Origin: Acidimicrobiales bacterium
GTDB lineage: Bacteria > Actinomycetota > Acidimicrobiia > Acidimicrobiales > UBA8592
Direction: 5' to 3'
NCBI GenBank assembly: GCA_022425805.1
Contig: JAKMEQ010000042.1
Coordinates: forward strand, 1 to 37,024
DNA: 37,024 nucleotides
Position numbers and translations under genes: made by a program. This document shows, one piece after another, positions 1-37,024 of the stretch (position 1 is its first letter; every line of letters starts with the position of its first letter). The notes below the pieces were generated by a model. The model was not told where the DNA came from. It did not search any database and worked only from the letters and a program-made list of their open reading frames with translations.

Positions 1-1
1 C

Positions 2-961
2 TACGTGGAAGCCCGTGCTCCGGGACGTATACCGAATATGGGTGTTACCCTTCTTGGCCCTACGCTTCTTTCCTTTGGTTCAAAAGCCCAACAAGAACGA
101 TTTATTCCGAAAATTCTTTCTGGGGAAGAGCTCTGGTGCCAAGGTTACAGTGAACCAGATGCTGGATCTGATCTCTCGAATATTAAAACTCGCGCCGCAC
201 TAGTTGATGGACTTTGGGTGATTAACGGTCAAAAGGTATGGACATCCCTGGCACAGTATTCTGACTGGATATTTGTTATTGCAAGAACAGAAGAGGGGTC
301 ACAGCGCCATGCCGGTTTGTCGTATCTTCTCGTACCCATGACCCAATCAGAGGTAACGATTCGTTCCATAATCCAACTAACCGGAGGAGCGGAATTCAAC
401 GAAACATTTTTCGATAATGCGAAAACCCATAAAGAACATGTAGTCGGAGAACGAGGTAATGGGTGGGCAGTCGCTATGGGAACCCTAGCTTTTGAACGAG
501 GGGCGTCAACGTTGGGTCAGCAAATCAGTTTTCGTCAAGAACTCGATGATCTCCTTGATGCCGCAAAGTCAAATAGAAGCTGGGAGGATCCGGTAATTCG
601 TCAGAAATTAATGGATTCCTATATCGGCTTAGAGATCTTACGATTCAACCAGTTGCGTATGCTTACTGCTTTGGCAACTGAGAAAATCCCAGGAGCAGAA
701 CAAAGTATTGGGAAGCTTTATTGGGCTTCTTGGCATAGAAACCTTGGAGAACTGTGGATGGAAATAAGAGGAAGTTCAGGGATGGTGGCGCAAGATCAGG
801 GACATGATGGCTATGAAGGAATTCCGTACGTTCTAGACAAGGAGCAGAGAACATTTCTTTATAGTCGCGCCCACACGATTTATGGGGGGAGCAATCAAGT
901 GCAGAGAAATATTATCGGAGAGCGTATTCTAGGATTACCAAAAGAACCTAAGCCGAGATAA
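2..961 (+). CDS. Acyl-CoA dehydrogenase, 5'-truncated by the window edge
   Basis: FAD-dependent acyl-CoA dehydrogenase, oxidising an acyl-CoA to the 2-enoyl-CoA. The frame is open to the left edge, so the N-terminus (about 70 residues of a roughly 390-aa enzyme) is missing; the GTG at base 5 is not a credible start. Visible family motifs are the middle beta-domain signature (YSEPDAGSDLS, then the ING.KVWTS stretch) and the C-terminal signature IYGGSNQVQRNIIGERILG. The short-chain catalytic Glu position before GG is Gly here. The FERG motif in the middle offers an alternative Glu, as in isovaleryl-CoA-type enzymes; that assignment is inference. A thiolase follows 100 bases downstream on the same strand, which supports a beta-oxidation role. 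Substrate unknown; a branched, steroid-like or terpenoid acyl-CoA is possible. Confidence 0.93.
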   Translation, partial: YVEARAPGRIPNMGVTLLGPTLLSFGSKAQQERFIPKILSGEELWCQGYSEPDAGSDLSNIKTRAALVDGLWVINGQKVWTSLAQYSDWIFVIARTEEGSQRHAGLSYLLVPMTQSEVTIRSIIQLTGGAEFNETFFDNAKTHKEHVVGERGNGWAVAMGTLAFERGASTLGQQISFRQELDDLLDAAKSNRSWEDPVIRQKLMDSYIGLEILRFNQLRMLTALATEKIPGAEQSIGKLYWASWHRNLGELWMEIRGSSGMVAQDQGHDGYEGIPYVLDKEQRTFLYSRAHTIYGGSNQVQRNIIGERILGLPKEPKPR

Positions 962-1061
962 GAATTTGGATAAGAGAGATTTACGAAAGAAAATTTTATT
1001 GCCATATCAACGGCTAGCTAAGTTCCTGTACCGTGGGTAGAAGAATAAGAAAGGACAAATC

Positions 1062-2231
1062 ATGGGCGAAGCTTACATCGTTGATGCAATTCGAACTCCA
1101 GTTGGGAAGCGAGGAGGAGGATTAGCAGATGAACATCCTGCAGACCTTGGCGCACATGCGATCAAAGGGCTGATAGATCGAACGGGTATTGACCCTTTGG
1201 CTGTGGATGACGTCATTATGGGCTGCCTTGACAACATGGGTCCTCAAGCAGGTGATATCGCCCGAACCGCTTGGCTCGCAGCTGGAATGCCCGAAGCAGT
1301 GCCAGGAGTAACCGTTGACCGTCAATGTGGATCCGGGCAGCAGGCCGTCAGCTTTGCTGCAATGGGGGTGATGTCAGGAGTTCAAGACATCGTCGTAGCT
1401 GGAGGTATGCAGAACATGAGTCTTATTCCTATAGGTTCTGCAATGGACGTGATGAGTCATGAAACAATAGGTCACCCGGAGATAGAGGACCCGTACTCTA
1501 CTTCGAAAGGTTGGGTTGAACGGTATGGGACCCAAGAGGTTAGCCAGTTCCGAGGAGCCGAATTGATAGCAAAAAAATGGGGACTCTCACGTGGTGATCT
1601 CGAAGAGTTCGCACTTGAGTCACACGAACGTGCTGCGCGGGCGCAGGATGAAGGACGTTTTGACAACGAGATCCTCCCATACGGTGAAGTGACTCAGGAT
1701 GAAGGGGTTCGTAGGGGTAGCACTCTCGAAAAGATGGCACAATTATCACCATTAGAAGAAGGCGGTGTCATTACGGCCGCAGTCGCAAGTCAGATTTCCG
1801 ACGGAGCAGTGGCACTGATGATTGCCGGAGAGCAGGCCATCAAAGATCATAATTTGAAACCTCGTGCACGTATTCATCACATCAGTGTTCGAGGAGATGA
1901 CCCTATTTACATGCTTACAGGACCTATCCCTGCAACGGAATATGCACTATCGAAGACGGGGATGTCTATCGATGATTTTGATTTGTTTGAATGTAATGAA
2001 GCATTTGCGCCGGTCCCGATCGTGTGGATGCGGGAGCACAACATACCTCATGAAAAAGTTAACGTGAACGGCGGTGCTATTGCTTTAGGTCACCCCTTAG
2101 GCTGTACGGGTGGTCGTCTAATGACAACTTTACTCAACGAACTTGAGCGAACTGGAGGAAGATTTGGCTTGCAAACCATGTGTGAAGGTGGCGGGCAAGC
2201 AAATGTGACTATCCTTGAGCTTCTTTCTTAA
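1062..2231 (+). CDS. Thiolase family acetyl-CoA acyltransferase
   Basis: Type I/II thiolase of 389 aa, full length for the family. It should cleave 3-ketoacyl-CoA with CoA, or run the reverse condensation. The nucleophilic Cys is C89 in VDRQCGSGQQ. The second active-site block NGGAIALGHPLGCTGGR carries H344, and the C-terminal CEGGGQAN block carries C374, so the Cys-His-Cys set is complete. The ATG start has an AGAAAGGA ribosome binding site about 7 bases upstream. It probably belongs with the acyl-CoA dehydrogenase upstream as the last step of a beta-oxidation cycle. It converges on the minus-strand crotonase gene with only 16 bases between the two stops. Biosynthetic versus degradative use cannot be decided from sequence. 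Confidence 0.95.
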   Translation: MGEAYIVDAIRTPVGKRGGGLADEHPADLGAHAIKGLIDRTGIDPLAVDDVIMGCLDNMGPQAGDIARTAWLAAGMPEAVPGVTVDRQCGSGQQAVSFAAMGVMSGVQDIVVAGGMQNMSLIPIGSAMDVMSHETIGHPEIEDPYSTSKGWVERYGTQEVSQFRGAELIAKKWGLSRGDLEEFALESHERAARAQDEGRFDNEILPYGEVTQDEGVRRGSTLEKMAQLSPLEEGGVITAAVASQISDGAVALMIAGEQAIKDHNLKPRARIHHISVRGDDPIYMLTGPIPATEYALSKTGMSIDDFDLFECNEAFAPVPIVWMREHNIPHEKVNVNGGAIALGHPLGCTGGRLMTTLLNELERTGGRFGLQTMCEGGGQANVTILELLS

Positions 2232-2247
2232 TTCCTAGGTGGAATGG

Positions 2248-3312
2248 TCATATATAGGTTCCAACTTCGTCAACTAAGTTCCATGCTCTTGCAGTGTTTA
2301 GGTCAATCGTTCTACCGGTAATCGCTAGGTAAACTGTTCTTTGCGCTCCAATGCGTCTTGGGAGACTCACCGTTCCTCCAGAGCCTGGAATGAGTCCCAT
2401 CTGTATCTCTGGTAAAGAGATCTTCAAAGTTTCGTCAGCGATTATTTTATGAGCAAAGGATGGGAGTTCAATTCCAGCTCCTATGCAGTTACCTGTTAAG
2501 TAGACCGTGACTCGATCATTTAATTTATGGATCCACGAAGCAGGGTTACGAGTCATTCGAATCAAATGGGCATCTACCGGATTATCGAACAGGCCAAATT
2601 CGCTCAGATCTCCACCCGAACAGAAAGAGTCGCCTTCACTTCGAAGAACAATATGTTTAAGATCTTTATCGATATCAGCTAGTTGTAACTGTTCTACCAA
2701 TTGGTCCCGCATTTCAGCTGAGAAAGCGTTAGCCCGATTTGGGCGATTTAGGGATAGCTCCAATAACGACCCTTGCCGAAGGCTAAGTACAGTGGGTTCG
2801 GTACCCCTGTGTTGTGGGAGATCTCCACGGTTTGTAAGCCAGGTGTTGAACTCCGGGCCGCTTTGCAGCATAGCGTAAGTTACTGATTCAAGAGCGAGCC
2901 CATTGGAGACATTAAAGAAAGCCCGTTGGCGTAAGAGCTGGACGAGGGTTATAGCAGATTGAGGATTGTTAGTCACCGCTTGAACAATCTCTGATATTCC
3001 CTCTGCAAGGTTAGGAACGCTAACCCCTAAGCCACATGAGGTATCTGGTCCTGACAAGATTACGTCAAACATATCGAGTTCAGGACGAGTCTTGCCAGAA
3101 ATAGGACTCGATACAACACCAACAGTGACTACGTTCAATAACTTTATTCTTTCAAAAAACTCGTTGGCGTCACGAGGAGTAATGTGACCAATATTTTCCG
3201 GTATCTGAATTACTAGAACACGCCGGTTTTCATCAAATATGTTCTCAGCGACAAATGGATTTCGTAAATAATCAAGAGCGATATCAAACTCGAAGGTCTG
3301 AAAATCTTCCAC
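2248..3312 (-). CDS. Enoyl-CoA hydratase/isomerase with degenerate N-terminal crotonase-like domain
   Basis: A 354-aa protein, about 100 aa longer than an ordinary crotonase. Residues from about 175 to the end form a recognisable crotonase domain: LELSLNRPNRANAFS, the CoA/oxyanion loop FCSGGDLSEFG, GNCIGAGIELP, and the LPEIQMGLIPGSGGTVSLPRRIG block. Residues 1-170 resemble a second, decayed crotonase, ending in a helix like the usual crotonase tail (ALESVTYAMLQSGPEF) but lacking the SGGD loop. The start is GTG, one base after the TAA of the acyl-CoA synthetase (TAACGTG), so the two are probably translationally coupled. It is last in a three-gene minus-strand operon. Hydratase versus isomerase activity is not decided by the visible residues. 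Confidence 0.88.
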   Translation of the reverse strand: MEDFQTFEFDIALDYLRNPFVAENIFDENRRVLVIQIPENIGHITPRDANEFFERIKLLNVVTVGVVSSPISGKTRPELDMFDVILSGPDTSCGLGVSVPNLAEGISEIVQAVTNNPQSAITLVQLLRQRAFFNVSNGLALESVTYAMLQSGPEFNTWLTNRGDLPQHRGTEPTVLSLRQGSLLELSLNRPNRANAFSAEMRDQLVEQLQLADIDKDLKHIVLRSEGDSFCSGGDLSEFGLFDNPVDAHLIRMTRNPASWIHKLNDRVTVYLTGNCIGAGIELPSFAHKIIADETLKISLPEIQMGLIPGSGGTVSLPRRIGAQRTVYLAITGRTIDLNTARAWNLVDEVGTYI

Positions 3313-3313
3313 G

Positions 3314-4831
3314 TTAATCCTTGTCTAAGGAGGAGCTACTTAGATTATCTCGAAGAACCCGACGGAGAAGTTTACCGGTTTCGTTATAAGGGAGTTCATC
3401 CACGATTGCAACACGATCTGGGGTTCGAGATGATCTCAAACGACCTCTAACAAACTCTTGAATCTCTAACATGTCTAGTTTCGCTTTACTAGAGGGGACT
3501 ACAACGGCAACAACGATCTCTCCCCAGTCGGAATCAGGTATTCCCACTACTGCTACATCTTTAATCTGGGGGTGCAGCAAAATAACTTCTTCAATTTCAC
3601 CTGGGGAAATATTTTCTCCACCTCGGATAATGACGTCATCCATGCGACCTTCAACGTACAGATATCCGTCTGGGTCCAAGAACCCCCCATCATTAGTCGG
3701 GAACCACCCTTCATCTGTAACTCGTGTTCTATGCTCCAAGTATTCTCCGGAGACCTGTTCGCCCCGTACCCATATTTCACCAGTAGATCCACTTTCTAAA
3801 ATTTTACCCTCCTCATCTCGAATCGATACTTCAATATTGGGTAATGGCTGCCCAGCAGATGATAGCCTTCGGCGAATAATCTTATCCTTGCTTTCTAAAG
3901 CACTGCGGTGATCGTCTGGTCCCAGAACAGAAATTGTTGAACTAGTTTCTGTGAGGCCATACGCATTAACAAAGTTAGTTTGAGGAAGGAATCGAAGGGC
4001 TTTCTCGATGACTGGTCGCGGCATTCTCCCACCGCCGTATGATAAGAAACGCAGGGAGTTGAGGTCTACCCCCGAGTGTTTTTCTAACTCTTCTACAATT
4101 CGCGAGAGCATCGTTGGGACTACCATTGCGTGCGTGATCTGTTCTTCGATTACTAAGTCAATCCACTGTCTTGCATCAAAATTAGGGAGTTGTACTATTC
4201 TTCTTCCGGCATAGACGGAACTACATAAAGCAGCCATTCCCGCTATATGGTACGGAGGAACGGAAACAAGCGTCGCTTCTTCTTCGCCCGCTCCCATGAA
4301 CTCAACAGAGCCCAAAATATATGACACTAGGTGGGAATGCCTTAGTATCGCAGCCTTTGGTGCACCGGTAGTCCCTGACGTGAATAAGAGAATAGCGATC
4401 TGTTCTGGGTCCATTTCCCAATCAGGATCTGGAACATCGCCACATTGATACGTGGACATAAATTCGGTCCGGCTAACACATTTGAATCCAGCAATATTCT
4501 CAACGCCACTTCTTGTTATCTCATTTACTATGGCTGTAGCGGGCGAGATCTCACCTGCCAAAGCCTGTATCTCCTCTTCGGTCAGCCTGTAATTTAACGG
4601 AACGAACGGTAAACCTGCCCATGCTGATCCGAAAAGCGCCACCGGTAGGGCGACGCTTGAGGTATCAATGAGTGAAACTCTTTCAGAGATCCCATCTCGA
4701 AAGAACTTTGCTGCCCGTCCAGAGTTTTCGAAAAGGTCCCTATAGGAAACACCCGAACCATCTCGGCTTCCGATCGCTATGCGGTCCCCAAATGCATTAG
4801 CGGACATTTCTAGCAACATCACGAGATTCAT
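3314..4831 (-). CDS. Acyl-CoA synthetase (ANL superfamily AMP-dependent ligase)
   Basis: Class I adenylate-forming enzyme of 505 aa, activating a carboxylic acid to its CoA thioester through an acyl-AMP. The P-loop-like motif is LLFTSGTTGAPKAAILRHS, the A5 motif is NAYGLTETS, the hinge region is NDGGFLDPDGYLYVEGRMDD followed by VIIRGGENISPGEIE, and the catalytic Lys lies in NETGKLLRR near the C-terminus. All core motifs are intact. The gene lies 15 bases after the 102-aa gene and one base before the crotonase gene, so these three form an operon. Substrate unknown; the neighbours point to a CoA-activated degradation route. Confidence 0.93.
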   Translation of the reverse strand: MNLVMLLEMSANAFGDRIAIGSRDGSGVSYRDLFENSGRAAKFFRDGISERVSLIDTSSVALPVALFGSAWAGLPFVPLNYRLTEEEIQALAGEISPATAIVNEITRSGVENIAGFKCVSRTEFMSTYQCGDVPDPDWEMDPEQIAILLFTSGTTGAPKAAILRHSHLVSYILGSVEFMGAGEEEATLVSVPPYHIAGMAALCSSVYAGRRIVQLPNFDARQWIDLVIEEQITHAMVVPTMLSRIVEELEKHSGVDLNSLRFLSYGGGRMPRPVIEKALRFLPQTNFVNAYGLTETSSTISVLGPDDHRSALESKDKIIRRRLSSAGQPLPNIEVSIRDEEGKILESGSTGEIWVRGEQVSGEYLEHRTRVTDEGWFPTNDGGFLDPDGYLYVEGRMDDVIIRGGENISPGEIEEVILLHPQIKDVAVVGIPDSDWGEIVVAVVVPSSKAKLDMLEIQEFVRGRLRSSRTPDRVAIVDELPYNETGKLLRRVLRDNLSSSSLDKD

Positions 4832-4846
4832 AGTCCGGTCTTTCTA

Positions 4847-5155
4847 TTAATCCGAAGCGGGAAGAGGTTTGCTTTCTTTTATTGTTAATAAAGAGTCGCC
4901 TAGACTGAGAGAGCCGGCACCTGGTTTTGTACAAAGCAGCTCAAGCGTCTCATCAGAGCTGACATACCGTTTCCCCATCAGCGAACCGCCATCTGCTTCT
5001 TCTAACGGAGCGCCATTCCCCATGTTGGGACTTGAGGGATCGGACATCGTAACTCCTCCACACCTTACGTCGATCTCTCCATCTGGAGCTTTCACAGCTA
5101 TTACTTCGGTGCTACAGACGGTGCTTTTAAGACGACTTCCAGCTCGTATTTCCAT
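4847..5155 (-). CDS. Small conserved-looking protein (102 aa), first gene of the acyl-CoA synthetase operon
   Basis: I do not recognise a named domain. The protein has 102 aa, three Cys (STVCSTEV, VRCGGVTM, LELLCTKPG), a well-formed block GKRYVSSDETLELLCTKPG, and ends in LPASD. The layout suggests a small beta-rich fold, possibly a carrier or accessory protein; that is inference. I have an impression that similar small proteins sit beside acyl-CoA ligase genes in other Actinobacteria, but this was not checked. The start is well supported by GAGGAAAG about 7 bases upstream of the ATG. There is no signal peptide or membrane segment. It is divergent from the CoA-transferase gene across 86 bases. 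Confidence 0.8.
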   Translation of the reverse strand: MEIRAGSRLKSTVCSTEVIAVKAPDGEIDVRCGGVTMSDPSSPNMGNGAPLEEADGGSLMGKRYVSSDETLELLCTKPGAGSLSLGDSLLTIKESKPLPASD

Positions 5156-5180
5156 GTCTTTCCTCTTTCAATCTATTTCC

Positions 5181-5186
5181 TATAAT
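5181..5186 (+). promoter_or_regulatory. Candidate -10 element (TATAAT) in the divergent 86-base spacer
   Basis: An exact TATAAT lies in the spacer between the divergent 102-aa gene and the CoA-transferase gene, 55 bases upstream of the + strand start. No good -35 box is visible 16-18 bases upstream, so the assignment rests on the -10 match and its position. The AT-rich core could also serve the minus-strand operon. Confidence 0.35.
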
Positions 5187-5241
5187 TATTTCGCGCTCGT
5201 AAGAGTACCGCCAATGTAAACGTTCCTCTACGGTATGAGGA

Positions 5242-6453
5242 ATGAAAAGCTCAACGTTAAACGATCCCTTTCTTGTTGCAAAAAATCATTTACTAGAACT
5301 TACACGCAGGTTCCCTCCGGAGACAGTTCCACCTCAAGTAATTGAGAACATGTCGTCATATCAGCTTGATTGGCCTGTTTGGCCAACTCCAGCCTTATCT
5401 GACCTTGTTGGCCCGCCAAACGTAGTTTTAAAGAGGTTGGATCTCCGTTGGCTCCACCGTTTTCAAATGACGGTCAGCCTACTGGGATGGCTGTCCTCAC
5501 AGTTAGGAGGTCCAAATGGTGGGCCAAGTGCGCTTTCCCTGTTGGTAGAAAGGGCGCCCCTTCTCGGGCTTCGAGGGTGGGGTGCGACATCTGCTGGAGG
5601 GTCATGCAAGATTCTTGCTTCTGCAGATAGATCAATAGCGGTCAATCTCCCCAGGGCAGAAGATCAAGCATCTGTGCCAGCATGGCTTAACTCTCACGTT
5701 ATGGGCGATAATTGGGATGCGATCGCAGCGGAAGTTGCTCTTCAAGGGTCGAAAGAACTTGTCCATCGAGGAGAACTTCTAGGAATACCAGTTACGTCGG
5801 TGGGGGAGGCTGAGCCCATTGAAGACTATTCGGATAGATCTGGAGGAAACACCAGATTCGTTGGCCTTCCTAAGGTAGTAGACCTATCCAGTATGTGGGC
5901 CGGCCCTTTGTGTGGATGGTATCTTGCTCGTTCCGGGGCGGATGTTACAAAAATTGAATCGAGTACGCGACCGGATGGGACACGAAAAGGATCTATAGAT
6001 TTCTACCGTCGCTTAAATAGTGGAAAGAATATAGTCACTCTTAACTTCGAAAACTCTGAGAATGTAAGCCAGCTTCGGAGTCTCATTAGGGCATCAGACA
6101 TAATTATTGAAGGGTCACGCCCTCGAGCTCTGATGCATCTTGGTATCGATGCCAACGAAGAAGTGGAAAGAGGGGCTATATGGATTTCGATTACAGGTCA
6201 TGGTAGGGCCGAGGCACCGAACCGAGTTGGGTTCGGGGATGACGCAGCAGCGTCGGCAAATCTTCTAGCTAAAGTAGATGACTCGCTTTGGTTTATCGGC
6301 GATGCTATCGCTGACCCAATAACTGGCGCAACAGCAGCAACTTTAGCTCTAGGGAATTGGCTAGCACATTCTGCTGTTCTCCTTGATGTTGGCCTATCAC
6401 CCACCGCTGCTCTTCACTCGCAAGGAGCTCTATCGTTCGGAACAGTTTTTTAA
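5242..6453 (+). CDS. CaiB/BaiF family (class III) CoA-transferase with apparently swapped halves
   Basis: A 403-aa protein. Residues from about 209 onward match the start of a class III CoA-transferase: PKVVDLSSMWAGPLCGWYLA, SGADVTKIES, NSGKNIVTLNF, the SRPRALMHLGI block and the ISITGHGR block. They then continue through GFGDDAAAS, where the catalytic Asp is expected, and GDAIADPITGATAATLALG. Residues 1-205 look instead like the part that normally follows, including a GGSCKILASADRSIAVNLPR segment and a LLGIPVTSVGE segment. The order is therefore C-half then N-half, like a permuted enzyme or the middle of a tandem fusion. The ATG has GAGG almost touching it, so the start is somewhat uncertain. 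Role: CoA transfer between carboxylic acids, substrate unknown. Confidence 0.85.
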   Translation: MKSSTLNDPFLVAKNHLLELTRRFPPETVPPQVIENMSSYQLDWPVWPTPALSDLVGPPNVVLKRLDLRWLHRFQMTVSLLGWLSSQLGGPNGGPSALSLLVERAPLLGLRGWGATSAGGSCKILASADRSIAVNLPRAEDQASVPAWLNSHVMGDNWDAIAAEVALQGSKELVHRGELLGIPVTSVGEAEPIEDYSDRSGGNTRFVGLPKVVDLSSMWAGPLCGWYLARSGADVTKIESSTRPDGTRKGSIDFYRRLNSGKNIVTLNFENSENVSQLRSLIRASDIIIEGSRPRALMHLGIDANEEVERGAIWISITGHGRAEAPNRVGFGDDAAASANLLAKVDDSLWFIGDAIADPITGATAATLALGNWLAHSAVLLDVGLSPTAALHSQGALSFGTVF

Positions 6454-6475
6454 CGGGTGGATTCTGAACATGAAG

Positions 6476-7021
6476 CTAATTCAACCTCGGGTCGGGCGGG
6501 TAGTTGGATAGCCACGCCATTGGGCCTTCCTGGCGACGAAGAATTATTGACCAAAGTTCCTCGTGGTTTGAGCTGAAAATATCAAATGGGTCAGCCTCAA
6601 CAACGAACCATGCATCTGAAGCGAGTTCCGAGTCGAGTTGCATTGGACCCCAACCTGAATAACCTGAGAATATTTTTATTTCGCTTACCGTCGGTGGTAA
6701 CGCCAGAGGGTCAGTTTCCAAATCTATAATTCCCACATTAGCGAAGACATAATGACGGTCGTTGTTAGCTTCCCCTATGAACCTTCCGAGGGCTAAAAAT
6801 GAATCCGGTTCTACTGGGCCACCATTGAAAATTGTCTGGATCAAGTTACTGTTATTTGTCCATTCAGGGAGCAATTCTGTTGTAGGCATTTGCGTTGGTC
6901 GATTGAGTACTAGTCCCACTGCTCCATGCTGAGCGTGATCGATCATTAACACTACAGATCTTTCAAAGTTTTGGTCGCCCATTAGCGGGCTCGCAACGAG
7001 AAGCTTCCCGGTGGTGTTCAG
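6476..7021 (-). CDS. yqgE: YqgE/AlgH family (UPF0301) protein, probable CTG start
   Basis: DUF179/UPF0301 protein, a family of unsettled molecular function. The first in-frame ATG (at 6982) begins MGDQNFERSVVLMIDH, but the family's conserved first strand G.LLvA.P is encoded just upstream in the same frame (GKLLVASPLMGDQNF). No ATG, GTG or TTG precedes it; the only near-start codon is CTG at 7021-7019, overlapping the serC stop as CTGA. From CTG the protein is 181 aa, normal for the family; from the ATG it would be 168 aa without the first strand. Other core motifs are present: GAVGLVLNRPT, FNGGPVEPDSFLALG, FSGYSGWGPMQLDSE. It lies directly downstream of serC and is probably co-transcribed. 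Confidence 0.88.
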   Translation of the reverse strand: MNTTGKLLVASPLMGDQNFERSVVLMIDHAQHGAVGLVLNRPTQMPTTELLPEWTNNSNLIQTIFNGGPVEPDSFLALGRFIGEANNDRHYVFANVGIIDLETDPLALPPTVSEIKIFSGYSGWGPMQLDSELASDAWFVVEADPFDIFSSNHEELWSIILRRQEGPMAWLSNYPPDPRLN

Positions 7022-8148
7022 AGGAGTAAGTCCAATATGTAGTCGATACTTGCTGTGAGTGCTTTAATATCATCAGGGTTAATAGCTGGAAAAGTAGCTA
7101 TTCGAAGCTGATTGCGTCCAAGCTTCCTATAGCCGCCGATATCGAGAATTCCATTTGCCCTGCAGATGCCTGCTAGGTCATCTGCGTCGATTACCTCATC
7201 AAAGTCTATAGTAACGACGACTGGGCTTCGGAGGTGTTTTTCAGAAACGAACGGGCGCGCATGTTCGTGTTTCTCAGCCCATTGGTATAGGTGAGAGGAA
7301 GAATTCTGTGAACGTGCTGTAGCCCAATCTAGTCCCCCGTGTTCATTCATCCATTCGACCTGATGCACTGTGAGGAAGATGGTAGAAAGAGCGGGTGTAT
7401 TGTAGGTTTGCCCTTTTCGACTATTGTCCATGGCAATTCCTAGATCGAGAGCTGCTGGGGTCCAGCGGTCAGAAGAGGTTAGTTTTTCGATGCGAGATAT
7501 TGCAGCAGGAGAGCAAGCAGCGATCCATAGTCCTCCATCGCTTGCGAAACCCTTCTGAGGAGAGAAATAGTAGCAGTCGACTTCCTGTGGGTTCCATGGC
7601 ATGCCACCTGCAGCTGACGTAGCATCTACGGCTACTAGAGCTTCAGAAGCGGTTATACCTTTTGGTCGTATTAGCGGTACAGCAACTCCAGTTGAAGTTT
7701 CATTTTGTGTGAGAGCGTACAAGTCAACATCTGATGCTTCTAATAAAGGTGCGGAGCCAAAATCAGATTTTATAATTTCTGGTTTACCTAGGTGAGGGGC
7801 TTTAACAGCTGCTTGTGCAAACTTCTCTGAAAATTCCCCAAATACCAGATGCTGGCTTTTTGTTTCTATAAGCCCAAATGTTGCAGCATCCCAGAAGAGG
7901 GTTGCACCCCCATTACCTAAAAGAATTTCCCATCCCGGCGGTAGTTGGAATAATTGCGTTAGGCCTTCTTGTAACCTGATAACCATATCTTTTACTGGGC
8001 GTTGTCGATGGCTGGTACCGAGATACCTAGGTGCAGCATTTGCTAGTGCGTTTACAGCTTCTTGTTGGACGAGCGAAGGTCCACTACCAAACCTTCCATC
8101 ATTCGGTAACAGGCTGTCAGGGATGACTATTCTGCTTGTTGGATCCAT
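7018..8148 (-). CDS. serC: Phosphoserine aminotransferase, actinobacterial type
   Basis: PLP-dependent aminotransferase (EC 2.6.1.52) converting 3-phosphohydroxypyruvate and glutamate to phosphoserine and 2-oxoglutarate. The 376-aa sequence follows the mycobacterial SerC pattern closely: PNDGRFGSGPS near the start, GTSHRQRPVK, LGNGGATLFWDAA, QNETSTGVAVP, the PLP-binding Lys K199 in YYFSPQKGFASDGG, and YRKLGRNQLRIATFPA near the C-terminus. The stop overlaps the proposed yqgE start. The ATG has GGAG 12 bases upstream with an inverted repeat in between. With serA at 13.6 kb, two of the three serine biosynthesis enzymes are in the window. Confidence 0.96.
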   Translation of the reverse strand: MDPTSRIVIPDSLLPNDGRFGSGPSLVQQEAVNALANAAPRYLGTSHRQRPVKDMVIRLQEGLTQLFQLPPGWEILLGNGGATLFWDAATFGLIETKSQHLVFGEFSEKFAQAAVKAPHLGKPEIIKSDFGSAPLLEASDVDLYALTQNETSTGVAVPLIRPKGITASEALVAVDATSAAGGMPWNPQEVDCYYFSPQKGFASDGGLWIAACSPAAISRIEKLTSSDRWTPAALDLGIAMDNSRKGQTYNTPALSTIFLTVHQVEWMNEHGGLDWATARSQNSSSHLYQWAEKHEHARPFVSEKHLRSPVVVTIDFDEVIDADDLAGICRANGILDIGGYRKLGRNQLRIATFPAINPDDIKALTASIDYILDLLL

Positions 8149-8149
8149 T

Positions 8150-8161
8150 GTAGAAATCTAC
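8150..8161 (-). promoter_or_regulatory. Inverted repeat between Shine-Dalgarno and start codon of serC
   Basis: On the minus strand GTAGA-TT-TCTAC lies exactly between GGAG and the serC ATG. The SD-to-ATG distance is 12 bases, longer than usual. If the repeat pairs in the mRNA, the SD and start would be brought together or masked. The loop would be only about 2-4 bases, so this is a weak structural candidate. Confidence 0.3.
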
Positions 8162-8294
8162 TCCGCTTCTCTAGTCTAATGGCGAAAGGAGGTAGGAAAA
8201 ATCGTCTGGTTAGACTCTGAAACAAAAAAGAAATAGTCTGCATTCTCACCACACATAGACCATGATGGTGGCAACTCTACTTTTCGGAGGAAAT

Positions 8295-9497
8295 TTGTCT
8301 GATCAATCTCGTATCTCGAAACGTGTTGGAGCGATTGCTCCATCAGCGACTTTGGCTGTTTCGAATAAGGCGAAAGAGCTAAAAGCATCTGGTGCCCCGG
8401 TTATCGGGTTTGGTGCTGGGGAGCCAGATTTTCCTACTCCGACCCATATTCTTTCTGCAGCTGTTGACGCTATTTCAGACCCAATAAATCATCGGTACAG
8501 TCCAGCGGGGGGCCTCCCAGAGTTAAAGCAAGCACTAGCTATGAAAACAGAACGTGATTCGGGTTTAAGGGTCTCCCCTGACCAAATAGTGGTTACAAAC
8601 GGTGGTAAGCATGCCGTATACAACTGTATGCAGGTTTTGCTCAATGCTGGTGATGAAGTCCTACTGCCAGCTCCATATTGGACGACCTATCCCGAACCGA
8701 TTGGACTCGCTGGAGCTAAGACAAAGGTATTGCATACCGATGAAAATTCTGGGTTTCGTGTGTCTGTCGATCAGCTCAATGAAGCAAAAAATGAGAATAC
8801 AAAGGCGTTGATTTTTTGTTCGCCTTCGAACCCCACAGGTGCTGTCTATCCTCAAGAAGAAATCAAAGCGATTGGAGAGTGGGCTGTAGAGAACGATATC
8901 TGGGTCATTACCGATGAGATTTATGAGCATTTGGTCTATGGCGATAGCGAACATTTCTCACTTCCTGCACTCGTTCCCGAGATCCAGAACCGCTGTGTTG
9001 TGCTCAATGGTGTTGCTAAAACGTATGCGATGACTGGTTGGCGCGTTGGTTGGATTATTGCTCCACCCGATGTAGCGAAAGCTGCGGTATCGTTGCAGTC
9101 GCATCAGACCTCGAACGTCGCAAATGTTTCCCAACGCGCTGCATTGGCTGCTGTTTCTGGCCCTCTTGATGCGGTTCAGAAAATGCGAGAAGCTTTTGAC
9201 AGGCGTCGAGAAGTTATATACACCATGCTAAGCGAGATAGAAGGAGTGTCCCTTCTAAAACCGGAAGGTGCTTTCTACGCGTTTCCGAATTTTAGTGACT
9301 TACTGGATCGTTCGTTTGCTGGTCATGTTGCTTCAACGACGGTTGACTTGGCAGAGATTCTACTTGAAGAGATCAGCGTAGCATTTGTCCCTGGCGAAGC
9401 TTTCGGGGCGCCCGGGTATGCACGATTCTCGTTTGCGCTTGGTGATGAGGACCTTAAAGAAGGTATGCAGAGAATCGCTGATTTTCTGCAAGGCTAG
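8295..9497 (+). CDS. aspC: Class I aminotransferase, aspartate aminotransferase type
   Basis: PLP-dependent fold-type I aminotransferase, most like the AspB/AspC group that moves the amino group between aspartate and 2-oxoglutarate. The N-terminus [20 protein letters not shown], the [12 protein letters not shown] motif, [26 protein letters not shown] and the Schiff-base Lys K242 in [16 protein letters not shown] are all present. The start is taken at TTG 8295, because CGGAGG sits 4 bases upstream and the N-terminus then matches the family. The in-frame ATG at 8262 would place the SD inside the coding region. The protein is 400 aa from TTG. The next gene starts 7 bases after its stop, so the two are probably co-transcribed. 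Specificity could be broader than aspartate. Confidence 0.92.
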
Positions 9498-9504
9498 ATA
9501 AATA

Positions 9505-11439
9505 GTGGAAGAGCCTAGATACCTGCCACATGGAAGCTGGCCTTCTCCTATTTCTGCCAGTTCATTAGTGGAAGGAACATCAACGATTATTGAAATGATG
9601 GTTGATGAAGATGATATTTGGTGGTCTGAATCTCGTCCAGATGAGAGTGGGCGAATCGCTATCATGCGTGCAATACCAAACGCCGCTCCACAGGAGATAA
9701 CTCCCAAAGAAATAAATGTTCGTTCAAAAGTGCACGAATATGGTGGCGGTGCATGGTGGGTAGACAAGCAGTCTCTCTATTGTGTTAACTTCGGCGATCA
9801 ACGTCTCCGTCGTATATACCCTGATGGGCGAGTTAAAATTCTGACATCTGAACCACCAGAAAGCCAAATGTGGCGGTTTGCTGATGGAAGAGTTACTCCC
9901 AATGGCGAATGGTGCATATGCATCAGAGAAATACACCACCATTTTGATGATGGAATCGTTGTTGAGCCCGATAATCAGATCGTTGCTGTAGCGACAGACG
10001 GGAGTTGTGAAATCAGGGAGCTTGTTGTCGGTGCCGACTTCTATGCGTTTCCTCGACTATCTCCTGATGGTGAATTTCTAGCATGGATACAGTGGCTCCA
10101 TCCATCTATGCCCTGGTATGAGACAGAGCTTTGGGTGGGTCGGCTAGCCGATGGGCAGATAGTCAATGCAAAAAAGCTTGAAGGGGGACATGAGGAATCA
10201 GTATCTCAACCTGAATGGTCTAAGGGCTCTGACCTTTACTTTCTCAGCGACCGTTCGGGGTGGTCAAACCTCTATCGATTTACCGAAGAAGGGAGTGAGC
10301 TAGTGATTGGCGGAATGTTTGACATCGGGGGACCGTTATGGGTTCTAGGGCAATCACGTTACGCTATTAGTCCATCTGGTGAAGCTATTGTTGCATTCAG
10401 CGATTCCACCGGTGACGTTCTGATACAGAATTCTCCTGCGAACGAAATGCTTCGATCGGCGACGATCCATGTAGTTCGCTGTTCTGCATCAGGGCTACCG
10501 GTCGTTGTAGCTTCCACACATCAAGCCGGCTCTTCAATAACACGGCATACAAAGGAGCTAGAATTCATCCATCGGGCTGAGCCGCATGGCCTAGTAAAAG
10601 AATATTTTCCAACTCCCGACCTGATCTCTTTCCCAACACTTGATGGAAGGGAGGCTCATGGGTATTTTTATGCCCCTGCACACCCGAACTACAACGGTCT
10701 AGAAAATGAAATTCCCCCACTATTGGTCTTGGCACACGGCGGACCTACAGGGTCGGCACGCTACGAACTGAACTTGGCTTTAAGGTACTGGACAAGTCGT
10801 GGATGGGCGGTTGTAGATGTGGATTATCGAGGAAGTACTGGGTATGGGCGTTCATATATGGAGGAACTCGATGGTGAATGGGGAGTCATTGATGTCGAGG
10901 ATTGCGTTGCGGCTGCCCGACATCTCGTTTCGGAAGGTCATGTAGACCCTGAACGTTTAGCTATCAAAGGGGGTAGTGCAGGTGGCTTCACTGTCCTTGC
11001 AGCACTAGCGTTTTATGATGATTTTTCCGCAGGTGCTAGTAGATATGGTGTAGCTGATCTCGAGATCCTTGCGCGTGATACACACAAATTCGAATCCCGG
11101 TATCTTGATCGTTTAATAGGTAGTTATCCTGAACAAAGAGATATCTATCTAGACCGATCTCCGATCAACCATACCGAAAAATTCGATAGCCCAATGTTGA
11201 TTTTACAAGGGACAGAAGATGCAGTGGTGCCCCAAAATCAGGCGGAGCTTATTGTTTCTGCTTTAGCACAGAAGAAGATTCCCCATTCGTATCTTCTCTT
11301 TGAGGGAGAAGGCCACGGGTTTAGGAAGGCAGAAAACATTGTTGCTGCACTCGAAGGAGAGTATTCGTTTTTTGCTCAAATATTTGGTTTTGAACCTGCT
11401 GATGAGATCCCTAAGATACTGATACGAAAAGATAGTTAA
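9505..11439 (+). CDS. S9 family peptidase (prolyl oligopeptidase / acylaminoacyl-peptidase-like)
   Basis: A 644-aa serine peptidase with an N-terminal beta-propeller (roughly residues 30-370, with a PDGRVKILTS repeat and SPDG-type repeats) and a C-terminal alpha/beta-hydrolase domain. The oxyanion region LAHGGPTG is followed by DVDYRGSTGYGR. The catalytic triad is S491 in KGGSAGGF, D572 in GTEDAVVP and H604 in GEGHGF. There is no signal peptide, so it is probably a cytoplasmic oligopeptidase. The start is GTG, 7 bases after the aminotransferase stop, with a weak ribosome binding site. The C-terminus converges with the thioesterase gene. The exact S9 subfamily (DPP4-like or acylaminoacyl-peptidase-like) is not decided here. 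Confidence 0.94.
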   Translation: MEEPRYLPHGSWPSPISASSLVEGTSTIIEMMVDEDDIWWSESRPDESGRIAIMRAIPNAAPQEITPKEINVRSKVHEYGGGAWWVDKQSLYCVNFGDQRLRRIYPDGRVKILTSEPPESQMWRFADGRVTPNGEWCICIREIHHHFDDGIVVEPDNQIVAVATDGSCEIRELVVGADFYAFPRLSPDGEFLAWIQWLHPSMPWYETELWVGRLADGQIVNAKKLEGGHEESVSQPEWSKGSDLYFLSDRSGWSNLYRFTEEGSELVIGGMFDIGGPLWVLGQSRYAISPSGEAIVAFSDSTGDVLIQNSPANEMLRSATIHVVRCSASGLPVVVASTHQAGSSITRHTKELEFIHRAEPHGLVKEYFPTPDLISFPTLDGREAHGYFYAPAHPNYNGLENEIPPLLVLAHGGPTGSARYELNLALRYWTSRGWAVVDVDYRGSTGYGRSYMEELDGEWGVIDVEDCVAAARHLVSEGHVDPERLAIKGGSAGGFTVLAALAFYDDFSAGASRYGVADLEILARDTHKFESRYLDRLIGSYPEQRDIYLDRSPINHTEKFDSPMLILQGTEDAVVPQNQAELIVSALAQKKIPHSYLLFEGEGHGFRKAENIVAALEGEYSFFAQIFGFEPADEIPKILIRKDS

Positions 11440-11446
11440 ATCTTTT
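11427..11446. terminator. Weak AT-rich inverted repeat at a convergent gene junction
   Basis: AAAAGAT and ATCTTTT (7 bp, 6-base spacer) span the 11-base gap between the convergent peptidase and thioesterase genes, with the right arm running into a short T-rich stretch. It could act as a bidirectional terminator, but the stem has a single G-C pair, so support is weak. Confidence 0.3.
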
Positions 11447-11450
11447 GTTC

Positions 11451-12257
11451 CTATTTCGCTACAGACAGTTGCCTACTCATACCCAGTAAGGTCCCATCGT
11501 TAAGCCACAGAAGTCCATCTTCTTCTAAGAAGCCATTTGATGCATGTCGAGTGACGAACTGTGCAAGGACCCAGCTCTCATGTGACCAGTCAATCGAGTG
11601 CAGATCGGCTCTCAAGTGGACAGTTAGATCAACCGTAGGAACATGATTTAATTTGTTCGAGCTTGCAAAAATTGGTGGAGGTAAGGCATCAGAAATTGCC
11701 ACAATTAACGGTGATGAGAGTGGAGTGTGGCGAGCTGGCCGTATCCACCATGAGAGATCAGGTTCGGTTCCGAGTCGATCAAACGAAGCATTATTCTCTT
11801 CGATATTTAGAGATCGTATTTCCCACTGTTCATGTAGGCGAGTGTGGTGTGGGTGGAATCGTTGAAGCGGTGAGCATTTAGAAGGGTGAGGCACTTCAGG
11901 TTTTGTTAATTTTGGTGTGGTTAAGTCATCTCCGCTAAGGCCCCAGGCGCCCGTGGCGAGCAATAGGACGTTACCATCTTGACGTAATTCTAAACTTAGG
12001 AAATCTACCGATCTTCCTTTTTTCTTTGTCTTTACGGTTATGGTGGCCTCGCCTGATTTAGGTGGAGAAAGAAAATAAGTTGTAAAGCTTCGTAATTGTC
12101 TTTCCGGTTCGCTGATGTGCAGATCACCTGCGTTGGCTAGTAGCGCGGCAAGGTACCCTCCATTCGGTCCAGCAATGACCCAATAATTCTCATGGATAGT
12201 AGCCCGATACTGCCCATCATCGATTTTTTTAAGAGTAATATCATTGTGAAAAGCCAT
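11451..12257 (-). CDS. Acyl-CoA thioesterase family protein (double hotdog)
   Basis: A 268-aa protein of the TesB-like / thioesterase-like superfamily with two hotdog halves. The first half carries GPNGGYLAALLANA, the hotdog helix, and then SFTTYFLSPPKSGEATI. The second half carries PTVDLTVHLRAD, and ends in EEDGLLWLNDGTLLGMSRQL, typical of the C-terminal hotdog of this group. The expected reaction is hydrolysis of an acyl-CoA to the free acid and CoA. The start is ATG without a strong SD. It is followed downstream, convergently, by the S9 peptidase; the minus-strand amidohydrolase gene ends 33 bases upstream, so the two may be co-transcribed. Substrate chain length is unknown. Confidence 0.87.
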   Translation of the reverse strand: MAFHNDITLKKIDDGQYRATIHENYWVIAGPNGGYLAALLANAGDLHISEPERQLRSFTTYFLSPPKSGEATITVKTKKKGRSVDFLSLELRQDGNVLLLATGAWGLSGDDLTTPKLTKPEVPHPSKCSPLQRFHPHHTRLHEQWEIRSLNIEENNASFDRLGTEPDLSWWIRPARHTPLSSPLIVAISDALPPPIFASSNKLNHVPTVDLTVHLRADLHSIDWSHESWVLAQFVTRHASNGFLEEDGLLWLNDGTLLGMSRQLSVAK

Positions 12258-12290
12258 TGTTCACACATGGTTTCTTTCGCTCGTTATCCG

Positions 12291-13481
12291 CTAGGGATGT
12301 CGAGTACTTGGAGAAACCAATCCCTTCCCGTTTTCTCGCATCACTTTCAAGATCTCTTCATCAGTGAATCCCTTAAGATCATGAACGAAGTCCATTGGTC
12401 GTGCTAATCCTTCAGCATGAGGAAAGTCAGAGCCGAAAAGTATGTGATCGATACCAATGAGGTCCCGAAGTTCTAGAAGGTCATCTTCGTAGTAAGGTGC
12501 TACCCAAATATGCTTCCGCAATGTCTCGACTGGGTCTTGGGTAAACGCATGACTTGCTTGTTTGTAAGCCTTTGCTAAACGTTGGATAAGTCCGTTTACC
12601 CAATCGGACCCACTCTCGATAGTGCAAACACGTATATTTGGAAACTTGTCAAACGAACCTCCGCTAATCAGCGCTGCGACAGTATCAGCAATATTTGAGT
12701 AGCTGAGCAGGCGTTTAAGTGGATCATATTTAAATGCTTCAAATTCTGTGGAGAGACCCCAATGGGCGAACAGAAAATCGTAAGCAGGGTCGCCTGAATG
12801 AAAAGCAACTGTTATGCCTGCGTCGTTTACACGTTCCCAAAAAGGGTCAAAAGATTTATCTGCAGGGCTTTTTTTCCCGTCAGGTGTAGTGACAGCAGAA
12901 GCGCGCATATTGATCAATCGTGCATTCTTATCCAAAGCGAATTCGAGCTCGTCAAGAGCATGCCGAAGATCGGTAAGCGTGATGTAGGGTGCAGCGAAAA
13001 TTCGGTCCTTGTAGCTAAATCCCCAATCCTCTGCCATCCACCTATTAAAGGCAGAAAAAGCTGCTTGTAAGGCCTCTAGGTCGTGTTCAAGTGCGGATTC
13101 CATCCCAACGCCCAACGTCGGGAATAGGAAACACCCCTCAAGTCCTTGTTCTTCTAGCAGTTGTATTTTTGCATCCCGGTTACGATATGCAGGGTAGTCA
13201 GCGATGGGTTCTAATTCGCCGAATGCTTCCCGCATGTTTGATACTGATACCCTCCCTCTGAAATAGGCATCGAGACAGCCAGGTTGAGCAATAGGATCGA
13301 AGGTCGGATTCGGTATGAACCTGTTGACTTTTCCCCCGACCATTAGTCTCTTTCGGCCATCGATCGTAGCCCAATTTATTGCACGTTCTGCCATTCTCGG
13401 ATCGATATGGCGGGTAAAGGCATCTTCTGCTTCATAATAATGATGGTCGCAATCGAAAGCTTTAAAGTCTATGTCAGCCAC
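12291..13481 (-). CDS. Amidohydrolase family 2 (ACMSD-like) metal-dependent hydrolase
   Basis: TIM-barrel amidohydrolase of 396 aa. The N-terminal metal region is FDCDHHYYE, in place of the usual DxHxH spacing, as seen in one large actinobacterial group. The barrel His lies in VAFHSGDP, and the C-terminal signature HILFGSDFPHAEG keeps the metal-binding Asp. Family members decarboxylate or hydrolyse aromatic or cyclic acids; the actual substrate is unknown. The start is GTG with AAGGGA about 7 bases upstream, so it is well supported. It is divergent from serA across 128 bases. Confidence 0.88.
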   Translation of the reverse strand: MADIDFKAFDCDHHYYEAEDAFTRHIDPRMAERAINWATIDGRKRLMVGGKVNRFIPNPTFDPIAQPGCLDAYFRGRVSVSNMREAFGELEPIADYPAYRNRDAKIQLLEEQGLEGCFLFPTLGVGMESALEHDLEALQAAFSAFNRWMAEDWGFSYKDRIFAAPYITLTDLRHALDELEFALDKNARLINMRASAVTTPDGKKSPADKSFDPFWERVNDAGITVAFHSGDPAYDFLFAHWGLSTEFEAFKYDPLKRLLSYSNIADTVAALISGGSFDKFPNIRVCTIESGSDWVNGLIQRLAKAYKQASHAFTQDPVETLRKHIWVAPYYEDDLLELRDLIGIDHILFGSDFPHAEGLARPMDFVHDLKGFTDEEILKVMRENGKGLVSPSTRHP

Positions 13482-13549
13482 ATCAGATCCCTTCTCTTAG
13501 GGTCAGATGGTATCGGCGAAGTTAATAAGGGGTGCATCAACTTGCATTG

Positions 13550-13559
13550 TAAGTACTTA
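13550..13559. promoter_or_regulatory. 10-bp perfect palindrome upstream of serA
   Basis: TAAGTACTTA is self-complementary and lies 51 bases upstream of the serA start, in the spacer shared with the divergent amidohydrolase. It could be an operator half or part of a promoter. A 10-bp AT-rich palindrome may also occur by chance. Confidence 0.25.
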
Positions 13560-13609
13560 TCGATGGGCTTGATGTTACTTAATCGCTGATCACCTTCTAC
13601 ATTGGAATC

Positions 13610-15193
13610 ATGGCTCGAGTACTCATAACAGAAAAGATCGCTGATGCGGGAGTTCAACGTTTACGTAATGCTGGGCATACTGTTGACGTAAAACTTAATT
13701 TAGGAGAAGAACAACTGCTAGCAGAAGTGAGTACGGCTGATGCTGTCATTATCCGGTCTGCAACAGGTATCACAAAAGAAGTTATTGAGAAAGGTGAAAA
13801 TCTTGTCGTGATCGGTAGAGCGGGAATAGGTCTCGACAATGTTGATGTTGACGCAGCAACAGAACGAGGCGTCATGGTCGTGAATGCTCCAAAATCAAAC
13901 GTACTGTCCGCTGCTGAGCATACGATAGCGCTGATGTTAGCTCAAGCACGAAATATTCCACAGGCGAACATGGCTTTAAAAAGTGGAAGATGGGAACGAG
14001 ATGCTTGGACCGGAGTTGAATTAGCAGATAAGACCTTAGGGATTATTGGGCTTGGGAGGATAGGGAAACTGGTAGCCCAACGTGCACTTTCTTTCGGAAT
14101 GAACTTGGTTGCCTATGATCCGTTTGTAGCGCTGGATCGGGCACGTCAGTTGTCTGTTGAGCTTCTACCTCTGAGAGACCTTATGGAAATCTCTGACTTT
14201 ATTACGGTTCATGTAGCAAAAACACCTGAGACAGAAAATCTGATTGATGCTGAGATCTTGGCATATGCAAAATCAAACCTACGAGTAATAAATGTTGCTA
14301 GAGGTGGAATTGTCAGTGAGGGTGCAATTGCAGAGGCGATACGAAAAGGAAAGATTGCGGGTGCTGCTATAGATGTGTTTGAAAACGAACCGACAACCGA
14401 ATCACCATTGTTTGATTTAGAACAGGTTGTTGTAACACCTCATCTGGGGGCGAGTACGACTGAAGCGCAGGATAAAGCCGGAGAGTCGATTGCAGAGCAA
14501 GTTGAGTTGGCTCTACTTGGGAAGTTCGTACCCCACGCCGTCAATGTTGCTGCTAATGAAGCGACAGAGACGGTACGACCATTTCTCCCGCTAGCCGAGC
14601 AACTTGGAGCTCTTTTTGCTGGTCTCGCCAGCACTCTTCCCGATGTACTCGAAATAGAATTTGCGGGAGAAATCGGAGGGTATGACAATAAAATTACAGA
14701 GTTGTCAGTTATCAAAGGACTATTTGCAGCTATTAGCGATCAACCGATTTCGTATGTTAATGCGCTCGATATTGCTAAAGAACACGGTGTGCAGATCCGT
14801 TCCGTTACAACTACGTCGGCAGCTGATTACATCAACACCATCACGATCCGTGGAGAAGAGCATGCGATCGCCGGAACACTTGTGGGACTTCGAAGTGAAG
14901 CGCGAATAGTAATGGTGGATGACCACACGGTTGATTTACCTCCAAGTACACACATGATTGTGTTGCGGAACGATGACCGGCCAGGGGTCATTGGGAAAGT
15001 CGGTACGATACTTGGAGTTGCAGAGATCAATATAGCTGATATGAATGTCGGACGAAGTAAAGACGGACTTGGAGCACTAATGGTGATATCCACACATGAC
15101 TCGGTTCCCAGTGATGTCGCTGAGCTCTTAATGGATACAGATGGGGTTACCAAGTGCTCGATTATTAACTTGGATACCTCACATTTAAACTAG
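13610..15193 (+). CDS. serA: D-3-phosphoglycerate dehydrogenase, long form with ASB and ACT domains
   Basis: First enzyme of serine synthesis (EC 1.1.1.95), oxidising 3-phosphoglycerate with NAD+. The 527 aa match the long actinobacterial form. The NAD-binding motif GLGRIG is at 147-152 and the catalytic residues are R231 (NVARGGIV), E260 (FENEPT) and H278 (TPHLGAST). An intervening ASB domain covers about residues 320-440, and a C-terminal ACT domain begins near residue 450 (MIVLRNDDRPGVIGKVG). In this class the ACT/ASB part gives feedback inhibition by serine; that is family knowledge. The ATG has only a weak SD. About 180 bases without a gene follow on the plus strand. Confidence 0.97.
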   Translation: MARVLITEKIADAGVQRLRNAGHTVDVKLNLGEEQLLAEVSTADAVIIRSATGITKEVIEKGENLVVIGRAGIGLDNVDVDAATERGVMVVNAPKSNVLSAAEHTIALMLAQARNIPQANMALKSGRWERDAWTGVELADKTLGIIGLGRIGKLVAQRALSFGMNLVAYDPFVALDRARQLSVELLPLRDLMEISDFITVHVAKTPETENLIDAEILAYAKSNLRVINVARGGIVSEGAIAEAIRKGKIAGAAIDVFENEPTTESPLFDLEQVVVTPHLGASTTEAQDKAGESIAEQVELALLGKFVPHAVNVAANEATETVRPFLPLAEQLGALFAGLASTLPDVLEIEFAGEIGGYDNKITELSVIKGLFAAISDQPISYVNALDIAKEHGVQIRSVTTTSAADYINTITIRGEEHAIAGTLVGLRSEARIVMVDDHTVDLPPSTHMIVLRNDDRPGVIGKVGTILGVAEINIADMNVGRSKDGLGALMVISTHDSVPSDVAELLMDTDGVTKCSIINLDTSHLN

Positions 15194-15372
15194 GTAAGTT
15201 AGTTAACGCTGGCTCGTGCTGTATCAGTTGGTTTCGGTATTCTTATAGAAGCGTAATACCTGTCAGGGTCGCCCATTCGGAAGTGTTTCTTTCATTTAGT
15301 AAAGGAACTTTGGGTATGAGCTTTCACAGGTTGACAAGTAGACGAGTTTCCAGCATGACTACATGGAATCTA

Positions 15373-15585
15373 TTATCTAGGCTCGAGAGGGCTTCCATCC
15401 GTTGGCTCAACAACAGGATCGTCAGGAGATTCTGAGGAGTCATCTAGGTTGATTGGCGGCCAGGAAAAATCGCCTTCATCTTCATCCTGGTCCTTATCCG
15501 AAACCCGATTACGTAAGCGCGACACAACTAACGCAATGACCGTTGCCATCACAGTAAATTTTAAGAGTTTACGTAATATTCTCAT
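15373..15585 (-). CDS. Small single-pass membrane protein with acidic tail (70 aa)
   Basis: Not recognised as a named family. The N-terminus is basic (MRILRKLLKF) and leads into a hydrophobic stretch (TVMATVIALVVSRL) long enough for one membrane pass. The remainder is hydrophilic and strongly acidic (DKDQDEDEGDF), ending with Pro and Asp/Glu rich sequence. The acidic tail would lie outside the membrane helix; orientation is not certain, though an inward N-terminus is suggested by the Lys/Arg. TGGAG about 6 bases upstream of the ATG supports real translation. It follows the beta-propeller lipoprotein gene on the same strand, beyond a strong hairpin. Confidence 0.65.
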   Translation of the reverse strand: MRILRKLLKFTVMATVIALVVSRLRNRVSDKDQDEDEGDFSWPPINLDDSSESPDDPVVEPTDGSPLEPR

Positions 15586-15661
15586 CTCATCTCCACTTTA
15601 GAGGGTTCTAACGCAATGCGACAGGTTGAATAGCTGATAACATTATCTATCCAACCCTTGA

Positions 15662-15679
15662 CCTCATTTTAACATGAGG
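15662..15679. repeat. Short inverted repeat beside the terminator hairpin
   Basis: CCTCAT and ATGAGG form a 6-bp stem with a 6-base loop, 4 bases away from the stronger hairpin at 15684-15709. No T-tract follows on the minus strand, so its role is uncertain. Confidence 0.3.
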
Positions 15680-15683
15680 TAGC

Positions 15684-15718
15684 GAAGGCGCCACCTTGGT
15701 GGCGCCTTCTACATTTTT
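15684..15718. terminator. Strong GC-rich hairpin after the beta-propeller gene
   Basis: GAAGGCGCCACC and its exact complement GGTGGCGCCTTC face each other with TT between (11-bp stem with a 4-base loop in practice). On + the hairpin is followed by TACATTTTT, a normal intrinsic-terminator tail. On minus it begins 8 bases after the lipoprotein stop but lacks a T-run, like many actinobacterial hairpin terminators. It probably stops transcription in both directions. Confidence 0.75.
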
Positions 15719-18014
15719 ATCGAGAATTTGAAATAGGAATCACTGATTTTGTATTTAAGCCATCAAGTTCATTCGATTGGATTTGCCCCCAACTCATGGT
15801 CCAAAGAACATCATTGATAACAAAGCTACGTTGGATCTGTAAGTTCCAATTCATGGGTTGTGGCCAGCACTGCTCTATGCGGTCTGTGTCTTGTGCACCA
15901 AGAATTCTGACTAATTCTTCTGCTGCTGCTCCAAGGTAATCATCAAGGTTTTTAACTTCGATAGATTCACACCACGTATCTCTATACCCGCCTTCATCTG
16001 TTTGCTTGCAGAGTTGTATGTAGGCTCCAAGCATTTCGTCAACATCTATATCTGGAATCCATTCACCTTCTAGGTCCTCATAGTTAATCTCTGTGCAATC
16101 GCTTACAGGGTCCGTGGAAATATTTTCGTGAGTGATTTCACCTATTTTACTGATCGTTTTTTCACCTATTTCGAGAAGCACTGCACCGTTGAAACCTGTT
16201 GACCAACTATTGACAGGTAGTATGACTGTCCGGTCAAAGATCTGGAACGCTCGATGGTCATTTTCGGCGGGAGAGTAAGCATCATTCATAGTCCAGGTCG
16301 CTGTTTCGATGGGATCAGCCTTATCAGTAATGTCAAATAGACTTACTTTTAACCCCAGAGTACGACCTTCTTCAGTAGCATTCTGACCAATTCCTAAGAC
16401 ATGATTTTCATCGATCGGGTGGAGGTAGGTAGAAAACCCGGGGATTTTCAACTCTCCGACAATTTGCGGATCAGCCGGATCGGTTAGATCGAGTACGTAA
16501 AATGGATCGATCTGCTTAAAAGTTACTGCAAATCCTATGTCATCTAGAAGGCGAGCTGAATACAGTGATTCACCTTTGCCAAGCCCCTCTACTTGTCCAA
16601 CTTTCTTTAGAAGATCATTTTCTTCTTCAAAAACAGTTAGCTGGGTTTGGCTTATATTGCGATCATCCCAAGGTGACCCAGTAGTCGTAATGATCCGAAG
16701 ATATCCTTCATGTTCATCCATTGAGAATTGGTTGAGAAGAGTTCCCGCGATAGATCCAGAAGCAGCATACTGTACTGGAGTATCGATACCAATACTGAAT
16801 GCGTGAATGTCTGTTGTATAGGACTCAGACCATTCTGTAAAGTCTTCCTCAGAGAGTTCAGCTTCAACCCATTTAGTCGTTGCAATGTAAAAACGGTCTA
16901 AGGACGAATAGACCGTCTGCCCACTAGCGAGCACTCCGACCCCATTTCCTTCCGTTAACCCGTCAGTGATATCAAAACTCAATACGGATAGAACATCGAA
17001 CCCAGAGAAGTTCTCAGGTCGGTGGAGATCCTCACAAGGTAATAGAGACCCGGTTGATGTGACATCGCCCTTTTTTAGAGTGAACTTGGGAGTCCAGTCA
17101 TAGATGGTTGTTTCATCGATGAGTTCTCGATTGAATCGGGTAGCGCGATCTTCTGAGCCAGGGCTACTTGGGTATACCCATTCCAACTGATTTGGAGCAC
17201 TGTTTATGGCCATCCGAACTTTGTCCCCAACTAGGCGTGCACTCAGGTAGTTGCCTTCTATTTGCATTTCCCCGACGATTTCTAGGTTGTAGGGGTCAGT
17301 CAGATCGATTTCGACTACATGTGCTGTCGGAATATAGGACGAAGGCCCCATAGGCATAGATTCAGCATCCATGTCTTCGCTTAGATCGCTGTCATCTTCG
17401 AAGATAATAGCATCGCCGTACCCGCTGCCATTGGTGAATAGAAGAGCTCGGTTGTCGGAGATGAAGAGCTCATGCCCCCAGCCGTCATCTATCTCTATCT
17501 GGTCTGTTTTTGTTCCACTTGCTCCGTTGATGGCTATGTGAGTGAGTGTCCCATTATTAACTACCAGTATCCGGCTTCCGTCCGTTTTGATTATGTCTGG
17601 TTCATCAACTCCGACTTCCTGAACATTCGTACCAGTAAAGGAGTCTTTACTGGAGTCTCCAGAGCTGTCTGAGCTAGATATTTGAGACTCTGAAGCCATG
17701 TCGCTTCCAGAAGACTCCGTAGATGCTTCCATCTCCATAACAGCGTCATCAGCGCGCATCATTTCCGGTTCGCCCCACCACCATGGGCCACCTTGCTGAT
17801 TTAGTCCATAGGGTCCCACACGTTCTTTCGCTTGTTCCTTTAAGTGGGATAGTAATTCATCACAATCGGTGAACGCGACAAGGCTTGAGACGAGTTCTAT
17901 ATCATCGGAACTGAGATCAACAGAACTTCCAGAAGATTGAACTTGGCCAGAGTCGGAACAAGCACCAAGTACCATGCCGATAGATAAAAAGATAGCTAAA
18001 ATATTTTTCTGCAT
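15717..18014 (-). CDS. Secreted lipoprotein with C-terminal beta-propeller domain
   Basis: A 765-aa exported lipoprotein: a short basic N-terminus, a hydrophobic core and the lipobox LGAC (cleavage before C19), followed by a Ser/Asp-rich low-complexity linker (about residues 105-130). The main body matches the beta-propeller family distantly related to WD40 (COG4880-type). Features include VGVDEPDIIKTDGSRILVV, STYLHPIDENHVLGIG, and repeated FDITD.ADP and LDLTDPADPQIVGEL blade motifs. AAAGGGG lies about 5 bases upstream of the ATG. The family is exported; its role is unknown, and scaffold or ligand binding at the cell surface is a guess. Cys pairs in the C-terminal quarter may form disulfides. 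Confidence 0.9.
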   Translation of the reverse strand: MQKNILAIFLSIGMVLGACSDSGQVQSSGSSVDLSSDDIELVSSLVAFTDCDELLSHLKEQAKERVGPYGLNQQGGPWWWGEPEMMRADDAVMEMEASTESSGSDMASESQISSSDSSGDSSKDSFTGTNVQEVGVDEPDIIKTDGSRILVVNNGTLTHIAINGASGTKTDQIEIDDGWGHELFISDNRALLFTNGSGYGDAIIFEDDSDLSEDMDAESMPMGPSSYIPTAHVVEIDLTDPYNLEIVGEMQIEGNYLSARLVGDKVRMAINSAPNQLEWVYPSSPGSEDRATRFNRELIDETTIYDWTPKFTLKKGDVTSTGSLLPCEDLHRPENFSGFDVLSVLSFDITDGLTEGNGVGVLASGQTVYSSLDRFYIATTKWVEAELSEEDFTEWSESYTTDIHAFSIGIDTPVQYAASGSIAGTLLNQFSMDEHEGYLRIITTTGSPWDDRNISQTQLTVFEEENDLLKKVGQVEGLGKGESLYSARLLDDIGFAVTFKQIDPFYVLDLTDPADPQIVGELKIPGFSTYLHPIDENHVLGIGQNATEEGRTLGLKVSLFDITDKADPIETATWTMNDAYSPAENDHRAFQIFDRTVILPVNSWSTGFNGAVLLEIGEKTISKIGEITHENISTDPVSDCTEINYEDLEGEWIPDIDVDEMLGAYIQLCKQTDEGGYRDTWCESIEVKNLDDYLGAAAEELVRILGAQDTDRIEQCWPQPMNWNLQIQRSFVINDVLWTMSWGQIQSNELDGLNTKSVIPISNSR

Positions 18015-18103
18015 ACTGCCCCTTTATATATTGTCTACTTATCTCCGACGTTTCAACTTTAAGTTTTGTTCCCAAGGAGTAACTGTTTACAAACTTTTTC
18101 AGC

Positions 18104-18700
18104 TTAGGTAATTTGTGTCGGTAGCCAAGCTAGCCGAGTTTGTTCAAACTGGCTTATAGATGTTTCTGAAGCGAGGGTAATCTCAATATCATCGAGCCCC
18201 TTTAAGAATCTTTCCCGAATCGATTGCTCGAGTGGAAAGCTGAACTGAAGATCTATCTCAGCAATCTCGACAATTGCTTTTTCTACATCAATGACAAATT
18301 CGATGTTGGGCTGTTTCTGAACTTCCGCTAGAAGACGTTCTCCGACGTCGCTTTCAACTTCAACGGGGACTAGTCCATTTTTTGTTGAGTTGTTTTTAAA
18401 GATCGGTCCAAACCTTGGTGAGATAACTGCTTTAAACCCCGCCTGTTGTATAGCCCACACAGCATGCTCTCTCGATGAACCAGTTCCGAAGTTCGGCCCA
18501 GCAATTAGAATCGAAGCAGCAGAATATGCTTCATCGTTCAAGATGAAGTCTTTGTTATCTTTCCACTCAGAGAATAACCCCTTCTCGAATCCTGTACGTT
18601 CTACGCGCTTTAACCAATCACTTGGGATGATCTGATCAGTATCTACATCGGAACGATCTAACGGAACTGCTGTACCTTGGATAATGTGAACTGGTTCCAT
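18104..18700 (-). CDS. leuD: 3-isopropylmalate dehydratase small subunit
   Basis: Small (swivel) subunit of isopropylmalate isomerase (EC 4.2.1.33), 198 aa, working with LeuC. Motifs: the N-terminal block GTAVPLDRSDVDTDQIIPS, GPNFGTGSSREHAVW and the FKNNSTKNGL block. The start is placed at the ATG at 18700, where CGGAGGA (inside the end of leuC) lies about 8 bases upstream and the protein begins MEPVHIIQGTAV as in other LeuD. The frame is open a further 49 codons upstream, but that stretch overlaps leuC out of frame and does not look like LeuD. leuC stops one base before this ATG, so the two are coupled. Confidence 0.95.
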   Translation of the reverse strand: MEPVHIIQGTAVPLDRSDVDTDQIIPSDWLKRVERTGFEKGLFSEWKDNKDFILNDEAYSAASILIAGPNFGTGSSREHAVWAIQQAGFKAVISPRFGPIFKNNSTKNGLVPVEVESDVGERLLAEVQKQPNIEFVIDVEKAIVEIAEIDLQFSFPLEQSIRERFLKGLDDIEITLASETSISQFEQTRLAWLPTQIT

Positions 18701-18701
18701 T

Positions 18702-20099
18702 CTACAAATCCTCCGGAGTAGAGAAACGCCCAGCAATCGCTGTCGCTGCAGCAACACGAGGTGAAACAAGGTGGGTGCGACCGCCGCGACCTTGCCTTCC
18801 TTCAAAGTTTCTATTACTGGTGCTTGCAGAGCGTTCACGCGGGTCAAGTTTGTCAGGATTCATCGCTAAACACATGGAGCAACCAGGTTCTCGCCAGTCA
18901 AACCCGCTTGCCTTAAATATCTCATCCAAACCTTCTTCTTCTGCTTGTTTTTTAATAACTCCTGAGCCTGGAACAACAAGTGTACGGATCCCCTCGGCAA
19001 CCCTTCTTCCCTGAATCACTTCAGCAGCATCTCGTAGGTCTTCGATACGACTATTTGTGCAACTCCCGATGAACACAGTATCTACAGGAACATCAGAGAT
19101 GGGTGTGCCCGCCTGAAGTCCCATGTATTCGAGGGCACGGACCGCTGCTTCCCGTTCAGCTGGGTCATCGAAATTTGCTGGGTTGGGAATTACCCCATTG
19201 ACTGGGATCACTTGTCCGGGGTTTGTTCCCCACGTTATTTGTGGAAGAATATCTGATCCGTTTAAGGTCACTTCCCTGTCGAATATGGCATCTGGGTCTG
19301 TGTAGAGTTTTTCCCATTCATTAACGGCTGCTTCCCAGAATTCCTCGGAGGGTGCATTCTCTCGGCCGCGTAAGTATTCAAAGGTTGTTTCATCTGGAGC
19401 GATAAGTCCGGCTTTGGCGCCAAACTCGATTGACATATTACAAACTGTCATCCGGCCTTCCATAGTTAGATTCTCAATAACGGAACCTCGGAATTCAGCT
19501 ATTGCACCGATTCCTCCTCCAGTCCCGATAGCTCCTAGTACTGCAAGCACAACATCTTTCGCTGATGATCCTTGGGGTAATTCTCCATTAACTGTAATAG
19601 CCATTGTTTCTTGGCGAGGCTGTTGAAGCGTTTGAGTCGCAAGAACATGCTCCACCTCACTTGTACCTATTCCGAAAGCCAAAGATCCGAAAGCTCCATG
19701 TGTGGAAGTATGGCTATCTCCACATACCACGGTCATTCCGGGGTGGGTCAACCCTAATTCTGGTCCGATGACGTGGACAATACCCTGATTCGGATGACCC
19801 ATCGGATAATGCGTGATACCGAATTCTTTGGTGTTAGTTCGGAGAGTTTCGACTTGTTTTAGGCTTGTTTCATCAGCGATCGGTTCATGGATGTTTATCG
19901 TCGGAACGTTATGGTCTTCAGTTGAAATTGTTAGGTCAGGTCGACGTACTGACCTTCCACTCATCCGGATCCCGTCAAAAGCTTGCGGTGAAGTGACTTC
20001 ATGGATGAGATGAAGGTCGATATAGAGTAAGTCAGGTTCGCCTTCTCGAGATTGGACGATGTGGTTGTCCCAGATTTTTTGACTTAATGTTTTTCCCAT
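18702..20099 (-). CDS. leuC: 3-isopropylmalate dehydratase large subunit
   Basis: Aconitase-superfamily [4Fe-4S] enzyme subunit of 465 aa, full length. The cluster ligands are C347 (GSCTNSR) and C407/C410 (PGCSMC). Substrate-binding blocks include [14 protein letters not shown] and [13 protein letters not shown]. With LeuD it isomerises 2-isopropylmalate to 3-isopropylmalate. In organisms using citramalate synthase the same pair can isomerise citramalate, which fits the cimA gene at 23.6 kb. The ATG is preceded by AGGGGAAG. The membrane-protein gene upstream ends only 46 bases before it, so they may share a transcript. Confidence 0.96.
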
Positions 20100-20145
20100 G
20101 CTTCCCCTATCTCTTGGGATAGTTTATCGAATGCTGCTCCGATGC

Positions 20146-20895
20146 CTATCCGTTGTTGCCGGCAGTTGGAAGAGAGTTTCCGCTTTGGGTGGACTCGGAA
20201 CTCTCACAGCTAAGGATAGCAAGGGAATTAAAATCTAAAATTGGTAGCTCACTAGCCTGTGCCCATAATTGGTTAAGGGGTGAAGCAGGGTCGCGGAATG
20301 CTATCCATGTTCCTGCTGCATTCTTTCCTTCAAGGAATCCTTGTGTAGGAGGTACTATTTCGTTTACAGGCGTGGAATCCCCTGCACAAGAATAAACCCG
20401 CACTGAGGTAATTTCTTCGATAGGAGAAGAGTCGATTATGGGCGCAGTCGGTTGCGATTCGAATTGGTTGAATAAGTAGACAGCAAGCAGAACAATCCCA
20501 CCAATGAGGAGTAAGGAAATGAGTCCACCAACAATTACCCTTGGCCAATCTGTACCAAGGTAGTAGTCATTGGGGTGGTAGTAGTTAGTTTGTGGTTTTT
20601 TCCGTGACCGTCCTGTAGGTGATGGCTGTGGTGGGACACGGCTTGGCTTTTGTTGTTTTGGGGGAGGAGTAGCGATGGCCTTTGACACTGATGGGAATAG
20701 ATCTGAGGTTGCTGCTGGCGTTGAAAGCAAATCTAGATTGAGTTCCTCAGAGTTCTCTCGCGGAGATACTGGAAATAAATTATCTAGCGAGTCATTAACT
20801 GTATCTGGTTGAGGGAATTCTCCCGGCTTAAGAGAAGAGGGTTCTCCTAGTGGGCTAAATAGGCCGTTAGATATTTCTTCTTCGCCATCAGTCAT
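20146..20895 (-). CDS. Proline-rich single-pass membrane protein upstream of leuCD (249 aa)
   Basis: Not recognised. Residues 1-110 are hydrophilic, Ser/Pro rich and disordered-looking. A basic, Tyr/Asn-rich stretch comes next (RKKPQTNYYHPNDYY), followed by one membrane helix at about residues 122-146 (VIVGGLISLLLIGGIVLLAV). The remaining 100 residues lie presumably outside and carry two Cys (YSCAGDS and LSCESS) that could pair. A segment near PPTQGFLEGKNAAGTWIAF suggests a small folded extracellular domain. The start is ATG with no clear SD. There is no link in sequence to leucine synthesis beyond position 46 bases before leuC. It could be a cell-envelope protein. Confidence 0.75.
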   Translation of the reverse strand: MTDGEEEISNGLFSPLGEPSSLKPGEFPQPDTVNDSLDNLFPVSPRENSEELNLDLLSTPAATSDLFPSVSKAIATPPPKQQKPSRVPPQPSPTGRSRKKPQTNYYHPNDYYLGTDWPRVIVGGLISLLLIGGIVLLAVYLFNQFESQPTAPIIDSSPIEEITSVRVYSCAGDSTPVNEIVPPTQGFLEGKNAAGTWIAFRDPASPLNQLWAQASELPILDFNSLAILSCESSESTQSGNSLPTAGNNG

Positions 20896-20996
20896 ATCTA
20901 AGAAGTCTTGTCGAAAAACGTGGGGGAGTTGGTCATATCTTTTTTAATTGGTTTCCTATGAGAGCATGGTTTACTGCGATGAGAATGGAAGAGATA

Positions 20997-21464
20997 TTAA
21001 TCGATCGATATTACTTCGACTTCTAGGGTTCCGCCAGGTGCTTGATATGTCAAAGTATCTCCGGATTTTGCTCCCATTAGGGCTTCCCCTAAGGGTGACG
21101 TGGGGGAGATGACTTCGACATCTTCAAGACGCTCTTCAATCGAACCAATAAGGTACTTTTCGGCTTTATCATCACCGGCATAGCAGATAGATATTGTTGA
21201 TCCGGCTTGAACAGTGTCGCCACCGGAAACATCTTTGACTATCTCCACATTTTCTAAGATCGAAGAGAGGTGGGCTATACGGCCTTCCATTTTTCCTTGC
21301 TCTTCTTTCGCTGCATGATAATCACCATTCTCAGAAAGGTCGCCGAGTTCACGGGCTGTTTCAATTTTTTTAGCTATGTCTATTCGCCCAGCTGTGGTTA
21401 ATTGGGCGTACTCGTCTTTTAACCGGTCATACGCGACTTGAGAAAGTTGTTGAATTTGTGCCAT
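20997..21464 (-). CDS. greA: Transcription elongation factor GreA
   Basis: A 155-aa GreA/GreB family factor, normal length. It stimulates RNA cleavage by backtracked RNA polymerase through its N-terminal coiled-coil. The coiled-coil covers residues 10-75, with the acidic tip at DLSENGDYHAAKEEQG (residues about 42-57). The C-terminal FKBP-like domain ends in SPLGEALMGAKSGDTLTYQAPGG, the family signature. No strong SD precedes the ATG, which may indicate a short or absent leader; greA is divergent from leuB across 198 bases. Confidence 0.97.
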   Translation of the reverse strand: MAQIQQLSQVAYDRLKDEYAQLTTAGRIDIAKKIETARELGDLSENGDYHAAKEEQGKMEGRIAHLSSILENVEIVKDVSGGDTVQAGSTISICYAGDDKAEKYLIGSIEERLEDVEVISPTSPLGEALMGAKSGDTLTYQAPGGTLEVEVISID

Positions 21465-21560
21465 GAATAAAAGGTTACCCTGTCTTTAACGTTTGTGATT
21501 CACGATTTCCCAAGCGAGACTATATATGTGTGAATTTTTTAGACTGATTTTCATTTAACT

Positions 21561-21632
21561 ATGCTTCTAGTGAAGGATCGGAAATGCCCCATAAAGTTGA
21601 TGGTATTCGGGGCAAAAGAACGAGAACGATAA
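21561..21632 (+). other. Possible 23-codon leader peptide / attenuator upstream of leuB
   Basis: A short frame starts at ATG 21561 (MLLVKDRKCPIKLMVF...), begins Met-Leu-Leu-Val, and stops at TAA 21630-21632, 30 bases before leuB. An inverted repeat TGCCCC/GGGGCA (21585-21590 and 21609-21614) lies inside it. Branched-chain residues are enriched but not in a long run, and there is no terminator-like T-tract. A leucine/isoleucine attenuator is a possibility only; no strong SD is seen. Confidence 0.25.
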
Positions 21633-21662
21633 AAATACAAAAGTAAGAACTGAGGAGATGTT

Positions 21663-22655
21663 GTGGCTCACAAAGTAGGTGTCATCGGCGGTGATGGAAT
21701 AGGTCCTGAAGTGATATCCGAGGGGTTAAAAGTTATTGAGTCATCTGGCGTTGATCTTGAAATTCATGACTATGACCTCGGTGGGGAACGGTATTTGAGA
21801 GACGGTACGATACTCCCAGACTCTATTCTTGAAGAATGGAAAGGGTTAGACGTTCTTTACTTAGGGGCTGTTGGGACTCCAGACGTTCCCCCAGGGGTTA
21901 TCGAACGAGGCTTGCTATTGAAAATGCGATTCGAACTTGATCTCTATATTAACTTGCGGCCATTTATCGCTTCGAAAGGAAAACGAACCGATGGTCATGA
22001 CTTCATAGTGATCCGAGAGAACACCGAGGGCACTTATGCTGGGGAAGGAGGGCTTCTCCGAAAGGGAACACCGCATGAAATAGCTACTCAGGGTTCGGTG
22101 AATACACGTTATGGGGTTGAAAGATGCGTTAAGTATGCTTTTGATCTATCAAGATCACGTCCGAGGAAACACTTAACTCTCGTACACAAAACAAACGTTC
22201 TTACCTTCTCTGGAGACCTATGGGAACGAACATTTTATGATGTCGCGGAAGAGTACCCTGATGTTGAGATAGCTTATAATCATATTGATGCTGCGTGTAT
22301 TTATTTTGTTGAGAACCCCCAGCGCTACGACGTAGTTGTTACCGATAACCTTTTTGGCGATATCCTTACGGATCTGGGAGGAGCTATTTCAGGGGGAATT
22401 GGCCTTGCTAGCTCCGCAAATCTCAACCCTAAACGTACATCTCCATCGATGTTTGAGCCAGTACATGGGTCCGCGCCCGATATCGTGGGAACAGGTCAAG
22501 CAAACCCAACGGCTGCGATCCTTAGTGGCGCACTCATGCTTGACTTTTTAAATGAAAGTGAAGCAGCACGAAAGATAGAGAAAGCATGTGCTAAACCTGA
22601 AACACAAAATGGAACTACCAGACAAATCGGAGACGCAATCGCCGCATTGGTCTAG
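21663..22655 (+). CDS. leuB: 3-isopropylmalate dehydrogenase
   Basis: NAD-dependent beta-decarboxylating dehydrogenase (EC 1.1.1.85), 330 aa, of the short actinobacterial form. Motifs: GGDGIGPEVI at the N-terminus, IVIRENTEGTYAGEGG, the HKTNVLTFSGDLW block with the catalytic Lys, TDNLFGDILTDLGGAI with the metal Asp residues, and MFEPVHGSAPDI. The start is GTG, with TGAGGAG 4-9 bases upstream. It forms a probable operon with ilvE and cimA. With CimA it can work on both the leucine and the citramalate-isoleucine branch. A tartrate/homoisocitrate-type role is the main alternative; the neighbours make LeuB more likely. Confidence 0.93.
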   Translation: MAHKVGVIGGDGIGPEVISEGLKVIESSGVDLEIHDYDLGGERYLRDGTILPDSILEEWKGLDVLYLGAVGTPDVPPGVIERGLLLKMRFELDLYINLRPFIASKGKRTDGHDFIVIRENTEGTYAGEGGLLRKGTPHEIATQGSVNTRYGVERCVKYAFDLSRSRPRKHLTLVHKTNVLTFSGDLWERTFYDVAEEYPDVEIAYNHIDAACIYFVENPQRYDVVVTDNLFGDILTDLGGAISGGIGLASSANLNPKRTSPSMFEPVHGSAPDIVGTGQANPTAAILSGALMLDFLNESEAARKIEKACAKPETQNGTTRQIGDAIAALV

Positions 22656-22675
22656 AAGAAACGAGGGGTAACGAA

Positions 22676-23590
22676 ATGCCGATCGAACCAACGAAAAGTA
22701 TATGGATGAATGGAGATATGGTTCCGTGGGAAGACGCCCAGATTCATGTCCTAACCCACACACTTCATTACGGAACAGGTGTTTTTGAAGGTATTCGGGC
22801 ATATGAGACATCGGAAGGCCCTGCTATCTTTCGTTTGCGAGAGCATATGGATCGGTTGGAGAACTCTGCCAAGATTATGGCTATTCCAATGCCGTATACG
22901 TCTGAAGAACTTCAGGTAGCTGCCAAACAAGTGGTACGTGAATCAGGGTTAGCTAGTTGCTATATACGTCCGATTGTCTACTACGGGTATGGCGAAATGG
23001 GTCTGGCAACTTCAGACTGTGTCGTTGATGTAGCTATAGCTTGCTGGCCGTGGGGTGCATACCTTGGAGATGATGCCGTGACTAAAGGGGTTCGGATGAA
23101 GATTTCTTCATGGGCCCGTCATGATCACAACATAATGCCTCCGGCTTCCAAGACGACAGGAAATTATGTGAATTCAACCTTGGCAAAGATGGAAGCACTT
23201 CGGGCAGGCTATGACGAAGCCATAATGCTAAATAGAGATGGACTTGTTGCTGAATGCACTGGAGAGAACTTGTTTATTATGAAGAAAGGGAAACTACTTA
23301 CTCCTCCTCTCGTATCTGGAGCTCTCGAAGGCATCACCCAAGACACAGTAATGACTTTTGCGCGGGACCTAGGCTATGAAGTACGTGTTGAAGGTTTAGC
23401 TCGATCGGATTTATATACAGCAGATGAAATCTTTCTTGTAGGAACAGCAGCTGAAGTTAGCGCAGCCAATAGTGTCGATGATTCCCCGATTCCTTGTCCG
23501 GGACCCATAACGCAAAAAATTGCTGAAATGTATGCAGATACAGTTCGTGGCAAGAGGAACGAATATGCGCACTGGTGTGAGGTGGTTTGA
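22676..23590 (+). CDS. ilvE: Branched-chain amino acid aminotransferase
   Basis: Class IV (fold-type IV) aminotransferase of 304 aa making Leu, Ile and Val from their 2-keto acids (EC 2.6.1.42). Visible motifs: LHYGTGVFEGIRAY, RLREHMDRL, the PLP Lys K159 in ASKTTGNYVNS, LVAECTGENLF and the VSGALEGITQDTV block. The ATG is preceded by CGAGGGG about 7 bases upstream. It lies 20 bases after leuB, and its TGA stop overlaps the ATG of cimA (TGATG), so the three genes are likely one operon. Confidence 0.96.
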   Translation: MPIEPTKSIWMNGDMVPWEDAQIHVLTHTLHYGTGVFEGIRAYETSEGPAIFRLREHMDRLENSAKIMAIPMPYTSEELQVAAKQVVRESGLASCYIRPIVYYGYGEMGLATSDCVVDVAIACWPWGAYLGDDAVTKGVRMKISSWARHDHNIMPPASKTTGNYVNSTLAKMEALRAGYDEAIMLNRDGLVAECTGENLFIMKKGKLLTPPLVSGALEGITQDTVMTFARDLGYEVRVEGLARSDLYTADEIFLVGTAAEVSAANSVDDSPIPCPGPITQKIAEMYADTVRGKRNEYAHWCEVV

Positions 23591-25215
23591 TGTCCGCGGT
23601 GGAGAATAACTCCATAGAGGTCTACGACACTACGCTTCGAGATGGTAGTCAGCTTGAAGGTATCTCATTAACAGTCGAAGACAAGCTGCGAATAGCGGAA
23701 CAACTTGATTACCTTGGAGTTCACTTCATTGAAGGTGGCTGGCCGGGCGCCAATCCCAAAGACGATGAATTTTTTGCACGGGCTGAGAAAGAACTTTCAT
23801 TAAAAACATCGGAATTCGTAGCATTTGGCTCAACTCGTAGGGCAAAGGGAAAAGTCGACCAAGACCAAACTCTTGGAAATCTTCTCGCTGCTAACACTGA
23901 AGTCGTCTGTATCGTCGGAAAGTGCTGGGACTACCATGTTCTCGAAGCTCTCCAAACTTCTCTTGAGGAAGGTATCGCCATGGTTTCTGACTCCGTCGAA
24001 TACCTTGTGGCAAACGGCCGGAGAGTTTTCTTTGATGCTGAACACTTTTTTGATGGATATAAGAACAACCCTGAATTCTCGTTGCAAGTTCTTGAGGCTG
24101 CTGCCATGGCTGGCGCAGAACGACTGATTCTTTGTGATACAAATGGAGGTTCGTTACCCGATGATGTGGAACTCGCTGTTGGAGCAGTAGTTACACATCT
24201 TGACAGTGGGGTAGGGGTGCACATGCACAATGATGCAGGATGTGGAGTAGCCAACGCTATTACAGGAGTAAAGGCAGGGGCGATTCAAGTTCAAGGGACG
24301 ATAAACGGTTATGGAGAACGCACAGGAAATTGTGATTTAGTAGCAGTTATCGCAAACCTGACGCTCAAAATGGGAATTAAAACAATTTCTGAAGAACGAC
24401 TATCCCGCTTGACTCCCGTGAGCCACCACGTAGCTGAATTAGTAAATCTGACCTTGCACCCTCAACAGCCATATTCAGGGAGCTCTGCGTTTGCGCATAA
24501 GGCAGGCCTTCATACCAGTGCAATTTCACGACGGCCTGACGCATATGAACATATAGACCCGAAAGTAATCGGTAATGGGACACGGTTTGTCGTTTCAGAA
24601 ATGGCCGGAAGATCGACCTTAGAGCTTAAGGCACGTGATTTAGGTATTGATATCGATGGGAAAGTACTTGGAGACGTTGTCGAAGTTCTCAAAAAGCTAG
24701 AATATGAGGGATATCACTTCGAAGTTGCAGATGCTTCTTTGGAATTGCTTATGCGTGGTGCCAGCGGCTGGAAGCAGAGTTTCTTCGATATCGAGAGTTT
24801 CCAAGTTGATATGAAACATGTGGGATCTGGGAGCCGAGCTTGGAACGAGATCTCTGTCGATGTTGACACAAGGGCAGTTGTGAACCTGATTGTCGATGGA
24901 AGAAAGTTAGCTGGTGTCGGAGATGGAAACGGTCCGGTTAATGCTATAGATACTGCATTGAGATCAATTTTGACTGATACCTATCCAGAACTCAATACTA
25001 TTTCCCTAGTTGACTACAAAGTTCGAGTACTAAATACAGAAAAAGGAACCGGTGCAGTCACGAGAGTACTGTTAGACAGCACAAATGGAGATACAGCTTG
25101 GACGACTATAGGTGTTTCGGAGAATATTATCGAGGCGAGTTGGCAAGCTCTTGTCGATTCAATTGTCTATGGTCTTTTGCACGCTCCTCACCGTGAAGGT
25201 GAAGATAGCGAATAG
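23590..25215 (+). CDS. cimA: Citramalate synthase
   Basis: DRE-TIM metallolyase family enzyme of 541 aa that condenses pyruvate and acetyl-CoA to (R)-citramalate. It opens with EVYDTTLRDGSQLEG, carrying the catalytic Arg-Asp pair, continues with FDAEHFFDGYKNNPEF and HMHNDAGCGVANAI, and ends in a regulatory LeuA-type C-terminal domain (YKVRVLNTEKGTGAVTRVLL). The FDAEHFFDGY signature and the length favour CimA over LeuA. Together with leuB and leuCD this fits threonine-independent isoleucine synthesis. The ATG at 23590 overlaps the ilvE stop (TGATG) and has GAGGTGG upstream; the TTG 3 bases earlier is less likely. A 2-isopropylmalate synthase role is the main alternative. Confidence 0.92.
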   Translation: MSAVENNSIEVYDTTLRDGSQLEGISLTVEDKLRIAEQLDYLGVHFIEGGWPGANPKDDEFFARAEKELSLKTSEFVAFGSTRRAKGKVDQDQTLGNLLAANTEVVCIVGKCWDYHVLEALQTSLEEGIAMVSDSVEYLVANGRRVFFDAEHFFDGYKNNPEFSLQVLEAAAMAGAERLILCDTNGGSLPDDVELAVGAVVTHLDSGVGVHMHNDAGCGVANAITGVKAGAIQVQGTINGYGERTGNCDLVAVIANLTLKMGIKTISEERLSRLTPVSHHVAELVNLTLHPQQPYSGSSAFAHKAGLHTSAISRRPDAYEHIDPKVIGNGTRFVVSEMAGRSTLELKARDLGIDIDGKVLGDVVEVLKKLEYEGYHFEVADASLELLMRGASGWKQSFFDIESFQVDMKHVGSGSRAWNEISVDVDTRAVVNLIVDGRKLAGVGDGNGPVNAIDTALRSILTDTYPELNTISLVDYKVRVLNTEKGTGAVTRVLLDSTNGDTAWTTIGVSENIIEASWQALVDSIVYGLLHAPHREGEDSE

Positions 25216-25224
25216 ACTGGCAGA

Positions 25225-25773
25225 ATGGCTGCTCCTCGATATGTCCCATCACCAAAGAATCAGAGAAAATATTACGAATCTTCGAAAAGAAAAATAACAG
25301 ATCAGTGGCGGTTAGAGCGTCCCGCCGAGCAGAAAAGCGCTTCATCGAAGAATTCAAGATTCGGATATCAAGGGCCGGATCAAGGGTATGCACTAAAAAT
25401 TGTCCAGTATTTTCATGAAAGAGTTTATCTAACGAGCGATGAACGATGGACCGATGCCGCGCAGACTGCTGTCGTTGTAGGGTTGAAACGAGCATCGCTC
25501 TTTGGGCGTGCTCCTACTCGCTTTGACCTTGAAGCTGCTTTTTGCCTTTGGGGATTTTTTGACCCCACACCTGATGTTGAATTAGTTGAACTGCGTATCG
25601 ATAATTTAACGAATATCGGAACTTCTCATAATTACCTTCAGCGTCGTGTAGTCGCCGATTGCATACCAGTAGATGGGCTGAAACAAGGACTAGAAAAGAT
25701 TTTGGAAAGCTATACGAACGACTGGCATTCCCTGATTGATGTTTCGATACTCGGAAAGCCTGAAGTTCCTTGA
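25225..25773 (+). CDS. Conserved-looking hypothetical protein (182 aa) between cimA and gltX
   Basis: No named domain recognised. Residues 1-50 are basic and disordered-looking. Residues 55-182 look like a compact alpha-beta domain, with GYALKIVQYFHERVYLTS, AVVVGLKRASLFGRAPTRFDLEAAF and YLQRRVVADCIP as the best-ordered stretches. There is no signal peptide or membrane helix, so it is probably cytoplasmic. It starts 10 bases after the cimA stop, and its TGA overlaps the gltX TTG by 3 bases (TTGA). It is therefore almost certainly co-expressed with both. Function unknown. Confidence 0.82.
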   Translation: MAAPRYVPSPKNQRKYYESSKRKITDQWRLERPAEQKSASSKNSRFGYQGPDQGYALKIVQYFHERVYLTSDERWTDAAQTAVVVGLKRASLFGRAPTRFDLEAAFCLWGFFDPTPDVELVELRIDNLTNIGTSHNYLQRRVVADCIPVDGLKQGLEKILESYTNDWHSLIDVSILGKPEVP

Positions 25774-27179
25774 CTACTTCCTTCCCTCGAGTTCGCTTTG
25801 CCCCAGCACCATCTGGTTATCTACACGTGGGGTCGGCAAGGTCTGCTCTTTTCAACTGGCTATTTGCGAAAGCTACCGGGGGCACATTTATTCTTCGTAT
25901 AGAGGACACGAATACCGAACTCGCTGCGCCAGAATTTTACGATGCGATCACTGAACCGCTTGTTTGGCTGGGTCTCGAATGGGATGAAGGCCCATTTTTT
26001 CAATCCCAGAGGCAAGACTTGTATCTCGCTGCAGTGGATTCTCTTCTAGAGTCTAAGCGGGCATATTTCTGTGATTGCTCACGTTCAGAAATCGATCAGC
26101 GAAATAGTGATACGGGTTTTCGAGGAGGCTACGATGGCCACTGTCGCGATAGGGGACTTGTTGATCCTGTCGGGGCTAGCATCAGATTTCGTACTCCCGA
26201 TAGTGGAGAAACGAAAGTGCGTGACCTCATACGCGGAGTTGTTGAATTTGACAATGCAGAGCTTGAAGACTTCGTCATCCGTCGAGCGAACGGGACGCCT
26301 GTTTTTCTTGTAGCAAATGCAGTTGATGATGCGGAGATGCGTATTTCCCATGTCATTCGGGGAGAGGATCTTCTCAATACCACGCCAAAGGTTCTTCTGT
26401 TATGGGAGGCGCTAGGTTACGGGGTTCCTCCCATCTACGCCCATTTACCTCTACTTATTGGGGACGACAGAAAGAAACTTTCGAAGCGGCGCCAATCAGT
26501 GGGGTTAGCAGAATTCCAAAATGATGGAATTCTTCCTGACGCGATGGTGAATTATCTAGCTCTTCTTGGGTGGGGGCCACCTGATGAGAAAGAAATCAGA
26601 CCCATAGAAGAGATGGTTGACTTATTTGAATTAGACAACGTCAATAAAGGTCCGGCTTTTTTTGATTTGAAGAAACTAGACCATATAAATAGTAACTACA
26701 TAAAGGTAATGACCGCCGAGGAATTCACCAAAGAAGTCGATGCATTTCTTTACCGGCTCTCATGGAAACCCATGTATTATGATTTTGAAATCCTCACCGT
26801 TCTTGCTCCGTTTCTACAACAGCGAGCGGATCGCCTCATCGACGTTATTCCGCTTCTCGATTGGATTCTCGAAGATGAACTTCCTCAAGAAAAAAATGAG
26901 AAGGAAGTAGCGAAAATAGATAAAGCAATGAAGGCTGAGGTAGTTCCGCAAATTCTCGATGGTGTTATAGAAAGGTTTGAAGATTGTACTTGGGATGTTG
27001 AAACCCTTTCGAACGTGGTTCGGGAAGTTGGCGATATGCTCGGTGCTAAATCGCAAGTACCCGTCAGGATTGCTGTCACTGGTCGACGTACAGGGTTGCC
27101 ATTATTCGAGCCTATGGTTTACCTCAGTCGCGAGCGGGTACTTAAGCGTTTACGGAAAGCCCGAGCTGCTTTGGATTAG
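25770..27179 (+). CDS. gltX: Glutamyl-tRNA synthetase
   Basis: Class Ib aminoacyl-tRNA synthetase of 469 aa. The HIGH-type motif is HVGS at residues 19-22 within APAPSGYLHVGSARSALFNW, and the KMSKS-type motif is KKLSKRR at residues 235-241. The C-terminal helical anticodon-binding part covers about residues 320-469. The substrate/ATP block FILRIEDTN and the zinc-like region CDCSRSEIDQ are also present. The start is TTG in a TTGA overlap with the 182-aa gene stop. Genes for tRNA-Glu and tRNA-Gln lie 0.7 kb downstream. In bacteria without GlnRS this enzyme also charges tRNA-Gln with Glu, but the window does not show whether GatCAB exists. Confidence 0.95.
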   Translation: MTTSFPRVRFAPAPSGYLHVGSARSALFNWLFAKATGGTFILRIEDTNTELAAPEFYDAITEPLVWLGLEWDEGPFFQSQRQDLYLAAVDSLLESKRAYFCDCSRSEIDQRNSDTGFRGGYDGHCRDRGLVDPVGASIRFRTPDSGETKVRDLIRGVVEFDNAELEDFVIRRANGTPVFLVANAVDDAEMRISHVIRGEDLLNTTPKVLLLWEALGYGVPPIYAHLPLLIGDDRKKLSKRRQSVGLAEFQNDGILPDAMVNYLALLGWGPPDEKEIRPIEEMVDLFELDNVNKGPAFFDLKKLDHINSNYIKVMTAEEFTKEVDAFLYRLSWKPMYYDFEILTVLAPFLQQRADRLIDVIPLLDWILEDELPQEKNEKEVAKIDKAMKAEVVPQILDGVIERFEDCTWDVETLSNVVREVGDMLGAKSQVPVRIAVTGRRTGLPLFEPMVYLSRERVLKRLRKARAALD

Positions 27180-27189
27180 ATGCATTGCC

Positions 27190-27858
27190 ATGTCGAAGTA
27201 CGCTCCGAACGTTGAAGGAAATAAAGCCCGGTTAGTTCTTTCACGCATTTCATCTCAGAAATTTCGTAAATTTCTTATGATCAGCTGTAGCTCTCTTCTT
27301 CTCTTATCTCTTTCCTATGTCCTCATAGTATTTGTTCAAGTTTGGTGGAACAGTACCCGTGATCAAGCACACCCAGTTGATGCCATTGTTGTCCTTGGAG
27401 CTGCTCAATGGGATGGAGTGCCATCACCAGTTCTTGAGGCCAGATTGGAAGAGGCACTTAGACTTTATAACGAAGGGCTATCGCCGGTTATTGTTACGAC
27501 AGGTTCCAAGCAAAGGGGGGATCGTTTTACCGAAGCATATACCGGACTCACTTACCTTCTTGAACGTTCGATCCCAGAAAGTGCCATCCTTGTCGTTGTT
27601 GATGGAACCAATACCTTTGAGTCGCTAAGTGCTACAGCAAATGTTCTCGTAGAGAAGAAAATGGGAAATAATGTTCTCTTGGTCTCTGACCCGTATCACG
27701 CTTTACGAGCGAAAGAGATCGCTAGAGAAGTTGGTTTAGAAGCATCGTTTTCTCCTACAGACCATGCGAGTTCTTTTAGTCAGCTGATACGGGAAACTGC
27801 TGGTACTGCTGTCGGGAGGGTTATCGGCTTTCGCCGAGCGAGCACCTTAAGTCGCTAG
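27190..27858 (+). CDS. YdcF-like (DUF218) membrane-anchored protein
   Basis: A 222-aa protein with an N-terminal membrane anchor at about residues 28-50 (FLMISCSSLLLLSLSYVLIV) and a DUF218 domain. Visible motifs are VDAIVVLGAAQWDGVPSP, the LEEALRLYNEGLSPVIVTTG block and VSDPYHALRAKEIAREVG. The ATG at 27190 is chosen because it precedes the membrane helix; longer in-frame extension would overlap gltX. It lies 10 bases after gltX. Family members are membrane-associated, with possible roles in envelope sugar or cofactor metabolism, not firmly known. Confidence 0.88.
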   Translation: MSKYAPNVEGNKARLVLSRISSQKFRKFLMISCSSLLLLSLSYVLIVFVQVWWNSTRDQAHPVDAIVVLGAAQWDGVPSPVLEARLEEALRLYNEGLSPVIVTTGSKQRGDRFTEAYTGLTYLLERSIPESAILVVVDGTNTFESLSATANVLVEKKMGNNVLLVSDPYHALRAKEIAREVGLEASFSPTDHASSFSQLIRETAGTAVGRVIGFRRASTLSR

Positions 27859-27873
27859 TTCTCCATATTTTTG

Positions 27874-27946
27874 TACCCCGTACGGGATTTGAACCCGTGC
27901 TACCACCTTGAGAGGGTGGCGTCCTAGGCCGCTAGACGAACGGGGC
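27874..27946 (-). tRNA. tRNA-Glu (anticodon CTC)
   Basis: On the minus strand the sequence folds as a standard tRNA of 73 bases. The acceptor arm is GCCCCGT/ACGGGGT with a G-U first pair, common in tRNA-Glu, and the discriminator is A. The anticodon arm is CCACC/GGTGG with loop CTCTCAA, so the anticodon is CTC, reading GAG. The T-arm carries GGTTCAAATCC. No CCA is encoded. It lies 19 bases after tRNA-Gln on the same strand, so the two are probably co-transcribed. Confidence 0.97.
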
Positions 27947-27965
27947 TGGACTTTATTAATGTTTG

Positions 27966-28037
27966 TTCGGGGAGGAGGACTTGAACCCCCAATGACTGGA
28001 TCAGAACCAGTTGTGTTGCCAATTACACCATCCCCGA
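27966..28037 (-). tRNA. tRNA-Gln (anticodon CTG)
   Basis: On minus this gives a 72-base cloverleaf. The acceptor is TCGGGGA/TCCCCGA with discriminator A, the anticodon arm ACTGG/CCAGT encloses TTCTGAT, so the anticodon is CTG for CAG, and the T-loop is TTCAAGT. No CCA is encoded. It precedes tRNA-Glu and lies near gltX. In a GatCAB organism both would be charged first by GluRS. Confidence 0.96.
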
Positions 28038-28179
28038 ATGTTCCTTTCCGTAATGACGGATTAGCCTAGCGACCTAAATGGTATCCACCCAACATGTGTA
28101 GCTCATATATGCTTTCACATATGAGCTGATGAGTCGGTCAGAGGTTGTTAGGTTCCGAACATTCCTGTTCGCTGACTGC
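28038..28179. other. 142-base gap with several inverted repeats
   Basis: Between tRNA-Gln and the 204-aa gene, both on minus. It holds CCGT-AATG-ACGG (near 28050), AGCTCATAT/ATATGAGCT (28100-28108 and 28119-28127, 10-base loop) and CGAAC-N6-GTTCG (28156-28171). None is followed by a T-run on either strand. It must contain the promoter for the tRNA pair, and may contain the terminator of the upstream minus gene. Confidence 0.5.
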
Positions 28180-28794
28180 CTATTGTATGGTTTTTTGATC
28201 AGTTGTTGGCGGGCGTAAGTCAAATAATTGATTTCCATACCCAAAGACCGGACCGGGGTCATACCGCCCGCGTTTCCCATATTGGCTAACTGGCATGTAC
28301 TGCTTTGGTGTGGGGTTGTTGGGTATGGGAGTTAAGAATTTGATGCTCTGTGAATAAAGCTGAGATGGTTTAAGAGAGGCTATTTCGATAATCTGTAACT
28401 TCGTTTCGATAGCGACTGCTTCTCCGGTGGTAGAAAAAGTGCAATACGGAAACCACAGGCCTTCTAGCTTCTCTCTGTCATTCATTTGTTCGTAAAGGCC
28501 GGACTTTGCAAGACTCTGGTTTCCACGTAGGGTCAGCCACCAGAGGATTGTCTGTTCAACGTACATGGCTGACAGGTAGGGAAGTTCAACCGAGTAAAAC
28601 GCTGGACGAGTAGGGCTTTCAGTGTTCTCTATACGCACATTAACTACCGGACCTATAGAAAGTTCACGATAGCTGAGGCGTAGCCGAGCTATTTTAACTG
28701 CCCAGCCATCCTTGTTCCGGAGACTTTTTCTCAGATGCCATCGAAAACGAACTTGTGAAGAACCTGATAAACAATATTCGCAGTGGCACTTCAT
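28180..28794 (-). CDS. Orphan hypothetical protein (204 aa) with N-terminal Cys motif
   Basis: No recognised family. The ATG at 28794 gives 204 aa beginning MKCHCEYCLSG, a CxCxxC motif that could bind metal. A TTG at 28830 in frame would add 12 aa. The body is moderately basic with aromatic stretches (TILWWLTLRG, LWFPYCTFST) and a Pro/Tyr/Gly-rich tail. The composition is plausible for a real protein and there is no better frame here, but no SD is evident. There is no signal peptide or clear membrane helix. Confidence 0.55.
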   Translation of the reverse strand: MKCHCEYCLSGSSQVRFRWHLRKSLRNKDGWAVKIARLRLSYRELSIGPVVNVRIENTESPTRPAFYSVELPYLSAMYVEQTILWWLTLRGNQSLAKSGLYEQMNDREKLEGLWFPYCTFSTTGEAVAIETKLQIIEIASLKPSQLYSQSIKFLTPIPNNPTPKQYMPVSQYGKRGRYDPGPVFGYGNQLFDLRPPTTDQKTIQ

Positions 28795-28917
28795 ACTAAG
28801 CGAGATTAACGGTGGGGTGAGACGAAACAAGTAGAGGCTTAACCCGTGTAGGGAATCCCTCCAAAGGTATCCGGCGCAATTTTCCTTAAATTGTATTCTC
28901 CTTAAGTTGAACCACTA

Positions 28918-29391
28918 ATGTTTAAATATATGAAACGAGCAATTGCCCTTATCTTTCTTCTTGTTTTCTCATCATGTGGTAATTCCAATTCAGGATCTGA
29001 CCAACAGGGAGGAGATGAAGTGGGAACGGAATCCGCCACTACGGATTTCGGTGATTGTGATTTGCCACAGTCCTTTGATGAATGCCCTGGTCCTTTGCCA
29101 ACGGAGTTAATGGATGTAGAGCAAGACCTGTTAGAAGGGGTTAGCCCTGAATCAGTTCCGTATTTGCAAAGAAAGTACCTAATGGATTGTGTCTCCAGAT
29201 CTGATAGCAGTATTGACCGGAGCGAAATTGCTACGACCTGTGAGTGCCTATATCAGGGGTTAGTTGACCATTTAAGAGCGCAAGGTACCGAAACTCAGGC
29301 CGTACGCTGGTTTGTTGACTTGGAAGAGAGCGTTGTAGAAGGGGGGCTACCTGCTGCATGGGCTTTGGAGGTCTATATAGCTTGCGGGTAG
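28918..29391 (+). CDS. Small Cys-rich exported lipoprotein (157 aa)
   Basis: A lipoprotein signal peptide is visible: basic start (FKYMKRA), hydrophobic core IALIFLLVF and lipobox FSSC at about residue 20. A flexible Gly/Ser-rich stretch follows. The mature part has seven further Cys, including FGDCDLP, DECPGPLP, LMDCVSRS and TTCECLYQG, suggesting disulfides. The mature domain has no named match I recognise. The start is ATG with a weak SD; ATG at 28930 (MKRAIAL) is also possible. It is divergent from the 204-aa gene across about 120 bases. Confidence 0.75.
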   Translation: MFKYMKRAIALIFLLVFSSCGNSNSGSDQQGGDEVGTESATTDFGDCDLPQSFDECPGPLPTELMDVEQDLLEGVSPESVPYLQRKYLMDCVSRSDSSIDRSEIATTCECLYQGLVDHLRAQGTETQAVRWFVDLEESVVEGGLPAAWALEVYIACG

Positions 29392-29490
29392 CAGGGGTAA
29401 CTATCTCTTAAATCTCAGATTTGGTTAGTCTAAAAGTGTCTTTAGGAGTAGGGTCAAACTTTATTTAGTTTATGAAAGCAGAGGCCAGAT

Positions 29491-30021
29491 ATGGATAGTT
29501 CCGATGACAACCTTGAAGATCTTGCTAGATGTGCGCTAACCCCTGAACGCGAACAAGAACTTTTAGATGCCCAGCGTGAATGTGTATTTAGCTGGACAAA
29601 TAAAAAGGGTGAAGCTGTGGGAGTTATAGTCTCATACCTTAATCATGATGGGAAGATATGGATGACCTGTGCAGAGAAGCGAGCGAGAGTGTCAGCGATA
29701 CGACGTTTCCCACGCGCGTCTGTCTGTATTACGAGCTCAGGAACGAAGTTGGGAACAGGAAAAACAATTACGTACAAAGGGGATTGTGTAGTTCACAAAG
29801 GCCGTGATGTTCTGGAATGGTTTTTTGAAGCATTTGCTGACGATAGACGTAAAGAATCAGAAGGCAAACAAGCGTATATAGACCATCTTGACTCTCCAGG
29901 GAGGGTAGTAATTGAATTTATTCCTGACTGGACATTGAGTTTTGACAGCCAAGTTTTATGGGAGCGTGCCCCAAAGGCAGCGACTGATAAAGATGACCCT
30001 AGAAATGCGGGGCTTGTCTAA
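29491..30021 (+). CDS. Pyridoxamine 5'-phosphate oxidase-like split-barrel protein
   Basis: A 176-aa protein of the FMN/F420-binding split-barrel superfamily. After the N-terminus (ALTPEREQELLDAQREC) come VGVIVSYLNHDGKIWMTC, the CAEKRARVSAIRRFPRASVCIT segment typical of these barrels, and VVIEFIPDWTLSFDSQ near the C-terminus. The cofactor (FMN or F420) cannot be settled; both occur in Actinobacteria. AGAGG lies about 8 bases upstream of the ATG. It follows the lipoprotein gene by 99 bases. A weak inverted repeat and T-run lie downstream. Confidence 0.75.
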   Translation: MDSSDDNLEDLARCALTPEREQELLDAQRECVFSWTNKKGEAVGVIVSYLNHDGKIWMTCAEKRARVSAIRRFPRASVCITSSGTKLGTGKTITYKGDCVVHKGRDVLEWFFEAFADDRRKESEGKQAYIDHLDSPGRVVIEFIPDWTLSFDSQVLWERAPKAATDKDDPRNAGLV

Positions 30022-30032
30022 ACCGTAGGTAA

Positions 30033-30057
30033 ATCTCTGAAGCTTGAAGAGTTTTTT
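30033..30057 (+). terminator. Weak terminator-like stretch after the split-barrel gene
   Basis: CTCTGAAG and CTTGAAGAG form an imperfect stem with almost no loop, followed by TTTTTT at 30052-30057. Position is right for the end of the split-barrel gene, but the hairpin is poor. Confidence 0.25.
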
Positions 30058-30255
30058 AATTGTTTGTTACGTATGGTCCCAAATTGCAATTGAGCGATTA
30101 CTGCAGCGTTGCTTATATTTGAAAAACTCTGTATGCGTAAGGTTTGAGATATTTAATAGTGCTCTCTGTGAGTTATTTAACTGACGAATGACAGGGAGAT
30201 AAGCGGACGTTCGTTGGATTGAGGCTCAAAGAAATATGTTAGAAGAGTTCGAGCT

Positions 30256-31725
30256 TCAAAAGTTAGAGGGTGGCTCTTCGGTTATTTTTACGATATTCCC
30301 CAGCATTCTACGAAAGATGAGAATATGAAATGGAAGTAAGGCATACCAGTAGGCCCGGCCTATAACTCCTTTGGGAACGAATAGAGCTTGTTGGCGAATT
30401 CTGCTCCCATCATTAGTTTCTTCAACAGTCCATTCCAACCAAGCATGTCCAGGAACTTTCATTTCAGCGAGTAATTGAAGGCGGAACTTGGTTATCAAAG
30501 TTACTTTAAAGAAATCAACAGTATCTCCAACCCGTAAATCTTTTGGATGTCTTCTTCCTCTTCGTACTCCAACACCCCCCAGCATTTTATCCATGAAGCC
30601 ACGAATGGCCCATATCCAATTGAATGCAAACCATCCTGTATCTCCTCCGAGCGAACGAACAGTATCCATGATTGATTCAGGACTAGCGGTAGAGCTCAAG
30701 GAACGTCGATCTACGAGTACTTTTCCACCAGCCCATTTGGGGTCAGACGATTCCGGCCGAGCGGGGTCACTGTAGGAGCTGGTATCTGACCAACGAGTCG
30801 GGATTTCCATTTCTTGAACGCGAGTGACAGCTTTACCTATAGCATTTTCTAGGCTGTCAGGGCTCCTGCCAGTAACAACTTCATTGTCTGTTCCATGGAC
30901 TATAACGTCTGTGGTCAATGAATCTATTAAGGCTCTTGCAAGCGTGAACGGCAGAGGACTAACAAGATTGACCCAATGCGATGAGAGTCGAGGTGTCAGA
31001 ACGGGGACAGGTAAAATGATACGTCGTCTCAATCCAGCAACGTCAGAATACATATCCATCATCTCCTGATATGTGACGATCTCTGGACCCCCGATTTCGA
31101 ATACTCTGTTAAAGCTTTCATCGCTGCCAAGGACATGCAGAAGATTTTCTAAAACATTCCCGATAGAAATTGGTTGACACCTTGTTTTTGTTACCCATTT
31201 GGGGACGATCATGATAGGCAGAACTTCAACCAGAGAACGCAACATTTCAAATGAAGCGCTACCGGATCCGATAATTATTGCAGCACGGAGCTCTGTCACC
31301 GGTGTTAAACCATCAGCTAGAATTTTTCCGACTTTTTGTCGGCTTTGGAGATGTAGGGATTTTTCTGTATTCTCCATTCCTAAGCCGCCTAGGTAAATAA
31401 TTTGTTTTAGTTCGGCTAGATCAGCAGCTTCAATAAAGTTCTCTGCCATTTTTTGCTCAGCAGAGGCAAAGTCGCGAGTAGCAGACATTGAATGCACGAG
31501 GTAGAAGGCTCTATCGGCACCCGCGAGGGCATCTTTAACTTCATTTTTTTTATCTAGATTGGCGACTACTATTTCAACATCTTGGGTCCAACTTCGATCT
31601 TGCAACGATTCTATTGACCGAGTGACACACCGGACCCGTTTTCCAGCCTCAAGTAGCCGAGGAACTAGACGTCCCCCAACGTAGCCTGTTGAACCGGTGA
31701 CAACTATAAGTTCACTCTCGACCAT
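30256..31725 (-). CDS. NmrA-like NAD(P)-binding protein with C-terminal DUF2867 domain
   Basis: A 489-aa atypical SDR. The nucleotide-binding motif VTGSTGYVGGRLVP lies near the N-terminus, followed by AFYLVHSMSATRDFA and IIYLGGLGMENTE. The second part, from about residue 320, is a DUF2867 (DUF1990-like) domain with DKMLGGVGVRRGRRHP, RVGDTVDFFKV and the ALLPFHILIFRRML block. The combination is known in Actinobacteria and other bacteria; function is unknown, possibly quinone or lipid binding. The ATG at 31725 begins MVESELIVVTG; an ATG at 31767 would add 14 aa with no SD in support. It is divergent from the SnoaL-like gene. Confidence 0.85.
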   Translation of the reverse strand: MVESELIVVTGSTGYVGGRLVPRLLEAGKRVRCVTRSIESLQDRSWTQDVEIVVANLDKKNEVKDALAGADRAFYLVHSMSATRDFASAEQKMAENFIEAADLAELKQIIYLGGLGMENTEKSLHLQSRQKVGKILADGLTPVTELRAAIIIGSGSASFEMLRSLVEVLPIMIVPKWVTKTRCQPISIGNVLENLLHVLGSDESFNRVFEIGGPEIVTYQEMMDMYSDVAGLRRRIILPVPVLTPRLSSHWVNLVSPLPFTLARALIDSLTTDVIVHGTDNEVVTGRSPDSLENAIGKAVTRVQEMEIPTRWSDTSSYSDPARPESSDPKWAGGKVLVDRRSLSSTASPESIMDTVRSLGGDTGWFAFNWIWAIRGFMDKMLGGVGVRRGRRHPKDLRVGDTVDFFKVTLITKFRLQLLAEMKVPGHAWLEWTVEETNDGSRIRQQALFVPKGVIGRAYWYALLPFHILIFRRMLGNIVKITEEPPSNF

Positions 31726-31873
31726 GAGATCGTATCGTACCGATGTTGATGAAAAAGAGTCCTTCATTTTTAAGATATTGATGCGATGTGTCGGATTTCA
31801 CATGATTGGATGGACGAGATTTCTTTGTTCCATACCCACAGTAAAAAGCGAAGGAATTAGAATACTCTTGGAT

Positions 31874-31897
31874 TACTTTTACCATCTGCTAAAAGTA
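31874..31897. promoter_or_regulatory. 8-bp perfect inverted repeat upstream of the SnoaL-like gene
   Basis: TACTTTTA and TAAAAGTA face each other with an 8-base spacer, 43 bases upstream of the + strand start. It lies in the divergent spacer and could be an operator for either gene. It is AT-rich and unconfirmed. Confidence 0.35.
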
Positions 31898-31939
31898 TTA
31901 GCACACTAAAGTTGAGAAATAGATAGAAGGAGCATAGGT

Positions 31940-32404
31940 ATGAATGACAATGCGATTCAAGAGATAATAGACCGTCAAGAAATTACTGATGGTCTTCATT
32001 GGTACACGCGTTGGGTGGATCTCAATCGGGTTGACAAACAAGTACAGATTTTCACTGAAGATGGTCGCATCACTTTTTATGGCGAGGATGGCTGGACTGT
32101 TGGGCGAGACAATATAGAAGCAATGCTTGTTCCAGCAGTGGCAAAGTATACGGCGACCCATCATTACATTAGCAATATTGAGATTGACTTTGAAGGCCCT
32201 AATGATGCACGATCAGTGTGTTATTTGCAGGCATGGCACCGTCCAGCTGACGGCAGTGAAGACTACACACTTCGAGCCCAGTACCACGATAAATGGAGTC
32301 GTACCCCAGTCGGTTGGCGTCTAAGCGAACGTCGTCTTAAAGCTGCTGGCGTCTCAAATCGTGGAAGTGGACCAAACATGGAATCTATCGGACGAGAAAG
32401 TTAG
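31940..32404 (+). CDS. SnoaL-like / nuclear transport factor 2 family protein
   Basis: A 154-aa NTF2-like fold protein of the SnoaL_4 type: IIDRQEITDGLHWYTRWVD with the typical helix and conserved aromatic-Arg, EDGRITFYGEDGW, TATHHYISNIEIDFEG and WHRPADGSEDYTLRAQYHDKW. This pattern is common in ring-hydroxylating and degradation clusters, where such proteins are isomerases, dehydratases or of unknown role. The ATG is well supported by AGAAGGAG about 8 bases upstream. It converges with the amidohydrolase gene across 91 bases. Confidence 0.86.
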   Translation: MNDNAIQEIIDRQEITDGLHWYTRWVDLNRVDKQVQIFTEDGRITFYGEDGWTVGRDNIEAMLVPAVAKYTATHHYISNIEIDFEGPNDARSVCYLQAWHRPADGSEDYTLRAQYHDKWSRTPVGWRLSERRLKAAGVSNRGSGPNMESIGRES

Positions 32405-32495
32405 AAATTAAATTCTTTAGCTGGTCCGGGGTCAGGTCTTACATCTGGCATAGCAAACTAACTTAATTAAAGAATAATCTTCGAGGTTCGGTGAC

Positions 32496-33506
32496 CTAAT
32501 CAATAAGATGGGGTGCTCTTTTTTTGAGGCGGAGCAGGTCCACGGCGTTGGCATTGAGTTTCTCACTTAGGTCATCAACATGTCGAAGTGTTCCTTTGTC
32601 CCAGCCACCAAAATTAGTTCCAAATACCAAGCGATCTGTACCAATCTGATCTATAGCGAATTCAAATTCTTTATCGCCAGTGACATGGCAATCAAACCAA
32701 AGGCGGTTTAGCGCGTTATCAAAGGCACCCGGTTCCCTAATCCATTCAGGTGAAGATGGACGACGTTCAGCTATGGCACGAAGTTTCGCTCTGTGCATCA
32801 TGGTAGAACCACCACCGTGGGACATGCAGATATCGAGTTCGGGGAAACGGCGAGAAACTCCTCCGAAGACAAGCATGGCGGTAGCAACCAGTTCCTCATA
32901 AGAAAATTCAATAACGAGATCAAGGCTATATTTTCTCATACGTTTGTCCCGAAGTGGTCCGTCAAGCCCAGATGTAGCCGGGTGAAGAAACAGGGGAACG
33001 TCTAGTTCAACGCAAGCGGCATAGAACGGGTCCATACGCTCATCGTCCAAATCAATACCAAAATCAGTTCCGATATACCCTCCTAGAAGGCCATAATCGT
33101 TCACGCTACGTTGCAGTTCAGCTATCGCAGCATCAATGTCCTGCATGGGAAGTGCGGCAAATCCCACGAAACGGTTCGGATGTTGGCTAATGACAGAGGC
33201 CAAGTCTTCGTTATGTGCTCTACAGAAATTAATAGCATCAGCGGCTGGAATCCAATGCAGGTAAGTCAAAGGGTTGGGCGAAAGTGCTTGAACCCGAATT
33301 CCGGCCTCTTCCATGGCCTCCAATCGGAGACTAGTTTGCATGAAAAGAGATTCTCGATATGGCACTCCATCGAGACGCCAGTCGCCGACCCTGAACCAAG
33401 TAGTCCCATCTTCGTATGCGCCAAGTTCTGGACCGCAGGTTGGACCTGCAGCTCCTAAGCTTCCTTCAAGAACAATGTGTCCGTGCACATCAATAAGGCC
33501 AGTCAT
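32496..33506 (-). CDS. ACMSD-like amidohydrolase (family 2) with an Asn in place of the metal Asp
   Basis: TIM-barrel amidohydrolase of 336 aa. The N-terminal metal motif is DVHGH (H8, H10). Later His sites are LFLHPATSG and CMSHGGGS. The C-terminal block is VFGTNFGGWDKG, with N298 where family members such as ACMSD have Asp (FGSDyP). Loss or change of one metal ligand is therefore possible. Related enzymes decarboxylate aromatic acids. GGGGAAG a few bases upstream supports the ATG start. It faces the TauD-like gene across 330 bases. Confidence 0.86.
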   Translation of the reverse strand: MTGLIDVHGHIVLEGSLGAAGPTCGPELGAYEDGTTWFRVGDWRLDGVPYRESLFMQTSLRLEAMEEAGIRVQALSPNPLTYLHWIPAADAINFCRAHNEDLASVISQHPNRFVGFAALPMQDIDAAIAELQRSVNDYGLLGGYIGTDFGIDLDDERMDPFYAACVELDVPLFLHPATSGLDGPLRDKRMRKYSLDLVIEFSYEELVATAMLVFGGVSRRFPELDICMSHGGGSTMMHRAKLRAIAERRPSSPEWIREPGAFDNALNRLWFDCHVTGDKEFEFAIDQIGTDRLVFGTNFGGWDKGTLRHVDDLSEKLNANAVDLLRLKKRAPHLID

Positions 33507-33836
33507 ACTTCCCCCATTTCTTTAGAAAGAATAGTCCATAAGAAGCAGTAATGAGTGAAAGTAAGATCTAGCGTCTCGATTTTGTTGATTGAGTTCTTGA
33601 TAGACCCGATGAAGAAATGGGTGGAACTTGGATAGCTAATTCGGATGAGAGTCTAATTTGGCATTATTAATTTCTTCTCGATGGAACCTGCAGAGGGCGG
33701 ACTCTTAATGTAAGACAGAGGTAGTTTCACGGAAATTGCTATTTTTAGTCCAGTGTCAGGCTTAGCTAGTGAAAAATTGATATATATTATGAATTGATTC
33801 AACTTAACTGTGGCCTCTCTAGAAGCAGGTATAGCA
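33507..33836. other. 330-base intergenic region without a gene
   Basis: I see no convincing coding frame or RNA gene. The stretch is divergent between the amidohydrolase and TauD-like genes and becomes AT-rich just before the latter, with TATATATTATGAAT near 33780-33795, so it likely holds promoters for both. No strong palindrome or repeat is visible. Confidence 0.5.
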
Positions 33837-34676
33837 ATGATAACTTTTGAAAAAACTGGGAACGATATTGGAGCCTTTGTACATGGATTGGACCTTAATG
33901 ATTTACCAGATCCAGGTTTACTTAGAAAAGCTCTTTATGAAGACCATTTACTGCTAGTTTTCCGCGGTCTTAGTGGAGCGACTTCAAACCAGTTATTAGA
34001 AATTGCTAGAATTTTTGGTAAAAATTTATCGAAATATTTTCGTGAAGAGGACCGTAATCACCCTAAGACTGACGAGATTCTTATTCTCTCAAATGTGGAA
34101 GAGTTGGGTGCACTTGGTGCTTCAGCCGAGTTACCTTGGCATACGAATCTAGCGTATCTTCCTCAAGTCGCATCAGTTGCATTGCTCTACGGCGAACTGC
34201 CTACTCCTCCAGAAGCGGGAGGCGCTACTTTGTTTGCTGATACAAGAAAAGCTTATGATTCTCTTACAACTGAACTTCAAGAACAAATCGAGAATCTGCA
34301 AATGGTTCAATCACAAGGTGGCTACCATGTTTATCCAGGTGAGGATGTCTTCGGCGGAGTAGCTCCAGGGGCACAACATTCGCTAGTGAGAGTTCACCCA
34401 GTCACTGGTAGAAAGTCCCTCTATTGTCCTGGCGGACGTTTTTTCCAAAGCATTGAGGGTATGAAGTACGACGATGCCTATGCATTAAGCCAGTCGCTTC
34501 TAAATCGGTGCACGGAATCCGCCTATAAGCATCTTTGGGAGCCCGGTGATTTACTTGTTTGGGATAATCTCAGCACGATTCATATGCGAGAAATTATAGA
34601 CCCCTCGTTCAAGAGGGTTGTTCACGTGATAGACGTACTTGAGGATGAGATGAGCGGTATAAACCGTTCATCTTAA
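33837..34676 (+). CDS. TauD/TfdA family dioxygenase-like protein with an HxN metal motif
   Basis: A 279-aa protein (from ATG 33837) of the Fe(II)/2-oxoglutarate dioxygenase clan: GNDIGAFVHGLDL at the N-terminus, and FRGLSGATSNQLLEIARIFG. The first metal site is WHTNLAY, with H102 but N104 where the family has Asp or Glu. The distal His H249 lies in DNLSTIHMRE and the 2-oxoglutarate-anchoring Arg is probably R260 in KRVVH. Hydroxylation of an organic acid, sulfonate or similar is typical; the Asn could reduce or change activity. A GTG at 33810 would add 9 aa; the ATG fits the family N-terminus better. The start has only a weak SD. Confidence 0.86.
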   Translation: MITFEKTGNDIGAFVHGLDLNDLPDPGLLRKALYEDHLLLVFRGLSGATSNQLLEIARIFGKNLSKYFREEDRNHPKTDEILILSNVEELGALGASAELPWHTNLAYLPQVASVALLYGELPTPPEAGGATLFADTRKAYDSLTTELQEQIENLQMVQSQGGYHVYPGEDVFGGVAPGAQHSLVRVHPVTGRKSLYCPGGRFFQSIEGMKYDDAYALSQSLLNRCTESAYKHLWEPGDLLVWDNLSTIHMREIIDPSFKRVVHVIDVLEDEMSGINRSS

Positions 34677-34810
34677 GATGTTCAGTGCAGGTGGTTTTTC
34701 TATTGCGCCATACTATTTCATAAAGGTATAGCTTGGACTTTGAATGAACTCGTACAGAGGTCTGTGATGGTTGAATCGGTTAGAGAGCTGTTTGGGTGCA
34801 GATTATGTAT

Positions 34811-35584
34811 TTAAGTTTTTGAAATGGCACCATCGATAAGGTAGGAAGCACCTGTAACGTATGCCGCTTCGTCAGAGGCCAGGAAAGCAATCAGTCCGGC
34901 TATCTCTTCTGGTTCCCCGTACCTTCCAAGTGGGATGTTAGGAATCGTTGCTTTTATGAATTCTTCAGGGTCTTCTGGGAAGGTCATTTCTTCAATCGAT
35001 CTCATCATCCGTGTATTGATAACACCCGGGCAGACGGCATTTACTCTGATTCCAGCTGGACCAAGTTCAACTGCTCCTGTTTTGGTCATGCCAATTACAG
35101 CATGCTTGCTTGCTCCATAAGCCACCATGGTTGGTGTTGCCATCACTCCTGCTGCTGAAGCAGTATTCACAATAGACCCCCCTCCGCGAAGGCGCATTGC
35201 ATCGACAACATGGCGCATTCCTAGCCATACCCCTTTGACATTGATTTGGAGAACTTTGTCAAACATCTTTTCGTCACAGTCTTCAAGCATCGCGATTTGT
35301 CCTTCGATTCCAGCATTATTTACTAGGACATCAACACCATCGAAAGTGTCAATTGTTTCTTGCACGTAGTTTTCTACCTGTTCTGATTTTGTTACATCAG
35401 CAAGGACTCCATGTCCTAAAGCACCAGTGGCTTGTATGAGAGATACAGTTTTTGAAATAGATTCTTCGTCTATGTCTACTGCGACAACTGCGGCACCTTC
35501 GCTCGCTAAACGTACAGACGCAGCACGTCCTATACCTCCACCTGCTCCTGTCACGATTGCTACTTTATTTAAGAATCTTGCCAT
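34811..35584 (-). CDS. Short-chain dehydrogenase/reductase (classical SDR)
   Basis: A 257-aa classical SDR with the NAD(P) motif TGAGGGIGR, VDID at the end of beta-2 (favouring NAD), NNAGIEG, the catalytic Ser in NTASAAG, YGASK with Tyr-Lys, and the VNAVCPGVINTRMM block. It ends in the usual TGASYLIDGA region. The enzyme interconverts an alcohol and a ketone; the substrate is unknown. GGAAGGA about 9 bases upstream supports the ATG. It lies between the TauD-like gene and the methyltransferase gene. Confidence 0.95.
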   Translation of the reverse strand: MARFLNKVAIVTGAGGGIGRAASVRLASEGAAVVAVDIDEESISKTVSLIQATGALGHGVLADVTKSEQVENYVQETIDTFDGVDVLVNNAGIEGQIAMLEDCDEKMFDKVLQINVKGVWLGMRHVVDAMRLRGGGSIVNTASAAGVMATPTMVAYGASKHAVIGMTKTGAVELGPAGIRVNAVCPGVINTRMMRSIEEMTFPEDPEEFIKATIPNIPLGRYGEPEEIAGLIAFLASDEAAYVTGASYLIDGAISKT

Positions 35585-35818
35585 AATTATATCCTTCCAT
35601 TTTGGAATTTAGAATAGTTCTTAAGGTGTAGAAAATCCTCTTTGGGCTACTGGAACCTCTCCCTTTTCATGAGGATTTGGGATAATCAAGTAAAGATGGC
35701 TTTGTGGGTTGCTTCACTAGGGATATAAAATCGGAGTCGGAGTTGTTTTCCTTTTATTTATGAGTTAAAAATATTTTCAAGATTTAGTACTACAAACTTG
35801 TTAGATACGCTTAGGGCT

Positions 35819-36994
35819 ATGCATATAACCATTGACGGCTTAGCAAAAGAAGGAGATGGGGTAGGCCGGTCCCCTGATGGTAGAGCTATTTTTGTTCGAG
35901 GAGCATTACCAGATGAAAAAGTAGACATTCTGACGATAGAAGAACGAACCAAATTTTTGCGAGGAAGCGTTGTATCGGTCTTAGAGCCAAATCCTCATCG
36001 GATAGAACCTTTCTGTATACATTTAAGCGAGGGTTGCGGGGGATGCAGCCTCCAACACGCTGATCAGGAGTTGCAGAAACAAATAAAACTGCGAATCGTA
36101 AAGGAAGCGTTTGAACGGATAGGAAAATTCGATGCATTCTCTTTTGGATATGGCGGTGGGGTACAGCCAACGAGGTACCGCACAACAGTCCGATGTTCAG
36201 TTCATAATGGGAAGGCGGGAATGCGTGGATTCCACAGTCATGACCACGTACCATTAAATTCCTGCGGAGTAGCTCATCAACAGGTTGAAGAGATCATGGT
36301 GAATAGTTATTTTGGTGACATTGATGAGGTTGTTATACGAACGAGCTCCCATAGTGGGAAGTCCCTTGCGATAGTTTCCGCTTTTGACCAAACGATAAAG
36401 ACCCCTCAAGGTGTTCAGGTTGTTACCGTCAATCAAATTCGTGAAGGGAGCTCTGCGTATATAGTCGAATACGTTTACGGTAAGGAATGGAGGATATCAG
36501 CTGAGTCGTTTTTCCAAGCCTCACCTGAGGGTAGTGAGTTGCTTATCCGTACGGTTAAAAAAATTATCGAAAATAACGTAAGTGCATCAGCTTCGATGGC
36601 TGACTTTTATTCTGGAGTTGGTATTTTTGCTGGAACAGTTGGCTCTGGTCGTCAGGTAACGGCAATTGAGCAAAATATTTCAGCTATTGAAGACTCAATC
36701 CATAATTTAAAAAATGAAATTGACCATGTCTGTTCTCGTATCGAAAAATGGGAGGTCTCGTCACATGATTTTGTAGTCGCTAACCCTTCGCGAAGTGGAC
36801 TAGGGAAACAAGTTCCTAAGATTATTGCGCAAACAGGTGCATCGTTCGTTGTTCTCGTCAGTTGCGATGCGGCAGCAGCAGCCCGAGATGCAAGACGAAT
36901 AGTGGATGAAGGTTTTGAACTAGGAGAAATCGTAATTCTTGATCTCTTTCCACAAACTTCTCACGTTGAAGTCGTCAGCACATTCAGTCGGTAG
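35819..36994 (+). CDS. TrmA/RlmD-family RNA uracil-C5-methyltransferase
   Basis: SAM-dependent 5-methyluridine methyltransferase of 391 aa from ATG 35819, with an N-terminal TRAM domain (GLAKEGDGVGRSPDGRAIFV). A [4Fe-4S] cluster site is formed by C66, C73, C76 and C149. The SAM motif is ADFYSGVGIFAG, a preceding AESFFQAS holds the Gln, and the catalytic Cys is C349 in VLVSCDAAAAARD with the base Glu in SHVEVVSTF. The target could be 23S rRNA (RlmC/D type) or tRNA; the sequence alone does not decide. A TTG at 35798 would add 7 aa but matches the family start less well. The C-terminus is complete, ending 30 bases before the window edge. Confidence 0.92.
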   Translation: MHITIDGLAKEGDGVGRSPDGRAIFVRGALPDEKVDILTIEERTKFLRGSVVSVLEPNPHRIEPFCIHLSEGCGGCSLQHADQELQKQIKLRIVKEAFERIGKFDAFSFGYGGGVQPTRYRTTVRCSVHNGKAGMRGFHSHDHVPLNSCGVAHQQVEEIMVNSYFGDIDEVVIRTSSHSGKSLAIVSAFDQTIKTPQGVQVVTVNQIREGSSAYIVEYVYGKEWRISAESFFQASPEGSELLIRTVKKIIENNVSASASMADFYSGVGIFAGTVGSGRQVTAIEQNISAIEDSIHNLKNEIDHVCSRIEKWEVSSHDFVVANPSRSGLGKQVPKIIAQTGASFVVLVSCDAAAAARDARRIVDEGFELGEIVILDLFPQTSHVEVVSTFSR

Positions 36995-37024
36995 GTTCTC
37001 TAACGTCTTCACTCATGCTTATGG

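Follow-up and report, generated by a model that had tools for sequence, protein, structure and literature searches.

Enzymes of the class III CoA-transferase family are known to form interlocked rings. A protein encoded in an actinobacterial draft genome raises the question of what becomes of such an enzyme when the parts of its chain are arranged in the reverse order. The gene for this protein, denoted here CaiBp, lies on contig JAKMEQ010000042.1 of an Acidimicrobiales bacterium (GCA_022425805.1), in the stretch of 37,024 nucleotides that was analysed here and is referred to below as the window. The original prediction, made from the sequence alone, described a CaiB/BaiF enzyme with swapped halves, either a circular permutation or what was left of a tandem fusion severed halfway, and pointed out that, for an interlocked dimer, such a chain poses a real question about the fold. 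The features discussed below are collected in Table 1.

Table 1. Positions of CaiBp, its partner crotonase ECHp, their segments and the adjacent genes in the window.
Feature	Position	Strand	Evidence or remark
CaiBp, order-swapped class III CoA-transferase, 403 aa	5242..6453	+	ATG start
CaiBp residues 1-96, helical N-terminal region	5242..5529	+	model secondary structure; no family match
CaiBp residues 111-191, small (lid) domain (canonical CaiB ~227-326), ahead of the catalytic domain	5572..5814	+	hhalign; VIA-align
CaiBp residues 206-403, large (Rossmann) domain (canonical CaiB ~4-224)	5857..6450	+	Pfam, VIA-align, hhalign
CaiBp Asp358 (ADPITG), equivalent of the catalytic Asp	6313..6315	+	structure-pair alignment; invariant in alignment A1
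ECHp, partner crotonase, 354 aa	2248..3312	-	Pfam ECH_1 (PF00378)
ECHp residues 97-157, crotonase C-terminal-type segment (canonical 187-248), before the N-domain	2842..3024	-	profile A4; hhalign
ECHp residues 180-350, crotonase N-domain	2263..2775	-	Pfam
ECHp Glu282	2467-2469	-	invariant in 63/63 family members
ECHp Glu302	2407-2409	-	invariant in 63/63 family members
Acyl-CoA ligase (AMP-binding)	3314..4831	-	Pfam; neighbourhoods
102-aa protein	4847..5155	-	genome co-occurrence

The open frame of CaiBp spans 404 amino acids from stop to stop, with a single open codon upstream of the ATG, so that no ordinary N-terminal half is hidden in the frame. The Pfam family CoA_transf_3 (PF02515) matches only residues 211-365, which correspond to profile positions 5-171 of 366 (E 6.5e-24; 85.2 bits against a cut-off of 23.3); the signature of the class III large domain is thus present, in a single stretch rather than in the two copies per chain that are typical of two-domain type III enzymes. 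As originally predicted, the typical N-terminal CaiB motifs start only at about residue 209 and are located at 212-223, 231-240 (SGADVTKIES), 292-302 (SRPRALMHLGI) and 315-322 (ISITGHGR). The AlphaFold2 single-chain model of CaiBp has a mean pLDDT of 88.9 and a pTM of 0.92, and its residues 206-403 match solved large domains with a VIA-align Z of up to 18.1 (4ed9). The catalytic aspartate of the class is retained: Asp358 lines up with Asp175 of Rv3272, the position at which the structures of the wild type (5yit) and the D175A mutant (5yiy) differ.

In the first half, residues 1-209 alone gave no Pfam family at E ≤ 10, no NCBIfam family and no phmmer match. When profiles were compared directly, residues 111-188 aligned to canonical CaiB 227-321 with an hhalign score of 43.2, the maximum among 100 column-shuffled targets being 21.1; the canonical profile in this comparison comprised 38 domains, and a smaller one, built from 10 CaiB proteins of the same genome, matched the N-terminal half at the right place with a score of only 18. 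Because the fold search with the full-length model recovers the large domain only, residues 1-205 were modelled separately (pLDDT 80.2, pTM 0.55). Residues 117-191 of this model superimpose on the small domain of 4ed9 (233-326) with a Z of 10.0 and an rmsd of 2.7 over 75 positions, the 46 best entries all belong to the class III CoA-transferase family, and the next, unrelated entry has a Z of 5.5; Foldseek gave a weak result for the same model (best E 0.017). Profile and fold together place the small domain of the class III superfamily in CaiBp, and in the predicted structures it precedes the large domain (117-191 before 206-403), so that the class order of large domain, small domain and C-terminal segment of the large domain is replaced by small (111-191) and then large (206-403). 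Of the first 205 residues, the resemblance to the usual C-terminal half is shown for 111-191 in the window protein itself; residues 1-96 are helical and match no family here, though in relatives the N-terminus, which is shorter, aligns from canonical 146 on. In this Acidimicrobiia branch, the N-terminal region is longer than in mycobacteria (alignment A3, 56 rows).

The same domain order turned up in dozens of genomes and on plasmids. Altogether, 196 loci were confirmed as relatives of CaiBp, with the order kept in the best ones (80 of 196). Among these best 80, four relatives from Acidimicrobiia match CaiBp at 53-58% over the full length, and the others, mostly from Mycobacteriales, at 38-46% over approximately residues 97-394. 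Alignment A1 (65 sequences, i.e. 64 of the 80 loci and the window; close copies were left out by eye here and in A2 to A4) contains invariant residues in the first half (e.g. R104, G119, R138, D141, W158) as well as in the second (e.g. W219-G225, D333, D334, D358). Collectively, these observations confirm that CaiBp is a genuine enzyme of wide conservation, with the small domain placed ahead of the catalytic one. Two loci deserve separate mention: a CaiBp member close to the mycobacterial ones (L021) lies on a contig that is labelled Acidobacteria and is possibly misbinned, and a 516-aa open frame in which only CoA_transf_3 profile positions 5-202 are matched (G399:C45:17308-17862) is perhaps another truncated or rearranged member.

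Single-domain class III enzymes (Rv3272, CaiB, formyl-CoA transferase) share with CaiBp the folds of the large domain (Z 13.7-18.1) and the small domain (Z 6.8-10.0) and the catalytic Asp, but not the domain order; furthermore, the window protein lacks the canonical C-terminal segment (the last ~75 residues). Benzylsuccinate CoA-transferase BbsEF (9fn0, 9fol; the title of the structure entry names a D178-CoA adduct), which is among the fold matches of both halves of CaiBp, is a solved two-subunit example of the family; unlike CaiBp, it consists of two full-length chains. The two-domain type III CoA-transferases contain PF02515 twice, in about 800 amino acids compared with about 400 in CaiBp, which has one large and one small domain and is devoid of a copy-1 large domain and a copy-2 small domain. 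The conserved Asp of PtmU4 and its two-domain homologues is reported to belong to the C-terminal domain, and D430 mutants of PtmU4 are described as losing activity 125-400-fold (PMC6006322); CaiBp resembles these proteins in carrying the Asp in the C-terminal unit.

Full tandem CaiB-CaiB proteins, the kind of protein from which a remnant would be derived, were indeed found, and 20 of these, together with 68 single large domains, formed the comparison set for the origin of CaiBp. One link came from the small-domain profile A2 (39 sequences and the window), which gave 22 matches in the phylum, with CaiBp in 20 of the 396 genomes: the two weakest (E about 1.6e-4) are frames of 783 and 866 aa, i.e. 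two-domain CaiB-CaiB proteins, and fall within the copy-1 small domain. For the catalytic half, HMM scores alone do not separate single-domain proteins (mean 68.4) from copy 2 (67.7); only trees do. In a quick tree of 119 rows, the 11 CaiBp rows form one clade (99), and its sister (88) is a group of 13 rows that includes 11 from copy 2. The careful tree was confined to 69 of the 119 rows, namely CaiBp, the copy-2 clade, the copy-1 domains of the same proteins and, from the remainder, the 34 rows scoring best to CaiBp, with the rows of seven long-branch names dropped; here, the catalytic half of CaiBp is again related to copy 2, as sister to the copy-2 clade (97/77, the SH-aLRT value of the branch being only 77). 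The origin of CaiBp from two-domain CaiB-CaiB proteins is therefore supported, as is the part of the original prediction that invoked a tandem fusion. The other two of the 13 sister rows are single ORFs, L223 (423 aa) and L224 (477 aa, at a contig edge); L223 may be the split-off second subunit of a two-domain protein.

Which copy provided the small domain is less clear-cut. With the small-domain HMM, the copy-1 domains of two sister-clade proteins (L123 and L122) rank first among 108 segments, and copy 1 scores above the single-domain proteins (p=5.8e-4); the unpaired comparison of copy 1 with copy 2 is not significant (p=0.097), and in the paired one, copy 1 scores higher in 9 of the 11 sister-clade proteins and in 12 of all 20. 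As expected, the large domain is more conserved in copy 2 than in copy 1 in all 55 pairs compared, but, contrary to the simplest prediction, the small domain is more conserved in copy 1 in only 21 of 55. On balance, the data point weakly to copy 1 rather than copy 2. The catalytic Asp itself is present in 11/11 CaiBp rows, 20/20 copies 2, 63/68 single-domain rows and 3/20 copies 1; in the sister clade (L123, L122, L219-L222 and L249-L253), copy 1 carries Glu instead in 10 of 11 two-domain proteins.

The class III active site is described as lying at the interface where the large domain of a subunit meets its partner's small domain (PMC9196870; PMC3720670). Given this pairing and the live Asp in copy 2, CaiBp appears to keep the two pieces of a single live site. 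Under the scenario that follows, a two-domain ancestor would have been stripped of its copy-1 large domain and its copy-2 small domain, and the remainder would consist of the copy-1 small domain followed by the copy-2 large domain; the live site of the two-domain protein would be made of large domain 2 and small domain 1, and CaiBp appears to retain exactly these. The small domain would then dock on the large domain of its own chain in the position of the partner's, the chain would no longer interlock and would be a monomer or a plain dimer, and Asp358 would be used covalently for CoA transfer within a catabolic module. We consider it fairly likely that CaiBp is such a trimmed two-domain transferase, with one live site, no interlocking and Asp358-dependent CoA transfer in this module. 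CaiBp would probably be a minimised, non-interlocked enzyme, and the loss of interlocking is the likely answer to the question of the dimer raised by the original prediction. The same derivation is also compatible with a domain-swapped homodimer, where each large domain would be capped by the small domain of the other chain, yielding two sites without interlocking. Pairing of large and small domains in trans is the rule of the family, but given the confident single-chain model (pTM 0.92), which is not decisive, this assembly appears unlikely.

If a single-domain CaiB had been circularly permuted in the true sense, with new termini after the Rossmann domain generated via duplication and trimming, the small domain would likewise come first and the Rossmann domain second. 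In a circular permutant, all canonical segments are expected once and in cyclic order, but the canonical C-terminal segment is missing between the two domains of CaiBp, being absent from the window protein and C-terminal in relatives: the C-terminal tail of the mycobacterial members aligns to the canonical C-terminal motif (318-400; score 18.0 against a maximum of 12.5 in 60 shuffles). Ten deeper relatives have another N-terminus, 5-144, that aligns to canonical 146-323 with a score of 58.5 (maximum of 60 shuffles, 19.6). Of these relatives, 7 (out of 80 loci) were selected through a W..SG..LTG-like pattern and 3 by hand; the motif match to canonical 146 thus stems partly from selection, the remaining alignment being free of this effect; for one of them, Pfam reports CoA_transf_3 profile positions 137-178 (E 0.003, below the cut-off). 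Since their N-terminus starts from canonical 146 and the second half covers canonical ~4-212, the region 146-211 is represented twice. The duplicated region and the C-terminal motif that stays C-terminal are what one expects of tandem copies after trimming rather than of a clean cyclic permutation, and the grouping of the catalytic half with copy 2 points the same way. The strict form of the permutation claim is accordingly not supported, and an origin of this kind is improbable.

The genes around CaiBp bear on its function. Of the 396 genomes, exactly the 20 that encode CaiBp, and none other, encode ECHp at E ≤ 4e-16. The 102-aa protein, which has no Pfam match and which the acyl-CoA ligase usually adjoins, is encoded in each of the 20 except G298 (19 genomes, E ≤ 4e-13), with one weak match elsewhere among the 396. 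An amidohydrolase (E ≤ 1e-40) is present in 17 genomes, all among the 20; it is missing from G000, G188 and G263 and was not found in the window's own genome, which is 74% complete. The naive chance of the co-occurrence of CaiBp and ECHp, 4e-34, overstates the case because 11 of the 20 genomes belong to one family (f38); within families f2, f4 and f5, presence is patchy, and both genes follow this patchiness. The CaiBp query also matches 93 plasmid records, of which 11 cover at least 80% of the query. In all 12 loci examined among the best of these, some of them near-identical to each other, CaiBp, ECHp and the amidohydrolase are encoded side by side or nearly so (10 from Rhodococcus, one each from Streptomyces and Sphingobium), with the annotations, where given, ‘CoA transferase', ‘enoyl-CoA hydratase/isomerase family protein' and ‘amidohydrolase family protein'. 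The module, which would comprise CaiBp, ECHp, the acyl-CoA ligase, the amidohydrolase and the 102-aa protein, is read as a CoA-dependent catabolic pathway. Its presence on the plasmid of Sphingobium, an alphaproteobacterium, suggests transfer across phyla. As for the surroundings, dioxygenase and acyl-CoA dehydrogenase genes flank the Sphingobium module, a mycofactocin gene cluster lies beside the one from Streptomyces, and a mycofactocin-coupled reductase and a P450 are encoded near one of those from Rhodococcus (L266).

The perfect co-occurrence with ECHp, together with the loss of the canonical C-terminal segment of the large domain from the window protein, could be taken to indicate that CaiBp is a degenerate, non-catalytic CaiB remnant that is kept to assist ECHp as an accessory subunit or to regulate it. 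However, the catalytic Asp and the large-domain motifs are invariant in the 65 sequences of A1, and the Asp is kept in every one of the 11 tree rows, so that this role, too, is improbable. An assembly artefact, a pseudogene or a chance resemblance, for which one could cite the draft status of the window genome (74% complete), is virtually ruled out by the same architecture in the best-matching loci from many genomes, including finished chromosomes and plasmids, and by the conserved residues in both halves of CaiBp.

ECHp itself appears to be unusual. Its only match to ECH_1, at residues 180-350, covers profile positions 3-173 of 251 (100.6 bits against a cut-off of 27), and this N-domain signature is accompanied by two glutamates of the catalytic type, Glu282 and Glu302, which we take to be the hydratase glutamates. 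The helical C-terminal segment expected after the N-domain is missing there, as the match ends at position 173 of 251 close to the end of ECHp; instead, residues 97-157 fit canonical 187-248, in register with the stop of the N-domain at 189. Outside its own family, profile A4 of this segment (34 of 63 family members) gave five weak matches across the 396 genomes, and three of these fall on the C-terminal segment of an ordinary crotonase (E 4.8e-4 to 7.3e-4). The first hhalign comparisons of the N-terminal part of ECHp with crotonases remained within the shuffles (17.2 vs 18.8; 18.0 vs 18.7). With three more crotonases in the target, which were those found by the same A4 profile and are thus not independent, the score was 20.0 (maximum of 100 shuffles, 18.7), and with a mycobacterial reference, it was 19.2 (15.9 in 60 shuffles); an earlier stretch of the N-terminal part aligns weakly (canonical 98-129 to 126-157; 15.3 vs 12.6 in 60 shuffles). 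From these alignments, ECHp seems to be rearranged in the same sense as CaiBp, with the C-terminal segment first, although the proof is weaker than for CaiBp. It is conceivable, if somewhat doubtful, that these two unrelated oligomeric enzymes were both rebuilt from decayed tandem copies, with the copy-1 lid placed before the copy-2 catalytic domain, as single-site, non-interlocked proteins that are inherited only together.

In the open-licence literature searched, in part through the top of the hit lists only, no description came up of a permuted CaiB or other class III CoA-transferase, of a permuted crotonase or of a two-domain transferase with an amidohydrolase that would match the CaiBp module. 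A chain reduced to the two domains of a single live site would illustrate how interlocking can be escaped, whereby two units fuse, one site dies and the dead half is dropped. With CaiBp, a compact scaffold, it becomes possible to test directly whether building the site takes two chains, as has been assumed. CaiBp also draws attention to a conserved pathway of four or five genes that occurs in actinobacteria, on plasmids and in at least one alphaproteobacterium, and in which the apparent parallel rearrangement of the partner ECHp is the surprising part.
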